NCBI RefSeq assembly: GCF_900187945.1
Contig: NZ_FYEH01000010.1
Location: 62,001-126,000 of the forward strand
From: Arboricoccus pini
GTDB taxonomy: Bacteria; Pseudomonadota; Alphaproteobacteria; Geminicoccales; Geminicoccaceae
Direction of reading: 5' to 3'
Length of the DNA: 64,000 nucleotides
Position numbers and translations under genes: made by a program. The notes beneath the pieces were generated by a model, which was given only the letters and a program-made list of their open reading frames with translations, was not told the origin of the DNA and ran no database searches. Below are positions 1 to 64,000 of this stretch, piece after piece (position 1 is the first letter of the stretch; every line of letters begins with the position of its first letter).

Positions 1-323
1 CTCGTTTTAATGGATCTGATCCCGGCTCCGAGCAGACAGAAATCCAACGACGTCATGGGCAACGGGATCGACGCTTCAATAGACAATTTTCAGCGCCGCC
101 TGAAGAACAGGACTTATATCTTTGCGCGATGGACTATCGAAAACCATGCGTCGGCACAGGTGTTCCGCTTGGGAGGTGTTTGTTGAGGAGGGTGGATGTC
201 AAGCGCGGCCAAGCACTTGGGCGATCTGTTCTGTCGCCTGCCCCGGAGCAACGGGTCCGACTGGCCCGTCGACCCTGACCATCCGGCCGGTCATTGGCGC
301 GCTCCCCGTCGAGGTAGCACTCG
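1..323. other. leading stretch, no gene called
   Basis: Two forward frames are open from the window edge (to about 186 and about 288), so the 3' end of an upstream gene could lie here, but neither translation resembles a family I recognise. The last 20 bases carry a GAGG at 311-314 that serves the regulator starting at 324. Confidence 0.3.
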
Positions 324-1025
324 ATGAATGACCACGACATGGCGGTGAAGCTCAGAGGCAAGCACCCGATCGAGGATGTCATCTATGAGCGGCTTGTCGA
401 CGCCATCATCGACAAGCATCTACGCGCCGGTGCGCATCTGAATGAGGTCAGGCTGGCGGAAGCCTACCAAGTACCACGCTCGCGCGTGCGTCGCGTCCTG
501 GAGCGGCTGCGTGATGAGGATGTTGTCGTTTTCGAGCTCCACCGCGGAGCATTCATCAGCCGACCGACGATCGAAGATGCGTACCAAGTATACGAAGCGC
601 GCCGGGAGCTCGAGTGCGTCGCCGTAAGGCTGGCATGCCAGCGAGCCACATCTGAGGATATAGCCCGACTGAGCGAGCATCTAGATATAGAGCACGCCGC
701 CTTCGACAAGCAGGATCCCAGCGTCAACCGTGTTGCGAGCAACTTCCATACATTGATCGCCGATATTGCCGGCAACCCCGTCCTGTCCCGAATGCTTTCA
801 GGTCTCATCCGGCGCTGCGTGCTCATTCAATCGGTCTATGAGCGTAAGAGCGGCATTCTATGCTTAACGCACGAGCATAAGGCACTTGTCGCGCATATCG
901 CCGCTAATCGCCCGGACGATGCGGCGCGCGAGATGGCAGATCATTTCAACAATATTCTCTCGAGCCTCGACCTGACCGAAGCCCGACGTCAGGAAGCCGA
1001 CGTCTACGAGTTCCTCCGAAGCTAG
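324..1025 (+). CDS. GntR-family transcriptional regulator, FCD subfamily
   Basis: A 233-residue regulator, the usual length for FadR/FCD members. Residues about 18-80 form the winged helix-turn-helix (the segment around VPRSRVRRVLERL is the recognition helix) and about 90-225 the all-helical FCD ligand-binding domain, with metal-ligand-type histidines in HTLIADIAGN and ADHFNN. The start at 324 has a GAGG nine bases upstream. It lies directly upstream of, and parallel to, the ureide-type catabolic operon beginning at 1125. By analogy with other FCD proteins it is probably the substrate-responsive repressor of that operon; a perfect dyad at 1087-1102 is a candidate operator. The effector is unknown. 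Confidence 0.88.
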   Translation: MNDHDMAVKLRGKHPIEDVIYERLVDAIIDKHLRAGAHLNEVRLAEAYQVPRSRVRRVLERLRDEDVVVFELHRGAFISRPTIEDAYQVYEARRELECVAVRLACQRATSEDIARLSEHLDIEHAAFDKQDPSVNRVASNFHTLIADIAGNPVLSRMLSGLIRRCVLIQSVYERKSGILCLTHEHKALVAHIAANRPDDAAREMADHFNNILSSLDLTEARRQEADVYEFLRS

Positions 1026-1086
1026 CCAACAATCAAACTCTTGAAGAGGCAGAAAGATTTTCGGCACGTCTTTTGCTTGATGTGGT

Positions 1087-1102
1087 TGCACGCAATCGTG
1101 CA
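1087..1102. promoter_or_regulatory. perfect dyad, candidate operator of the ureide operon
   Basis: TGCACG-CAAT-CGTGCA is a perfect 6-bp inverted repeat with a 4-bp centre. It lies 23-38 bases before the ATG at 1125, between the GntR regulator and its presumed target operon. Size and position suit a GntR/FCD dimer site overlapping the promoter. Binding is an inference. Confidence 0.45.
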
Positions 1103-1124
1103 TACATTTTTGCCGGAAATCTGC

Positions 1125-2048
1125 ATGCCGCCTTCTCCGCACCTGCGACCCGAGCGCAATCTCGTCGGCTACGGCAGACAGACACCGACCGGCGCCTGGC
1201 CGAACGGCGCTCGGCTGGCGATCAACGTCGTAGTCAATTATGAGGAAGGCTCGGAGCGCTCTTTCGCCATGGGCGATGCAGATCAGGAGCCGATGACCGA
1301 ATGGGGGAGCTATGCCTTCCCCAAGGACATCCGCAATCTGGCCATGGAGTCCATGTATGAGTATGGCTCGCGCGTCGGCGTGTGGCGTATTCTCGATTCG
1401 CTGGCCGATGCACGAATCCCAGCGACCTTCTTCGCCTGTGCCGTGGCATTCGAGCAGAATCCGGCCGTGGCACAAGAAGTCGTGGCGGCCGGCCACGAAG
1501 TCTGCAGCCACGGTTATCGTTGGGAGGAAGTGTTCCGTCTCTCCGAGGAAGAGGAGCGCGAGCATATTCGGCTGGCCGTAAGCTCCTTTGAAAAGACGTG
1601 CGGCAAGCGACCTGTCGGCTGGTATTGCCGCTATGGGCCTAGCATCCGCACGCGGCGACTGGTTACCGAAGAGGGGGGATTTCTCTACGATTCCGACGCC
1701 TATAACGACGACGTGCCCTATTTCGTCACGGTGGACGGCGTACGCCGCCTCGTTGTGCCCTACACGTGCGACGTCAACGACATACGCTTCTGGAATTCAC
1801 CAGGCCTCTCCCAAGCCGACGATTTTTTCCGCTACATGCGCGAGACGTTCGACGTGCTTTACGCCGAGGCCGCGCGTGGCCCGCGCATGATGTCGATCGG
1901 GCTCCATCCGCGAATGATCGGCAGGCCCGGACGCATTGGCGCCCTGAAGCGCTTCTTCGACTATGCCCGCGGGTTCGGCAATGTCTGGTTTGCGACGCGC
2001 GAAGACATTGCGCGGAGTTGGCTCGCCCGCGAGGATGACAATGACTAA
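1125..2048 (+). CDS. puuE: PuuE-like allantoinase / polysaccharide-deacetylase-fold cyclic-amide hydrolase
   Basis: A 307-residue NodB-fold protein of the PuuE type: it opens with RNLVGYG, then WPNGARLAINVVVNYEEG, and later has GHEVCSHGYRWEE and GLHPRMIGRPGR, all typical of PuuE-type allantoinases. PuuE hydrolyses allantoin to allantoate in the cytoplasm. Upstream in-frame starts exist (TTG 1041, ATG 1080), but they would place the 1087-1102 dyad inside the gene and add a poorly conserved leader, so 1125 is preferred. The gene overlaps the next one by 8 bases. Relatives also act on other cyclic ureides or imides, and a second amidohydrolase (9600-10997) is in the same operon, so the true substrate may not be allantoin. 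Confidence 0.82.
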   Translation: MPPSPHLRPERNLVGYGRQTPTGAWPNGARLAINVVVNYEEGSERSFAMGDADQEPMTEWGSYAFPKDIRNLAMESMYEYGSRVGVWRILDSLADARIPATFFACAVAFEQNPAVAQEVVAAGHEVCSHGYRWEEVFRLSEEEEREHIRLAVSSFEKTCGKRPVGWYCRYGPSIRTRRLVTEEGGFLYDSDAYNDDVPYFVTVDGVRRLVVPYTCDVNDIRFWNSPGLSQADDFFRYMRETFDVLYAEAARGPRMMSIGLHPRMIGRPGRIGALKRFFDYARGFGNVWFATREDIARSWLAREDDND

Positions 2049-2517
2049 AATCGCCGCGCGCGCCATCACCGCCCAGGCCTTTGCACCTTTTGGCACGTTG
2101 TTGGACGGGCCAGGTGCGACCGCCTGCCCTTATAGCGGACGCCCGGAGGCTCTACCGATCTTCGAACTGGTCGCAGCGCCAGGGCCATCGGGCGCGGACG
2201 CGCATGTCGTGAAGGTGATGGAGCGACACCCCCATTCCACTCAAGCCTTCTTCTCGCTGGATGCAACCGATTATCTCGTCGTCGTGGCTCCCGATGCAGA
2301 AGACGGCGGTCCTGCCCTCGACCGCGTAAACGCCTTCGTCGTCCCCGGCGGCAGTGCCATCCAGTATCGCGTCGCCGTCTGGCATACGCCGATGACCTCA
2401 CTCCGTCCGCCCGGACGCTTTGTTCTTCACGTCCACAAGGACGGCTCGAGCGCAGACTGCGAGTTCGTTGACGTGTCCCCGATCTGCGTACGGCTGGAAG
2501 AAAAGCAGCCTCGCTGA
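2041..2517 (+). CDS. allA: ureidoglycolate lyase (AllA family)
   Basis: A 158-residue small cupin-like protein matching AllA: ITAQAFAPFGTLLD near the N-terminus, VKVMERHPHSTQAFFSL in the middle, a VPGGSAIQYRVAVWH segment, and a FVLHVHKDGS region. AllA splits ureidoglycolate into glyoxylate and urea. The ATG at 2041 has GAGG six bases upstream and overlaps the previous stop; the in-frame ATG at 2035 has no spacing for that site. With PuuE it could form the two ends of an allantoin route, but the enzyme between them (allantoicase or allantoate amidohydrolase) is absent here. Confidence 0.83.
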   Translation: MTKIAARAITAQAFAPFGTLLDGPGATACPYSGRPEALPIFELVAAPGPSGADAHVVKVMERHPHSTQAFFSLDATDYLVVVAPDAEDGGPALDRVNAFVVPGGSAIQYRVAVWHTPMTSLRPPGRFVLHVHKDGSSADCEFVDVSPICVRLEEKQPR

Positions 2518-2575
2518 ACAAACTCTGCCCGCCAAAGCCCTTATCGAACAAGTTACGCCTAGAGGAATTGTTGCA

Positions 2576-4162
2576 ATGCGGATGACATGGGGGCTTCCGA
2601 AAGCCTCACTCCTTGCGCTCGCTCTCGTAATCGCCGGCGGCCCAGCCTTTGCACAGAGTGCCAGCGAGACGCTGCTCGTCGCCGGGCCGCGCACGCCTGA
2701 ATCGCTCGACCAGGAATATCCGCCGACGGAAGCCGGCCATGAGGCGCGGCGCAACATTTTCGAGCGGCTGCTCGTCTATGCTATGAAGACGGATCCGAAT
2801 GGTGCGAGGGTCGAGGACTTCACCAAGATCGAAGGCGGACTTGCGGAAAGCTACGAGATAGCCCCCGATAACAAGTCGATCACCTTCCACCTGCGCCACG
2901 GCGTCAAGAGCGCCGCTGGCAACGAGATGACAGCGGACGACGTCATGTGGACCTTCCAGCGCGGCTGGAACATGAAGGCCACATTTCACTGGTACATGAC
3001 GCAGATCCTAAAGATCGAGAGCTTCGATGCCTTCCAGCGGATCGATGATTATACGGTCAAGGTGTCCGTTCCGAACCCTTCATTGCTGCTCGCTCGACTT
3101 TGGGTCAATAACGACCTGGGTATCATCGACTCGGTCGAGGCCAAGAAACATATTACCGTCGACGATCCCTGGGCCACGCGCTTTCTCTCGACCGGGTCCG
3201 CATCGTTCGCGCCCTATTACATCTCCAAGTTCTCGCCGGGCCAGGAAGTCATCTACGATGCCAATCCTTATTATTATCGCGGCCCGGCAAAGCTGAAGAA
3301 GATCATCTTCCGCGAGATGCCGACCTCCTCCAATCGTCTGGCTGCCTTGCAGGCCGGCTCGATCGATGTGGCTGAATGGCTGACACCACGTGAAATCGCC
3401 CTCGCCAAGCAGATTCCCACCATCAAGGTCTGGGAAGTCTTCGGCAACTACACGCACCGGCTCGAAATGAACAACAACATGGCGCCTTTCGACAAGGTCG
3501 AAGTACGTCAGGCCCTGAACTATCTCGTGCCGCGGCCGCAGATCGCGCAGAGCGTTTACATGAACACGGCGCGTCCGACAAAGAGTCCTGTGTCCGAGAT
3601 CTATCCGGCTTATACCGACGATAGCTTTCCTTATAAGGAAGATGTCGCCAAGGCCAAGGAACTGCTGGCGAAGGCCGGTTACAAGGACGGCTTTAAGACC
3701 GAGTTGGGCTATCGGACGGGCGAGCCTCTCGAAGAGCAGATGGCGGTGATCCTCAAGACGGCGTTTGCTCGTGCCGGCGTTACCGTCGATCTCGTGCAAC
3801 TGCCGGCATCCAGCCTCGTGGAGCGCTACACCAAGGGCACGATGCCGATGTTCTTCATCCGCGACATGGCGATCGTGCCCGATGCCGCCTATGTCGCCAA
3901 CCTTTTCATCAACAGCCAGTCGATGGTCAATTTCTCGCACTATAAGAACGCGGAAGTCGATGCGCTTATCAACAAGGCGCTCATCTCGACGGATGAAAAA
4001 GAGCGCGAGGAAGACATGAAGAAGGTCCAGCGCGTCGTCGTTGACGAGGCACCTTGGGTGTTCCTCTTCAATCCTGGATACCAGCTGGCAACCAGCGCTA
4101 AAGTAAAGGGATTCTCCTGGTACACACCCAACAGCAATAGCTGGTACGATTTCAGCAAGTAA
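2576..4162 (+). CDS. ABC transporter substrate-binding protein, peptide/opine type (SBP_bac_5)
   Basis: A 528-residue periplasmic solute-binding protein. Residues 1-26 form a Sec signal peptide (positive start, a leucine/alanine core, cleavage near AFAQS). The mature part follows the DppA/OppA pattern: GLAESYEIAPDNKSITFHLR near residue 85, VKSAAGNEMTADDVMWTFQR after it, and a C-terminal DEAPWVFLFNPGYQLATS segment. AGAGGAA at 2561-2567 precedes the ATG. It is followed by two permeases and a fused ATPase, so it is the receptor of this importer. Family members bind peptides, opines, nickel or small glycosides; the ligand here is presumably the compound handled by the flanking amidohydrolases. 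Confidence 0.93.
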   Translation: MRMTWGLPKASLLALALVIAGGPAFAQSASETLLVAGPRTPESLDQEYPPTEAGHEARRNIFERLLVYAMKTDPNGARVEDFTKIEGGLAESYEIAPDNKSITFHLRHGVKSAAGNEMTADDVMWTFQRGWNMKATFHWYMTQILKIESFDAFQRIDDYTVKVSVPNPSLLLARLWVNNDLGIIDSVEAKKHITVDDPWATRFLSTGSASFAPYYISKFSPGQEVIYDANPYYYRGPAKLKKIIFREMPTSSNRLAALQAGSIDVAEWLTPREIALAKQIPTIKVWEVFGNYTHRLEMNNNMAPFDKVEVRQALNYLVPRPQIAQSVYMNTARPTKSPVSEIYPAYTDDSFPYKEDVAKAKELLAKAGYKDGFKTELGYRTGEPLEEQMAVILKTAFARAGVTVDLVQLPASSLVERYTKGTMPMFFIRDMAIVPDAAYVANLFINSQSMVNFSHYKNAEVDALINKALISTDEKEREEDMKKVQRVVVDEAPWVFLFNPGYQLATSAKVKGFSWYTPNSNSWYDFSK

Positions 4163-4281
4163 GCGCTCGAGATCGGCTTTGTTCTAACGACCTCTTTTAC
4201 CAGGATTGCCGTTGGCCCGGTCGCCCAGGCGGCCGGGCCCGAGCTTATCGCCGGACTAGAGAGACTCTCGCATCTCACAAG

Positions 4282-5340
4282 ATGGACGCGCGTATGCTTA
4301 CCGGATTGCGACGGTTCCAGCAGATGCTCCCACGCAGCCTGCAGATCATCCTTCCACGCCTCTTGCTGCTCGCTCCGCAGATGTTCGGCGTGCTGTTCGT
4401 CACATTCTTTCTCATAAGGTTGCTGCCGGGAGATCCGGCCGTACTGCTGCTCGGCAACATGGCGACACCGGAGGCGGTCGCTCAACTGCGAGAACGACTG
4501 GGCCTCAACGACAGCATATGGGTGCAATTCATTGCCTATTGCCGGAACGTGCTGCACGGCGACCTCGGAATCTCCATCTTTACTTCTCACCCTGTGCTTA
4601 CCGATCTGATGGAGCGCGCGCCGGCAACATTAGAGCTCATTTTTTACGCGATGATCCTTACCGTCGCCATCGGCTTGTTGCTCGCGGTGGTCTCGGTCGT
4701 CCGCCCGGGGGGCTTCACCGACGTCGCAACGCGCATCTATGGTCTGGCCGCCGGCGCCATTCCCGATTTCTGGATCGGCCTGATCCTCATCTTCGTCTTT
4801 TTCTCGAAGCTGGGCTGGGCCGCCGCTCCTTTTGGGCGCATCGATGCCATGCTCTCAGAACCACCCTACGTTACCGGCTTTTATACGATTGACGCGCTCG
4901 TGGCTGGCGACTTCGGTGTCCTGCATTCCGCAGCCGGACGTCTGCTGCTTCCCGTGATCACGCTGGCTGTCGTCAATGCCGGTGCCCTGATGAAAATGAC
5001 GCAAAGCGTCTTCGGCAAGGTATGGGCCAGCCCGTTCGTCCGTCATGCACGGGCCTCAGGCGTGCCCGAGCGCGTCATCATACGGGCAGCACTGCGTAAC
5101 AGCCTGCCGCCAATCATAACCATCGTCGGCTTCCTCGTCGGCTTCCTCCTGGGCGCTGCAGTCTTGGTGGAGACGATATTTTCATGGGGAGGGCTTGGTC
5201 AGTACGCCGTACAGGCCGTCATGAACAGCGACTATCCCGCATTGCAAGGCTTCATCCTGGTCGCGGCCGCGTTCATCCTCGTAGTCTATCTGATCGTCGA
5301 CATTCTCTACGAACTTGTCGATCCAAGGATCCGGGTATGA
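4282..5340 (+). CDS. ABC transporter permease, DppB type
   Basis: A 352-residue inner-membrane permease. It has the DppB/OppB N-terminal pattern (FFLIRLLPGDPAVLLLG after the first membrane helix), about six hydrophobic segments, and the cytoplasmic EAA-type loop RHARASGVPERVIIRAALRN that contacts the ATPase. The C-terminus DPRIRV is typical. Met4 is an alternative start. A 119-bp gap separates it from the binding-protein gene, and its stop overlaps the next start as ATGA. Confidence 0.93.
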   Translation: MDARMLTGLRRFQQMLPRSLQIILPRLLLLAPQMFGVLFVTFFLIRLLPGDPAVLLLGNMATPEAVAQLRERLGLNDSIWVQFIAYCRNVLHGDLGISIFTSHPVLTDLMERAPATLELIFYAMILTVAIGLLLAVVSVVRPGGFTDVATRIYGLAAGAIPDFWIGLILIFVFFSKLGWAAAPFGRIDAMLSEPPYVTGFYTIDALVAGDFGVLHSAAGRLLLPVITLAVVNAGALMKMTQSVFGKVWASPFVRHARASGVPERVIIRAALRNSLPPIITIVGFLVGFLLGAAVLVETIFSWGGLGQYAVQAVMNSDYPALQGFILVAAAFILVVYLIVDILYELVDPRIRV

Positions 5341-6218
5341 GCCGCATTCCACACAGTTTGCGGAGCCCGGCAGCCGTGATCGGTTTCGCCCTTCTGTTCC
5401 TGCAGATCCTGCTGATCCTGTTTGCCCCGCTACTCAGCCCCTACAGCCCGGTGGAGGCCGACGCCTTGGCCTCCCTCCAGCCCCCTTCTGCCGCCCATTG
5501 GTTCGGCACCGACATTACCGGCATGGATGTTTTCTCGCGGGTGATCTACGCAACGCGCATCAATCTGCTCATCAGTGTCGTCTCGGTCGCGGTGGCGTTT
5601 TTGATTGGTGTGCCTCTCGGCCTGTTCATCGGTTACTATAAAGGCATCGTATCCAGCCTGGTCATGCGCCTATTCGATTTCATCCAGGCCTTTCCGATCT
5701 TCGTCTTGGGCATGGCACTCGTTGCCGTCATGGGGCAGGAGATCTGGAACGTGGCGATCGTCCTTGCCATTCTGTTCACGCCGGTCTTCGCCCGCCTCAT
5801 CCGTGCCGAGGTTCTCTCGCTGCGGGAGCGCCCCTTCGTGGCCGCCGCCAGGTGCAGCGGTGCCAGCGACCTGCACATCATGTTCGGCCATCTGCTGCTC
5901 AACGCGCTGTTGCCCGCCATGGTGCAGGTGTCGATCTCCATCGGCATGGCGATCCTTTTGACAGCCGGCCTCTCCTTCATCGGGGCGGGCGTGCGTATGC
6001 CTGTGCCTGAGTGGGGATTGATGGTCTCATCGGGTGCCCAGCAGATGATCCTCGGGGTGTGGTGGGTCTCCCTTTTTCCGGGCCTTGCCATCGTCTTTTC
6101 CGTTCTGTGCTTTGCGCTCTTGGGAGACGTGATCCGCGATCTGCTCGATCCGACCAAGACGCGCCGAGCGGTCAGCACGAGCACCGACATCATACCCGGC
6201 ATCGGAGGTCCGCTTTGA
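5337..6218 (+). CDS. ABC transporter permease, DppC type
   Basis: A 293-residue partner of the DppB-type permease. It has the DppC-family beginning (helix, then APLLSPYSP and HWFGTDITGMDVFSRVIY), an EAA loop around RAEVLSLRERPFVAAARCSGAS, and a final hydrophobic segment before DPTKTRR. The ATG is embedded in the stop of the upstream gene (ATGA), indicating translational coupling. Its own stop overlaps the ATG of the ATPase gene by one base. Confidence 0.93.
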   Translation: MSRIPHSLRSPAAVIGFALLFLQILLILFAPLLSPYSPVEADALASLQPPSAAHWFGTDITGMDVFSRVIYATRINLLISVVSVAVAFLIGVPLGLFIGYYKGIVSSLVMRLFDFIQAFPIFVLGMALVAVMGQEIWNVAIVLAILFTPVFARLIRAEVLSLRERPFVAAARCSGASDLHIMFGHLLLNALLPAMVQVSISIGMAILLTAGLSFIGAGVRMPVPEWGLMVSSGAQQMILGVWWVSLFPGLAIVFSVLCFALLGDVIRDLLDPTKTRRAVSTSTDIIPGIGGPL

Positions 6219-7876
6219 TGCAAGAAGTGCCTTCCGTGCCGCTCCTAAGGATCGACTCCCTGCGCGTCGAATCGATCACCCCTACAAGTGCGCCGCCGTT
6301 CCTACAGGGCATCAACCTTCGTCTCATGCCCAACGAGATTCTGGGCGTGGTCGGCGAGACCGGAGCCGGAAAGTCGCTGCTGGCAAGAGCCATCCTCGAT
6401 CTTTTGCCTGAAGACCTCCGCGTGACCGAGGGCGAGATCTTCTCGCGCGAAAGGCCTCTAAGCCGTCTCAGCCCAGCCGAGCGACGGGCGTTTCGCGGTG
6501 GCGAGGTCGCGCTCATTGGCACCAATGCCAAGGAATTGCTCGACCCCGTGGTGACGGTCGGCAGCCAACTGGTGCGCGTTTTGCGCAGCCACCATCGTGT
6601 CTCGCGGCGGGAAGCGTGGGCGCGGGCCGTCAGCCTCCTTGCCGAAGTCGGGATCGTCAACGCCAAGGAGAGGGCGCACGCCTACCCGCACGAGCTTTCG
6701 GGCGGGATGGCGCAGCGCGTCGTGATCGCGATGTCGCTGATCAGCGAGCCCAAAGTGGTGCTGGCCGACGATGCCACTCTCGGCCTCGATGCCACCGTCT
6801 CGGTGCAAGTGCTGGACATGCTCGTCGAGCGGACCCGCAAGATGGGCGTCTCGGTGATCCTCATCACCCACGATCTCGGCATCGTCGCGCATTACTGTAA
6901 TCGGGTGGCGGTCATGCGCAGCGGCCGAATCGAAGAGATCCGTGACACGGTAGACTTTCTGGCACGTCCCGACCATCGCTACAGTCAAGATCTCCTGGAG
7001 GCGGCCAAGGCCCGGCCGATCCCCTGGGTGCGGTCGATAGGCAAGGCCGACACACCGCTCCTCGAAGTCTCCAACCTCGTTAAAATCTTTCCCGGCAAGC
7101 GGCCCGGCGAGGAGGTGAGGGCTGTGGATGGCGTGTCCTTCCTCATCCCGCCAAGCGAAACCCTGGCTTTGGTTGGCGAGAGCGGTTCGGGCAAGACGAC
7201 GATCGGGCAATGCCTCGTCCGTCTGTTGCAAAGCGATTCCGGCCGGGTGCTCTTCGACGGCCAGGAGATCACGACGTTGTCCGAGGCGCGATTTCGGCCT
7301 TTGCGTCGACGGATCCAGATGGTCTTTCAAGAGCCCTACGTCGCATTGAACCCGCGTTGGCGCGTGCGCCACCTTGTGGATGAGCCACTCCGCATGCTCG
7401 ACAAGCTCACCTCGGCCGAGCGGCTGAAGAGGGTGCACGGCATGCTGGAGTTAGTACGGCTGCCCGCGCGATACGCCGAGCTCTATCCCTACGAGTTGAC
7501 GGCCGGCGAGCAAAAGCGCGTCGGCATGGCCCGTGCTCTGATCTCTCGGCCGGATTTCGTCATCTTCGACGAACCAACGACAGCACTCGACATTCGCGTG
7601 CGCGCCCAGATCATCGACCTCGTGCGGCAGTTGCAGAGCGACATGCAGCTTTCCGCCCTGTTCATTACCCATGACCTGAATTCGGTGCGCTCGCTTGCGC
7701 ACAATGTGGCTGTGATGAACCGCGGGCGCATCGTCGAGATGGGTTCCATGGAAGAGGTCTTCGCGCGCCCGAAAGATCCCTACACGCAAAAGCTTCTGGC
7801 GGCCGAGCTCGGGATCGAAGGCATCCACGGCCCGCAAGGCAGTGCCGCGGCGAAGAAGAAGGGAACAGTCGATTGA
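6218..7876 (+). CDS. fused two-domain ABC ATPase (DppD-DppF type), asymmetric
   Basis: A 552-residue protein with two ATPase domains, equal to fused DppD and DppF. Domain 1: Walker A GETGAGKS (residues 46-53), canonical signature LSGGMAQR, Walker B VVLADDATLGLD, where Asp replaces the usual catalytic Glu. Domain 2: Walker A GESGSGKT, Q-loop MVFQEPYVALNPR, signature LTAGEQKR (departing from LSGGQ), and canonical Walker B FVIFDEPTTALD. Both have the switch His (ITHDL). In the closed sandwich both deviations fall in the same composite site, leaving one canonical and one degenerate ATP site. It starts one base before the permease stop ends and overlaps the TTG start of the next gene. Confidence 0.93.
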   Translation: MQEVPSVPLLRIDSLRVESITPTSAPPFLQGINLRLMPNEILGVVGETGAGKSLLARAILDLLPEDLRVTEGEIFSRERPLSRLSPAERRAFRGGEVALIGTNAKELLDPVVTVGSQLVRVLRSHHRVSRREAWARAVSLLAEVGIVNAKERAHAYPHELSGGMAQRVVIAMSLISEPKVVLADDATLGLDATVSVQVLDMLVERTRKMGVSVILITHDLGIVAHYCNRVAVMRSGRIEEIRDTVDFLARPDHRYSQDLLEAAKARPIPWVRSIGKADTPLLEVSNLVKIFPGKRPGEEVRAVDGVSFLIPPSETLALVGESGSGKTTIGQCLVRLLQSDSGRVLFDGQEITTLSEARFRPLRRRIQMVFQEPYVALNPRWRVRHLVDEPLRMLDKLTSAERLKRVHGMLELVRLPARYAELYPYELTAGEQKRVGMARALISRPDFVIFDEPTTALDIRVRAQIIDLVRQLQSDMQLSALFITHDLNSVRSLAHNVAVMNRGRIVEMGSMEEVFARPKDPYTQKLLAAELGIEGIHGPQGSAAAKKKGTVD

Positions 7877-8793
7877 GCAACGACACGACGCTCATCACCG
7901 GCGCCTCCGGGCTTATCGGCCAGGCCGTGCTCGCCCGTCTTCTCAAGGAGGGCCGCAAGGCGGTCGGTATCGATCTTCGTCTAAAGCCGGGGCAGCTTCC
8001 CGTCCAGATCGTCGATCTTGGCGACATCCACCAGTTGCACGCCTTGGCCGAGCGCGAGGCCGTCGGTTCAATCATCCATTGCGGCGCGGTCTCGGGTCCG
8101 ATGGTGATGGTGGACAATCCCTACGGCATCATCCAGACGAACGTCGTCGGCACCGCCAACATGCTGGAGCTGGCGCGCCTCCGACGCATGCGCAGGCTGG
8201 TCTTCTGTTCCTCGACAAGCGCTTACGGGCCGACGGAACCGCCGGCGTCAGACTCCAAGGGGATTCCCGAGAAAGCCCTGCTGGCGCCAGACAGTGTGTA
8301 TGCTTCGACCAAAGTGGCCTGCGAGGCATTGCTCGCCGGCTACCGCCAGCAGCACGGTCTCGATGCCGTCTCGGTGCGACTTTGCTGGGTATACGGGCCC
8401 GGGCGCACGACGGAATGCGTCATCCGCACCATGATCGAGAGTGCGCTTTCAGGGAAGAAGGCTCTTATTCCATATGGCGCGGACTTCCCGCGCCAGTTCA
8501 TCTATGTGGACGATGCCGTGGAGGCCCTCTTGCGGGCCCGCGACGCATCGACATGCCCGCAGCCGGTCTATACGGCCACGGGCGGAAGCTTCCTCACCAT
8601 CGGGGAAGTACGCGACCTGGTCGTCGAAATCTGGCCCAAGGCCCAGATCGAGGTGGCACCTGGGGCGGATCCACATGATTCCTACCAGCATCGCTTCGAT
8701 AGCACCGCCATCGCCCGGGACCTCGGCTTCGAACCGCGGATGACCCTGGAGCAGGGAATTAAGGCCTACGCCACCTGGCTTTCTTGTCACTGA
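7873..8793 (+). CDS. NAD-dependent epimerase/dehydratase (extended SDR)
   Basis: A 306-residue extended-SDR enzyme. It has the NAD-binding TGASGLIGQ near residue 9, an acidic residue ending beta-2 (GIDLR), CSSTSAYG, and the catalytic YASTK (YxxxK). The TTG start overlaps the TGA of the ATPase gene (TTGA), so the two are coupled. Relatives act on nucleotide sugars, uronates or small hydroxy acids. Its place between a ureide importer and an SDR suggests it modifies a sugar-like or hydroxylated part of the imported compound. This is inferred from position only. Confidence 0.85.
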   Translation: MSNDTTLITGASGLIGQAVLARLLKEGRKAVGIDLRLKPGQLPVQIVDLGDIHQLHALAEREAVGSIIHCGAVSGPMVMVDNPYGIIQTNVVGTANMLELARLRRMRRLVFCSSTSAYGPTEPPASDSKGIPEKALLAPDSVYASTKVACEALLAGYRQQHGLDAVSVRLCWVYGPGRTTECVIRTMIESALSGKKALIPYGADFPRQFIYVDDAVEALLRARDASTCPQPVYTATGGSFLTIGEVRDLVVEIWPKAQIEVAPGADPHDSYQHRFDSTAIARDLGFEPRMTLEQGIKAYATWLSCH

Positions 8794-8814
8794 GTCGAAT
8801 GATTGGAGACGCTT

Positions 8815-9570
8815 TTGGATCTCTTTAGCCTTGCGGGCCGGACCGCTCTCGTTACCGGCGGGAGCCGGGGTATCGGTGCTGCCATCGTTGGATTATTCGC
8901 CGAGCATGGTGCCAAGGTCGGCTATTGCCAAGTTGACGACCAAGACAATGCAGAAGCCCTGGCTTCGCGATTGAAGGAAAAGGGCTATACCGTTCATCAT
9001 ACCGTCTGCGACGTCGCGAAGGTGGATGACGTCGACGCACTGGCCGCATGGAGCGCCTCCACGCTCGGCCACGTCGATATCCTGGTGAACTGTGCCGGGA
9101 TCGGCGGCGATCTTCGCTTCGAGGACATCACCGTCGAAGCGTTCGACAGGATGATCGGCGTGCATCTCCGCGGCACTTTTCTGGTGACACGGAAATTCTA
9201 TCCGGCCATGGCCGAACGTGGCTGGGGCCGCATCATCAACGTCTCCTCACAACTGGCTTACAAGGGCGCCCCCGGTCTGGCGCACTACTGTGCTGCCAAG
9301 AGCGGCATTGTCGGCTTCACGCGTGCACTTGCCTACGAGGCGGCGCCGCGCGGCGTGACCGTCAATTCCGTGGCGCCCGGCGCCACCGAAACCCACATGC
9401 TGATGGGCCTGACCGACGATTGGCGTGCGATGAAACAGGCGGAAATCCCGCTCGGCCGCTTCGGCAATCCGCAGGAGATCGCACCCACGGCCCTCATGCT
9501 CGCCTCGGATGCGGGCTCATTCTACGTCGGCCAGACGCTCTCGCCCAATGGCGGCGATATTCTCCTTTAA
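8815..9570 (+). CDS. short-chain dehydrogenase/reductase (FabG-like)
   Basis: A 251-residue classical SDR with cofactor motif TGGSRGIG near residue 14, NCAG (NNAG-type) motif, active-site Ser in INVSSQLAYKG and YCAAK (YxxxK), ending near GQTLSPNGGDILL. I place the start at TTG 8815 because GGAG lies at 8805-8808 with six bases between; the TTG at 8803 overlaps that ribosome-binding site. It probably oxidises a hydroxyl group of the operon's substrate with NAD(P). The family is too broad to name the substrate. Confidence 0.85.
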   Translation: MDLFSLAGRTALVTGGSRGIGAAIVGLFAEHGAKVGYCQVDDQDNAEALASRLKEKGYTVHHTVCDVAKVDDVDALAAWSASTLGHVDILVNCAGIGGDLRFEDITVEAFDRMIGVHLRGTFLVTRKFYPAMAERGWGRIINVSSQLAYKGAPGLAHYCAAKSGIVGFTRALAYEAAPRGVTVNSVAPGATETHMLMGLTDDWRAMKQAEIPLGRFGNPQEIAPTALMLASDAGSFYVGQTLSPNGGDILL

Positions 9571-9599
9571 CTGAATTTTGCCCTACAGGTCTCCGCCTC

Positions 9600-10997
9600 A
9601 TGTTCGATCTTGTGATCCGCAACGGCACCGTCGCTACGGCCGCCGACGTTTTCAAAGCCGATATCGGCATCCGCGCCGGACGCATCGTTCAGCTCGGTGA
9701 AGGGCTGGAAAAAGGCGTTGAGGAGATCGACGCCACAGGCCGCTTCGTGTTGCCGGGTGGCATCGACAGCCACGTGCATCTCTCGCAGCCCTCGGGCGAC
9801 AATATCGCCATGGCCGACGACTTTGCCAGCGGAACACTCTCGGCCTTGTTCGGCGGTAATACGTGCGTCTTGCCCTTCTGCCTGCAACAAAAGGGCCAGT
9901 CGCTTCGGAAGGCGGTCCAGCTTTACCACGAAGAGGCCGCGGGCAAATGCTACACGGACGTGTCATTCCACCTGATCATTTCCGATCCGACACCATCCGT
10001 GCTTGGTCAGGAGTTGCCGGCACTCGTCGCCGATGGCTATACGTCGTTCAAGATCTTCATGACTTATGAAAATCTCCGCCTGAATGACGCGGAGATCCTG
10101 GCCACGATGGACGCCGCACGCCGGACTGGCGCTCTCGTCATGGTCCATTGCGAAAACGAAGACGCCATCCGCTATCTCATCGGCCGTCACGAGGAGGCCG
10201 GGGATGTCAAGCCAAAGGCGCACGCAATGACCCGCCCGGTCGCTGTTGAGCGTGAGGCTACCCACCGCGCCCTTTCCTTGGCCGAGATCGTCGACGTGCC
10301 AGTCGTCATCGTCCATGTGTCCAACGGTCAGGCCATCAACGAGATAAGGGCTGCACGGATGCGCGGCCAGCGTGTGGTCGGCGAGACCTGCCCGCAATAT
10401 CTGATGCTGACCGCCGATGACCTGGACGGCATGAACTGGGAGGGGGCAAAATTCGTCTGCTCGCCTCCACCGCGCGACAAGGACGAGCAGGCTGCGTGCT
10501 GGCTAGGGCTGCAGGAAGGCGTGTTCGACCTATACTCCTCCGACCATTGCCCATTTCGCTACAATGACCCCAAAGGCAAACTCAACCCGCGCGGGCGGTC
10601 CAGCTTTCGTCACATACCCAACGGCATTCCCGGGGTGGAAACGCGGCTACCCATCCTGTTTTCGGAGGGGGTCATGAAAGGACGGATAACGCTGCCGCGT
10701 TTCGTGGCGCTGACCGCCACCAACCATGCCCGCACCTATGGATTGGAGCGCAAGGGTGGGATCGCCATTGGCATGGACGCCGACCTTGCGATCTGGGATC
10801 CAGAAGAACGCCGCACGATCCGCCATGCCGATCTCCACGACGGCGCCGACTACAGCCCCTATGAGGGTCTCGAGGTCCAAGGATGGCCTACGACGGTCAT
10901 TCTTGGCGGCCACACGATGGTGAACGAAGGGCAGTTGGTCGGCACGCCGGGAACAGGCCGTCACGTCGCGCGTACGCGCTCACAAGTTCTGCCTTGA
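9600..10997 (+). CDS. dihydropyrimidinase / D-hydantoinase-type cyclic amidohydrolase
   Basis: A 465-residue metal-dependent amidohydrolase. It has the metal-binding GGIDSHVHLS near residue 56, the segment SFKIFMTYENLRL where the bridging carbamylated lysine of hydantoinases falls, VHCENEDAI, VVIVHVSNGQA, and SDHCPFRY with the metal-binding Asp. The C-terminus (GIAIGMDADLAIWDPE) is typical of the family. It opens cyclic ureides such as dihydropyrimidines or 5-substituted hydantoins to N-carbamoyl acids. As last gene of the operon, and alongside PuuE- and AllA-type enzymes, it provides a second ring-opening activity. No carbamoylase is visible. Confidence 0.9.
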   Translation: MFDLVIRNGTVATAADVFKADIGIRAGRIVQLGEGLEKGVEEIDATGRFVLPGGIDSHVHLSQPSGDNIAMADDFASGTLSALFGGNTCVLPFCLQQKGQSLRKAVQLYHEEAAGKCYTDVSFHLIISDPTPSVLGQELPALVADGYTSFKIFMTYENLRLNDAEILATMDAARRTGALVMVHCENEDAIRYLIGRHEEAGDVKPKAHAMTRPVAVEREATHRALSLAEIVDVPVVIVHVSNGQAINEIRAARMRGQRVVGETCPQYLMLTADDLDGMNWEGAKFVCSPPPRDKDEQAACWLGLQEGVFDLYSSDHCPFRYNDPKGKLNPRGRSSFRHIPNGIPGVETRLPILFSEGVMKGRITLPRFVALTATNHARTYGLERKGGIAIGMDADLAIWDPEERRTIRHADLHDGADYSPYEGLEVQGWPTTVILGGHTMVNEGQLVGTPGTGRHVARTRSQVLP

Positions 10998-11010
10998 CCC
11001 ATATAACCGC

Positions 11011-11555
11011 GCCTAGGCGACGCTATCCTGGTTGTTCCTGCTCCATTATGCGTCGATCTATCTGTTGCGGGACAGGGCGTTCCTCGCGATCCGGAAGATT
11101 GTACAGGCCATGGCCCCCGTCTTCTCGGCGGGCCTGATCCTATGCGCCTTCGCGCTCTTCCGCGGCGAGGATTGGCCGACCAAGCGAAAGACCGAAATTC
11201 TTTCCGTCATAGGGGGCTGATCGTCGGTATCAACTATCCTTGAATATATTGGACGGAAGGGCGCCTCGTCTCGAGCGTGGCGGCGATTATGACCGCAACC
11301 GTTCAGAACTGGATATGTCTGGCCGAGGCGCTTGTCCTGAAGACGTGGCGGCTTAGCTCGACGAGCGTCGGTACGGTGTTACTGGCGCTGGCCGTGGTAG
11401 CACTGATCACGGGTGCAAGCGGATATGGGGAAGGGATGATGATCGGAACCGCGGTCCCTGCTCGCCGGAAGCGTATCCTTCGCGGTCGGAACCTTGCCCA
11501 GTCGCAAGCTGCCGCCTCCCAAGGATCAAGCCATGTGGCCGGGTTCGCAACTTAA
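11011..11555 (+). pseudogene. possible decayed membrane-protein gene
   Basis: Two short hydrophobic reading segments in different frames (about 11017-11218 and 11277-11555) read like pieces of one membrane protein: FLLHYASIYLLRDRAF then VFSAGLILCAFALFRG, and later SVGTVLLALAVVALITG. They are broken by a stop and frame change around 11218-11280. I do not recognise the family. The rest of the gap to 11914 holds only weak open frames. Confidence 0.3.
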
Positions 11556-11914
11556 TTTCAGCGGCGCGATCATCTTCGCTGCGCCGGCATTCTTCTCATC
11601 GTCGCTGGGTTTATTTCATTCCGCGCATCAAGCGCAAACTCGCGCTGCATGCCGATCTCGGTCCCGACTGATCCATGGAGCGCAGGGCAGGCGTGGACGT
11701 CGGACTGACAGAACGGATTGAACTCGATAAGCAGCCGATGAGAACATCATACGCGCTTGGCGCATCCTCGGATGCGGCTAGCCTGTCGACCACCGCCATC
11801 CAGCAGTCCTCATTCGAGCCGACCGAGTCCCTTTCGTTGGACACAAAGACAGCTAGCCAAGCGGCACTTACGCCTTAGCGGCAACGATGGAGCCGACTTG
11901 GAGAGCTAAAGGCA

Positions 11915-11943
11915 CAAAAGCCAACCATGAAGGCTGGCTTTTG
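11915..11943. terminator. hairpin terminator, probably bidirectional
   Basis: CAAAAGCCA pairs with TGGCTTTTG over nine perfect base pairs around an 11-base loop. T-runs sit within and beside the right arm on the + strand, and A/T-rich arms serve the - strand. It lies 50 bp past the stop of the leftward GMC oxidoreductase gene, so it most likely ends the long leftward operon. Confidence 0.65.
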
Positions 11944-11992
11944 TTTGACTTGCGTACGCCCACCTTAAGCGCGTCCGGTCCGACCATTTGGG

Positions 11993-13696
11993 CTAACCGT
12001 TAGCTCGGCGGTCTTCGAGGATCAGATCGGCTGCCTTCTCAGCGATGGCAATCGTCGAGATGTTCGTGTTGGCCGCGACGATCGACGGCATGATCGATGC
12101 ATCCACGACGCGAAGACCTTGCATCCCGCGCACGCGACAACGCTCGTCGAGGACGGCCATCGGGTCGCCCCCCGAACCCATCTTGCAAGTGCCTGAGACA
12201 TGCCAGCCCGACCAGACGGTGTCCTTGACCCACTCGGCGATGACCTCGTCATCCTTGCTCATTTCCTGCGCCCGACCATAGGGTGGGAACTTCATGCGCG
12301 TGACGAGATTGCGCGTGAGAGGCGACAGATCGAGCATGAAGGCAGCTGCCGCCGTCTTCACCCAGGTCGAGAAACGCGGCACGCTCAATGCACGCACTTC
12401 ATCTGTGTAGCCTGCAAGAAACCAGGTGTTGACGAACGGCTTGACCTCGGGGCTGTCCATGAGGCGGACCATGCGTTTGAACCCGTCAACCAGACGGGCA
12501 AGGTCGCGATAGTCCGAGGCCAAATTGAGATCGACGATCGGCTCGACTCCAGGATCGGAACTAGCCAGCCGCACCGTGCCTTGTGAATAAGACTTGTTCA
12601 CACAGACATTAAGGGCACCCATCGTCATGCCCAAGCGATGCCAGCCAGCCCGATTGACCGGCATCAGGAGCATGTCACCGCGATGGCAGTCAGCAACGCC
12701 GGAGGAGTAGCGAACACCCATATAGATGTGGCGCCGCTGGGTTCTTCCAATCCGCGCATTGGGCTTGAGATGGGCGCCGAACGCCAGATGGGGATGGTCG
12801 GTCAGGTTCTCGCCTACACCCGGCAGATCGTTGACCACTTCGATGCCGCGTTCGCGGAGATGGGCAGCTGGACCGATGCCGGCTCGAAGCAGGATGGCCG
12901 GCGAGTGCAGAGCACCCGAGGAGACGATGACCTCCTTTCCCTGGACCTTCTGCAGTTTACCCTCGAGGCGCACCTCGATCCCAGTCACCCGCAGGCCATC
13001 TAAGATCAGCTGCTTGACCTCGGCATTTGCAAAGATTCTAAGATTGCCGCGCGAGCGTGTCGTACGGTCCAGATAGCCGAGCGCTGTCGAGACCCGCTTG
13101 TCGTTCTCATTTGAGAGCGGCATCGGATAGGCCGCATCCTCGAAGGAGCCGTTATAGTCGTAGCCGTAGCCGTAGCCCTGAGCGTTGGTTGCGGCCAACA
13201 TGGCCTGGGTGAAGGGAGCCCAGTCCTTTGGAAAGACGCGACGGATCGGAATCCGCCCGTCTTGTCCGTGCAATTCCCCGCTAAAATCCTGGTCCCGCTC
13301 GAGCTTGCGGAAATAGGGCAGCATGCCCTCCCAGCCCCACCCCTTGAGGCCCATGGCCTCCCAATCGTCGTAGTCCGCGGGAAGACCGCGTACGGCAAAT
13401 TGGCCATTGATGCTGGAGCCGCCACCCATCACCCGGGCCTGCTCCAGCTTGGAGGGCTTGGCTCGACCGTCGTTCCATTTGGGCGAGCGGGTGTAGACCC
13501 GCAGATTGGTCCAGTGGAAACGAGGATCAAAGTAAGATCGGCCCGGATAGCTGTCCTGGATGACGTCTGGGACGTCCTCCGGTGGCGTGTCGGGGCCGGC
13601 CTCAAACAGCGCCACAGTAGCGCTGCCTGCTGAAAGCCGGTTGGCAAGAACGGCGCCAGCCGACCCACCGCCCACAATTACATAATCATAAGTCAT
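11993..13696 (-). CDS. GMC-family FAD oxidoreductase (choline dehydrogenase-like)
   Basis: A 567-residue flavoprotein. N-terminal MTYDYVIVGGGSAGAVLANRLS is the FAD dinucleotide fold; ARVMGGGSSINGQ is the GMC signature 1; SSGALHSPAILLRAGIGP is signature 2; SGWHVSGTCKMG near the C-terminus carries the catalytic His. Family members oxidise alcohols such as choline, polyethylene glycol or sugar alcohols to aldehydes. The stop of the aldehyde dehydrogenase gene lies only 22 bases before its start, so the pair could act in series, alcohol to aldehyde to acid. It is the last gene of the leftward operon. The ATG at 13696 gives the family's normal N-terminus; longer in-frame starts run into the neighbouring gene. 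Confidence 0.92.
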   Translation of the reverse strand: MTYDYVIVGGGSAGAVLANRLSAGSATVALFEAGPDTPPEDVPDVIQDSYPGRSYFDPRFHWTNLRVYTRSPKWNDGRAKPSKLEQARVMGGGSSINGQFAVRGLPADYDDWEAMGLKGWGWEGMLPYFRKLERDQDFSGELHGQDGRIPIRRVFPKDWAPFTQAMLAATNAQGYGYGYDYNGSFEDAAYPMPLSNENDKRVSTALGYLDRTTRSRGNLRIFANAEVKQLILDGLRVTGIEVRLEGKLQKVQGKEVIVSSGALHSPAILLRAGIGPAAHLRERGIEVVNDLPGVGENLTDHPHLAFGAHLKPNARIGRTQRRHIYMGVRYSSGVADCHRGDMLLMPVNRAGWHRLGMTMGALNVCVNKSYSQGTVRLASSDPGVEPIVDLNLASDYRDLARLVDGFKRMVRLMDSPEVKPFVNTWFLAGYTDEVRALSVPRFSTWVKTAAAAFMLDLSPLTRNLVTRMKFPPYGRAQEMSKDDEVIAEWVKDTVWSGWHVSGTCKMGSGGDPMAVLDERCRVRGMQGLRVVDASIMPSIVAANTNISTIAIAEKAADLILEDRRANG

Positions 13697-13718
13697 CGGA
13701 TGCGCCAAAGCTCTAGGG

Positions 13719-15200
13719 TCAGGCCGCGTAATTGATCCAGACAGCCTTTTGGCGCGTGTATGTCTCGATGCCGACTCGACCCATGTCCTTGCCGAAACCC
13801 GACCCCTTGAAACCGCCAGCCGGGAAGGTGAATTCAGGTCCGCGGCCATTCTGATTGACCCAGACCATCCCGGATTCGATCTGCTCGGCCGCAAGGAGCG
13901 CCTTTTTGATATCGGTCGTGAAGATGCTGGCGGCGAGCCCATAGGTTGGATGGTCCGCCATCGCGATACCTTCCTCCACCTCGTCGAAGCGGTGAATGGA
14001 GGCAATCGGGCCGAAGAACTCCTCCTGATAACCCGTCATCTCTGGCGTCACGCCCTCAAGGAGCGTCGGAGCGTAGAAGCTGCCCTCGTTGCGGGTCTCG
14101 AGCCGCGAGCCACCGACACGTGCGGTTGCGCCTTCGGCCAGAGTCTTTTGCACGAGACTGTCAATCCGAGCCAATTGCTTCTCATTGATGATCGGGGGGA
14201 AATCGCTTGCCTCTCTCCAGGTCGGGCCAGGAGTGATGGCCCGGCAGCGTGCCTCGATTTTCTCCACCAACTCGTCCGCGATTTTCCGCTGGATGATGAG
14301 CCTGGAGCCGGCCGTGCAGACCTGACCGCCATTGCCCATGAAGCCTGCGGCAACCTTGGCGGCCAGGGCATCCAGGTCCTCGTTGTCTGCGAAGATCAAT
14401 TGCGGGCTCTTGCCACCCAGCTCCAGCGTCACCGGCTTGGTGCCGTGACTGGCCGCCAAGGTCATGATGGCGACGCCAGTGGCGGTCGATCCTGTGAAGG
14501 AGATTTTGCCGATCGACCGATGTCGAACGAGAGCGGCACCCGTCGTCTGGCCATAACCATTGACGACGTTAAAAAGCCCCTTAGGCAGACCCGCCTCAGT
14601 CGCGATCTCAGCCAAGAGGAGGAGTGTGTAGGGCGTGAGTTCCGAGGTTTTTATCAAGATGGCATTGCCTGCCGCCAGGGCCGGAGCAAATTTCCAGGCA
14701 GCCGTGATCATCGGAAAATTCCAGGGCACGATCGCCGCAACGATGCCATAGGGCTCGGGGCGAACCATGCTGAGAATGCCCGACTGGGTCTGGGTCGTCT
14801 GACCCTCCAGCTTGTCGCAATATTCAGCAAAGAAACGGATCGTACCTGCCGTACGCGCGGCATCGCGAACAGTGGTCTCGGCGATCAGCCTCGTCGAATT
14901 AGCGGCCTCCAGCCTGGCAAGATCGAGACTGCGTTGCTCGACCAGTTCAGCGAACCGCGTGAGCACCCGGGCCCGCTCGATCGGTGCGATCTTGGACCAA
15001 TTGCTGGCTTTCAGGGCCTGGCGTGCCGCTTGCACGGCTGCTTCGACTGCTTCTTCGCCACCATCTTCGAGCGTACCCATCACCTGAAGGTCCGAGGGAC
15101 GGCGAACTTCGATCGGCTCACCACCGAAATCGATGTAGCGACCGCCAATATGGTGGCCCTTGGGGATGCTGAGCGAAGAGGGGTCGAAATCCAGAGACAT
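13719..15200 (-). CDS. NAD(P)-dependent aldehyde dehydrogenase
   Basis: A 493-residue ALDH-superfamily enzyme with all catalytic landmarks: PWNFP (Asn161), the cofactor-loop FTGSTATG, LELGGKS (general base Glu260) and GQVCTAGSR (nucleophile Cys295). It oxidises an aldehyde to its acid in the cytoplasm. The neighbours offer two explanations: it may take the product of the GMC oxidoreductase, or act on alpha-ketoglutarate semialdehyde at the end of a hydroxyproline route started by the epimerase at 17739-18746. Sequence alone does not decide. Confidence 0.93.
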   Translation of the reverse strand: MSLDFDPSSLSIPKGHHIGGRYIDFGGEPIEVRRPSDLQVMGTLEDGGEEAVEAAVQAARQALKASNWSKIAPIERARVLTRFAELVEQRSLDLARLEAANSTRLIAETTVRDAARTAGTIRFFAEYCDKLEGQTTQTQSGILSMVRPEPYGIVAAIVPWNFPMITAAWKFAPALAAGNAILIKTSELTPYTLLLLAEIATEAGLPKGLFNVVNGYGQTTGAALVRHRSIGKISFTGSTATGVAIMTLAASHGTKPVTLELGGKSPQLIFADNEDLDALAAKVAAGFMGNGGQVCTAGSRLIIQRKIADELVEKIEARCRAITPGPTWREASDFPPIINEKQLARIDSLVQKTLAEGATARVGGSRLETRNEGSFYAPTLLEGVTPEMTGYQEEFFGPIASIHRFDEVEEGIAMADHPTYGLAASIFTTDIKKALLAAEQIESGMVWVNQNGRGPEFTFPAGGFKGSGFGKDMGRVGIETYTRQKAVWINYAA

Positions 15201-15290
15201 TATCGGCAGTCCTTAAATCATGCGTCCGCAATGCGGCCATGCGGTCGGCGAGCCGACGCCTGGGCCGGCCACTTGTCGAAAAGGGGACGG

Positions 15291-16118
15291 TCAGCGTGCG
15301 TCCAGGAAGGGCCGGAGCATTTCGGCACTTTCGTGGAAGCGGGTGACAAACCCCTTGAGGCGAGGATGTTCGGGATGCAGCAGGACCTCGGCCGGTGGGC
15401 CGTCGGCAATGATGCGTCCCGCGTCGAGGAAAACGACCCGGTCTGCGATCTCGAAAGCGAACCCCAGTTCGTGGGTCACGACAACCATGGTCATGCCGCT
15501 TTTGGCTAACGCCACCATCGCCTTCAGCACTTCACCCACTAGCTCGGGGTCGAGTGCCGAAGTCGGCTCATCGAACAGCATGACTTTTGGATTCATGGCC
15601 ATGCCGCGAGCTATGGCGACACGCTGTTGTTGACCACCAGAGAGCTGGGCTGGCCGTTTGTCTACATGCTGCTCCAGGCCCATGCTGGCCAGGAGTTCCA
15701 TTGCCCGGGCACGTGCCTCGGCTTTGGACTTCATCTGGACGATCACTGGCCCTTCCATGACATTCTCAAGAGCCGTCATGTGGGGAAAAAGGTTGAACTG
15801 CTGGAAGACCATACCGGTATGCGAGCGGATCTTGTTGATCTCACGCATCGGCAGACGGATTCGATCGCGACCGTGATTGTCGTGATCGAAGATTCGTTCG
15901 CCGTCGATATCGATCCGCCCTGCATAGGGCTGGTTCAGCAGGTTGATGCAGCGGAGCAGGGAGGTCTTACCCGAGCCGCTCGCGCCGATCAGGACGACGA
16001 CTTGGCCGGCCTCAACTTTAAGATCGACGCCTTTGAGGACTTCGTGATTGCCAAACCGGAGCCTGATGCCGGCTAGATCAAGGATTTGTGCGGATGACCG
16101 TGGGCTGCTGGCTGCCAT
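15291..16118 (-). CDS. polar amino acid ABC transporter ATP-binding protein
   Basis: A 275-residue ATPase of the GlnQ/HisP type: Walker [11 protein letters not shown]-loop [18 protein letters not shown], signature [13 protein letters not shown], Walker [13 protein letters not shown], switch His VTHEL. The ATG at 16118 is chosen because GGAGG lies eight bases upstream; an in-frame ATG at 16136 lies inside the permease gene. Only one base separates the preceding permease gene from it. Confidence 0.93.
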
Positions 16119-16119
16119 C

Positions 16120-16776
16120 TCAGTGGCCTCCGACATGGCCGCGTTCGACCTTGCGTAGAATCAAGGTGAGCGGAACCAGGATGATGAGGAAGATGGCGCC
16201 GATGGCCGTGTAAATCTCCATCGGCTTGTAGGTGAAACTGCTGATATAGCTGCCCTGGTAGAGCAGATCGGGAACCGTGATCGCCGAAAGCAGCGTCGTA
16301 TTTTTCATCTGGATAATCGATTGGCCGGCTAGGGGCGGGATCATCCGCCGGATTGCCTGGGGCAGGATGATCCGGCGCATCCTTTGGACATAGGACATGC
16401 CGAGCGCCACTGAGGCATCAGTCTGGCCGCGGTCCACAGATTGCACACCGCCTCGAAGGATCTCGGCGTAGAACGAGCCAATATAGAGGCTTAGACCTGC
16501 AAAACCCGCCCATCCCTTAGTAATGTTAACGCCCAAGAAAATCGGGAGCGCGTAATAGATCCAAAGAAGAGTGACAAGAAGCGGAATGTTTCTAAAGAAT
16601 TCGACATAAATACGACCGATATAGGTCAGAATTTTGAATGGGCTGAGCTGAATCAGGCCCATGACAAGGCCAATGGCCAGCCCAACAGCGATGCTACCGA
16701 CCGTGTAATAGAGCGTGACCCACAAGCCCTGGAGAATAAGCTGCCAGTTACTCGTGATCACCGTATAGTCAAACAT
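16120..16776 (-). CDS. polar amino acid ABC transporter permease
   Basis: A 218-residue HisM/GlnP-type permease with about five hydrophobic helices, the N-terminal pattern [35 protein letters not shown], and the EAA loop [25 protein letters not shown]. Only one permease gene is present, so the channel is probably a homodimer, as in several glutamine-type importers. Confidence 0.92.
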
Positions 16777-16834
16777 AGCTGACCTCGGCGTTGGACAAAA
16801 CGGAAATGGGCCGGTTCTTGCCGGCCCCTAACAC

Positions 16835-17680
16835 TTAGAAGCTGAAGTTCGGCGGCAGGATGGAGAGATCGAAGCCGTGCGCTTCAAACGACCGCGCCAG
16901 GCGGCCTTGGGCGATGCCCAGCGAACGCTCTTGAAGTATCCAGTTGGTCAGGAAGTTGATGAAGCCCTCGTTCCCAGGCTTGCGGGCAACGGCCAGCGTG
17001 GCTGGATTGCGCAGCATAGGTTCAGGAACGGAGAGTTCGCCAATGCCTTGCTTGGACACCTGGAGCGCGTCGAAAACAGCCAGGATCACCGCGTCGGCCC
17101 GGTTCGAGCGGAGCTCGAGTAGCGCGAGATTACGGTCTTCGACCGTCGTGATCTTGGCCTTGGGCAAAAGCTGCTCTGCCACGACCTGCATCGTGCTGCC
17201 TTTTTGGACAACGATCCGCTTGGACGGGTCGTTAAGCTCCGCCCAGGTCTTGACCGGCTTGCCAGGCGGAGTGGCCACGGCCCAGGCATCGGTGAATAGG
17301 GGTTCCCAGAGATAATCGACGACGAGCCCTCGTTTTGGGTTGGGGTTCACACCGATCGCCACATCGATCTTGTTCGACTGGAAATCGGCAGCAAGATTGC
17401 CCCACGTCGTCTCGACAGGCTGCAGCTTGACGCCCAGGTCGTCAGCGATCTCTTTGAGGAAATCGACGTAGAACCCACTCCACTCGCCGGTCTTCGGATC
17501 CTTGATGTAGCCGGGCTCCTCGCCAATCATGACCGGCGCGCGCAGCTCGCCGCTAGACTGGATCTGCTTAAGGACGGCGGATGGGTCGTCATCGGCGCGA
17601 GCAGGCGCCGGCGCCGTCAGGAGGAGGCCTATAAAGAGCGCTGCGGTGCCAGCGAAAAATTGGCGTTTGGTTGTAGACAT
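16835..17680 (-). CDS. amino acid ABC transporter substrate-binding protein (SBP_bac_3)
   Basis: A 281-residue periplasmic binding protein. Residues 1-31 are a signal peptide (TTKRQFF, hydrophobic core, cleavage near PARADD). The family-3 pattern follows: SGELRAPVMIGEEPGYIKD, GFYVDFLKEIADDLGVKLQPVE, LAADFQSNKIDVAIG, and NRADAVILAVFDALQ. Starting at 17680 gives a clean signal peptide; the open frame extends upstream without one. It is the receptor of the importer encoded by the next two genes; given the epimerase beside it, an imino acid such as hydroxyproline or a betaine is a plausible ligand. Confidence 0.93.
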   Translation of the reverse strand: MSTTKRQFFAGTAALFIGLLLTAPAPARADDDPSAVLKQIQSSGELRAPVMIGEEPGYIKDPKTGEWSGFYVDFLKEIADDLGVKLQPVETTWGNLAADFQSNKIDVAIGVNPNPKRGLVVDYLWEPLFTDAWAVATPPGKPVKTWAELNDPSKRIVVQKGSTMQVVAEQLLPKAKITTVEDRNLALLELRSNRADAVILAVFDALQVSKQGIGELSVPEPMLRNPATLAVARKPGNEGFINFLTNWILQERSLGIAQGRLARSFEAHGFDLSILPPNFSF

Positions 17681-17738
17681 CGATGGGTATCCCGGCGGAA
17701 TTGATGCATTGATTGGTTCTATCCCGAGGCCGCGGTGC

Positions 17739-18746
17739 TCAACGGCAGAGAAACCCCCCATGCAAGGGGTCATTCTTTTCTTTGAAAATCGTGCCCATCG
17801 TCGTGATGAAAGCTTGGCCGCTGATCTCCGCGATGACGGCTGGCTTGTCCCCTATGCAGGTGCGCTCGGCTATCTTGGCCTCGAACGGCACGCCCAGCAC
17901 GTTGAGCGCTCGATAAGACTGGCCATCACCAATCCGACCCTGGTGGACCAGTTGAGCCAGCCTCGCTGACGTTCCGGTCCCGCAGGGACTGCGGTCGAAC
18001 TTATTGGCTTCGAGAACGAGGATGTGACGAGCGCTCAGGGTTTCGCTCTGGCGAGCCTCATCCGCATAAAAAAGAACGCTGGCTGACGCATCCGTACCGA
18101 CCGCAGCGCTATGCGCGCGTAGAGCATCCTTGATGCTGGCTTTGATGGCCGCTCCCTTGGCCAGCGCCTGACCGACTGTTCCGTCGTGCAGGTCGAGACC
18201 CAAGGCTCGCGCATCGACGAGCGCATACCACATCCCGCCATAGACGATATCGGCCTTGACCGTGCCGATGTCGGGAACTTCGACGATCAACCCGTCGATA
18301 GCCACGTATGAGGGAACATTCTTCACCCGGACACTGGCGAGCGTGCCGTCGTCACTCCAGTCCAGCCCGACCGTGACGATGCCAGCCGGGGTTTCGAGCG
18401 TGAAAGAAGAGCCGTCGGCTGCCGTGATCTGGCCGTTGGCAGCCAGCGTCTTTGCGTAGCCGATCGTTCCATGGCCACACATGTCGAGATAGACATAACT
18501 GGAGATGAAGAAGGCCCCGTAATCGGCGACGCGGCTTGGAACCGGAATAAGGCCTACCATGGCCGCGTGACCGGCCGGCTCGTGCAGGAGTGCAGGACGG
18601 AGATGGTCAAAACGCGCCTTGAAGTCGTCACGCATCGCCAGGACGCTCTCGCCACGCAAGGGCGATATGCCGCTTAGAATGACACGCGTTGGATGGCCTG
18701 CCGTGTGCGAATCGATAAATGCGTAGCTCGCCGAGCTTGCCAGCAT
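17739..18746 (-). CDS. proline racemase family, Cys/Cys type (probable 4-hydroxyproline 2-epimerase)
   Basis: A 335-residue cofactor-independent racemase-family enzyme. Both catalytic cysteines are present: Cys90 in MCGHGTIG and Cys255 in DRSPCGTGTS. The Cys/Cys pair is found in proline racemases and 4-hydroxyproline 2-epimerases, whereas trans-3-hydroxyproline dehydratases usually carry Thr at the second site. It would convert trans-4-hydroxy-L-proline to cis-4-hydroxy-D-proline. It lies three bases after the GntR regulator stop and upstream of an amino acid importer. No D-hydroxyproline dehydrogenase or pyrroline-hydroxycarboxylate deaminase gene is in this operon, so the rest of the route is elsewhere or the substrate differs. 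Confidence 0.88.
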   Translation of the reverse strand: MLASSASYAFIDSHTAGHPTRVILSGISPLRGESVLAMRDDFKARFDHLRPALLHEPAGHAAMVGLIPVPSRVADYGAFFISSYVYLDMCGHGTIGYAKTLAANGQITAADGSSFTLETPAGIVTVGLDWSDDGTLASVRVKNVPSYVAIDGLIVEVPDIGTVKADIVYGGMWYALVDARALGLDLHDGTVGQALAKGAAIKASIKDALRAHSAAVGTDASASVLFYADEARQSETLSARHILVLEANKFDRSPCGTGTSARLAQLVHQGRIGDGQSYRALNVLGVPFEAKIAERTCIGDKPAVIAEISGQAFITTMGTIFKEKNDPLHGGFLCR

Positions 18747-18749
18747 CGT

Positions 18750-19427
18750 TCAAGCCTCTCCGTAGCGTTCGGCGATGACGTCGCGCATGATCTGCCAGAT
18801 GTGGTGGATCAGTTCCTCGGTCAGGGCCTTGGAACGGGCGACATCGCCTTGGACGATGTGGCGCCAGATCACCTGCGTCCCGGGCGCGGTAATGGCCAGG
18901 ATGCGCGGTTCGCGGACATAGGCGAAATAGCGGTAGCGCAGTGCCTGTTTGCCAAGGCTGTTGATCAGCCGGGTCAATGTCTGGTTGGCGGCCAGGCTGT
19001 AGATGAGCCTTGAGCCTTTCACGTCGCCTTGGAAGAAGGCCTGGGCGTCATTGTCGTTAAAGGCCCGCTCCAGTTCGGGAAGCAGAGACAAAAGCTGGGC
19101 CTTTTCAGGACCGTCGTTGCCGGCAGCGGCCCCAGCAGCCAGCCCTTCGAGCGGAATGCGGCAGGAATAGATCTCGTCGAAATCCTTGAGCGAGAGCGGC
19201 GCGACCCAGATGCCGCGTCGGGCCGCGCGGTTGACCAGGCCGTCGCGCTCGAGGAGCCGCAAGGCTTCACGCACCGGCGAGCGGCTGACTCCATAATGGG
19301 CGGCCACTTCTTCCTCTGTCAGGCGGGCGCGGGGCTCAAGTCGGCCAAAGATGATATCATCTTCCAGACGGCTCGCGAGAGCCTCTGGAATGGCCTGGGT
19401 GAGATCCCCTGTTCCTTCATACTGCAT
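18750..19427 (-). CDS. GntR-family regulator, FCD subfamily, first gene of the leftward operon
   Basis: A 225-residue regulator: winged helix at about residues 10-75 (YGVSRSPVREALRLLERDGLV is the core) and FCD domain behind it. I use the ATG at 19427; a TTG at 19442 is also in frame but sits inside the palindrome at 19430-19445. The gene heads the operon that continues through epimerase, importer, aldehyde dehydrogenase and GMC oxidoreductase, so it probably represses its own promoter until the substrate binds. Confidence 0.88.
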   Translation of the reverse strand: MQYEGTGDLTQAIPEALASRLEDDIIFGRLEPRARLTEEEVAAHYGVSRSPVREALRLLERDGLVNRAARRGIWVAPLSLKDFDEIYSCRIPLEGLAAGAAAGNDGPEKAQLLSLLPELERAFNDNDAQAFFQGDVKGSRLIYSLAANQTLTRLINSLGKQALRYRYFAYVREPRILAITAPGTQVIWRHIVQGDVARSKALTEELIHHIWQIMRDVIAERYGEA

Positions 19428-19429
19428 GT

Positions 19430-19445
19430 ATCCTGTATACAATAT
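19430..19445. promoter_or_regulatory. palindrome, candidate GntR/FCD operator
   Basis: ATCCTGTATACAATAT has the form AT-NN-TGTATACA-NN-AT, with a perfect 8-bp core TGTATACA. It abuts the start of the GntR gene on its 5' side, where an autoregulatory site is expected. FCD regulators commonly bind such T-G-T-rich palindromes. Inference from position and symmetry. Confidence 0.55.
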
Positions 19446-20607
19446 CCAAAATGCAATTCAAGCAATCTGAAGCCTTCAGGGCGAAGAAAGAATGGCGCGC
19501 ATGGACCCTATGACGTGATCCCACGATCAGGCGATTGGGGATCGCCCTGAAGACCTAGCCTACCTTACAAGCTTGCTTTGTCTCGTCGTTAAGCGAAGCG
19601 GTTCAAGCGGGCCTAGAACGGCTCGTTTGGTCTGCGATACCCTACGACCGCCGACGCTAGGCCCTTGGAGCAACAGCAGCTGCCGCACTGATCGTCCGAG
19701 CGTGACGCGGCGAGGACCCGCGCCGGTCCTTTCGGCCTGCAGGCAAAGCAGCCTCAATTCCGCTCACGGCCCGTAGGGCACGCCTCAATAGGTGGCGTGG
19801 AATTGTTGGATGGCGATCGCTTCAATCGAAGCGAGTTTGCCGCATAGGCCTTATACTAGTCATAACTCACATTATGGATTTTACCAGGCGACATCCTGGT
19901 CTCACACATCGTCAACCACGCCACGCTGTCGCAGCGTTTTCTAGACGTCGTCGCCGACTCAATCATCGAACGTTTTGATAACGAAAAAGGTCACGAGCGG
20001 CGCCGGGCTGTATCAAGGCCGAGCGGAGATCGAGTGGAGCCGCACAAAGGTCGGCCACGACTGGACCCGCAAAGCCACGGCGAACCTGAGTGGAAAGATT
20101 TCCCGCCTCTCGCACCTGTCATGGTCGGTCCGCGCGGCCATCGGGCAAATCACAGTTGAACAACGTCATAAGCTCCCGCCGGGCAGCGTCGCTGTCCGAT
20201 ACACCGACGAAGGCAACCATTTGCGACGTCTGTTTTGGCCGTGGCGTCGCTAGCTCTCTCCCGCCCACACGATGCCCCCGCATTGATGCGGGCATAGGGA
20301 CCGACCCGATGGCGTATTACCGCCTCGTTCTCGCTCTGGTTTCGCTTGACGTGCCTACCGATCGCCTGGAAGGGTCGTGTTTCCACAAACTATGTTGTGG
20401 TTCCCGGGTAAAGGCGTCCAATGACGGGCGCCTTTACTCGTTGATGGCGGCTGGCGCCGCGCTAAGCACTGAGCCGCGCGGTGTCGCGGACGGCCCATTG
20501 CGATAAGCATGTCCGCATGCCGGATCAAAGCTGCCACCAAGTGCGACCGATGTTTTTTAGCCGACCTCGTCGACGAGGATACTTGCGCCAACGAGGTCGG
20601 GCGACGA
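19446..20607. other. gene-poor stretch between the GntR operon and the SDR gene
   Basis: Only short open frames are present, none with a plausible ribosome-binding site plus a recognisable family. The alternating short frames and normal GC suggest decayed coding sequence. The one clear structural element is the hairpin at 20408-20437. Confidence 0.4.
20408..20437. terminator. hairpin, possible terminator
   Basis: GTAAAGGCG and CGCCTTTAC form a perfect nine-base-pair stem, extendable to twelve pairs with one G-U pair around the loop AATGAC. No long T-run follows on either strand. It lies 170 bp past the stop of the leftward SDR gene. Confidence 0.4.
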
Positions 20608-21339
20608 TCAGACCCGATCGAAATTCGTCGGCAGCACGAGCATGTCGCGGATTGTCACATTGCGCGGACGGGTAAGGATATAAAGAACGGCATCGGCCAC
20701 GACGCTGGGCTCGATCAGGCTACCCGACTCCTTTGCCTTGCGGAGGTTTTCCTCAGGCCAGTCCGCCAGAAGCGCCGAGACGACCGGGCCGGGCGAGACC
20801 TGAGAAACCCGTATCCCATGCGGGATCAGCTGCCGGCGCATGGTTTGAACAAAGCAGGTGACCGCCCATTTCGACCCGGCATAGACTGGCTCCCAATAGG
20901 TCGGGAAATGGCCGGCGATCGACGATGTCACAACGATGTCTCCGGATCCGCGCTCAGACATATGCGGGATCACGTCGTGCACGTTCTTCATCACCGCATT
21001 GACGTTGAGTGTCAGCATCCGATCGATCGTGGCATTATCCGTCTGGATGAGATCACCGCCGATATAGGTACCGGCGTTGCAATAAAGAATATCGATGTGA
21101 TCGACCTTGCCCAGGATCTCGGGCACCATCTTTCCACAGCTGTCAGCGTCGATCAGATTGGTGACCTGGGGGATGGCCCGGTCACCCAGCCGCGTCGCCA
21201 GTTTGCTCAGCTCTGCCTCGTTCCAGTCCACCATGACGACGAGAGCACCCGCCGCGAGCAGAGCCTCGGTCGTCGCCAAGCCTATGCCTGAAGCGGCACC
21301 CGTGATGACGGCGATCTTGCCAGCCAGTGATATGCCCAT
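20608..21339 (-). CDS. short-chain dehydrogenase, ribitol 2-dehydrogenase-like
   Basis: A 243-residue classical SDR: TGAASGIG cofactor loop near residue 14, YCNAGTYIG (NNAG position), VVTSSIAGHFPTYWEPVYAGSK containing catalytic Ser, Tyr and Lys, and VSPGPV afterwards. The variant YCNAG and the HFPTYWEPVYAGSK segment recall ribitol 2-dehydrogenases, which oxidise ribitol to ribulose with NAD. GGGAG and AGGAAG precede the ATG. It is a lone gene with a long AT-rich upstream region. Confidence 0.8.
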   Translation of the reverse strand: MGISLAGKIAVITGAASGIGLATTEALLAAGALVVMVDWNEAELSKLATRLGDRAIPQVTNLIDADSCGKMVPEILGKVDHIDILYCNAGTYIGGDLIQTDNATIDRMLTLNVNAVMKNVHDVIPHMSERGSGDIVVTSSIAGHFPTYWEPVYAGSKWAVTCFVQTMRRQLIPHGIRVSQVSPGPVVSALLADWPEENLRKAKESGSLIEPSVVADAVLYILTRPRNVTIRDMLVLPTNFDRV

Positions 21340-22170
21340 CTTCCTGCTCCCTATTTAACTTATCGTTTTGTGCCGCGTTAGCGCCAAACAGCGGATATCG
21401 ATCACTCTACTTCCGGCTTGCAAGGCAGGATAGCTCAGCCGATCAATTCTGGCCTCACCCCGTCACCATGGCCAGTGTCCGCATCCTTGATGGCATGAGG
21501 TGCGCGGCATGGGCGATGCTAGCTTGACAGGATCGCTTCAAATCACCGGACGCGCGCGTTCCCCTGGTCAAGGTCAGACAGGCCAACTGGGTTTGCGTTA
21601 TGCTTGTCACTTTTGACCAAAGATCAGGCCTACAAAGACGTTCCAGGCATGTGAATCGAGTGAATTTACAGACAAAAATAGTATTATATATCGCGATAAT
21701 AGTTTTCTATTATAATAGCCGGTTTTTTATGAACAGCACAATACAAACTACCAATAATTATACAGGACTATAGATTTATAGCCGATTTAATTGGTCAATA
21801 GCGATATCATGCGTCACGCTACCTTCACGCCGACCATGAGCCGCCGATATTACTTACGCCACTGCCGTTATACGGCATTATTACTCGTTAATATTAATTA
21901 CAATAACTTGGTCTACGTCAGTATTTATTAGGACTTACCTTTGTGTATTGCATTTACACAGACTAGGTCATGCTCTTGATTAACCGAAGAAAGTGAGTCT
22001 CCGGTCCATACGACGTCGATCCCACCCAGGCATCGGAGGCAAGGACATTTATCACTTCGATGACGACGATCCGCATTCACGGCTTTACGACGTTCGGTGC
22101 CTCCTGGTTCTCCTGAAAGACCGCCAGCCCTCTTTCGCCAGATCGTGCCATTGACAAGGAAAGACGAAGA
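21340..22170. other. gene-free region with an AT-rich core
   Basis: No supported gene. About 21640-21960 is strongly AT-rich compared with its surroundings and contains overlapping small palindromes (TATCGCGATA near 21688, TATTATAATA near 21710). It lies upstream of the leftward SDR gene, so it could hold promoters, a nucleoid-protein target or a remnant of transferred DNA. No small RNA could be confirmed. Confidence 0.4.
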
Positions 22171-22204
22171 CGGATGGCGCTGCTTGGCAAAGCGGCGCCA
22201 TCCG
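22171..22204. terminator. hairpin downstream of the aldo/keto reductase gene
   Basis: CGGATGGCGCTGC pairs with GCGGCGCCATCCG: thirteen pairs including one G-U, with an 8-base loop. It starts 34 bp past the stop of the leftward gene at 22238. The following - strand sequence is T/C-rich but lacks a pure T-run. Confidence 0.5.
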
Positions 22205-22237
22205 TCGGCCTTCGCGAGGCAGGGCTCCGCTATCGGT

Positions 22238-23278
22238 TCACGATCCGGGGTTGAAATCAACGGGGCGACGATCGCGGCTTTGGCGCTCGATCATCCAGCC
22301 CGGATATTCGGGCGGCAGTGCGCTGACCGCGTTCAAGCGTGATAGTTCGGCCTCGCTCAACCGCAGGCGCGTGGCCGCCAGATTGTCGTCGAGCTGCTCC
22401 ACCGACTTGGCGCCGATGATGACCGTGGTTACCTGCTCTTGATGGAGGAGCCAGCTTAGCGCCACTTGGGCAATCGAGACGCCATGCGCCTCGGCAATCG
22501 GACGCATGGCGTCGATGCACTCGAAGGCGCGAGGGCGGTCGACGGGCGGGAAGTCGAAGTCGAGCCGCCGGGCACCTGTCGGGCCTTGCCCATCGCGATC
22601 ATATTTGCCCGTGAGCAGGCCACCGGCCAGCGGACTCCATACCATCAACCCGACCTTCTGGTCGGCCAGGAGCAGCACGAGTTCGCGCTCAAGGTCGCGA
22701 CCGGCGATGGTATAATAAGCCTGGAGTGACTGGAAACGCGACCAACCAAAGCGCTCGGCGATACCCAGCGCCTTCATAATCTGCCATGCTGGCCAGTTCG
22801 AGCAACCGACATAGCGGACCAGCCCCGCCCGGGTCAGATCCTCCAGCGCGCGCACGATCTCGTCCACGGGCGTGACCTTGTCCAACCCGTGGATCTGATA
22901 GAGGTCGATATAGTCGGTGCCGAGACGCTTCAAGCTGGCCTTGACGCCGTCCATGATGTGACCGCGCGAGGCGCCCCGGCCGTTGGGCCCTGGCCCGACC
23001 TTGCCATAGACCTTGGTCGCCAGCACGACCTGCGAGCGCTCGATGCCGAGATTGCGCAGGGCACGGCCCGTGATCTCTTCCGAGAGCCCCTCGGAATAGA
23101 CGTCAGCCGTATCAACGAAGTTGATGCCGGCGTCGACGGCACGCCTAACCAAGCTATCGGCGACCCCCTGGTCGAGCTGGCCAATCGCGGTCCAATAGCC
23201 CCTGCCGCCAAATGTCATCGTCCCCAAGCAAAGCTCCGAGACGAACAGCCCCGTGCGTCCAAGCTCAAGATATCGCAT
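22238..23278 (-). CDS. aldo/keto reductase
   Basis: A 346-residue (beta/alpha)8 reductase of the Tas/YajO-like group: MRYLELGRTGLFVSELCLGTMTFG start, FVDTADVYSEG (catalytic Asp and Tyr), ATKVYG (Lys), YQIHGLD (His), and SPLAGGLLTGKY. Uses NADPH to reduce aldehydes or ketones. The ATG at 23278 gives the family start; longer frames have no support. It is transcribed away from the alcohol dehydrogenase at 23502 across a 223-bp divergent promoter region. Confidence 0.9.
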   Translation of the reverse strand: MRYLELGRTGLFVSELCLGTMTFGGRGYWTAIGQLDQGVADSLVRRAVDAGINFVDTADVYSEGLSEEITGRALRNLGIERSQVVLATKVYGKVGPGPNGRGASRGHIMDGVKASLKRLGTDYIDLYQIHGLDKVTPVDEIVRALEDLTRAGLVRYVGCSNWPAWQIMKALGIAERFGWSRFQSLQAYYTIAGRDLERELVLLLADQKVGLMVWSPLAGGLLTGKYDRDGQGPTGARRLDFDFPPVDRPRAFECIDAMRPIAEAHGVSIAQVALSWLLHQEQVTTVIIGAKSVEQLDDNLAATRLRLSEAELSRLNAVSALPPEYPGWMIERQSRDRRPVDFNPGS

Positions 23279-23501
23279 CACACGCGTCCTTCGGCTAATC
23301 CTCGCGTCACGCAGCCGGTTTTTCACCAACGACCGTGCGACCACTCTCGCATTCGCGATATACAGTTTTATATAGCGAAATGGGCCCGTTTCGGACCCGG
23401 CTTTCCGCCGTCGCGTTAGTGTGGCGACGTCCACACTCGGCCGACGCCGGCGGTTATGCCTCCAATTTCAGTCATTCTCTTTGTGATCAAGGAACATGCC
23501 C

Positions 23502-24545
23502 ATGTTCTCCTGCGTCGGCTACGGCACAAAGGCGAGCGAGCAGCCACTCGGACCGTTCTCGTTCGAACGGCGCGACTGCGGACCGCGCGACGTGCAGATA
23601 GATATACTCTATTGTGGCGTTTGCCATTCAGATTTGCATCAGGCCCGCAACGAGTGGGGCAATACCATCTATCCTTGCGTGCCCGGACACGAAATCGTCG
23701 GCCGGGTGGCCAGAGTCGGGGCGGAGGTTACCCGCTTTAAGGAAGGCGACCTTGCCGGCGTCGGCTGCATGGTCGATTCCTGCCGGACATGCGCGGCTTG
23801 CAAGGAAGGCCTGGAGCAGTATTGCGAGCAGGGCTTCACCCCAACCTATAACGGCAACGATCCCTCGGGCGGTCCGACCTTCGGCGGATACGCCAAGGCC
23901 GTCGTCGTGGACCAGGACTTCGTCTTGAAGGTACCGGCCAATCTCGATCTGGCCGGCGTGGCCCCCCTGCTCTGTGCCGGGATCACAACCTACTCGCCTT
24001 TGCGCCATTGGCAGGTGGGACCAGGCCAGAAAGTCGGCATCGTCGGACTGGGCGGCCTTGGTCACATGGGGGTCAAACTGGCCCACGCCATGGGTGCCAG
24101 CGTCGTACTGTTCACGACCTCACCCGGCAAGTCGGAGGATGCCAGACGCCTGGGCGCGGACGAGGTCGTCATCTCGAAGGACGAGGCACAGATGGCGGCG
24201 CATGCCAACAGCTTCGATCTCATCGTCGACACCGTTGCAGCGCCCCATGACATCAACAGCTATCTGGCGCTTCTCAAGCGCGACAAGACGCTGGTTCAGG
24301 TCGGGGCACCCGGTGAGCCTTTGGCCGTGCAGGTATTCAATCTGATCATGAAGCGCCGCAGCTTTGCGGGCTCTCTCATCGGCGGCATCGCCGAGACCCA
24401 GGAGATGCTCGATTTTTGCGCCGAGCATGGCATTACCGCGGACATCGAGATGATCGCCATTCAGGACATCGAGGCCGCTTACAGCCGCATGCTCAAGAGC
24501 GATGTGAAGTATCGCTTCGTCATCGACATGCAGACTCTGCAATAG
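23502..24545 (+). CDS. zinc-dependent NAD(P) alcohol dehydrogenase, YahK/cinnamyl-alcohol type
   Basis: A 347-residue medium-chain dehydrogenase. CGVCHSDLH holds a catalytic zinc Cys, GHEIVGRV the zinc His, and a four-cysteine structural-zinc loop follows (CMVDSCRTCAAC and downstream EQYC). GLGGLGHMG is the cofactor motif. This pattern matches YahK-like aldehyde reductases/alcohol dehydrogenases, usually NADPH-linked. The ATG at 23502 has AGGA eight bases upstream; the ATG at 23496 is too close to it. It converges with the formate dehydrogenase gene across a strong hairpin. Confidence 0.92.
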   Translation: MFSCVGYGTKASEQPLGPFSFERRDCGPRDVQIDILYCGVCHSDLHQARNEWGNTIYPCVPGHEIVGRVARVGAEVTRFKEGDLAGVGCMVDSCRTCAACKEGLEQYCEQGFTPTYNGNDPSGGPTFGGYAKAVVVDQDFVLKVPANLDLAGVAPLLCAGITTYSPLRHWQVGPGQKVGIVGLGGLGHMGVKLAHAMGASVVLFTTSPGKSEDARRLGADEVVISKDEAQMAAHANSFDLIVDTVAAPHDINSYLALLKRDKTLVQVGAPGEPLAVQVFNLIMKRRSFAGSLIGGIAETQEMLDFCAEHGITADIEMIAIQDIEAAYSRMLKSDVKYRFVIDMQTLQ

Positions 24546-24552
24546 AGCGTCG

Positions 24553-24582
24553 CATCCCGGGCAGCCACGGCTGCCCGGGATG
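24553..24582. terminator. bidirectional terminator-like hairpin between convergent genes
   Basis: CATCCCGGGCAGCC and GGCTGCCCGGGATG are perfect inverted copies around AC (at least twelve pairs with a CCACGG loop). It lies between the stops of the alcohol dehydrogenase (+) and formate dehydrogenase (-) genes. No T-run on either side, so termination may need another factor. Confidence 0.65.
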
Positions 24583-24595
24583 AAGCCCGTTCGAG

Positions 24596-25756
24596 CTATT
24601 TCTTGACGCTATAGGAATGAGCGCCGGTACCGGCAAGCTTGCCGCTGTCGACGATGAGATACTCATCGCGGATCGGCTTGCCGGCGAAATAATCCTCGAG
24701 GATCTCGCGTGTGCCAGCCGCGTATCGCGCCTGGGCCGAGAGGGTCGTCCCCGAGATATGCGGCGTCATGCCCTGATGCGGCATGGTGCGCCAGGGATGG
24801 TCGGCCGGCGCTGGCTGTGGAAACCAGACATCGCCCGCATAACCGGCAAGTTGGCCGCTTTCCAGCGCCCGGACGATGGCATCACGATCGCAGATTTTAG
24901 CCCGCGCTGTGTTCACCAGATAGGCGCCGCGCTTCATCTTGCCGAGCAGCGCGTCGTTGAACAGACCTTCCGTTTCCGGATGCAGTGGGGCGTTGATCGT
25001 CACGACGTCGCAATGCGGCGCCATGTCGGCCGCCGTTGGGTGGAAAGTGAGGTTCAGCTCCTTCTCCACTTCTGCCGGCAGACGGTGACGATCGGTGTAA
25101 TGCAGGTGCACGTCGAAAGGCTTGAGACGACGCAGGACCGCAAGGCCGATACGTCCGGCCGCGACCGTGCCCACATGCATTGCCTCGAGATCGTAGGCGC
25201 GCGCCACGCAATCGGCGATGTTCCAGCCGCCTTTCCTCACCCACTCATGCGACGGCAGATAATTGCGCACGAGTCCCAGGATCATCATGACCACATGTTC
25301 GGCCACGCTGATGCTGTTGCAGTAGGTGACCTCGGCGACGGTCACCTTGTGCTTGATGGCCGCGTCGAGATCGACATGGTCCGAACCGATGCCAGCTGTC
25401 AGTGCCAGCTTCAGCTTCTTGGCCTTGGCGATTCGCTCGGCCGTCAGGTAGGCCGGCCAGAACGGTTGCGAGATCACGACCTCCGCGTCGACGAGTTCCT
25501 TCTCGAAGACCGAATTCGGGCCTTCCTTGTCGGAGGTGACGACGAGCTCATGGCCTGCTTTCTCGAGGAAGCTGCGCAGGCCTAGCTCACCTGAGACGCT
25601 TCCGAGCAGCGCGCCGGGCTGAAAGTCGATTGCCTTCGGGGTCGGCAGCGTCTGGCCGCCGGGGTAGTGATCGATCTTAGGCAAATCGTCGCGCGCATAG
25701 GTCTTTGGTTGACCATCGACAGGATCAGCATAAAGGACACATAGTACTTTTGCCAT
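24596..25756 (-). CDS. fdh: NAD-dependent formate dehydrogenase
   Basis: A 386-residue D-2-hydroxyacid-dehydrogenase-fold enzyme with the features of single-subunit bacterial formate dehydrogenase: YPGGQTLPTP near the N-terminus, Asn147 in YCNSISVAEHVVM, the NAD loop GTVAAGRIG, Asp222 (NAD over NADP), Arg285 in NTARAKICD and His333 in TPHISGTT. It oxidises formate to CO2 while reducing NAD. A strong ribosome-binding site (GGAGG) lies before the ATG. A nested inverted repeat stands in its leader and a LysR gene just upstream, suggesting dedicated control. Confidence 0.95.
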   Translation of the reverse strand: MAKVLCVLYADPVDGQPKTYARDDLPKIDHYPGGQTLPTPKAIDFQPGALLGSVSGELGLRSFLEKAGHELVVTSDKEGPNSVFEKELVDAEVVISQPFWPAYLTAERIAKAKKLKLALTAGIGSDHVDLDAAIKHKVTVAEVTYCNSISVAEHVVMMILGLVRNYLPSHEWVRKGGWNIADCVARAYDLEAMHVGTVAAGRIGLAVLRRLKPFDVHLHYTDRHRLPAEVEKELNLTFHPTAADMAPHCDVVTINAPLHPETEGLFNDALLGKMKRGAYLVNTARAKICDRDAIVRALESGQLAGYAGDVWFPQPAPADHPWRTMPHQGMTPHISGTTLSAQARYAAGTREILEDYFAGKPIRDEYLIVDSGKLAGTGAHSYSVKK

Positions 25757-25788
25757 GTCCAGCCTCCTTTTTATTTAAAAGAAAATTG

Positions 25789-25828
25789 CAGACGCACATG
25801 ACGTTCTCTTTAGAGAACTCCGCGTCTG
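25789..25828. promoter_or_regulatory. nested inverted repeats in the formate dehydrogenase leader
   Basis: The outer pair CAGACGC (25789-25795) and GCGTCTG (25822-25828) encloses an inner pair GTTCTCT (25803-25809) and AGAGAAC (25812-25818) separated by TT. All arms match perfectly. The block lies 33-72 bp before the ATG at 25756 on its 5' side. It could be a LysR operator, or in RNA a leader stem-loop. Confidence 0.5.
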
Positions 25829-25898
25829 ACCCCTTCTTCTAGGGCTTCAGCAAAATGATCTGATCGCTATCTTATTCAAATAAAAGTTTTGGATCACC

Positions 25899-26849
25899 TC
25901 ATTCAAATTTATGATGACCGTTCAAGATGACGTGACGCGTGGATGCGGCGAGACGGTCGGCCATGACATGGCCGAGCTGTTCCTGATCGATCGCCTTGAG
26001 GAAGGCCTGGACGGCCGTCGATGGCATCCGGTCGGTAAAGACGACGCCGATCGTGAATCCGACCGCCTCGTCATGCAGTTCCAGGGCCGCTATGCCCTCG
26101 GGCAGGTCGAAGGTCAAAAGGAAGCTCTCGGGCACGATGGTGGAGAGCCAGCCGACCCTTAGATGGCCGGCAAGAGCCGTTAGGGAATCGACTTCGATCC
26201 GCGGGCGCACCGCCACGCCCGCTTTGTCGAGATTGAGATCGATGATGCGACGGTTCTGCATCCTCTGCGTCAGCAGGCAAAGCGGCAACTGGCCAAGATC
26301 GGCCCAGTGAACCGGACCTTGCAGCCCACCAGCCTGCAAGGCCGGCGTCAGCAACAAATAGCGTTCGCGATAAAGGGGCACATGCTGGACATGGGCGATC
26401 GGCTCGTTGTCGATATAGGTGATGCCCGCGTCGAGATCGAAGGTTCTAAGGTCGCGCTCGATCTCCAGCGAGGATGCTGAGACCAGGTTCACGCGCGCGT
26501 GCGGATGGGCGGCGCAGAACGGTCCCGTCAGCCAAGGCAGGATCGGCATCGCCACCGGGATGGCCCCCAGCCGTAACGCGCCGGTGAAGCCATCCGCCTG
26601 CTTCAGGTCGTCTCGCATCGCCTGGTAGTCGTTCAAGATGCCGCGCGCCCACCGCAGCACGCGCTCGCCCTCAGGCGTGAAGCCGCGAAAACGCTGCCCC
26701 CGCTCGACGATCAGGACCCCCAGTTGCTCCTCGAGCTGCTTGATGCCGGTCGACAAGGTAGGTTGCGCCACATGGCACGATGCTGCCGCGCGGGCGAAAT
26801 GCCGTTCACTGGCAAGAGCGATAAGATAGCCAAGCTGGCGGATGAACAT
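25899..26849 (-). CDS. LysR-family regulator
   Basis: A 316-residue LysR protein: helix-turn-helix in residues 1-60 (RHFARAAASCHVAQPTLSTGIKQLEEQLG) and a periplasmic-binding-protein-like effector domain from about 90 to 295. It lies 142 bp upstream of the formate dehydrogenase gene in the same orientation, with the nested repeat in between, so it is likely its activator. The effector is not evident. Confidence 0.88.
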   Translation of the reverse strand: MFIRQLGYLIALASERHFARAAASCHVAQPTLSTGIKQLEEQLGVLIVERGQRFRGFTPEGERVLRWARGILNDYQAMRDDLKQADGFTGALRLGAIPVAMPILPWLTGPFCAAHPHARVNLVSASSLEIERDLRTFDLDAGITYIDNEPIAHVQHVPLYRERYLLLTPALQAGGLQGPVHWADLGQLPLCLLTQRMQNRRIIDLNLDKAGVAVRPRIEVDSLTALAGHLRVGWLSTIVPESFLLTFDLPEGIAALELHDEAVGFTIGVVFTDRMPSTAVQAFLKAIDQEQLGHVMADRLAASTRHVILNGHHKFE

Positions 26850-27323
26850 GATCTAAGCTTGTTGATACCAGCCGCATGAAGGGGTCGGCCTGCCGGCCTG
26901 CACGTACCGTGTCGCTCGCTATATACGACTGAATATATCGTGATGAAAAGCTCACCCCCGGGCTCGATCAGCGCGGCGCGCCGCGGCGAAGCCCTCTTCT
27001 TTCACCCGGCATCGGAACCGCCGTCACGCCCGACCCTGGTGCGATCGCCGCCGGCATCGGATCGACAGCCGCGATGGCCGAGCTGACGTGCATCGGTCTT
27101 GCCATCTTGATGCAAGGCCCAGCCTGGCCGGGGGCCCATGAGCGTCGCCAGCCACGCTTGCGACCTGGCAGGCGGTTTGCTCGAGTGCATGCCGCGCCTG
27201 CGATCGCAAGGATGGGGAAGAAGCGGCAGGCTGACTTGACGACGATAAATGAATTCGCCGGCATGCGCGAATAAACGTGTTGGAATCCTTGTCTCTCATC
27301 CATGAACCATGGGAGGCTCAAGC
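26850..27323. other. 474-bp region between LysR gene and metallophosphoesterase gene
   Basis: No supported gene. It must hold the promoters for the leftward LysR gene and the rightward metallophosphoesterase operon. I could not assign an ECF-type promoter with confidence. Confidence 0.4.
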
Positions 27324-28262
27324 GTGCCGGACTCTCGTAAGATGACCTCGTCTTCGAGGCGGGGGCTGCTTAGATGCATGGCATGGGCCGGCTGCGGCGT
27401 CCGCTGGACCGTGATAGGCGGCGTGCCCACGGCTCGCATGCTGGATGGGGACGCCGCCATGGCGACTAAACCTGCTGGCCTGAGCTTCATGCAGATCAGC
27501 GACAGCCATATCGGCTTTGCCAGCCAGCCAAACATGGATGCGAGCCAGACCCTAGCCGAGGCAATGGCACTGGTGCGGGCGCAAAAGGCCGACGCCGCCT
27601 TCATGATCCATACCGGGGACGTCAGCCAGCTCTCGAAGCCGGAGCAGTTCGACAAGGCAGCGGCACTGGTCGAGGCAGCCGGCCTCGAGACGCACTATGT
27701 GCCGGGCGAACATGATGTCTTGGTGGATGACGGCAAGGCGTTCTTCGCCCGTTTCACGCCCGCGGGCTCGCGTGGATGGTATGCCTTCGATCAGGCGGGC
27801 GTGCATTTCATCGCCCTTAACAATGTCCAGGACCTCAAGCCAGGAGGCCTTGGCAATCTCGGCGCCGCGCAACTGGCCTGGCTCAAGGACGATCTGAGCA
27901 GGCGAGCCGACAGCCAGCCCATCGTTGTCTGCGCGCACGTGCCGCTCTGGACCGTCAGCCAGGAATGGGGCTGGGGGACCGACGATGGCCTGCAGGCGCT
28001 GGCACTCCTGCGGCGCTTCGGCTCGGTCACGGTCCTGAACGGGCATATTCATCAGGTCATGCAAAAGGTCGAGGGCAATGTCGCCTTCCATACCGCCCGC
28101 TCGACCGCCTTTCCGCAGCCCGCTCCCGGCACCGCCGCATACCCTGGTCCGATCAAGGATCTGCCGCCCGGGCGGCTCAGATCGACACTTGGCATCACGC
28201 GCATCCAGGCGGTTCGGACGTCGAGTCCGTTGGCAATCATCGATACGCCGCTTGGCGCCTGA
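27324..28262 (+). CDS. exported metallophosphoesterase
   Basis: A 312-residue calcineurin-like phosphoesterase. Near the N-terminus SSRRGLLR followed by a hydrophobic stretch looks like a twin-arginine signal. Metal motifs in order: ISDSHIG (DxH), HTGDVS (GD), PGEHDV (in place of GNHD/E), CAHVPLW (His) and NGHIHQ (GHxH). GTG at 27324 is preferred because GGAGG precedes it by seven bases; the ATG at 27309 has no site. It is the first gene of a four-gene set with a cupredoxin, an ECF sigma factor and an anti-sigma factor. Periplasmic phosphoesterase activity is likely; the substrate is unknown. Confidence 0.87.
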   Translation: MPDSRKMTSSSRRGLLRCMAWAGCGVRWTVIGGVPTARMLDGDAAMATKPAGLSFMQISDSHIGFASQPNMDASQTLAEAMALVRAQKADAAFMIHTGDVSQLSKPEQFDKAAALVEAAGLETHYVPGEHDVLVDDGKAFFARFTPAGSRGWYAFDQAGVHFIALNNVQDLKPGGLGNLGAAQLAWLKDDLSRRADSQPIVVCAHVPLWTVSQEWGWGTDDGLQALALLRRFGSVTVLNGHIHQVMQKVEGNVAFHTARSTAFPQPAPGTAAYPGPIKDLPPGRLRSTLGITRIQAVRTSSPLAIIDTPLGA

Positions 28263-28284
28263 ATCCTCCGACCTGGAGACGAAT

Positions 28285-28611
28285 TTGCGACATTCCTATC
28301 CCGTGATCGCGTCAACCTGCCTTTTTCTCGTCGTCATGGCGCTGCCAGCTCATGCCGACGACGTAGCTGTCGACATTAAACATTTTACATTTTATCCAGC
28401 CTCGATCACGGTGCCTGCCGGCACCCGCGTGGTCTGGACCAACCATGACGATACTCCGCACACCGTTGTCGACGCCGCCGAGCCCAAGGTCATCCGATCG
28501 CCGCCGCTCGACACCGGCGATTCCTATGCTCGCCTGTTCGCGGCACCCGGGATCTATGACTATTTCTGTTCCTTGCATCCCCACATGCAAGGCACGATCG
28601 TCGTCGAATAG
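28285..28611 (+). CDS. periplasmic cupredoxin (blue copper protein)
   Basis: A 108-residue protein with a signal peptide (cleavage near AHADD) and a plastocyanin/amicyanin-like domain. The type-1 copper ligands are visible: His in DDTPHTVVD and the C-terminal CSLHPHM giving Cys, His and Met. TTG at 28285 with GGAG six bases upstream is the only start giving a normal signal peptide. It probably carries electrons or copper in the periplasm. It sits 22 bases after the phosphoesterase gene and before the sigma factor, in the same transcript. Confidence 0.87.
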   Translation: MRHSYPVIASTCLFLVVMALPAHADDVAVDIKHFTFYPASITVPAGTRVVWTNHDDTPHTVVDAAEPKVIRSPPLDTGDSYARLFAAPGIYDYFCSLHPHMQGTIVVE

Positions 28612-28656
28612 AAAGTGGCTCATGATCGTGAGCGAAGGTCTCGATGAGGCGCGCGC

Positions 28657-29232
28657 GTGAAATGGCCATTCGGTGTCCGGACCAGCCCCGCGACCGAAAC
28701 TTCGGAGCGAAGTTTTCGCGATGTCGTCATGCCGCACCTGGACAGCGCCTATGCACTCGCTCGCTGGCTGGTCCGCGATCCGCATCTAGCAGAAGACGTC
28801 GTGCAGGACGCGATTTTACGCGGGCTTAGCTACTTCGCCTCTTTTCGTGGCGGCGACGAACGCGCTTGGCTGATGCGTATCGTGCGTAATACCGCGTATT
28901 CGGCTCTTGCCGCCCGAGCCCGCTCCAAGGGCCGGCCGGTCTCGTCTTATGAATCCCTGGACGACGCGGCGGCATTGGAGGTGGTGGATCCCGGCGACGA
29001 TCCCGAGCTGGCTCTTATCCGCCAGGCCGAGCGGGCAGCACTCGAACAGGCTATCCTGGCCCTCCCCGTCGAGCTGCGCGAATGCCTGGTGCTCAAGGAA
29101 TTCGAGGAATTGTCCTATAAGGAGATCGCCACGATTACGGGCGTGCCGATCGGTACCGTCATGTCGCGCCTCTGGCGCGCCCGCCGTACACTGCAAGACC
29201 GGATGTTGGAAGGCGCGTCCCATGACGCCTGA
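28657..29232 (+). CDS. ECF-type RNA polymerase sigma factor
   Basis: A 191-residue sigma-70-family protein. Region 2 spans about residues 30-95 (AEDVVQDAILRG and RAWLMRIVRNTAYS), and region 4 about 130-180 (LPVELRECLVLKEFEELSY, then the helix-turn-helix IATITGVPIGTVMSRLWRAR). The GTG start is the first in frame. Its 3' end overlaps the anti-sigma gene by 11 bases, the usual coupled arrangement. A 16-bp near-palindrome (28618-28633) lies just before the gene. Confidence 0.92.
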   Translation: MKWPFGVRTSPATETSERSFRDVVMPHLDSAYALARWLVRDPHLAEDVVQDAILRGLSYFASFRGGDERAWLMRIVRNTAYSALAARARSKGRPVSSYESLDDAAALEVVDPGDDPELALIRQAERAALEQAILALPVELRECLVLKEFEELSYKEIATITGVPIGTVMSRLWRARRTLQDRMLEGASHDA

Positions 29233-29962
29233 ACAGTGCAGCGAACTGGCGCTTTTGATCCAGGCCGACATCGATGGCGAACTGCCGGCCGCCGAAGCTG
29301 CGAACGTAGCCAAGCATGTCGAGGCTTGCCCATCTTGCGCCACCTTACAACAAGATCTGCTTGAACTCTCAGGGCGCATCCGCGAAATCCGCTCGCCAAC
29401 GGCGCCGCCCGCCCTGAAGGCCGCCATTGCCGAGAGGCTGGGCGCCCCAGCGCCGAGACGACCGGCTGCGGGACGACGCGCATGGTTCGCGGGCGGCCTC
29501 TCGCTTGGGGTGGCTCTGGCAGCCAGCCTTCTCGTCTTCGCTTGGCTGCCTAAGGCTGACATGGCACCGGACGTGGTCGTGGCCGCCCATATCCGCGCCC
29601 TCCAGCCCAGCCATCTCATGGACGTCGTTTCGACAGACCAGCATACGGTCAAGCCCTGGTTTGCCGGTCGCCTCCCCTTCTCGCCACCGGTCAAGGACCT
29701 GACCGCCCAGGATTTCAAGCTGGTCGGCGGCCGCCTCGACTATCTGCCCGGCCAGACCGCGGCCACGCTCATCTATCAACGTCGCCAGCATCTGATCGAC
29801 CTCTTCGTCTGGCCCACGCCACCGACGCCGGACAAGGCCCCGGCCAATGGCAGCCGCGAGGGCTACAATTTTTTTCGCTGGCAGGCGGGCGGCATGACCT
29901 TCTGGGCGGTCTCCGATCTGAACAGTCAGGAACTCGCCCAGTTCGCCAACGCCTGGCGCTAG
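29222..29962 (+). CDS. anti-sigma factor with zinc-binding ZAS motif and one membrane helix
   Basis: A 246-residue protein. The N-terminal cytoplasmic part has HVEACPSC, the HxxxCxxC zinc signature of ZAS anti-sigma factors, followed by a single membrane helix (WFAGGLSLGVALAASLLVFAW, about 89-108) and a periplasmic domain of about 135 residues. It overlaps the sigma gene, so it probably holds that factor at the membrane. The external domain would sense the signal, possibly copper or redox, given the cupredoxin in the same operon. Confidence 0.9.
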   Translation: MTPEQCSELALLIQADIDGELPAAEAANVAKHVEACPSCATLQQDLLELSGRIREIRSPTAPPALKAAIAERLGAPAPRRPAAGRRAWFAGGLSLGVALAASLLVFAWLPKADMAPDVVVAAHIRALQPSHLMDVVSTDQHTVKPWFAGRLPFSPPVKDLTAQDFKLVGGRLDYLPGQTAATLIYQRRQHLIDLFVWPTPPTPDKAPANGSREGYNFFRWQAGGMTFWAVSDLNSQELAQFANAWR

Positions 29963-30439
29963 CGGCTCGCAAGCTGCCGGCAGGGGGCGGTCGGCGTCTC
30001 AAGACACTGTTCTTGAAGTGCGATCGCAATGGCGCCGCCGCTCGCGGGCCAGGGGTAAGCGATCGTTCGCCTTGCTAGAAAATCATGGTCACTATAGGGC
30101 CTGAGCTTGATGAGGGAGAGGCCCGCGAGCTCTCAGGGCGCGCCAGCGCCGAGCGCGCTCGGCCCGACGACGCTCATCTTGGCGCCATTGCCAGATGCAA
30201 AAGATGTGAAGCCCGCAGAGCATGAGGCCGGACGACTGAGCCCGGGTCACGGCACTTCCTCCGCCGGCCCGGGGCGATCCACGTCCAGCCCGGCCGGGCA
30301 CCCTTGTGCGCGGAAATATGCGCGAGCCTGCCTCAGACCGGCCAATGCGGCCAACGCACAGCTGCCCCAGAAACGTGCAGCGGTCCGGCGCTCGTACCAG
30401 ATCGTCATACTCCTTGGAGATGTCCTGGTTGGTGAAGCC
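29963..30439. other. stretch with no supported gene
   Basis: A leftward frame is open through 30505-30092 but shows no known domain and shifted codon use. It reads like scrambled sequence beyond the truncated MFS remnant. Confidence 0.35.
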
Positions 30440-31137
30440 CTCAGGGTTCTTTTTAATTACTGTGGCGAGGGGCGCCGTTCCACGCGCCGCTCCTCGACGA
30501 GCCAACGGAACGTCGGGTTCTCGTGGATGCCAAGGCGGATAAAGAGAACGATGCTGCGCAGGAAGGGAATGCGCCAGCTCTAAACCAGGAACTGAACGCC
30601 GCAGACGGAGCCACAGGCCAGCAGGGCTAGGTTGGCCATGAAGAGGTCGGTCGGGACGCCTAGTTGCGGCCAGGCGGCGACGAAGTCTCGATTATCGTCG
30701 CTCTTGGTCCATTCCAGGGCGAGGAGGACCGATCCGCCCTACTCGCCACCTACGCCTTGAACGAAGCGCAGCAAGGTTAAGAATACGGCGCCTGAGATGC
30801 CGATGGGCATAGATGGGCAGGAGCGCCACGAGAGAGGTCGCGATGGCCAGGAGAGTCAAAGTGGCGATCAGCGCCGCCTTGCGGCCGATGCGATTGCCAT
30901 AATGGCCCAAAAAACGGCACCGATATGTCTTGCGACAAAGTCTAGCACATAGACAAGAAAAGCCCGCAGCGTTCCGACCAGCGGTCAACCCGGGGGAAAT
31001 AGAGTAGAGCGAAGACGAGACCAGTCACCGTGCTGTAGAGGAAGAAATCATACCATTCAATCGGTCGTGGCGGCAATGACGGCGCGACGTCGCTGGAGGC
31101 GCACTTCGGGGTGGCGACCGCCGGATCCTCGCCCACA
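30440..31137 (-). pseudogene. MFS metabolite:proton symporter remnant (MHS family)
   Basis: Translating the leftward strand in changing frames recovers the order of an MHS-type symporter: PIEWYDFFLYSTVTGLVFALLYF, then GHYGNRIGRKAALIATL, then FVQGVGGE-stop-GGSVLLALEW, then FVAAWPQLGVP, and finally IRLGIHENPTFRWLVEERR. The expected GEWGG has its Trp codon changed to TAG (30739-30741), another TAG lies at 30580-30582, and frames change near 30940 and 30800. The C-terminal half is missing. Clearly non-functional. Confidence 0.85.
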
Positions 31138-31469
31138 GGCGCTCTGATTGCCGATATTCTTGTTGTTCCCTGATCATTGTTTTTCTGTCAGCTCGATCGC
31201 GACCGCTTGCGATGGAGCCTTTTGCTACAGTCAACGTGAACATCATGGCCGAGTGTCCGTGGCATTCAACATATGCGTCCACGCAGGCAGACTCCGCATG
31301 GTGCAACAAGAGATGCGGCTGGATCCGGCAACAGGAAGGCTTGACCTAGGCGGCAATGCGCTCTCGCATGCGCGAAGCCGTTCGGTCGCTCCGCCATTTT
31401 AGCGCGAGGCTCTGCCGAGCCACGGCTGATCGCGGCCAGTGGATGGTCTCGGGCAAGCGCATGAATGCA
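31138..31469. other. intergenic stretch
   Basis: No gene is recognised between the MFS remnant and the LysR gene, and no strong hairpin was noticed. Confidence 0.4.
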
Positions 31470-32363
31470 CTACGTTCCCTCGTGCCGAAAATAGTCGATG
31501 AAGGCCCGTAAGGCCGGCCGCATTTGATGCCGAGAGGGATAGTAAAGGTGAAAGCCACTAAAGGAAGGCGACCAATCCTCCATCGCTGTGCTCAAACGCC
31601 CCGCGCTAATATCTTCGGCTACCGTCGCCTCGAAGAGCAAGGCCAGACCCAGACCGTCCAAGGCTGCCTGCCTTATCAGTTCCTGCTGCGGCAGGACGAG
31701 ATTGCCCTTGACCTCGACGCTGATGGCGTGCCCGTCGCGCTCTAATTCCCAACGGTAGATGCGTCCGCTTTCAAACCGGCGCCGGATGCAGTTATGCGCG
31801 CTGAGATCGCGGGGATGCAGGGGTGCTGGATATTTCTCGAAATAACTGGGTGCGGCGACGACGAGAGCGCGCCGCGAGCCCTCCACGGGCACGGCGATCA
31901 TGTCGGCCTGCAGGCTTTCGCCCAGCCTGATCCCGGCGTCGCAACCGCTCTGGACGATATCCTCGAAAATGTCCGAAGCGCGGATATCGAGCTCGATCGC
32001 CGGATAGAGCGCGGCGAAGCCCGGCAAGCGCGGCATGATAAGTTCCTCGGCGGCGAGGAAGGGCATGGTAACCTTCAAGGGGCCACGGGGCGTGGCCCCG
32101 CCCTCCACCGCATCCGTCAGGCCCATCTCGATCTCGGCAAGCGGGCCGACGACCCGCGCGAGCAGCCGCGCCCCCTCCTCCGTCGGACGTGTGAAGCGCG
32201 TGGTCCGCGCCAGAAGCCGAAGCCCAAGACTACGCTCCAAGGCCGAGACGGCATGACTGACCGCCGAGGGAGCGATCCCGAGCTGATCGGCCGCAGCGCG
32301 AAAACCACCCGCCCTGACGACAGTGGCGAAGATAGCGAGTTGCGAAAGCTGCCTTCGATCCAT
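31470..32363 (-). CDS. LysR-family regulator, divergent from an aldo/keto reductase
   Basis: A 297-residue LysR protein: residues 1-60 form the helix-turn-helix (GGFRAAADQLGIAPSAVSHAVSALE), and the effector domain follows with PRGPLKVTMPFLAAEELIMP and a SGCDAGIRLGESL segment. The ATG at 32363 gives the family N-terminus. It is divergent from the aldo/keto reductase at 32471 with a 107-bp shared region containing a T-N11-A dyad, the classic arrangement in which LysR controls both genes. Confidence 0.9.
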   Translation of the reverse strand: MDRRQLSQLAIFATVVRAGGFRAAADQLGIAPSAVSHAVSALERSLGLRLLARTTRFTRPTEEGARLLARVVGPLAEIEMGLTDAVEGGATPRGPLKVTMPFLAAEELIMPRLPGFAALYPAIELDIRASDIFEDIVQSGCDAGIRLGESLQADMIAVPVEGSRRALVVAAPSYFEKYPAPLHPRDLSAHNCIRRRFESGRIYRWELERDGHAISVEVKGNLVLPQQELIRQAALDGLGLALLFEATVAEDISAGRLSTAMEDWSPSFSGFHLYYPSRHQMRPALRAFIDYFRHEGT

Positions 32364-32382
32364 TGATCGACTAATTAGATCA
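32364..32382. promoter_or_regulatory. candidate LysR box
   Basis: TGATC-N9-GATCA forms a 19-bp dyad containing the T-N11-A core expected for LysR proteins. It abuts the LysR start and lies 88 bp before the divergent reductase gene. Confidence 0.5.
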
Positions 32383-32470
32383 GCCTGATCTGGATTGCAC
32401 GGATAATCATCTCTATCCGCTGAACCTATGCTCCTGGGGGTCGCCAAGCCCATCACGCAAGGAGCATCCA

Positions 32471-33466
<996 letters not shown>

Positions 33467-33543
33467 CCCGGTTTTTCGAGACACCGGATTTAGTGCATGT
33501 GCCGGCTTGCCGTTCCGCCGCCGCATGCCGGAGGAGAGAAGGG

Positions 33544-34431
33544 ATGACGCGCAGGCTGCCACCGAGTCCCACGGTCAAGGCCTTCTACGACGAACGCACC
33601 TCGAGCTTGCAATATGTCGTGAGCGATCCCGCCACGAATGTCTGCGCTATCATCGACCCGGTTCTCGATTTCGACGAAAAATCCGGCTCCATTGCCACGC
33701 GGAGCGCCGATGCGATCCTGGCCCACGTGACCGACAGCAGGCTTAAGGTCGCGTGGATCTTGGACACGCATCCACATGCCGATCATCTCTCCGCCACCCA
33801 TTATCTCAAGGAGCGGACCGGGGCACTGACGGGTATCGGAGCGCGGGTCGTCGACGTCCAAAAGCTCTGGCAGGTAATCTATGGCTGGCCAGAACTCGCC
33901 ACCGATGGCTCGCAGTGGGATCGACTTTTCGCACCCGGTAACCACTTCCTGATCGGCTCTATCGAGGCAAGCGTGATGTTCTCGCCCGGCCATACGCTGG
34001 CCTCGGTAACCTATCGCGTGGGCGACGCCGCCTTCATCCACGACACGCTCTTCATGCCGGACGGCGGCACAGCACGGGCCGATTTTCCCGGCGGCAGCGC
34101 CAAGGCCCTGTGGGCCTCGATCCAGGCCATTTTGGCCCTGCCGGACGAGACCAGGCTGTTCACGGGCCACGACTATCAGCCGGGCGGTCGCGAGGTCCGA
34201 TGGGAGAGTAGCGTCAGCCTGCAAAAACGAACGAATGCGCATGTAACGGGCAAGGACGAGGCCGCCTTCATCGCCGCGCGGGAAGCCCGCGACCGCCTTT
34301 TGCCGATGCCCAAGCTCATCTTGCACGCCCTGCAGGTCAATCTGCAGGCCGGTCGCCTCCCGGCACCGGCGGCAAATGGCCGTCGCTATCTGCGCTTCCC
34401 GCTTAACGCGCTGCCGGACGCCGCGTGGTAG
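33544..34431 (+). CDS. metallo-beta-lactamase-fold hydrolase (Blh/persulfide dioxygenase-like)
   Basis: A 295-residue MBL-fold protein. DTHPHADHLSATHYL has the HxHxDH metal site at residues 76-81, later joined by SPGHTLASV and FTGHDYQ histidines, while FIHDTLFMPD supplies the bridging Asp. The order and VVSDPATNVCAIIDPVLDFD beginning match Blh/ETHE1-like enzymes that oxidise or hydrolyse sulfur compounds. GGAGAGAAGGG precedes the ATG at 33544. No rhodanese or BigR-type regulator is adjacent, so its sulfur role is only suggested by family. Confidence 0.88.
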   Translation: MTRRLPPSPTVKAFYDERTSSLQYVVSDPATNVCAIIDPVLDFDEKSGSIATRSADAILAHVTDSRLKVAWILDTHPHADHLSATHYLKERTGALTGIGARVVDVQKLWQVIYGWPELATDGSQWDRLFAPGNHFLIGSIEASVMFSPGHTLASVTYRVGDAAFIHDTLFMPDGGTARADFPGGSAKALWASIQAILALPDETRLFTGHDYQPGGREVRWESSVSLQKRTNAHVTGKDEAAFIAAREARDRLLPMPKLILHALQVNLQAGRLPAPAANGRRYLRFPLNALPDAAW

Positions 34432-34493
34432 AAATCTTTGGTGTCTTCCGCAGATGAATTGTCGAGTTACTGCGAATAAATCGCCCACGGGGC

Positions 34494-35687
34494 TTGTTCA
34501 TCCTTCGAACCAGACAGGATGAACAGGCAAGGGCGGATGCTTGCGTGGCAGTGGATGACATCGATCCCGACGACCTGTCCCGGCTGATCGGGCAGATTTA
34601 CGATACGGTCGCCAATCCCGAGACCTGGCCCGTGGTCCTGGAGCGCTGCGCTGAGTTCGTGGGCGGCGTAATGCCCAGTATCTTTTGGCAGGACGCCATC
34701 GTCAGATGGGCGTCGGTTTTCTATTTTCACGGTGAAGATCCCCACTGTCGCGATCGCTATTTTCAGACCTACGCCGGCACGAACCCGCTATTTCCGGCCA
34801 GGTCGTTTGTCGAGTCCGGCATCGTCATGGGCGGCGGCGACGTCGTTCCGCACGCGGAATTTCGCGAAACGCGCTTCTTCAAGGAGTGGGTTCAGTCCGA
34901 AGGGATCTTCGACGCCGTCGGCGCCAATCTGCAGTGTCATCCGACCAGTTCCGCCTGCCTCGCCGTTCAGCGGAGCGTCGAACAGCGCGTGGTCGACCAA
35001 AGCTCCCGCGCACGGATGGACATGATCGTGCCCCATCTCCGGCGGGCCGTCCTGACCGGCCGCGAGCTCGATCATCAAAAGGCACGGTCGGACGGGCTTG
35101 AAAAGGCGCTGGGGAGCCTTTCTACGGGTATCTTTCTGGTCGACAAGGAAGGCAGGCTAAGCCTTGCCAATGAGAAGGGCCGCCAACTCCTCGAGGAGGG
35201 TAGCTTCCTTCGCCTGCGCGGCGAGACGCTATCGGTGGCTCATCCCAAGATCGATCACGCCCTGCGTTGCGCGCTCCGTTCTGCCGCCACCGGCAAGCCC
35301 GCCATAGACGGTGAGGCAGCGCTGGCCCTTACGCCGGTGACGGTCAAACCGCGATGGCTGGCAACGTTTCTTCCGCTCTCTACCGGGGCCCGGCTGAAGG
35401 CCAGACTTGGCTTTAATGCCGACGTCGCGATCATCGTGCGCAGGGCCGAGATCCATGTCGCCTCCGGGATCGAGACGATCGCCAGGATCTACGGCCTCAC
35501 GGCTGCCGAGATGCGCGTTCTGCGCTCGGTGGCAGTATATGCTAGCGTCGAGGATATAGCGCGGGCACTGGGCATCTCGGCCGGCACGGTCAAGACCCAT
35601 CTGACAGCGCTGTTCGGCAAGACCGGCACTCATCGGCGCGCCGATCTCGTGCGCGAGATCGCCGCTCATGGCAATCCCCTGACATGA
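34494..35687 (+). CDS. LuxR-type helix-turn-helix regulator
   Basis: A protein of up to 397 residues. The C-terminal 65 residues are a LuxR/GerE DNA-binding domain (YGLTAAEMRVLRSVAVYAS, then DIARALGISAGTVKTHLTALFGKTG). The N-terminal 300 residues contain a poorly conserved sensor region with PAS-like character around 190-260 (GIFLVDKEGRLSLANEKG). Start uncertain: TTG 34494 is the first in frame, but GTG 34545 has an AAGGGCGG-type site. The genes it regulates are not evident; it stands alone. Confidence 0.85.
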   Translation: MFILRTRQDEQARADACVAVDDIDPDDLSRLIGQIYDTVANPETWPVVLERCAEFVGGVMPSIFWQDAIVRWASVFYFHGEDPHCRDRYFQTYAGTNPLFPARSFVESGIVMGGGDVVPHAEFRETRFFKEWVQSEGIFDAVGANLQCHPTSSACLAVQRSVEQRVVDQSSRARMDMIVPHLRRAVLTGRELDHQKARSDGLEKALGSLSTGIFLVDKEGRLSLANEKGRQLLEEGSFLRLRGETLSVAHPKIDHALRCALRSAATGKPAIDGEAALALTPVTVKPRWLATFLPLSTGARLKARLGFNADVAIIVRRAEIHVASGIETIARIYGLTAAEMRVLRSVAVYASVEDIARALGISAGTVKTHLTALFGKTGTHRRADLVREIAAHGNPLT

Positions 35688-36229
35688 CCGGCCAGCACTG
35701 AAAGGGAGCTCATCCGAGCGGCCGATTCGACGCCACCATGTTCTTGAGGGCTTGCCATGTCGACTATCGGCAGATCGAGCGCGACCAGCGCAGCCGGGAC
35801 GTTTGCGACACGACGCCAGCAGCAACATGACCTGGGTAGCGATGGCGGGATTATACTTGGGGGCGCACACCAGCAATCCTTTCCCCGACGGCATCGCCGC
35901 CGGCTCCAGGGACTACGATCGGGCCGATTGCCCTGCGACACCTCCGGAACCAACGCTGGCCGCCTCTTTTTCGACAAGAATGGCAAGGAGATAGCCACCG
36001 CTACCCATTTCGCCGACCTCGACAATACGGTTCATCTTGCAACCAGGAATTTTCACCTCATCGAATGATGCTGAGCCGACATCTCTTGTGAGGAACGGAG
36101 GGAGGCCTATCTCAGGATGGCGACAGCGAGCGATTCGCCTTGCTATCGCCGATAGGCCCGCCTTGCCCGTTCCTCGTGCGAACCCTGGAAAGGCAGCCGG
36201 GCTACCCTCCAAAACGAGACAATCAGCGC
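35688..36229. other. gap before the third aldo/keto reductase
   Basis: Short overlapping frames only. Phrases such as RLFFDKNGKEIATATHFADLDN look protein-like, but no complete gene or ribosome-binding site is present, so this may be a decayed small gene. Confidence 0.35.
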
Positions 36230-37132
36230 ATGCCAACCATCAACGCGAGCCTGTCTGGACAGTTCAAGATTGGTGGCGACCTCGAGGTTAACCGCCTCGG
36301 GTTCGGCGCCATGCGAATTACCGGTCCTGGCATCTGGGGCGAGCCCGCCGACGAGGCCGAGGCTATCCGGACCTTGCAGCGCCTCCCGGAACTCGGGATC
36401 AATTTCATCGACACGGCCGATTCCTATGGCCCCGATGTATCGGAGCGCCTGATCAAACAGGCCCTTCATCCCTACAAGGGCATAACCGTCGCGACCAAAG
36501 GTGGTCTCGTACGAACCGGCCCCAATCTCTGGCACCCGGTCGGGCGCCCGGAGTATCTGCTCCAGGAAGTTCATATGAGCCTCCGGCTGCTCGGCGTCGA
36601 GCAGATCGATCTGTGGCAACTCCACCGCATCGATCCAGCGGTGCCGCGCGACGAGCAATTCGGCGCTATTGCCTCCATGCTGGACGCCGGCCTGATACGT
36701 CATGCGGGCCTCAGCGAGGTCACGGCCGAGGAAATCGAGGCGGCCAAGCGGTTCTTCCCCGTGGCCACCGTGCAAAATCGCTTCAACCTGATCGACCGCG
36801 CCCATGAGGACGTGCTGAACTATGCCGAACAGCAGGGCATCGGCTTCATCCCCTGGTTCCCGCTGGCCGCAGGCGACCTGGCGCGGCCGGGGACAGTACT
36901 GGACAAGATTGCCAAGCAAAAGAATGCCAGTCCCTCACAGGTAGCGCTGGCCTGGGTCTTGAAGCGCAGCCCCGTCATGCTGCCCATTCCCGGCACGTCC
37001 AAGGTGGCGCATCTGGAAGACAATGTCCGGGCCGTTGCCATCGAGCTGAGTGACGACGAGTTCGCGGCCCTGGACAAAGAAGGACATGACGCCTTTGCCG
37101 CGAGCGGTCCCCGGCTACCGCCTAGCGACTGA
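36230..37132 (+). CDS. aldo/keto reductase, pyridoxal reductase-like
   Basis: A 300-residue aldo/keto reductase: [17 protein letters not shown] start, [14 protein letters not shown] (Asp and Tyr), VATKGG (Lys), WQLHRIDP (His), and [12 protein letters not shown]. The [12 protein letters not shown] beginning is typical of the group containing oxidoreductase YdbC and related pyridoxal reductases. The ATG at 36230 fits the family start; upstream in-frame extension is not conserved. Ribosome-binding site weak (ACGAGAC). Confidence 0.9.
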
Positions 37133-37352
37133 GGTACCGGTATCGAGGATGGTTATGGCATCCCCATGACCATCCGCCGACCGGAAGCACGCTGAGATTA
37201 AACGGCCAGATGCGAACATCGCCTGGTCGCTGAACGCGAAGAAGCGTCCCTCCCCGTCCTCGCGCGGCATTATGAGGAGCGTCTTCCCGCCCCGCCTTGA
37301 ATGTCGGCATGCCAGACGCCCCTTTGGCGGCGCAAACGATCAGCGCTGCGGC

Positions 37353-38387
37353 TCAGTCATGGGCCCGCCACATGTCGCCGAGCGTGAAACCCGTCGGGAA
37401 CGGGTCGCTTGGGTCCAGGACATATTGATGGAACGCCGTGATCCAGGCGGTTCCCGTGATGGCGGGGCGGATCGCCGGCAGACCACCGACCTCGGTTTTC
37501 CCCAGCACCTCGCCGATGAATTCCGTGCCGATAATCGATTCATGGACGAAGCGCTCGCCGACATCGAGGAGGCCGCGTGCGTGCATGACCGCCAGCCTCG
37601 CGCAGGTGCCCGTGCCACAGGGCGAGCGGTCCAGGCGTCCCGGCGAGACAATGACGCCGTTGCGGGCGCGCTTTTGCCCGCCTTCATCGCGCAACGGCCC
37701 GGCAAAGAGCGTCTGATTGATGGTGTGGATGTCGCGGTTCTCGGGATGGACGACCGGGAGCTGTTGTGCCGCGGCAGCCTTGATGCGCTCGCCCATCTCG
37801 ACCATGTGGGCGGCCTCGTCCGGCGTGACCGCAAAACCGGCGTCCGCCGCCTGCACGAGAACGTAGATCATCCCGCCATAAGCGACATCGACCTTGAGGC
37901 TGCCCAACCCCTCGACCTCGATCATCTGGTCGAGGGCGAAGACGAAGGCCGGAAGATTCTCGAAAGTGACGCTCTTGACCTTGCCGCCCTCGCAGATCGC
38001 CCTGATCCGCACCAGTCCGGCCGGTGCTTCAAGGAGGAATTCGCTGACCGGCTCCTGCATCGCAATCATCCCGGTCTCGAGGAGCACGGTCGCGGTGCAG
38101 ATCGTGTTTGAGCCCGACATGGGAACGTAATATTCCGATTCCATGATGACAAAGCCGGCCTTGGCCTCGGGCAATGTCGGCGGCAGAATCAGGTTGACGC
38201 ATTGCGACACCCGGCCACGCGGCTCATGCAGGAGAAACTGGCGCAGGTCGTCCGCATGCCGCTCAAGATGCTGCATCTTGGCGAACATGGTGGCGCCCGG
38301 CACGTCGAGGACGCCGCCGGTGATCACCTCGTTGAGCTCGCCGGCGGCGTGTGCGCCCACGACGTTGACCATCCGGCTAAAGCGCAT
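37353..38387 (-). CDS. proline racemase family, Ser/Cys type (hydroxyproline epimerase or dehydratase)
   Basis: A 344-residue member of the racemase fold. The first catalytic site is Ser91 (MSGSNTICT) instead of Cys; the second is Cys257 in DRSPCGTGT. From the published family survey as I recall it, Ser/Cys members act on hydroxyprolines as 4-hydroxyproline epimerases and/or trans-3-hydroxyproline dehydratases. GGAG lies eight bases before the ATG at 38387. A remnant of a D-amino-acid-oxidase-type gene lies directly upstream on the same strand, as expected for a hydroxyproline operon that has lost its dehydrogenase. Confidence 0.88.
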   Translation of the reverse strand: MRFSRMVNVVGAHAAGELNEVITGGVLDVPGATMFAKMQHLERHADDLRQFLLHEPRGRVSQCVNLILPPTLPEAKAGFVIMESEYYVPMSGSNTICTATVLLETGMIAMQEPVSEFLLEAPAGLVRIRAICEGGKVKSVTFENLPAFVFALDQMIEVEGLGSLKVDVAYGGMIYVLVQAADAGFAVTPDEAAHMVEMGERIKAAAAQQLPVVHPENRDIHTINQTLFAGPLRDEGGQKRARNGVIVSPGRLDRSPCGTGTCARLAVMHARGLLDVGERFVHESIIGTEFIGEVLGKTEVGGLPAIRPAITGTAWITAFHQYVLDPSDPFPTGFTLGDMWRAHD

Positions 38388-38439
38388 GGACCGTATCTCC
38401 TTTGAGAGCCTGAAGGGACAATCGCTCAGCGCAGCTGAA

Positions 38440-39150
38440 CGCCATGGCAGAGAGTGCAAAACCTTCGCCCGGCACCAGATTGCCAGCATTGATCGCGACC
38501 GCCTCGCCGACGATCATCTCGCCACCGCACCGGATGATGTCCAGCCACAGGCCGTGGACGAGTTGCTTGGGATCGTCGAAATGCGACGATGTCGGGATCC
38601 TGACGTGGCGTGTCGAGGAGCCCGGGGCGGGCTCGACCTGCCGTGCCGCATCACCGCTAATTGTCTGAACGGCCACACCATGCCGACGCTCCAACACCCG
38701 GCTGGTCTGCTCGCGCGCCAGGCCGGAATCAGTCTCGTGAACGGTCAGGGCACCCGATGAAGGGCCTATTCGAGGTCGAGCCTGGCGAGCAGCGGGAGAT
38801 GGTCGTCTGTCGCACGCTCGACCAGGGCTGCCGGGGCCACGGTGATAGGATGGATCTCGGCCGTCCGACCGGCCCGCGGGAAGCGGGCGGGCCAGGCAGC
38901 ATGGCCGGAAAATGAGCGGGCCCGAGCGAGACCGGGCCAGTGGATCCGGCAGCCAGCCCGGGATGCGCCAGAAGAGGCCAGGCGAGGACGCCGGTGCGAT
39001 CTCGGAAGCGCCACGGCCGCTCGCTTTGCCAAAGAAAACCTTCTCGCCCACAGGATCGCAATCGACGATGGTGACCGTCCAGCCGTCGGCCAGCAGCGCG
39101 TCGGCGCAGGCCAGCCCCGCGATGCAGGCACCGAAGATGAAAACATGGCG
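38440..39150 (-). pseudogene. decayed FAD-dependent D-amino acid dehydrogenase (DAO family)
   Basis: The leftward frame opens with HVFIFGACIAGLACADALLADG, a DAO-type FAD fold whose second conserved Gly is Cys, then VTIVDCDPVGE, SEIAPASSPGLFWRIPGWLPDPLA and, much too soon, GALTVHETDSGLAREQ, RRHGVAVQTISGDAARQVEPA and DDPKQLVHGL. About 240 residues remain of a family of roughly 410; the middle and the C-terminus are lost, although the frame is still open. A functional copy would oxidise the D-hydroxyproline made by the neighbouring racemase-family enzyme. Confidence 0.75.
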
Positions 39151-39767
39151 CCCCCATGCAGAGGGCCTAGACGGGGCTAGCGGCGCGAAGCAGCGCCGGC
39201 CGCTGGCGGCCCGGCTGGAACCGGCGACGACCAAGATTTTTGGATTGTGCGGGTTGCCTCGGTTGCCAATGCGTCGAAAGGCATCGCCCGCAGCGCACGT
39301 CAACCCGATCTCGGGCGTGTTCAGGCTGACGGCCGGATCCGCCCCCATGCGGGTCTTCCCCATGCCAGCCGCGAGCACCACCGTAAGGTTGATGTTCAGA
39401 TTCCTGAGGTAGCACACCGCTGCCTCCATCGCCCCGCATTCACCCCATAGGACGATGGGCGGCTTATTGAAGGTATAGAGAACGCACGCAGCGGCAAGGC
39501 CGCTGACTACTGCCGGGTAATCGAAACCGCCGAACCCGGGCGCTTCCATCTGGCCGTCGATCGGCAGATCGTCCTAGCCGCCGATGTAGACGAGAACTCG
39601 CCACGCTCACAAAGACGCGCAGCGTCGAGCGCTCGCCGCGCTGCGTCGCCAATCGGCTTGCGCTGATCGAGACTGGCAGGCTCATCGTCCACGGCCGGAC
39701 TTGATTTGCGCCGTAAATTATGTCCGCTCCTTGGCGCATGTCCGCTCCCATCAGTAATGAGGAAAGA
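39151..39767. other. scrambled stretch upstream of the antiporter gene
   Basis: Leftward fragments in changing frames (PIDGQMEAPGFGGFDYP, then ACVLYTFNKPPIVLWGECGA) suggest another broken gene upstream of the DAO remnant, but I do not recognise the family. Confidence 0.35.
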
Positions 39768-41348
39768 ATGACGAGCGTTGGCGCCTTCGAGTTCATATTG
39801 CTGCTCGTCGTCCTGGTCATGGCGCTCGAACTGGCGGCACGACGGCTGCGTCTGCCACCGGCAGCCGCCCTTATCATCGGCGGACTCGCGATCGCCCTCG
39901 TACCTGGACTGCCAGTGATTGATCTCGACCCCGACCTTATCCTCGTGGCCTTTCTTCCGCCGCTGCTGCTGGCCGGCGCCTATACGACCTCCTGGCGGGC
40001 CTTTAGAGCTAATCTTCTGCCCATCCTTTCCCTGGCTGTGGGTGCCGTCTTTTTTACCACGCTCCTGGTAGGCCTCGTGGTCCATTGGATCGTGCCGGGC
40101 CTACCGCTTGCCGCCTGCTTTGCGATCGGCGCCATCGTGGCGCCGCCCGATGCGGTGGCGGCCAAGGCGGTCCTCGACAGCACACCACTGCCAGAACGGA
40201 TCAAGGTGCTGCTCGAGGGCGAGAGCCTCCTTAACGATGCAGCCAGTCTGGTTCTGGTGCGCTTCGCGGTTGCGGCAGCGCTCACCACCAGCTTCGATGC
40301 CAAGGAAGCCGCCCTCGACTTCGCGATGCTGGCCATAGGCGGAGTCATCGTCGGCGCCGCCCTCGGCTGGCTTTGCCTCCAGCTCCTCAAGCGCCTACAC
40401 GGCCGGCTCCTGGTGATCACCACGACCCTCCTTCTTCCCTGGGCGGCGTATATCGGCGGCGAGCGGCTCGATGTCTCTGGCGTCATCGCCACGGTCGTGG
40501 CGGGGCTCGTCCTCGGCTGGCATCAGCACGTGATCTTCACCTCCGACATCAGGCTGCGCGCCGAGGCAGTCTGGGAGGTCATGGTCTTCTTGATGGAGTC
40601 GCTGATCTTTGTCCTGATCGGCCTGTCGCTCAAAGGCGTCATCGAGCATGTGGGCTATGGTGCGCTGGATGGCCCGCTCTTCCTTCTGCCTACACTGGCC
40701 ATCGTCGCGGCGACGCTCCTGTCGCGCTTCATCTGGGTCTTTTGCATCGATGGTCCGCTCACCAATCTGCTGGTCCGGCGCCGGCCCACTTTCGTCAGCT
40801 ATCTTAAGACATCCGTCGTCCTCAGCTGGGCCGGCATGCGGGGCGTCGTCAGCTTGGCTATCGCCTTGTCACTGCCGGCCGACTTGCCGGGGCGCGATCT
40901 GGCCCTGGTCGCCACCTTCGCTGTCATCCTGGTGACCGTGCTCGGTCAGGGAACGACCATGGGCATGATCATTCGCTGGACCGGCCTGACGAACGGCGAT
41001 GCCCATGACGGTCGACATCTTAGCCTCTCCAGCGCCAGGGCCCGCATGGCGGCAGCCCAACTCCATCTCGTGCAGGAGCGCGCCTTCGATGCCGCGGGCA
41101 AGCTTGTCCATCCGCGGCTCTTGGACCAGGCCAAGTACCGTGCCGAGGCGGCCGCGCGTTTCGAGGCGGCACCGGAACGCTTCAGCGCCGACCGCCAGGC
41201 GCACTACAAGATCGTGCGTGATTCGATCGCGGCCGGGCGCGACGAACTTTTGCGGTTGCACCGAAACGATCGGATCGACGATGACGTGCTGGCCAGTCTT
41301 GAGCGCGAGCTCGACCATCAGGAAATGGCCGCGCAAGGCCGCGACTGA
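39768..41348 (+). CDS. sodium/proton antiporter, CPA1 family
   Basis: A 526-residue cation/proton antiporter. About twelve hydrophobic helices cover residues 1-400. Diagnostic segments are FLPPLLLAGAYTTSW, AIVAPPDAVAAKAVL, the ion-site LLEGESLLNDAASLVL, and SWAGMRGVVSLAIALSLP; a cytoplasmic helical tail of about 120 residues follows. GAGGAAAGA precedes the ATG at 39768, so the longer frame from 39720 is not used. It exports Na+ (or K+) in exchange for protons, serving pH and salt homeostasis. Confidence 0.93.
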   Translation: MTSVGAFEFILLLVVLVMALELAARRLRLPPAAALIIGGLAIALVPGLPVIDLDPDLILVAFLPPLLLAGAYTTSWRAFRANLLPILSLAVGAVFFTTLLVGLVVHWIVPGLPLAACFAIGAIVAPPDAVAAKAVLDSTPLPERIKVLLEGESLLNDAASLVLVRFAVAAALTTSFDAKEAALDFAMLAIGGVIVGAALGWLCLQLLKRLHGRLLVITTTLLLPWAAYIGGERLDVSGVIATVVAGLVLGWHQHVIFTSDIRLRAEAVWEVMVFLMESLIFVLIGLSLKGVIEHVGYGALDGPLFLLPTLAIVAATLLSRFIWVFCIDGPLTNLLVRRRPTFVSYLKTSVVLSWAGMRGVVSLAIALSLPADLPGRDLALVATFAVILVTVLGQGTTMGMIIRWTGLTNGDAHDGRHLSLSSARARMAAAQLHLVQERAFDAAGKLVHPRLLDQAKYRAEAAARFEAAPERFSADRQAHYKIVRDSIAAGRDELLRLHRNDRIDDDVLASLERELDHQEMAAQGRD

Positions 41349-42158
41349 TACGCGCGCCGCGCGATGCGCGTCTCCTGGCGGAACCGGGGTCATCATCTCC
41401 CTCGCGAGGTCGCGAGGAATTTTGCCGTTCGGGCAAGAAGTTGGGCCCATGACCGTGCGGCGTGAGCCATGCCGCCGCCAGGCTCTCGAAGTCGGCAGAG
41501 CGCACGCCTCGTCGATCCCGACGCAGGGCTGACCTCGCTGAGCCGAGCAAGTCCAGGACACCTGCGGATAAATTGCAATCCTTGCTTTGCGCACCTGATC
41601 CCGGCGGCCAGCTCGGCGTCTTCCCGGAGCGCCATCCCTGGCCTCCATGCCCTGATCGTCCGGAACCGCCTGGGCGGGAGGGCCGCCCAGGCGGTTCGAT
41701 GGGGCCATCCGTTTCGGCGAGCCGGAAGCCCACGACCTCGTAGCCCAGCAAGCTACAGGAACCCCGCATCCGCCTGTCCCGAGCCCTCCTGCACCAACCG
41801 GCTGGTCGGACTCTTTTCACATTCGGACAAGGAGCGTACTCCCCATCTGTCGCTCCCGCCATCGGCCGCCGGTCCTGGGGCGTAGCTTCATCGACTTCGT
41901 GCGCGAAACCACGTGCCATGAGCGGGATGTCGACGGTTCCGAGGCGGCCATTGCCAGCCTGGTTTAATCCTGCCTACCCGTTCCGGCATCCCTCGCCGGG
42001 AAGTAAGACCTATACGCGACGCCGGGAGGAGTTCGCCGTCCTCCCTCGATACGCGGCGGGGTGACAGGGACATCTCCCTCGGCCATCGCCAAGCGCGGGC
42101 CCGCTATGTGGCAGCACGGTCCGGGAGCCAGGCCCTGCACGAGTAGACGCTGGCGGTC
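41349..42158. other. gap with hairpin and decayed sequence
   Basis: No intact gene. It contains a strong 15-bp hairpin (41663-41697) and, near its right end, sequence leading into the aminotransferase fragment. Confidence 0.4.
41663..41697. terminator. 15-bp perfect hairpin
   Basis: GAACCGCCTGGGCGG and CCGCCCAGGCGGTTC are perfect inverted copies around the loop GAGGG. Possible factor-independent terminator although no T-run follows; it lies 315 bp past the antiporter stop. Confidence 0.5.
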
Positions 42159-42332
42159 ATGCAGGGCGGCCTCTTCTTCCTCGACATGCTCGAGACCGGC
42201 ATCTACCTCGCAAGGCGTGGCATGGTGGCGCTCAGCCTGCCAGTCGACGCAGCCGACATTGAGCGCTTCACGGGCGCGGTTGCGGAGTTCGCGCTGGCAA
42301 GGGCGCCCTTGCTCCGTCAGACCGGTCGCTGA
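42159..42332 (+). pseudogene. 3' fragment of a class III aminotransferase
   Basis: The 57 codons from 42159 read GGLFFLDMLETGIYLARRG and then SLPVDAADIERFTGAVAEF, the C-terminal pattern of glutamate-1-semialdehyde-type class III aminotransferases. The N-terminal 350 or so residues, including the PLP lysine, are absent; an in-frame stop lies just upstream (TAG near 42143). Confidence 0.75.
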
Positions 42333-42372
42333 ATGCCAACTGGCGGGTGCCGAATTCTCCAGCGCGACATCT

Positions 42373-42392
42373 TGACCTTACCATGATGGTAA
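42373..42392 (+). promoter_or_regulatory. MerR/CueR-type operator-promoter before the copper ATPase
   Basis: TTGACC (42373-42378, a -35 box) runs into the perfect dyad TTACCAT-G-ATGGTAA (42378-42392). A dyad just after the -35 element is the layout of MerR-family metal promoters (CueR, HmrR). No good -10 box was found at the expected distance, and no MerR-family gene is in the window. Confidence 0.6.
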
Positions 42393-42444
42393 TCCCCACA
42401 TCCGAAATCGAAGCTTGATGACGAACAGCGACGAGGGAGCAGTC

Positions 42445-44811
42445 ATGGGTGACGATCACGCGCCTCACGGCCATGCGCCTAAGAGCCACCATGATTGTTG
42501 TCATGCCGCCCCGCAGAACGCCTTGACGGTGAAGGATCCGGTCTGCGGCATGAGCGTCGATGCGCGGACCGCCAAGCATCGCTCGACACATGCCGGCCAG
42601 GATTATTTCTTCTGCTGCGCCGGCTGCAAGGCGAAGTTCGAAGCCGATCCCGAGCACTATCTTGCGCCGGCTCCGCCTCCCCCGCCGGCACATGCCGGCG
42701 CGATCTACACCTGCCCGATGCATCCGGAGGTTCGCAAGGAGGGGCCTGGCAGCTGTCCGATCTGCGGCATGGCGCTGGAGCCCCTGCACGTGACGGCCGA
42801 CGCCGTTCCCAACGAAGAACTTGCGTCCATGACGCGGCGCTTTTGGGCAGGCCTCCTCCTGGTACTCCCGGTCTTCGTCCTGGAGATGGGCGGTCATATT
42901 GTCCCCTCGCTCCACGAGATCGTTCATCCGAACCTCTCGGCCTGGATCCAGCTCGTCCTCGCAACGCCGGTCGTCCTTTGGGCCGGCTGGCCTTTCCTCG
43001 TGCGCGGCTTCCAGTCGCTCCAGACGCGACACCTCAACATGTTCACCCTGATCGCGATGGGCACGAGCGTCGCTTGGATTTACAGCCTGGTGGCGACCCT
43101 GGCCCCTGCCCTGTTTCCAATCTCCCTTCGGGCGGCCGACGGTACAGTACCTGTCTATTTCGAGGCCGCCGCCGTCATCACCGTTCTGGCTCTCCTGGGC
43201 CAGGTCCTGGAGCTGCGCGCGCGCGAGGAGACGTCTGGCGCGATCAGGGCGCTCATCGACCTCGCACCACGAACGGCACGGCGCCTGACAGCGGACGGCA
43301 AGGATGAGGAGATCGCACTCGACGCCATCGGTGCTGGCGATAGACTGCGCGTGCGGCCGGGCGAGAAGGTGCCCGTCGACGGCGTGCTGATCGAGGGTCG
43401 CTCAACGCTGGACGAGGCGATAGTCACTGGCGAATCGATGCCGGTGACGCGCGGCGTTGACGACAAGGTGATCGGCGGCACGCTGAACCAGACCGGCAGC
43501 TTCGTCATGCGGGCCGAGAAGGTCGGCAACGAGACAATGCTGGCCCGAATCGTACAAATGGTGGCCGACGCGCAGCGCTCGCGCGCGCCGATCCAGAAAT
43601 TGGCAGACCGGGTAGCTGGCTGGTTCGTGCCGGCCGTGATCGCCGTGGCCATCCTTGCCTTTGCCGGCTGGGCACTGTTCGGGCCGGAACCGCGGCTGAC
43701 GCACGGCCTCGTCACCATGGTCGCCGTCCTCATCATCGCCTGCCCCTGCGCCCTTGGGTTGGCCACACCCATGTCGATCATGGTGGGCGTCGGCAAGGGC
43801 GCTCATTCAGGTGTGCTCATCAAGAACGCCGAGGCGCTCGAACGGCTGGCCAAGGTCGACACGATCGTCCTCGACAAGACCGGCACCCTGACGGAAGGCC
43901 GGCCGGCACTCAAGGAAATCCGCCCGGTCGGCAGCCTGACCGAAGACGAGATCCTGCGGCTTTCGGCCTCACTTGAGCGGGGCTCTGCCCATCCCTTGGC
44001 GCGAGCCATCGTCGCTGCGGCGGAAGCAAGGGGAGTCGAGCTGGCGGCGGTCGCGGATTTCGACGAGCCCGCCGGCAAAGGCGTGGTCGGCCGGGTGGAC
44101 GGTCGCGCGATCCAGCTCGGCAACGCCGCCTTCATGCGCGATAACGGCGTGAGGCTGGGCCAGGCCGAGGCGGTGGCGGAAGGGCTGCGCGAGAATGGCG
44201 CCACGGCGATCTTCGTGGCGGCCGATGCGCGGCCGGTCGGCATCCTGGCAATCGCCGATCCGATCAAAGAAAATGCCAAGGCCGCCCTCGAGGCGCTGCA
44301 TGGCCAGGGGATCCGCATCGCCATGCTGACCGGCGACAACCGGACGACCGCCGAGGCCGTGGCGCGCGCCCTCGGCATCGACACGCTGGAGGCGGACGTC
44401 CTGCCAGAGAAGAAGAGCGCCTTTGTCATGAGGTTGCGCGCGGAGGGCCGCGTGGTCGCCATGGCGGGTGATGGCGTGAACGACGCGCCGGCCCTGGCCG
44501 CGGCCGATGTCGGCATCGCCATGGGCGGGGGAACCGATGTCGCGATCGAGAGCGCCGGCATCACCCTCCTCAAAGGAGACCTCATGGGCATCGTGCGCGC
44601 GCGGCGCCTCGCCAGGGTGACGATGGCCAATATCCGCCAGAATCTGCTCTTTGCCTTCGTCTATAACGCGGCCGGCATCCCCATCGCGGCCGGGTTGCTC
44701 TACCCTCTCTTCGGCATCCTTCTCTCGCCCGTCATCGCCGCCGCCGCCATGGCTCTCTCCTCAGTGAGCGTCATCGCCAACGCGTTGCGGCTGCGCGCGC
44801 TCCAGCTCTAG
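42445..44811 (+). CDS. copA: P1B-type copper/silver-translocating ATPase
   Basis: A 788-residue P-type ATPase. A His-rich tip (residues 2-20) is followed by a YHS domain (DPVCGMSVD, then FFCCAGCKAKFEADPEHYL, 28-74) and a heavy-metal-binding domain (YTCPMHPEVRKEGPGSCPICGM, about 88-109). The core has TGESMP (actuator), the copper-transport CPC in IACPCALGLATP, the phosphorylation site DKTGTLTEG, HP in SAHPLARAI, and GDGVNDAPAL. It pumps Cu+ (or Ag+) out of the cytoplasm. GGGAG six bases before 42445 fixes the start; the ATG at 42418 has no site. It lies under the MerR-type operator. Confidence 0.94.
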   Translation: MGDDHAPHGHAPKSHHDCCHAAPQNALTVKDPVCGMSVDARTAKHRSTHAGQDYFFCCAGCKAKFEADPEHYLAPAPPPPPAHAGAIYTCPMHPEVRKEGPGSCPICGMALEPLHVTADAVPNEELASMTRRFWAGLLLVLPVFVLEMGGHIVPSLHEIVHPNLSAWIQLVLATPVVLWAGWPFLVRGFQSLQTRHLNMFTLIAMGTSVAWIYSLVATLAPALFPISLRAADGTVPVYFEAAAVITVLALLGQVLELRAREETSGAIRALIDLAPRTARRLTADGKDEEIALDAIGAGDRLRVRPGEKVPVDGVLIEGRSTLDEAIVTGESMPVTRGVDDKVIGGTLNQTGSFVMRAEKVGNETMLARIVQMVADAQRSRAPIQKLADRVAGWFVPAVIAVAILAFAGWALFGPEPRLTHGLVTMVAVLIIACPCALGLATPMSIMVGVGKGAHSGVLIKNAEALERLAKVDTIVLDKTGTLTEGRPALKEIRPVGSLTEDEILRLSASLERGSAHPLARAIVAAAEARGVELAAVADFDEPAGKGVVGRVDGRAIQLGNAAFMRDNGVRLGQAEAVAEGLRENGATAIFVAADARPVGILAIADPIKENAKAALEALHGQGIRIAMLTGDNRTTAEAVARALGIDTLEADVLPEKKSAFVMRLRAEGRVVAMAGDGVNDAPALAAADVGIAMGGGTDVAIESAGITLLKGDLMGIVRARRLARVTMANIRQNLLFAFVYNAAGIPIAAGLLYPLFGILLSPVIAAAAMALSSVSVIANALRLRALQL

Positions 44812-44826
44812 CCGGCATGCCGCGCC

Positions 44827-45678
44827 CTAGACCGTGGGCCATGCCAACTCGGGCACGATGCGATAGGGATAGTCGGGCTGCTGGTACCCGTTCGGATCCT
44901 GACGCCTGGGGAGCTTGACCTTTTCCCGGGGCAGCTCCTCGTAGGGTATATGGCGCAGCAGATGGGAGATGACGTTCAGCCGCGTCTTGCGCTTGTCGTC
45001 GGAGAAGGCCACGAACCAGGGTGCCCATGACGTATCGGTGGCCATGAACATCTCGTCGCGGGCGCGGGAATAATCGTACCAGCGATTATAGGATTTGAGG
45101 TCCATCGGCGAAAGTTTCCAGATCTTGCGGCCATCGTCGATCCGCGCCTTGAGCCGGCGAGTCTGCTCCTCCTGGCTCACTTCCAGCCAGTATTTGAGCA
45201 GGATGATGCCGGAGTCCGTCATCGCGCGCTCATTGTCGGGCGTGGCGATGAGGAACTTCTTGACGTCCTCTTCGCTGCAAAAGCCCATGACCCGCTCGAC
45301 GCCGGCGCGATTGTACCAGCTGCGATCGAAGATGACGATTTCGCCGGCCGCCGGCAGATGCGGAATGTAGCGCTGGAAATAGAGCTGCGATTTCTCCCGC
45401 TCGGTTGGTGCCGGAAGGGCCACGACCTTGAAGACGCGAGGACTAACCCGATCGGTGATCGCCTTGATGGTCCCTCCCTTGCCGGCGCCGTCGCGGCCCT
45501 CGAAAACCAGGCAGACCTTAAGGCCCTTGGCCACGACCCAGAGCTGAAGCTTGACCAACTCGACCTGCAGCCTTGCCAGCTCGCGCTCATAGGCCTTGCG
45601 CCCGAGTTTGTTTTTGCCCTCTGCCAGCGCCTCCTTGGCCAGGTCAATTTCTTCCTGCTGCTTCTCTTTTTTCGCCAT
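44827..45678 (-). CDS. ppk2: polyphosphate kinase 2
   Basis: A 283-residue PPK2 enzyme: Walker A FEGRDGAGKGG, Walker B IFDRSWYNRAGVE, and lid KYWLEVSQEEQTRRLKAR, then KLSPMDLKSYNRWYDYSRARDEMF. PPK2 moves phosphate between polyphosphate and nucleoside di- or monophosphates. This short single-domain layout is typical of the group using GDP/ADP. The ATG at 45678 gives the normal basic N-terminus; the open frame upstream is not conserved. It is divergent from the nitrilase at 45842. Confidence 0.95.
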   Translation of the reverse strand: MAKKEKQQEEIDLAKEALAEGKNKLGRKAYERELARLQVELVKLQLWVVAKGLKVCLVFEGRDGAGKGGTIKAITDRVSPRVFKVVALPAPTEREKSQLYFQRYIPHLPAAGEIVIFDRSWYNRAGVERVMGFCSEEDVKKFLIATPDNERAMTDSGIILLKYWLEVSQEEQTRRLKARIDDGRKIWKLSPMDLKSYNRWYDYSRARDEMFMATDTSWAPWFVAFSDDKRKTRLNVISHLLRHIPYEELPREKVKLPRRQDPNGYQQPDYPYRIVPELAWPTV

Positions 45679-45841
45679 GCCGTTTGCGCTCCAGAATTCC
45701 GGGATTGCGGATCCAAACCTGATGCGGATCGTGGGCGACGGCAAGGCACAGGTGCCTATCCTCCCTCGACGGCGGCGCCTGAGATGGCCTAAGAGCGCGA
45801 AGCACCCTCGACGCCGCTCCTTATGATCGCAAGGCTGTTGC

Positions 45842-46660
45842 ATGTCCGATCCAGCGCCACGACGCCTTCGCCTGGCTCTCCATCAGCGGCCATTGGGCAT
45901 GCTGCCGCCCGTAGCGTTCCTCACAGCCTTGCGGGCTCAGGCCCAGCAAGCGGCGCGGCTGGGTGCAGACCTCTTGATGCTGCCGGAAATGGTCGTCTCG
46001 GGCTATAATATCGGCGCGGAGGCCATCGAGCGTGCTGCCTTCCCGGTCGACGGCGAACTAATGGCCGAGGTCGCCACGATCGCCAGGACCGCGAATCTGG
46101 GATTGCTGTTGGGCTACCCGGAGCGGGCGGCAGACGGCATCTATAGCACGGCCGTGCTCATCGACCGCGCGGGCCAGATCCGGCTGAATTACCGCAAGCA
46201 GCATCTCTTCGGCGATGTCGACCGGGCGGTATTCGCTGCCGGCGACAAGCCGTCGATCGCCCTCCTGGATGGCATCAAGGTTGGTCTGCTGATCTGCTAT
46301 GACGTCGAATTTCCCGAGGCGGTCCGAGCCCTGGCTCTGGCCGGAGCGGAATTAATCCTCGTGCCAACCGCCTTGATGCGACCCTTCGAGATCGTGCCGC
46401 GAGCGATGATCTCGTGTCGCGCCTACGAGAACGGCGTCTTCATGGCCTATTGCAACTGCACAGGGGCCGAGGGTGACTTCGTCTATCTGGGCGAGAGTTG
46501 CATCGTCGGCCCCGATGGCCGCTTCCTCGCCAAGGCCGACGCGCTGCCGACGATGATCATGGCCGAGCTCGAGATCGACGCCGCCATCGCCCGTGCCCGC
46601 AGCGTCTCGCCCTATCTGCAAGACCGGCGCCCGGAACTCTATCGTAACCTCGTCGCGTGA
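45842..46660 (+). CDS. carbon-nitrogen hydrolase (nitrilase superfamily)
   Basis: A 272-residue nitrilase-fold amidase. The catalytic triad is visible: Glu in LLMLPEMVVSGYN, Lys in LNYRKQHLFG, Cys in LLICYDVEFPE. The pattern matches short aliphatic-amidase / R-amidase-like enzymes that release ammonia from amides. A SHORT leader and AAGG upstream support the ATG at 45842. It is divergently oriented from ppk2. Confidence 0.92.
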   Translation: MSDPAPRRLRLALHQRPLGMLPPVAFLTALRAQAQQAARLGADLLMLPEMVVSGYNIGAEAIERAAFPVDGELMAEVATIARTANLGLLLGYPERAADGIYSTAVLIDRAGQIRLNYRKQHLFGDVDRAVFAAGDKPSIALLDGIKVGLLICYDVEFPEAVRALALAGAELILVPTALMRPFEIVPRAMISCRAYENGVFMAYCNCTGAEGDFVYLGESCIVGPDGRFLAKADALPTMIMAELEIDAAIARARSVSPYLQDRRPELYRNLVA

Positions 46661-47536
46661 GCCTCCTCCACCAGGACCACCCAGCGCCGGTCACGGCATT
46701 CGCCCCCGACTTCCCGTTCGCCTTCGATCGCTGGATTGCCCACCCGGCAGGGTTGGGCCGGCTTCCGAGTTCGGCACCGAAGTAGCCGTGGTCGCTGCCG
46801 GCATGGCCGGGATGGTGGCCGCCTATGAGCGGATGCTTCCGGGATCAGCGTCAGCATATCCTCGCGTTGCTCTCGAATCCGCAAGGCATTCCGCTCGCGG
46901 TTCGTCCGGTCCGCCCACAGCTTCTCATGCGAACTCGGCGGCCCCAGAGCCAGCGTTTTGTTCTTCAGCTTGATATCCGACCAGGCCCCCCAGACCTAGT
47001 CGGCCGACCTTGTGTGGCGTCAGCTGAAGATGTGCATGGTGGTTAAGGGAATCCGTATTCCCGTCGGACTGTAAACTGCCACATCCACCATCACACCATA
47101 CGCCCCGGCCAGGCCTTGAACGAAGGACAGTACCGGGGCCTGGCCGAATCTCATGCGGCAGGCCACTCAGATCTCCCGGGCAACCCGTGCGTCCTCACGG
47201 CTCTCCGCGGCTTCCGCCACGTTCCGCAACGTTGATCAGTCAAGATCCTGGCCACGCCGGTGGCATCCGGCAGCACGATTCCCGTCATGCAGCAGTCGAT
47301 CACGTTCATTCTGCAGGTTTTCGCCGGCCAGATTGGCCACGGCTGCAACAGCACTGCGGCCAGATGACCGCGCCAATGGCTTCATACTGAGATGATAGAC
47401 CGCCATATCGCAAAGTCATATGAGGCACGGCGTTGCATCTCTACTCGTAAGTGCGCCATGAAAAATTCACCAGGTCTCTGTCTTGTCCGGTATTGATTGA
47501 TAGACGAGCGGGCTCTCCATCGCAATTCATCTATAA
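46661..47536. other. gene-poor stretch with possible fragments
   Basis: Only short frames. A leftward segment near 47350-47160 (AKTCRMNVIDCCMTGIVLPDATG) looks protein-like but has no start signal and no known family. No strong hairpin noticed. Confidence 0.35.
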
Positions 47537-47809
47537 TTATTTCGAGAATCCGGTGGCGGCCGGGTTGACCTCCATCTTGATCAGCTGGTTGGGCTCGGCA
47601 CCAATACTGCCCCGCGAGTAGGTCGGCTGGCCCTCACCCTTATCAAAAGCCTCCGTGCGATACGAATCTCCACCGAAGGAGAACGGGATGAAGGCCTTGC
47701 CGGTCACATAACCAGTCTCGTCATCGGGCTGCCCGATCAGGCTGTCGACCTGCCGGCGGCTCATGTTGAGCTGGATCTTCGAAAATTTGCTGCCGGGCAA
47801 AGCGGACAA
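47537..47809 (-). CDS. small protein with BamE/SmpA-like sequence
   Basis: A 90-residue protein. KFSKIQLNMSRRQVDSLIGQPDDETGY resembles the BamE/OmlA fold, in which a short helix precedes the L-G-x-P-D turn. The TTG start at 47809 has GGAGG about nine bases upstream. No signal peptide or clear lipobox is in the frame; an upstream in-frame GGC lacks the hydrophobic stretch of a lipoprotein. It may be a stand-alone BamE-like protein or a truncated one. It is divergent from the glucose dehydrogenase gene. Confidence 0.6.
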   Translation of the reverse strand: MSALPGSKFSKIQLNMSRRQVDSLIGQPDDETGYVTGKAFIPFSFGGDSYRTEAFDKGEGQPTYSRGSIGAEPNQLIKMEVNPAATGFSK

Positions 47810-48006
47810 TGAAACGCACCCTCCATTTAGGCGGACGATGAGGTCACGGACCAGTCGACGCTGCCGAAAGCGGGCAACGTCGGATGTGTTGAGGGAAATG
47901 GTTCCTTGCGTCAGGCGAACATGACCAATCTGTCAGGCCACCTGTTCCGGGAGCCTAAATACCCTAATTGATTTATCCGGGACATCAGGCTTCGGGGGGA
48001 GGCGAC

Positions 48007-50415
48007 ATGGCGATCGACACTAGGAAAGGATCGGTGCTCGTCATCCTGACGGGTATCATCGTAGCCCTGCTCGGCGTGGCGGTGGGCGGCCTAGGCGCCT
48101 GGCTCTACGAGCTGGGCGGCTCACCCTATTATCTCGTGACCGGCATCCTCATGCTTCTCAGCGGACTTTTGGTGGTCCGCGGCTACCGGGCCGGAGCCTG
48201 GCTCTATGGCCTGATCCTCCTTGGCACACTGATCTGGGCCGTGCGCGAGGTGGGGCTTGATGGCTGGGCGCTCATTCCACGTCTGGTCGCCCCTGCAGTC
48301 CTGGGCCTTCTGGTCTTCGCCCCCTTCGTGTCCGGCCGGTTGGGCCGCGGCGGCCGCGGGCTTGCCTATGGCGGCATGGCCTTCTGCCTCGCCTGCCTGA
48401 TATTCGTCTTTGCCTCTGGCTACGCCACGACCGCGGCGCGCTTCATCCACCCTAACGAGCCCACACGCTGGGACGCCGCGACGACGGAGCCCGCCGATCA
48501 ACCGGCTGATGACGGCGACTGGCGTTTTTACGGACATACGCCTTCAGGCGACCGCTTCTCCTCGCTCGGACAAATCACCCCCGCGAATGTCGGCCAACTC
48601 CAGGAAGCCTGGTCCTTCTCCACCGGCGACCTGCCGAGACCGGGTGAAAATAGCGACGGCCGCGAATTCAGCTTCGAGGCGACCCCGATCAAGGTCGGCG
48701 ATTCGCTCTATTTCTGCACACCGCATCGCGACGTCGTGGCACTCGATGCCACGACCGGGCAGCAGCGCTGGCGCTTCTCGCCGGGCGGCGACATGAGCCA
48801 AAATGTCTATCAAGCCTGTCGCGGCGTGGCCTATGCGGAGGCGCCGGCCGGAGCTCCCTGCCCGCACCGCATCATCTCGACCGCATCGGATCTGCCGCGC
48901 CTCTTCGCACTCGACGCCGATACCGGCAAGCTCTGTCCTTCGTTTGGCGACAACGGGATGGTCGACCTCAGGCAGGACATGGGGATTGTCCCCCCGGGTT
49001 TTCACTTCATCTCCTCGCCGCCGCTCGTCCTCGACAACAAGATCATGCTGAGCGGATGGGTCTACGACAACCAGACGGAGGGCGAACCCTCGGGCGTCAT
49101 CCGTGCCTTCGATGCCACGACGGGGACGCTCGCCTGGTCCTGGGACATCGGCCGAGCTAATCCCAATTCCAAGCCCGCCGCCGGCGAGACGTTTACCAGG
49201 GGCACGCCCAATGGCTGGGGCGTCTATACAGCCGATCCCGAGCTGGGCCTGGTCTACGTGCCACTGGGCAATCCGACGCCCGATTATTTCGGTGGTGAAA
49301 GGCGTCCCTTCGACGAGACCTACAGCTCGGCACTGGTCGCCCTCGACATCGCCACGGGCAAGGAGCGCTGGCATTTCCAGGCGGTCCATCACGACCTTTG
49401 GGACTTCGACCTGCCGATCGGGCCATCCCTGGTCGACCTCCCGGGGCCGGATGGCAAGAGCATTCCGGGCCTAGTGCAGACCAACAAGCAGGGTGAGCTT
49501 TTCGTGCTCGACCGACGCGATGGTCATCCACTGGCCGATGTGGAGGAGCGGCCCGTGCCGGCCGGCAACGTGCCGGGCGAGCATTACGCGCCGACCCAGC
49601 CATTCTCGGTCGGGATGCCGAATCTGCGCCAGCCGGATCTGACGGAAACCGACATGTGGGGTGCCACGCCGGTCGATCAGCTTCTTTGCCGGATCGCCTT
49701 CAAGCGGATGAAGGGCGGGCTCTATGTGCCGCCCTCGCTCGACTACAAGACCATCGGCTTTCCAGCTTTCGACGGGGTCATGGATTGGTATGGCGGGACG
49801 ATCGATCCGGAACGCAAGATCCTCTACACCAACACGACCTATATCCCGTTCATCTTCGAGTTGATGCCGCATCAGGAGGCGCTGGATCGAGGGCTCATTC
49901 AGCCCTGGCAGGGCTGGTCGCAGCCTTACCCGCAACCATCCTTCGACAATAATCCGCAATATGGCACACCCTATGCCATTCGCGTCACGGCTTGGCTGAA
50001 CGCGCTGGGCATTCCCTGCAACCAGCCGCCCTGGGGCCAGATGTCGGCGATCGACCTCGTCAGTCGCACGGTGATCTGGCAGCGGCCGATCGGCACGACC
50101 CGCGACATGGGTCCCTATGGCTTGCGCATGCCCTTCGGCCTGCCGGTCGGCGCCTTCGGCATGGGTGGCAGCGTGGCGACGCGCAGCGGCCTCATGTTCA
50201 TCGCCGCCACCTCGGATCAGGCCTTCCGGGCGATCGATGGTCGCACCGGCAATATCCTCTGGGAGACGCATCTGCCAGCCGGCGGCAATGCCACGCCGCT
50301 TACCTATATGGGCAAAGACGGCCGGCAATACGTGGTGCTGGCGGCTGGCGGCCATGGCGGACTGCAGACCAGGAATGGCGATCAGGTCATAGCCTACGCA
50401 CTGCCTCGCTCTTAA
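48007..50415 (+). CDS. gcd: membrane-bound PQQ-dependent glucose dehydrogenase
   Basis: An 802-residue quinoprotein. Residues about 8-140 hold four to five membrane helices, followed by a periplasmic eight-bladed PQQ propeller beginning near DWRFYGHTPSGDRFSSLGQI. Recognised segments include VYQACRGVAYAE, STASDLPRLFALDADTG, QAVHHDLWDFDLPIGPSL, and NTTYIPFIFELMP near the C-terminus. The length is that of the Gcd family (about 796 in E. coli). It oxidises glucose to gluconolactone in the periplasm and passes electrons to ubiquinone. GGGGGAGG precedes the ATG at 48007. No pqq genes are in the window. Confidence 0.95.
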   Translation: MAIDTRKGSVLVILTGIIVALLGVAVGGLGAWLYELGGSPYYLVTGILMLLSGLLVVRGYRAGAWLYGLILLGTLIWAVREVGLDGWALIPRLVAPAVLGLLVFAPFVSGRLGRGGRGLAYGGMAFCLACLIFVFASGYATTAARFIHPNEPTRWDAATTEPADQPADDGDWRFYGHTPSGDRFSSLGQITPANVGQLQEAWSFSTGDLPRPGENSDGREFSFEATPIKVGDSLYFCTPHRDVVALDATTGQQRWRFSPGGDMSQNVYQACRGVAYAEAPAGAPCPHRIISTASDLPRLFALDADTGKLCPSFGDNGMVDLRQDMGIVPPGFHFISSPPLVLDNKIMLSGWVYDNQTEGEPSGVIRAFDATTGTLAWSWDIGRANPNSKPAAGETFTRGTPNGWGVYTADPELGLVYVPLGNPTPDYFGGERRPFDETYSSALVALDIATGKERWHFQAVHHDLWDFDLPIGPSLVDLPGPDGKSIPGLVQTNKQGELFVLDRRDGHPLADVEERPVPAGNVPGEHYAPTQPFSVGMPNLRQPDLTETDMWGATPVDQLLCRIAFKRMKGGLYVPPSLDYKTIGFPAFDGVMDWYGGTIDPERKILYTNTTYIPFIFELMPHQEALDRGLIQPWQGWSQPYPQPSFDNNPQYGTPYAIRVTAWLNALGIPCNQPPWGQMSAIDLVSRTVIWQRPIGTTRDMGPYGLRMPFGLPVGAFGMGGSVATRSGLMFIAATSDQAFRAIDGRTGNILWETHLPAGGNATPLTYMGKDGRQYVVLAAGGHGGLQTRNGDQVIAYALPRS

Positions 50416-51134
50416 AGCCAGGAATTCGCGGCAAACGGCGCCGCAGTGCGCGCCCCCGTCCTTGTCTTATTCAGGTGTGGCCATAAGCCATCCCTGGCTG
50501 CCGCGGCCCGCCGCCTGGACCATATTCCACGGCGCTGGATCAGATGACGTGTAAAAGGGCGATGTTAATCCGGCATGCGTCCTTCCCCACGGTTGCGTCC
50601 TCCAGCGGCTAACCCGGACCGCTACGATGACGCCCTTGGGCACGCTCGACGCCATTATTGCTGCACGACTGTGCTTCCGGTCACCCGCCATCAACGACAA
50701 GCTTGCAGGCAGCCAGATGGCAGGCGCCATCTTGTTCGCGACTACGCGGTCTATGTCTGAACGCGGCACAGACGAGGCAAAGGGTCTCGAATAAAACCGA
50801 TAATAGGCGAGCTTTGAAGGCGTCGCCAAGGAGACTCGTGTCTTTCCTCGCGGCAGACGGGACGACCGGTCAGAGCGGATCGTCGAACATACGGTCCTCC
50901 GTCGTTCAGCAATGCGCCGTCTTCTCGGTCGGCTTCGACAGCAAACCGGCCTTTGTCGCTAAGTCCCTGCTCCATGATTGCAGATCGACGGCGCAAGGCT
51001 AGGCAGCTACCAGAACTAGCTTCAGGCCCTCGACCAACAGCTCCATCCAGGGCCATCAGGCGCCGGTCAGCGCAGCCAACTAAGACCTCCGCCAGCCTCG
51101 ATCTGGCCTGCCGGTACGCGTTGGACGGTCACGC
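50416..51134. other. gene-free region after gcd
   Basis: No supported gene or clear terminator; short frames only. It leads into tandem repeats and the partition region. Confidence 0.4.
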
Positions 51135-51188
51135 GCTTGTTCGGCTTGTTCGGCTTGTTCGGCTTGTTCGGCTTGTTCGGCTTGTTCG
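51135..51188. repeat. six perfect tandem copies of a 9-bp unit
   Basis: GCTTGTTCG is repeated six times without error and followed by a partial copy (GCT). The array is noncoding in context; the unit length of nine would add three residues per copy if translated. No spacers, so it is not CRISPR. Confidence 0.95.
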
Positions 51189-51340
51189 GCTATGATGTCG
51201 GCGGCTTGGCCAGCGTCAACTATCCGCGAACACTTATCCCCGACCGCTAAACAGGCGCCAGTCTGCAATACTTTGTGCGAACGACGCCTGTCCGCGCACG
51301 CGGGAACGCTCCGGCCGACGTGGGCGTTCCATCATGCCTG

Positions 51341-51405
51341 CCCTGCCCTGCCCTGCCCTGCCCTGCCCTGCCCTGCCCTGCCCTGCCCTGCCCTGCCCTG
51401 CCCTG
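51341..51405. repeat. about thirteen perfect tandem copies of CCCTG
   Basis: The 5-bp unit CCCTG is repeated head to tail for 65 bp, preceded by one imperfect copy. Such a short simple repeat is prone to slippage. No gene with a convincing start spans it. Confidence 0.95.
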
Positions 51406-51823
51406 CCAAATGTCTGTCGGACGAGACCGCTGGCGCCAAACGGTTTCATGGAACGGCCGCAGATCTGGATTGGCTGTAGCTGGTTGGCGCATGAGGTGAT
51501 GCTCGCCATGCCTACCTGGTTCATACCAATCGCCCCAGCACCGTTCAGGTCACAGAACCCCGGGCGCCTTGTGGCGCCCATGACGTCGGCGTCGGCATGC
51601 CTGCTTTCACGAGTTACAGCGTGTTCCTGATCCTCTGCGCGACAGAATAAGGCGAGATTTGCATTGCCGGTTGCTTCGGCGGGCTTTCCCGACCTCTCAC
51701 CTCCAGCCGGATCGCCATTTCCAGGGCAAACTCGGGTGATGGGTGACTTGAAGCGTCGTTAACTCAGCGCCCCTGGCCCCGTCCTTGTTGGCTCTGTCTC
51801 TCGGTCAAAAATTATTCGTCTGT
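51406..51823. other. gene-free stretch between repeats
   Basis: No supported gene. It separates the CCCTG array from the TTATCCGGTT repeats. Confidence 0.4.
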
Positions 51824-52497
51824 TTATCCGGTTTCTGTATTCATTCGGTCTGTATGATGATCCGGTTATGATACGCCGTGTCACGATGACCCATGGTGGC
51901 GCTGTAAGCCTCTGAGTTCCGTTGAGGATCCCACCGCCGACCACTCTGGTGAGAGACCTCGAATAAAGCCGCGCTCACCAAGCCTATATATTATCCGGTT
52001 TGTCTTATTATCCGGTCTTATGCCGACCGAACGAGCGATATCATGCTATCTTTATCTGGTTTTCGTTATTATCGTATAATACGCCTAACCCAGTTATCAG
52101 GTTGCGATGGGAATACTGGTGAGCATCCTTCAAGCAGACATGCGACATGCCCTGCTCTGCGGAGGGCGTGGATTTGACCACAGAGACAACTGTCACCAGA
52201 TCAGACGACACCGATTCATTATCTGATATTCCACATTATCCGGTCAAACCGGATAATTGGGGTAATCCGATAATGATATAGAGCCAATGAAAAAATGAAT
52301 GAGTACACACGCGAGGTGTGCAGGCGGCCCTATCCGACTCAAGCATCTCGAAATTCCAGGCGGATTTCTTCCAGGGCCGATCGGACCGCGTACACAGGGG
52401 TTTCTCGCCACAACCGCTTTATGACCGGATGATTAGGAAAATCCGGTTATAGAAATAAATTGCAACTCTAGATAAGCGATGATATCCGGTTATCCGT
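51824..52497. repeat. TTATCCGGTT-type repeats, probable partition or origin site
   Basis: At least ten copies or close variants of TTATCCGGTT occur in an AT-rich stretch before parA: about 51824, 51859, 51991, 52008, 52052 (one change), 52094 (one change), 52236, an inverted copy at 52248, an inverted core near 52424, 52440, and 52482. Dispersed short repeats upstream of a parA-parG operon are what is expected of a parS/parC-like centromere that also acts as the operon operator; they could alternatively be iterons of a second origin. Confidence 0.75.
52235..52257. promoter_or_regulatory. perfect inverted pair of the TTATCCGGT repeat
   Basis: ATTATCCGGT, then CAA, then ACCGGATAAT: a perfect 10-bp inverted repeat made from two facing copies of the repeated unit. 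It is the strongest dyad of the region and the best candidate nucleation site for the small partition protein. Confidence 0.65.
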
Positions 52498-52523
52498 ATG
52501 ACCAGGTAAGAGAAAAGTAGAGA

Positions 52524-53186
52524 ATGCCCGTGATCGTGGTGGCCTCGCCCAAGGGCGGGGCAGGGAAGTCGACAACGGCGGTCGTCCTAGGCACCGAAAT
52601 GGCGCATGCTGGGGCGGAGGTCGTGCTGCTCGACTGCGACCCAAACCGTTCCATTTCACTTTGGGCCGAGAGACGGCCGCCGCCCCCTCGAATCACGGTC
52701 CAGTCCGATGTCAGCGAAGCCGAGATCGTGCGCACGATCAAGCGCTACGACGCCGATGGACGGGTGGTGATCGTCGATCTCGAGGGCGTCGCCTCGCGGC
52801 TGGTCTCGCGCGCCATCTCGCAGGCCGATCTCGTCCTCACGCCGATGCGGGCAACGACTCTCGATGCCACGATCGGAATCCGGGCACTCTCGCTGGTAGC
52901 GGAAGAGGAGGAGGCGCTGGGCCGACCCATTCGCCAAGCGGTGGTCTTCACCATGACGCGTGCCGTCAAATCCAAGCAGCATACCGCCATCGAGGCGTCG
53001 TTGCTGGGGCAGGGGGTCGACGTCGTCCAGCCACCCTTGATGGAGCGCTCCGCCTTCTCAGCGCTGTTCGAATTCGGCGGCGACCTGCGCAGCATCCCCG
53101 CCCAAGGGCGCATGGAAGCGGCGATCGGTAATGCCGCCTTGTTTGCCGCTGAAATCTACAAGCGACTGGTCGAGAAAGCCGCATGA
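52524..53186 (+). CDS. parA: ParA-type partition ATPase
   Basis: A 220-residue deviant Walker ATPase: KGGAGKST at residues 10-17, Walker A' type, then LLDCDPNRSISLWAERR and VIVDLEGVASRLV. Short with no N-terminal DNA-binding domain, hence class Ib (ParF-like). It moves plasmid copies apart by dynamic binding to the nucleoid. Its stop overlaps the start of the ParG-like gene as ATGA. The TTATCCGGTT repeats lie directly upstream. Confidence 0.93.
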   Translation: MPVIVVASPKGGAGKSTTAVVLGTEMAHAGAEVVLLDCDPNRSISLWAERRPPPPRITVQSDVSEAEIVRTIKRYDADGRVVIVDLEGVASRLVSRAISQADLVLTPMRATTLDATIGIRALSLVAEEEEALGRPIRQAVVFTMTRAVKSKQHTAIEASLLGQGVDVVQPPLMERSAFSALFEFGGDLRSIPAQGRMEAAIGNAALFAAEIYKRLVEKAA

Positions 53187-53485
53187 GCAACGAAGACAAA
53201 CCCTTCACGATCGATCTGCGGCAACTCAAGAGCCGCAACAAAGACGGCTCGCCGCAAGTGGTGCAGCGCGTCGACGCCGCCGGCGAGGGTTTGGGTTTCG
53301 TCGATCGCAGCGCCAAGAAGCAGCGCGGTCGTCGGCCGAGCCCGCGCACCGGCCAGGTGCATGCCAAGGTCCTCCCGCACGTGGCCGAGGAGATCGGCAA
53401 CGAGGCCCGTCGCCGCGGCGTCCAACAGGGCGTCGTCATCGAGGACGCCTGGGCGCTCTACGTCAAAGCCAACAACCCGGACTAA
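53183..53485 (+). CDS. small ParG-like partition partner
   Basis: A 100-residue basic protein translated right after ParA (ATGA overlap). The N-terminal half is flexible and charged; the C-terminal half (VHAKVLPHVAEEIGNEARRRGVQ, used here in parts) has the strand-helix-helix outline of a ribbon-helix-helix DNA-binding dimer. By position and size it is the ParG/ParB-equivalent that binds the centromere and stimulates ParA. Sequence identity to known ParG is not evident. Confidence 0.78.
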   Translation: MSNEDKPFTIDLRQLKSRNKDGSPQVVQRVDAAGEGLGFVDRSAKKQRGRRPSPRTGQVHAKVLPHVAEEIGNEARRRGVQQGVVIEDAWALYVKANNPD

Positions 53486-53670
53486 TCGCTCCCGGGCCCG
53501 CTGCCGCAGACCCGCCGGTGCGCGACGAGGCGAGGGTCGACATCGAACTCACCTGGACCGGTGTTATCCGCAACCCTCGAACGGCAGTGCCACGCGCGTA
53601 CCGGTGAGGACGCTCACACCGTTCCGCCCATCATCCATCGCCAAACGGGATGAAGTCGGGCTTTTCGGCT

Positions 53671-53724
53671 GTCCTATCTCGCTGTCTTACGCACCGCGCG
53701 GTGCGTAAGACAGCGAGATAGGAC
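53671..53724. repeat. 54-bp perfect palindrome between parA-parG and repA
   Basis: Positions 53671-53697 and 53698-53724 are exact reverse complements with no spacer; the centre is GCACCGC-GCGGTGC. It lies between the stops of the convergent partition and replication genes, so it can act as a two-way transcription stop, though no T-run follows. Each arm contains CTCGCTGTCTTACG (53678-53691 on the left), which resembles the repA iteron CTCGCTAAGTTACA at ten of fourteen positions, so it may be a facing iteron pair. Confidence 0.9.
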
Positions 53725-53755
53725 GCCTCCGCCAGCAGAACCGCGGGCAGGGGGG

Positions 53756-54655
53756 TCAGGCGGCGGTGATCATGCCCGACGTGCGCTTGGCTACGGCCGG
53801 AGCCGACGGCCAGAGCCTGGCGCCATTGTCATCAAGCTCCACGCGCGCATCCGGATAGACCTGCAGTGCCAGTTCCAGATCGCGACGGAAGCGCGGCTTG
53901 AAATGATAGAGCTCCTTGGTGGCCGCCCCGAACTGCGCATGCAGAGCCTGCCAGGAGACCATCGTCGGCCGTTTTAACGCGTGCAGCCGGTAGGCCAGCC
54001 AGAGATAGATGTCGAGCGGCATGCAGGTATCCGCCAGATGTCGGATCGCTGCTTCGGCGACCGGCACTGGATGCTCGTTCAGCGCCCGGTAGAAACCCTC
54101 GCTAAGTTCCACGCTGCCATCGCCCTCATAAGGGTCGAATGAGCCGCGAATGATCGAATCCTGCCACCGGCCATTGCCGTCCTCGGTCGCATAGGAAAAG
54201 CGGATCAAACAATTCTCGATCCGCCGTGCCTGCTCCAGCACCGTCTTGTAGTTCGGCCCGCAAAGCGCCACGCCCATGGCCTGCAGCCAGCCGCGCATGC
54301 TCTTGCCCAGGCTCACCTGCCGCGATCCCGTCTTGATCGCCTCGGCCTGTAGGTAGAGAAGGATCAGGCGCGCCTTTGGTCCGTAAGGTACGCCCATGTA
54401 GCTGCCATCCTTCTGGCGCACGGGCACCACCTCGAGAGAGGCGAACGATCCCTGGCGGCTCCAGATCTCGTCCTGCGGCGTCGCCCGGTGCGGCAGAGTC
54501 GTCAGACACATGGAAGGATGAACGAACCCGGCATCCAGATTTTCATCCGCCAGGAAGTTCATGGCCAGCTGCAGCGCCTTCTTCTCGGCTTTGCTGCTGG
54601 CACTAGCTAGCACCGCGCGACCGTGCAAGCGCACTTTCTCGTGTAGATCGCTCAT
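53756..54655 (-). CDS. repA: plasmid replication initiator RepA
   Basis: A 299-residue protein of the RepA type found on alphaproteobacterial plasmids: LHEKVRLHGRAVLASAS start, DAGFVHPSMCLTTLPHR, GVPYGPKARLILLYLQAEAIKTGSR, and the winged-helix-like C-terminal part YLWLAYRLHALKRPTMVSW. It binds iterons and starts plasmid replication. GGAG about eight bases before the ATG at 54655 fixes the start; the longer open frame runs through the iterons. Nine iterons lie upstream on its 5' side. Confidence 0.9.
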   Translation of the reverse strand: MSDLHEKVRLHGRAVLASASSKAEKKALQLAMNFLADENLDAGFVHPSMCLTTLPHRATPQDEIWSRQGSFASLEVVPVRQKDGSYMGVPYGPKARLILLYLQAEAIKTGSRQVSLGKSMRGWLQAMGVALCGPNYKTVLEQARRIENCLIRFSYATEDGNGRWQDSIIRGSFDPYEGDGSVELSEGFYRALNEHPVPVAEAAIRHLADTCMPLDIYLWLAYRLHALKRPTMVSWQALHAQFGAATKELYHFKPRFRRDLELALQVYPDARVELDDNGARLWPSAPAVAKRTSGMITAA

Positions 54656-54710
54656 TATGTTCTCCACCCAACAGGAGAACCGATAACCGATCGGATGGGA
54701 ATTTGAAACG

Positions 54711-55151
54711 TGTAGCTTAGCGAGGCTTTCTCCTAGTTGCAGATTATTAGATTCTATTAGATTCCTTAGTAGGGCACGCCAACTTACACGCTGGCCTCGC
54801 CAAGCTACGCATCCACCTCGCCAAGTTACAGCGGACAACGCATTCATCCACAGCTTTGCCGCTCGCTAAGTTACAGACCTCGACTCTCACGCGAGTAAGA
54901 TCCTTCAACTCACTGATCAACAAACGCTATATCCCTTTTCGTCGCGAATCCATGCTTCACGCTTTCTCCGAGCCTCGCTAACTTACACACCTCTGTCAGC
55001 GCCTGATCTCGCTAACCTACATGCCGTCAGCGCCTGATTTTTTCCCGTCGCCCTTAACGTCAGCTCCCCGGACGACACGCGACCACACCCGCCCATCTCC
55101 CGACAATGCGTAACTTAGCGAGCCACCCCGCAAATCATGTAGCTTAGCGAG
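54711..55151. other. iteron-type replication origin
   Basis: Nine copies of a 14-bp motif close to CTCGCTAAGTTACA occur in mixed orientation: 54711-54725 (-), 54777-54788, 54796-54809, 54817-54830, 54862-54875, 54974-54987, 55008-55021, 55108-55122 (-) and 55138-55151 (-). The region is gene-free, with an AT-rich part around 54735-54770 that could melt. Its position directly upstream of repA makes it the plasmid origin. Confidence 0.88.
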
Positions 55152-55249
55152 ACCCGCCAAGGAGAATGTCAGAGGAAACGGCCTCCGCCGGCCCCCGGCG
55201 ATCTGATGATCGCCGCCTCGCTGCGAGAAAGCAGGGATGCCTCCGGCGG

Positions 55250-55270
55250 CCAGGGGGCACCGCCCCCTGG
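55250..55270. repeat. GC-rich interspersed hairpin
   Basis: CCAGGGGGC, then ACC, then GCCCCCTGG: a perfect nine-pair hairpin in the context GCCTCCGGCGG...CTGGACCCGG. Such modules are scattered widely in alphaproteobacterial genomes, usually beside genes; from memory only. A partial relative lies near 56185-56215. Confidence 0.6.
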
Positions 55271-55328
55271 ACCCGGGTTGGGGTGGGGTTGCCAGTGCGG
55301 GTGAGGATCGAGTCTTCCCCGGCCAGGA

Positions 55329-56099
55329 TCACGAGGGCGGGCCGGTCCCGTAGCGGCCGATCCTGCGGGCACCCTGCAAGCGTATCGCCGCCTGCATGCT
55401 CTCCGCCGGCCGCTCGTGCCAGTACCGCGCCACACCTCGCGCCACCGCCTCAAGGCGCAACGCCGGCAAGGCGTTCGGCCCGAGACCCGTACCCATCCGC
55501 TCGGCCTCGGACGCCAGCTTGTCCGCCAGCCGGTTCAGCTCAGCCCGGTTGTCCCGCGCCACCCGGCGCAGATCGGCCAGGGCCAGCGCTTCCGCCTCCT
55601 CCTGGTGCTCGGGTATCGCCGCGCAATGGCTCCAGTCGCCCGGCGGCTGGCGCGGCCCGGCCGGCGGTGCGGCCTCGCGACGCTCGGGCCTGGGCTGCGT
55701 CTCCCGTGCGGCGGCCTCGGCCCGGGCGACGAAGCGCTGGGCCATGCTCCGGGCCGGATCGCGGCCCCGGTTCTGCTCATGGAGGACGAACATGGCGACC
55801 CGCATGTCGCCCGTCTCCAGACCCATCTCCAGGATGGAGAGCGCCAGGGGTGCCAGCCGGGCGATGCGCTCCTCATAAGGGAGCGATGCCACCGCGCTGT
55901 AATGCCGAAGCAGCTCCTGGAACTCCTCGTCCCGCAGCAGCTTCTCGACTTCCATGACCGGGACGCGATTGACGAGCGCCATCTCCTGGGCGCTACGTCC
56001 GGCCGCCATGGCCTGGGCCGTGCGCCTGCGGTCGCGTCTTGCCCAGAAGGGGTAGCGGCGCCGTGGCGGCTTGGGGGCGAGGCGATCGGTCCAGTCCAT
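55329..56099 (-). CDS. hypothetical plasmid protein
   Basis: A 256-residue basic, Arg/Ala-rich protein of unknown function. The segment QEMALVNRVPVMEVEKLLRDEEFQ resembles a helix-turn-helix of the small-terminase kind; the rest is charged helices with a proline-rich linker (about 135-155) and no membrane segment. It stands beside the origin, pointing toward it, as many plasmid backbone genes do. A DNA-binding or mobilisation-related role is only a guess. Confidence 0.6.
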   Translation of the reverse strand: MDWTDRLAPKPPRRRYPFWARRDRRRTAQAMAAGRSAQEMALVNRVPVMEVEKLLRDEEFQELLRHYSAVASLPYEERIARLAPLALSILEMGLETGDMRVAMFVLHEQNRGRDPARSMAQRFVARAEAAARETQPRPERREAAPPAGPRQPPGDWSHCAAIPEHQEEAEALALADLRRVARDNRAELNRLADKLASEAERMGTGLGPNALPALRLEAVARGVARYWHERPAESMQAAIRLQGARRIGRYGTGPPS

Positions 56100-56296
56100 G
56101 GGGCCTACCGTACAAGGAATATAGTCCTTATAAAATAGATCTCATACGCCACCCGCTGTCCGACCCACCCATCGCCCCCCAGGTCCAGGAGGCGGTGCCT
56201 CCTGGTCGCCGAAGGCTTCCTCCGCTCATTTATCCTATTCTATTTCATGTATTCTTCGTACGTTTACATACTGCGAACGGATAGGCCGAGGGCGCC

Positions 56297-57283
56297 ATGG
56301 GTTTCGATGATTTGCGGGTTTGGGTGTTGGCGGGGCTGATCCTGCTCGCGGGTTTGTCCGGGGCCGGGGCGCAGGAGAAGTCGACGGCGGAGCAGACCGT
56401 CGATGTGATGAACAAGCTTTGGGGGTCGCATGCGGGGATGCGGGCCAACCATGCGAAGGGGCTGGTGACGGAGGGGGAGTTCACGCCGTCCGAGGTCGGC
56501 AAGAGCTTGTCGATGGCTGGGATTTTCGCCGGCGGGACCATTCCGGTGACGGTGAGGTTTTCGAATTCAACGGGGCTACCTACCTTGCCCGACGGCGATC
56601 GGAACGCCAATCCGCATGGGATGGCCATTCGCTTTCACCAGGCGGACGGGACGGATGTGGATGCGGTTACCAATTCGTTGCCGTTCTTTCCGGTGAAGAA
56701 TGGAGATGAGTTTCGCGATCTGCTGACGGCCGTATCGCAGAGCGGGCCGGATGCGCCGCATCCGACACCGCTCGAGACGTTCATCGCCGGGCATCCGAGG
56801 GTGGCCGCGGCGGGGGCCGGGGTAAGCACGCCCTCCAGCTTTGCGCGCGAGACATATAATGGGGTGGATGCGTTCATTTTCGTCGACGCGGCGGGCAAGC
56901 GGCAGCCTTTCCGTTTCAAGATCGAGCCCTTTGAGGGCGACGATCATCTGTCCCCCGACGCGGCCAAGGTGAAGTCGCCGAATTTCCTCAGCGAGGAGCT
57001 GCGCGCGCGGCTGGCCAAGGCCCCGGCCTCGTTCCATCTGCGCGCCCAGCTGGCCAATCCGGGCGACCAGACGGCCGATCCCACGCAACCCTGGCCGGCG
57101 GACCGCAAGGTCGTGGACCTTGGCACGATCACGATCACGAAAGTGGTGACGAACAGCGCGGCGGCGGAGAAGGAGCTTATGTATCTGCCGGCGAACCTGG
57201 AAGAGGGCATCGAGCAGTCGGACGATCCGCTGATCGACGCCCGGAATGATGCTTATGCGGTGTCGTTCGGGCGGCGGCAGTAG
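56297..57283 (+). CDS. catalase-related peroxidase (SrpA-like), exported
   Basis: A 328-residue small catalase-fold protein. A signal peptide covers residues 1-25 (hydrophobic core, cleavage near GAGAQ). Heme-site motifs: MRANHAKG with the distal His, VRFSNSTG, PHGMAIRFH, and YLPANLEEGIEQSDDPLIDARNDAYAVSFGRRQ (read here in parts) at the C-terminus. These short secreted forms act mostly as peroxidases. GAGG lies a few bases before the ATG. A decayed copy of its last third occurs at 60336-60580. Confidence 0.9.
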   Translation: MGFDDLRVWVLAGLILLAGLSGAGAQEKSTAEQTVDVMNKLWGSHAGMRANHAKGLVTEGEFTPSEVGKSLSMAGIFAGGTIPVTVRFSNSTGLPTLPDGDRNANPHGMAIRFHQADGTDVDAVTNSLPFFPVKNGDEFRDLLTAVSQSGPDAPHPTPLETFIAGHPRVAAAGAGVSTPSSFARETYNGVDAFIFVDAAGKRQPFRFKIEPFEGDDHLSPDAAKVKSPNFLSEELRARLAKAPASFHLRAQLANPGDQTADPTQPWPADRKVVDLGTITITKVVTNSAAAEKELMYLPANLEEGIEQSDDPLIDARNDAYAVSFGRRQ

Positions 57284-57489
57284 GAGCGAGCCCCGTAGTG
57301 GAAGGGCCCAAATTCGTCTGACCGGAAAGCGTAATTCAAGGAGAATCCTACCTTCACGCGCTGGAATGACGGGCAAGATCGACGTGTGCGGTCCAAGGAC
57401 ATGACCCGCTGGTACAAATACCGATATGCCTAGGCGGTGCGGACCGATCGACTTGAATGGCAATTTTTCAATAGTTAAGCAGAATCCCG

Positions 57490-58009
57490 CTCATCTCATC
57501 GGTATCCGACTGGATGGAAGGTAGGGATCGATGTCGACGTCTCGGCAGCGGGCACGGAGGGGCAACACGCGGAGGCGCTAGGACGCTCGCGTGGTGGGTT
57601 CAAGACCAAGATACACGCAAAGGCGAACAGTTCCGGCGATATGATTGCTCTCGATCGCACCGGCGGCTGAGCCTCGGGCTCGCTCGTTTTGCGACCTTGC
57701 TAGACATCGAACCTGACATAGCGCCGCGTGCCGCCCTCAAGGATAAGGGACAGGCCAGTAAATCCAAATGCGTCGCCGCCGGGGCTAGGAGCATTGCTTC
57801 CGTGATCCCCAACAAGGCCAACGAGAAAATACACCGACCTATTCACGAAGATATTCTATAAAGCGCGCGCCCGCATCGAGCAGCGCTTTGGACGGCTCAA
57901 GCGAGTCAAATGAGTCGCCCTTCAACGCGAGAAATCAGCGCGAAACGTTCGCTTCGTCGTCAGCTTCGCCGCAGGGCTACGCTTGACCAAATTCGTCTAC
58001 GCGGCTTAG
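57490..58009 (+). mobile_element. IS5-family transposase remnant (left)
   Basis: Forward reading in shifting frames gives IS5/IS4-type DDE transposase pieces: EALGRSRGGFKTKIHAKANSS, then SGDMIALDRTGG, DIEPDIAPRAALKDKG, VIPNKANEK, RARIEQRFGRLKRVK, and VVSFAAGLRLTKFVYAA before a stop at 58007-58009. Several stops and shifts interrupt it and the N-terminal third is unrecognisable, so it is inactive. Confidence 0.82.
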
Positions 58010-58141
58010 AGGTAAGCAACCGCAATCCCCGCAAAGGATTCTGGCATTCGCACATGTAAGAACAGTACAACAATTACGCATCGCAAAAAACCCACATGTA
58101 AATAACAGAATAAATATACATATAAATATTATAAGGAAAAA

Positions 58142-58693
58142 ATGTCTATGAACTTTCTATATACTTTTGGATCTAATGTTCTTTTTAATAACTTTGCTAT
58201 GCGCCAAATCGAAGCATTCCATGCATTTATTGATTCCAATAAAGTTCCAGTTAACAAGATAGATGATCTTTATAAGCAAACCATCGCTCTTGATAGGCTT
58301 GCCGGAACCGGAGGATTCGAGCGTTGCTTTCGCAGATATTCAATAACGAGAAAAATACTAATCATTCTGGCAATTGTTATTATCATTCCCGCCTTGAGTA
58401 TTTTTCTTATATCTAAGATCCAATCATTAGAAGCAATTACAAATAGCTTAAAAGAATTTATGATATCTAACTTTATGGAAGTTGCCTATACTTTAGGTAT
58501 AGGCGGAGCGTTGCTTCTGGCGTTTTTGATCGGAGGATATTTTTATGCGCAATCTCAATTAGATAGGCTCGTCGGGCCGGAGCTTGGTCAAGTATGGCAT
58601 TCAATCATTGAGAAATGGGCTCCTGAAATTAAAGAACAAACCGAGCTTACTGATGATCCAAGCGAAATCGCCGATCTGATCGTTGGGAAATAG
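58142..58693 (+). CDS. AT-rich two-membrane-segment protein of unknown function
   Basis: A 183-residue protein in a gene markedly more AT-rich than everything around it. Residues 71-91 and 113-136 are strongly hydrophobic helices; residues 1-70 and 137-183 are polar, the last segment acidic. AAGGAA precedes the ATG. I recognise no family. It is bracketed by two IS5-family remnants (57490-58009 and 58968-59233), so it was probably carried in by transposition. The build of two membrane helices with cytoplasmic ends would suit a small effector, immunity or stress protein, without proof. Confidence 0.75.
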   Translation: MSMNFLYTFGSNVLFNNFAMRQIEAFHAFIDSNKVPVNKIDDLYKQTIALDRLAGTGGFERCFRRYSITRKILIILAIVIIIPALSIFLISKIQSLEAITNSLKEFMISNFMEVAYTLGIGGALLLAFLIGGYFYAQSQLDRLVGPELGQVWHSIIEKWAPEIKEQTELTDDPSEIADLIVGK

Positions 58694-58967
58694 CGTTTTC
58701 CGATCACGTACGGTCGCCGGCCGGTTTGGGCGATGCAAAACAGGCCGGTGGCGGGGCTAATCCGGATCGCTTAGGTCGCGCGGATTGAGGTGCAGAGGGT
58801 GCTGCGAGGCTGAGTCCGGAAGGTCGCAGCGATCGGTCTGCGCCGTCTGGGGACCGCATGCGGTAAGATTCGTACGAGCAAGCCGTGTGGACCAATTTGG
58901 GGTTGAGCAGGTTGGCCGGTTCCTAGGTTCAATCTGTTCGGATTCATCGGCTTTTGCCTGTCATGAG

Positions 58968-59233
58968 GGCTATTCCAGCAAGGCCAACCAGGCTGCCGCA
59001 AGGGCGCGGGGCGTTGCCCCGGTCGAGTCCGCAGGAGGCCGGCGAAAGGAACGACCACGCCTTCTTCGCCCGGACGCTCGTCAGGGCGAAGAAGGCGTAT
59101 CGCGCAAGGCTTCGTCCGCGCCTAACGTCTCAAGCGCGTCGCCCTGGGATGTGAGAAAATCGCCAAAAATTAAAGGCCGATCGTGAGCATCGCAGGCAGT
59201 CTATGCTTGGTGAAATTCGTCCATACGGCCTAG
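58968..59233 (+). mobile_element. IS5-family transposase remnant (right)
   Basis: GYSSKANQAAARARGVAPVES and, at the end, SLCLVKFVHTA-stop (TAG at 59231-59233) match the middle and the very end of the same kind of IS5-family transposase as the left remnant, with the intervening part scrambled. The stop overlaps, on the opposite strand, the stop of the MetX-like gene. Confidence 0.78.
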
Positions 59234-60231
59234 GACAGCGCTTCATGAAACAAGGCGTCGAATGTTTCCTTCAGGTTCGGGTCCATTGGCGCCATATGCC
59301 CCCAGGTCGATTCCACCGTTGCGCAGCGACCATTGGGAATGTGCGAGGCCGCGAATTCCGCATCCTCAGGCGGAAAATAGCGATCCTTGTCGATGGGCAC
59401 CGTGATCAGCTTTGCCGTTATCGCAGCCAGTGCCTTGGTATAGTCGCCGTCATAGGCCGGGCTGTCGGAAATATCGCCGAGTTCCCAGGTCTTTAGCTGG
59501 GTGAGCAGATTATTGGCGTCGTGCCCGAGGTAGAAGGGCTCCCAGAAATATTCGAGGAATTCCGCGTGGTTCTTGGCGCCGAATCGCTCATAATGCCCAA
59601 GGCGGAAGAATGGCTCGGAGGTGCCCCAACCGGCATAGATCGCGGCAAACGCCTTCAGGCCGCGGATAGGCGGGCTTGCATAAAAGCCGTCCGCATAGAC
59701 CGGATCGAGGGTCAAGGCGCGCCGTAGCGCCAGGAGGAAGATCTTGTTGTAGGAGGCGGTCCTGGCCGAGCCCGCGATGGGCACGGCGGATCGCACCATG
59801 CCTGGATATTGCGCCGCCCATTGATAGGCCTGACAGGCCCCCATCGACCAGCCCGTCACCAGGCGAAGGTGCTCTACGCCCAATCGTTGCGTCAGGAGGG
59901 CGTGCTGCAATCGCACATTGTCGTAATATGTGACGGTCGGAAAGCGGCCTTGCTCGCTGGGCGCGGGGGAATTGGATGGCGAGGATGAACGTCCGCCGCC
60001 CAGAAGGTTGGTGAAGATGAGAAAATATTTTTCCGGGTCCAGTGCCCGGCCTGTGCCTGTCAGGTAGGTCTCGCTGGCCTCGTCATTGCCGGAAAACCAG
60101 GATGGGATGAGGACCGCATTGTCGCCGGTGGGCGACAAGGTCCCGGAGGTTCGATAGGCCAGGCGGGCAACAGGTAACGAGCCGCCCTTCTGCAAGAAGA
60201 AGTTATGTGCCTCGAAGTATTCGACAGCCAT
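59230..60231 (-). CDS. MetX-like alpha/beta hydrolase (homoserine O-acetyltransferase family)
   Basis: A 333-residue alpha/beta-hydrolase of the MetX group: FFLQKGGSLPVARLAYRTSG start, LIPSWFSGNDEASE, nucleophile Ser in VTGWSMGACQ, Asp in VPIDKDRYFPPED, His in TWGHMAPMD. The divergence from true MetX (usually about 370-390 residues and with NDLGG) suggests a stand-alone acyltransferase or hydrolase. ATG 60231 has an AGGGA upstream; ATG 60300 is in frame but has no site. Its 3' end meets an IS remnant. Confidence 0.85.
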   Translation of the reverse strand: MAVEYFEAHNFFLQKGGSLPVARLAYRTSGTLSPTGDNAVLIPSWFSGNDEASETYLTGTGRALDPEKYFLIFTNLLGGGRSSSPSNSPAPSEQGRFPTVTYYDNVRLQHALLTQRLGVEHLRLVTGWSMGACQAYQWAAQYPGMVRSAVPIAGSARTASYNKIFLLALRRALTLDPVYADGFYASPPIRGLKAFAAIYAGWGTSEPFFRLGHYERFGAKNHAEFLEYFWEPFYLGHDANNLLTQLKTWELGDISDSPAYDGDYTKALAAITAKLITVPIDKDRYFPPEDAEFAASHIPNGRCATVESTWGHMAPMDPNLKETFDALFHEALS

Positions 60232-60335
60232 CCGGCGGGTCCCTTGTCCTACAGGTCGATGTTTCTGCAAAGCAACATCCATGCCAGATACATGATCCAT
60301 ACTAGGACTTGAACGATTGCGCCCTGGAGGTGACG

Positions 60336-60580
60336 ACGTCGACGGCTGAGGGCAAGCGCGTGGCTAAGACGCCGGCCCCGTTCTATCCGCGCGCCCGGCT
60401 AGCCAATCCCTGCGACCAGACCCTGGCCCGCAGACCGCAAGTCGTGGAGTTCGGCGCAATCGGGAGCAAGCCCGTGATGGGGAACAGCGCTGGCGCGGCG
60501 AAGGAGGAAGTTGGATGCGCCGCTGATCGATGCGCGGCGTGATGCTTCCGCGGTCTCGTTCTGCCGGCGGCAAAACTGAT
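60336..60580 (+). pseudogene. decayed partial copy of the catalase-related peroxidase gene
   Basis: Codons read KTPAPFYPRARLANPCDQTLA and later GAIGSKPVMGNSAGAAKE, matching KAPASFHLRAQLANPGDQTAD and GTITITKVVTNSAAAEKE of the intact gene at 56297-57283. After a frame change the end reads DAPLIDARRDASAVSFCRRQ, matching DDPLIDARNDAYAVSFGRRQ. A block corresponding to the LMYLPANLEEG stretch is deleted. It is a 3' fragment, roughly one quarter of the gene. Confidence 0.82.
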
Positions 60581-61070
60581 CTGAGCCGCTTTGAGGATTA
60601 CGGACGGAGCCAGCTTGGATGGGACGAGCGGCGACATGGTAACGATGGGATCTGCACCAGCGGGAGGAGTGGCGCGGCGAAGCCGCCAATTTAGGATGCC
60701 GAACGCCAGTTCATAATGAATCTTGCGCTCCACAATGATTTGTTGCGGCGCCCGACCCGGTTCGCCGCAATGCTCCCCCTGAGTCCAGGGAAGGCATCTC
60801 CTGGCAGCCGGAGACTTTTCCTGTCTCGCGCGTCCAACCCAAGTATTGAGGCGATCTCATTTCGTTCTTCGATGGAATGAGATGGTATTCGTTGGACGAA
60901 TATCGGATTTCGTGTTTTGCATTATCATTGAGGGACGAGGCCTATTAACTAGGATCCGGTCATTCGCTGCGCTTTTCAGTTCGTCAACCGAGCGTCCGCA
61001 GTCGATCCGGGATGGCGATTGGCTTTTCTTTTCACGCGCTATCGGATGCGGCGACCGAGGAGTTTTCACC
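60581..61070. other. leader of the large membrane-protein gene
   Basis: No gene. It contains an 8-bp inverted pair, ATCTCATT (60854-60861) and AATGAGAT (60876-60883), upstream of the gene starting at 61071; function unknown. Confidence 0.4.
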
Positions 61071-63281
61071 ATGTCCGAGCAGAGCCCGCGACCGCCCGCT
61101 GGACTTGACGAAGGTCCGGCTGTGATAGCCGCGATGAGCGATGCCGCCTTGCCGCCGGCCGTCCTGGAGCCTGAGGTTGATCCGGGCGATGTCGAGGACG
61201 GGCGGGGAGGCCTGCCCGCGGGGTTCGCGGCCTGGCTGGCACAGGTCAACGGCATCGATGCCGCTTTGCTGAGCGCCTATATGCGCGATCCGCGCGGTCT
61301 GATCGAGCGAGCAAGGGCGGAAGCGGCGGCGGCGATCGTGCCGCCGGATCGGCCCGCCAGCCGGGCGGGCCGCTTCTGGCAAGGGACGACGCTTTATACG
61401 GATCTGATCGCGTCCAAGGATTTTCGCGCGCAGCTGCAGCGCCTCGAGATCGATCTGGGAACGGCGGAGAATCCGGAACCGCGCAATCTCCTCGCCACCA
61501 TGAGGGATGCCTTGCAGCAATTGCAGGACCTAGTGACGGGCGTCTTGGAGAGCGACGATCCGGATGTGCTCTTTGCCAAGGAGCAGATAAAGGCGCAGGC
61601 CCAGCAGACGATCAGCGACCTTGGCAGCATCGCCTATGACCGGCCGCTCAAGGAGCGGGTTTTGCCGATCATGGGCAACGTTGCGAGCCTCGCCACCGCC
61701 GCCATGCCCTTTGCCTATGCGAGCTACACAAAGCCCGCCAGCTGGTTCTACACAGGTGCCTTGGCGGGCGCGTATGCGCGGACCCTGGCGCAAATGGGCG
61801 GCCTCGTCTTCAACCCGGCCTTGAGCATACGGCTGGTGAAGAACAATTTCCGCGATCGTCATCTGATCTGGTTCCTGCCGGCCGTCTTTTACGCCGCGCA
61901 GACCTTCCTCAAGGCGGCCTCGGACGACCGGCCGGACAATGCGCCGCTGCAGGGTCATGCCGACCAGGCCATCGCGGTCAATGAAAGCGTCTGGTGGCCG
62001 GCCGTTGTCGGCGTCGCCGAGTTCGGCCTCTTCCTCTACGCCAATTTTCCCGATGAATACCAGAAATTCAAGGATTGGACGGCGCTTAAGTTCGCCGGGG
62101 CGACTGGCAGAAGCGATCCGGCGACTCTGGGCGACATTCGTCGCTGGCTGACGGAGAAAGCCATCCGGCGGGACAGGCTACATGGTGGCACTGTTCAACT
62201 GCCGGACGGGCAAGTCGATGACGGGCGGCAGCGGTATGATCTGGCCGAGCTCATCCAAAACGACTTCAAGCTCGCAAGCGGGCTTTGGAGCGTCGTCAGG
62301 GCGGCACGCGAGACTTATGAAATGGGCGGGCGGATCGGCGATGCGGAGAGCCAGCTTCTGGACGAGGTCGGCAGCGGCCTGCAGCGGATGGGCCAGATGT
62401 TGGAACCCCTGGTCGAAAACATACTGGGCCATGTCAAGCTCATCGATGACGACGAGAAGCGGGTCAAGAAGATAACAGGGATCGGCCTGCTCGTGACGTC
62501 GGCCACGGTGGGCGCGGTCAATTCGCTGGGGGCCATCCGGATTCCCGCGCTACTGTCCGACTATATTCCCTATTACCTAACCGCGTTCCTCGTCATCCTC
62601 GGCAAGCTGCACGACAATTCGCAAGGTGTCGATTCCGTCATCCGCACCTTCGGCCTCTATAATGGCGGCTCTTTGCTGGGCGTGCCGCCGTCCGTGGTCA
62701 ATCTCGCCTTCGAGTTCGCCTTCAACGAGGGAGCCTTCGATCTGGTGGCGAGCGAGCTGCCGGTGGGCCTGCCGGCCAATGCGACGCATACGACGACGGT
62801 GCCCAGCCGCCAGATCACGCGGCATCCGGAGCTGCATCCAGGCGACGGGGCGGTGGGTTTCGGACTGCTTGCCGCCTATCAGATACTAACGGTGATGCTG
62901 GCTAGCGGTCGGATGGGCGAGGTCGTGGCGCTGAGCACGACCAGGTTGCTGCATCTCCTGGGCAAAAATCCGAGGGCCCTGACAGCGGCGCCCGGCAACG
63001 AGGCCGAGGATGGCGCAGCGCCGCTCTCGCCCCAGGACATCGCGCGGCTGGAGGCGGCGTTGATCCGTTTCAAGCAGGCCTTCGACGGCAGGCTGGCCGA
63101 GGAGCGTCCCGGTGCCGGCATCGAGGAATTGCCTGCCGACGTGGAGGAGCAGGACCTGGCGGCGCCGGACCCTACCCAATCACTTGGGCTGCGGCCGGTG
63201 GGCCACCCCGTCGAGGAAGCCCAGGGTCTGTCGGTGGCGGAGGACGAGCCGGCAATGGCGCCGCGGCCTTCGCCGGCCTGA
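61071..63281 (+). CDS. large multi-membrane-segment protein of unknown function
   Basis: A 736-residue protein. Residues 1-100 are Pro/Ala/acidic-rich and probably disordered; about 110-190 and 400-460 are charged helices likely to form coiled coils; hydrophobic stretches lie near 197-220, 225-245, 264-283, 307-325, 468-512 (two) and 594-612; residues 640-736 are again Pro/Glu/Ala-rich. No signal peptide. GGAG lies before the ATG at 61071; the frame opens earlier at 60846, but the upstream part has no site and a different composition. I recognise no family. The charged flexible ends with central membrane segments recall host- or membrane-targeted secreted proteins, but no secretion system is seen here. 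Confidence 0.75.
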   Translation: MSEQSPRPPAGLDEGPAVIAAMSDAALPPAVLEPEVDPGDVEDGRGGLPAGFAAWLAQVNGIDAALLSAYMRDPRGLIERARAEAAAAIVPPDRPASRAGRFWQGTTLYTDLIASKDFRAQLQRLEIDLGTAENPEPRNLLATMRDALQQLQDLVTGVLESDDPDVLFAKEQIKAQAQQTISDLGSIAYDRPLKERVLPIMGNVASLATAAMPFAYASYTKPASWFYTGALAGAYARTLAQMGGLVFNPALSIRLVKNNFRDRHLIWFLPAVFYAAQTFLKAASDDRPDNAPLQGHADQAIAVNESVWWPAVVGVAEFGLFLYANFPDEYQKFKDWTALKFAGATGRSDPATLGDIRRWLTEKAIRRDRLHGGTVQLPDGQVDDGRQRYDLAELIQNDFKLASGLWSVVRAARETYEMGGRIGDAESQLLDEVGSGLQRMGQMLEPLVENILGHVKLIDDDEKRVKKITGIGLLVTSATVGAVNSLGAIRIPALLSDYIPYYLTAFLVILGKLHDNSQGVDSVIRTFGLYNGGSLLGVPPSVVNLAFEFAFNEGAFDLVASELPVGLPANATHTTTVPSRQITRHPELHPGDGAVGFGLLAAYQILTVMLASGRMGEVVALSTTRLLHLLGKNPRALTAAPGNEAEDGAAPLSPQDIARLEAALIRFKQAFDGRLAEERPGAGIEELPADVEEQDLAAPDPTQSLGLRPVGHPVEEAQGLSVAEDEPAMAPRPSPA

Positions 63282-63382
63282 GAGCTACGGCTAGAGCGGG
63301 GTTTGCACTCATGTTGCAATTGTTCTTAGGTGCCCCCTGCCGGTGACGGAGCGCGCCGGACTGAGCGAGGGAGGTGCGAAGA

Positions 63383-64000
63383 ATGACGGGCAAGCCAAGT
63401 GGCCTCAGCCATGGGCTCACCAATTATGGCGATCCGGATTTCTCGCTTTATCTCAGGCGGTCCTTCGCCCGCTCGATGGGGCTGTCGGTCGATCTGTTGA
63501 AGCGACCGGTGGTGGGCATCACCAACACGGCGAGCGGCTTCAATAATTGCCATCGGCATTTTCCCGAGCTGCTGGAGGCCGTGAAGCGGGGTGTGCTGGC
63601 GGCGGGCGGATTGCCGCTCGACTTCCCCACGACATCGCTGGGGGAGGGGTTTCTCTCGCCCACCAGCCTGCGCTTCAGGAATCTCATGGCGATGGACACG
63701 GAGGAGTTGATCCGCGCCCAGCCCATGGATTCGGTGGTGCTGATGGGCGGTTGCGACAAGACGGTGCCAGCCCAGCTGATGGGCGCCCTCTCGGCCGACC
63801 GGCCGGCCGTGCAGTTGATCGGCGGGCCGATGATGACCGGCCGCTACAAAGGCGAGCGGCTGGGTGCCTGCACCGATTGCCGGCGCTTTTGGGCGCGTTA
63901 TCGGGCGGGCGAGATCGACCAGCCCGAGATCGAGGCGATCGAGGGCAATCTTGCCACCACGGCTGGGACCTGCGCCGTGATGGGGACGGCCTCGACCATG
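63383..64000 (+). CDS. dihydroxy-acid / sugar-acid dehydratase (IlvD/Edd family), cut by window end
   Basis: The first 206 codons of an iron-sulfur dehydratase. Diagnostic segments: RPVVGITNTASGFNNCHRHF, DSVVLMGGCDKTVPAQLMG with a cluster Cys, and LGACTDCRRFW with another. The spacing fits the pentonate/sugar-acid branch as much as IlvD (leucine/valine pathway). GGGAGG precedes the ATG. Partial at the 3' end. Confidence 0.9.
   Translation, partial: MTGKPSGLSHGLTNYGDPDFSLYLRRSFARSMGLSVDLLKRPVVGITNTASGFNNCHRHFPELLEAVKRGVLAAGGLPLDFPTTSLGEGFLSPTSLRFRNLMAMDTEELIRAQPMDSVVLMGGCDKTVPAQLMGALSADRPAVQLIGGPMMTGRYKGERLGACTDCRRFWARYRAGEIDQPEIEAIEGNLATTAGTCAVMGTASTM

Follow-up and report, generated by a model that had tools for sequence, protein, structure and literature searches.

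A perfect 54-bp palindrome lies just beyond the 3' end of repA in the 64-kb stretch of DNA analysed here (the window, part of a 151,841-bp contig in a genome of 28 contigs and 4.07 Mb), and we propose, with a probability of roughly 0.55, that it is a facing pair of RepA-binding sites through which RepA pairing would limit copy number. Four features can be read directly from the DNA: the palindrome itself, the match of its arms to the origin iterons, the recurrence of each plasmid's own iterons at the end of its repA gene, and the presence of facing pairs at other loci. From these we infer RepA binding at the palindrome, looping or pairing, and an effect on copy number. That the arms are initiator sites is likely given these matches, and copy control by the palindrome is plausible by analogy with other replicons.

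The palindrome consists of two 27-nt arms with a spacer of 0 nt. A gap of 31 bp separates it from the repA stop codon, and one of 185 bp from the end of a small parB-like ORF (53485), so placed that repA and the parA/parB-like genes converge on it (Table 1), which agrees with the description in the earlier note of a 54-bp perfect palindrome between partition and replication genes. The runner-up inverted repeat of the window (59057-59098) has 20-nt arms with 1 mismatch, a 2-nt loop and no iteron nearby. When a 19-nt stretch of the arm was sought with up to 3 mismatches, the two arms were the only matches in the 4.07-Mb genome, a single-copy status at odds with a REP-like dispersed repeat, which would have many genomic copies. 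Across genome contigs, an arm 15-mer matched 118 stretches against a chance estimate, derived from collection size, of several hundred, and the match at L061 lay in an apparently coding region with no repA visible beside it. Comparison of the intergenic stretch with plasmid records yielded short matches only (22-44 bases, nine records), and Rfam gave three matches, all under gathering scores, of which two were to microRNA models and fell on the palindrome. The earlier note had also reasoned that a palindrome of this length is likely kept by selection; this premise is weak, because fold-back copying is able to create and repair palindromes and could have made and mended this one too.

RepA belongs to the RepA_C family, scoring 67.6 bits against PF04796 (cut-off 26) with a query that carried one extra residue ahead of the ATG. 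It had no match in NCBIfam and none of weight among solved structures; a search of viral contigs gave no confirmed match and one of phage records a single weak match. Nine iteron copies lie on the origin side of repA, the arrangement of an iteron replicon of this family. Another near-perfect iteron, inside the coding sequence ~340 bp ahead of the repA stop, is possibly an additional RepA site. Immediately 5' of parA (51825-52507), TTATCCGGT-like units in direct and inverted orientation possibly form a partition centromere, and short tandem arrays of the units GCTTGTTCG and CCTGC occupy 51126-51197 and 51327-51421. A 53-nt inverted repeat pair (55235-55287 and 56168-56220, 81% complementary) surrounds an ORF that matched nothing in Pfam or NCBIfam. 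RepA fragments broken by stop codons occur in the window (19644-19841, minus strand) and on contigs C24, C12 and C8 of the same genome; the one on C24 (59549-59770) is adjoined by a 15-mer (59808-59822) that resembles an iteron with one mismatch, as would the remnant of an old replicon of the same type.

Table 1. Features of the repA region of the window, and strict end-of-repA palindromes of the window and of related loci
Feature	Locus	Position	Strand	Basis or remark
parA-like partition ATPase	window	52524..53186	+	Pfam; NCBIfam NF041546 matched under cut-off
Small ORF 3' of parA, parB-like by position alone	window	53183..53485	+	no Pfam or NCBIfam match
Palindrome, proposed facing RepA site pair 3' of repA	window	53671..53724	.	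sequence; single in genome
Iteron-like stretch, left arm	window	53677..53694	+	13.2 bits against origin iterons
Iteron-like stretch, right arm (same letters, other strand)	window	53701..53718	-	13.2 bits
repA, RepA_C family initiator, 299 aa from ATG at 54655	window	53756..54655	-	PF04796, E 2.2e-18
Iteron-like site within repA coding sequence	window	54097..54114	+	21.9 bits
Operator-like iteron directly 5' of repA, inverted relative to most others	window	54711..54724	-	sequence
Origin iterons, starts 54775, 54796, 54817, 54862, 54974, 55008 (+) and 55109, 55138 (-)	window	54775..55151	+ and -	sequence, matrix
Strict end-of-repA palindrome	window			27-nt arms, perfect
Strict end-of-repA palindrome	L231			21 nt, perfect, 1-nt loop
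Strict end-of-repA palindrome	L168			19 nt, two mismatches
Strict end-of-repA palindrome	L225			16 nt, one mismatch
Strict end-of-repA palindrome	L244			15 nt, perfect, 7-nt loop

The consensus of the nine origin-side iterons is roughly CTCGCTAAGTTACAC, and each arm of the palindrome carries CTCGCTGTCTTACGC. On a matrix built from these nine copies, which themselves score 21.4-27.8 bits, the arm TCTCGCTGTCTTACGCAC reaches 13.2 bits, a value attained by 2 of 20,000 mononucleotide-shuffled versions of the 27-nt arm. Beyond the origin, the only site of the window to outscore the arms is the one inside repA (54097), and the next background site scores 12.9 bits. The arms contain bases absent from all nine iterons at two centre positions alone, where AA has become GT; with three centre columns masked they rise to 20.3 bits, a value that falls among those of the origin iterons (15.7-23.0) and above the best background (17.4). 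This change sits in a tolerant part of the iteron frame. Among 57 end-of-repA sites aligned in a common 18-position frame, departures from each plasmid's own consensus fall mostly at edge positions and at positions 8-11 in the centre (14-26% at the latter vs 0-7% at 3-7 and 12-16), and among 406 upstream copies positions 8 to 11 vary by 8-15%, more than most inner positions, a pattern to be read with the caveat that picking sites by matrix score favours departures where the upstream copies vary. The match between arms and iterons is thus suggestive and, taken alone, not convincing: the arms stand barely above background, and the case for RepA sites therefore rests on the relatives.

For each RepA locus, iterons were found anew in the 900 bp upstream of repA and then sought near its stop codon. 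The survey comprised 122 loci, grouped at 80% protein identity into 66 clusters that were each represented by one locus. Three or more iterons were present in 64 clusters; clusters L166 and L212 (the latter obtained separately), with fewer than three, stand outside the 64. The repA fragments L140, L143 and L146-L151 were left out, as was L180, which is on the same plasmid as L124. The second set combined 30 loci chosen by search with 40 picked from the list by place alone. It represents the family of G081, probably Azospirillaceae, which also occurs in the first set, the clusters being <80% identical; second-set loci duplicating first-set plasmids (for example L247 and L175) joined first-set clusters and fall outside the 24 second-set clusters counted. 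A first look revealed own-iteron copies near the repA stop in many loci, several of them mismatch-free. Requiring an own-iteron score of at least 12 bits in the stretch from -70 to +130 relative to the repA stop, a limit and a stretch settled after the first set had been viewed and before the second was scanned, we found an end-of-repA site in 22/40 first-set clusters (the window among them, at 12.7 bits) and in 19/24 second-set clusters. Control windows of 200 bp within and after repA, in a set slightly unlike that of the preceding scan of the first set, reached 12 bits in 16/652 cases (7/419 and 9/233 for the first and second set), and iterons of foreign plasmids did so near the repA stop in 143 of 4,032 trials (59/2,520 and 84/1,512). 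With a 15-bit limit, 21/40 and 19/24 clusters keep their site and the window falls out. When all members are counted, 119 loci have three or more iterons, and the site is found in 86 of them, corresponding to 41 of the 66 clusters.

The closest relative, L122, has a RepA 57% identical to that of the window and different iterons, a perfect 20-nt copy of which spans its repA stop codon. By the rule, 23 of the 64 clusters lack a site; these include three further RepA loci from the genome of the window (L135, L141 and L144) and the relatives L123, L124 and L125 (L124 with 268 bp upstream of repA only). Nine distant RepA_C loci were kept outside these counts, and 6/9 carry a copy between -70 and +130, the repeats used for L255, L256, L260 and L261 being themselves located downstream of repA. 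In L255, L256 and L260 the principal iteron array lies 3' of repA, and the end site may therefore have arisen as part of an origin. In the L188 cluster (17 loci), two direct iteron copies follow repA, and some members carry insertions of short near-repeats (GTCGGCGGCGGG). The earlier note had suggested a search for the same element beside repA on related plasmids and had set its reading against a possible lack of iteron-like arms in relatives; iteron copies do recur there, sometimes facing each other, and together with the matrix match they uphold its claim that the arms are iteron-like. On the other side of the gene, 48/64 clusters have an operator-like iteron in inverted orientation, 40-115 bp 5' of repA, and 37 clusters have both this iteron and the end site, so that initiator sites often stand at both ends of repA.

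Facing pairs are a minority among end-of-repA sites. Most clusters with an end site have one or two copies, with a maximum of four, and the window itself has two facing copies rather than an array of several iterons of the incC or incA type. Two facing sites within 60 bp occur in 18 loci from 10/66 clusters, compared with 2/1,180 controls, both directly past the test stretch. On plasmid p7 of Azospirillum argentinense (NZ_CP032328.1), the facing copies agree more closely with the plasmid's iterons than do those of the window. By a strict palindrome rule (arms of at least 14 nt, few mismatches), 5/66 repA stop windows qualify vs 5/866 controls, and all five palindromes at the stop are built of facing iterons (Table 1); a looser rule returns more cases, some iteron-built (L187) and some without iterons (L136, L243). 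In L231, a second palindrome with 20-nt arms lies ~1,200 bp before the repA stop and has its centre, GAACGGCGTTC, in common with the end-of-repA palindrome; the same centre appears in a short palindrome at +18 to +32 after the stop in L241, perhaps the site of another protein.

Variation within clusters bears on what may be conserved. In the L168 cluster the site is kept in 9/9 members, and the starts of the facing copies are 16-18 bp apart in L168, L217 and L251 and 35 and 47 bp apart in L206 and L207; the remaining four members have no pair passing the rule. All 4/4 members of the L187 cluster have a facing pair, at a spacing of 19-31 bp. Since the site is constant while its partner varies in spacing or is absent, it is binding sites rather than a hairpin that seem to be kept, and selection on binding sites seems to fit better than selection on a hairpin.

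In the mechanism we propose, RepA would bind the facing sites of the palindrome at the end of repA and, from there, pair with RepA on the operator iteron and the origin iterons across the gene, either as a loop within one plasmid or as a bridge between two plasmids. Such pairing would hold back both initiation and repA expression and in this way limit copy number. The pairing step is proposed because of the analogy with the downstream iterons of F (incC) and FIB. Of the sites that clear the limit, the facing pair of the window is one of the weakest, and it could be in decay.

Another explanation, which we consider doubtful and nonetheless the best of the alternatives, is that the palindrome is a decaying or accidental relic: an iteron after repA would have been inverted by fold-back replication, its symmetry upheld in the same way, and no function would attach to it. 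This would fit the low scores of the arms, the two centre changes that both arms share, and the symmetry of the flanks, which extends to non-iteron letters; with the main array after repA in L255, L256 and L260, the copy could also be a leftover of an old origin. However, the end sites of the relatives track the present iterons of each plasmid, often without a mismatch, which is not expected of a relic, and the outer blocks of both arms in the window are intact.

Termination is unlikely to be the function of the palindrome. The earlier note had suggested two-way termination, and a two-way terminator or a stabiliser of mRNA 3' ends between convergent genes, with an incidental likeness to iterons, would suit both the position of the palindrome and its predicted hairpin, which is very stable (z -8.0) and has the GC-rich stem of an intrinsic terminator. 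Against this, neither strand has a U-tract after the palindrome, a terminator scan returned nothing there, the spacing of the facing copies varies among relatives, and the other four long end-of-repA palindromes, read by eye, have no U-tract on the repA strand. Among 12 named plasmids from clusters whose representative carries the site, the next annotated gene after repA runs in the same direction in 7 and converges on it in 5 (from an incomplete gene table), and the occurrence of both arrangements argues against a role tied to convergent transcription. The same count weakens the idea, about equally improbable, that RepA at the palindrome is a local transcription roadblock which shields repA or ends its mRNA with no part in copy control, an idea otherwise in keeping with the many clusters whose site falls where repA ends and with the convergent par genes of the window.

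A second replication start at the end of repA is very improbable. In the beta origin of R6K, replication starts by an initiator site close to where the initiator gene ends, and initiator sites do sit at the end of the initiator gene here as well. In the present replicons, however, the sequence after repA has neither DnaA boxes nor an A+T-rich stretch: among the 40 clusters with the site, A+T content is 0.39 in the 300 bp after repA vs 0.43 in the 500 bp before it, exact DnaA boxes number 0 in 12,000 bp after vs 9 in 20,000 bp before, and the window has no exact DnaA box on either side of repA. The absence of these features after repA therefore disfavours a second origin. A protelomerase target can be set aside almost entirely: the length and symmetry recall the long symmetric telomere resolution site of N15, but the sequence runs on at both sides of the palindrome, and PF16684, the model for a ResT/TelK-type gene, has 0 matches in the same genome (1 of 14 control genomes has a match).

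Beyond the window, we put forward more tentatively, and at less than even odds, that RepA_C replicons of at least the Geminicoccaceae, Azospirillaceae and Acetobacteraceae carry an unnoticed standard initiator site at the end of repA, which would bracket the gene together with the operator iteron. Facing pairs would then have arisen separately in several lineages, and may bind RepA dimers and, of the pairing sites known to act in copy control, be the smallest. A literature search, with subscription papers outside its reach, returned no title on an end-of-repA site in RepA_C replicons. If the proposal is correct, many plasmids and chromids of this group carry a copy-control site whose length of just one or two iterons lets it escape annotation. 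They would also offer a natural series, from no copy to one copy to two facing copies, abutting or spaced, with which to address whether initiator dimers bridge DNA sites, a question long debated for iteron plasmids.

Control iterons downstream of an initiator gene are known from other replicons. In P1, the incA locus likewise places its control iterons after repA, although there are nine of them. A close parallel is incC of the F plasmid, directly downstream of repE, which according to PMC13028717 acts negatively through a loop with the origin iterons and whose deletion raises copy number. That locus comprises five iterons and serves another initiator, RepE, whereas the putative control sites described here have one or two copies and include facing ones. 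In FIB, iterons flank rep on both sides as in the window, and PMC11983097 attributes control to the downstream set, which displaced the replicon when the upstream set did not; this set is a block of iterons E to K, again in contrast to one or two copies here. The same paper describes how, in RK2, removal of a single stray iteron (iteron 10) raises copy number, with the difference that this iteron lies beside the origin rather than where the initiator gene ends. The facing site at the end of repA is probably a small control site that would act as these downstream iterons of F and FIB do.
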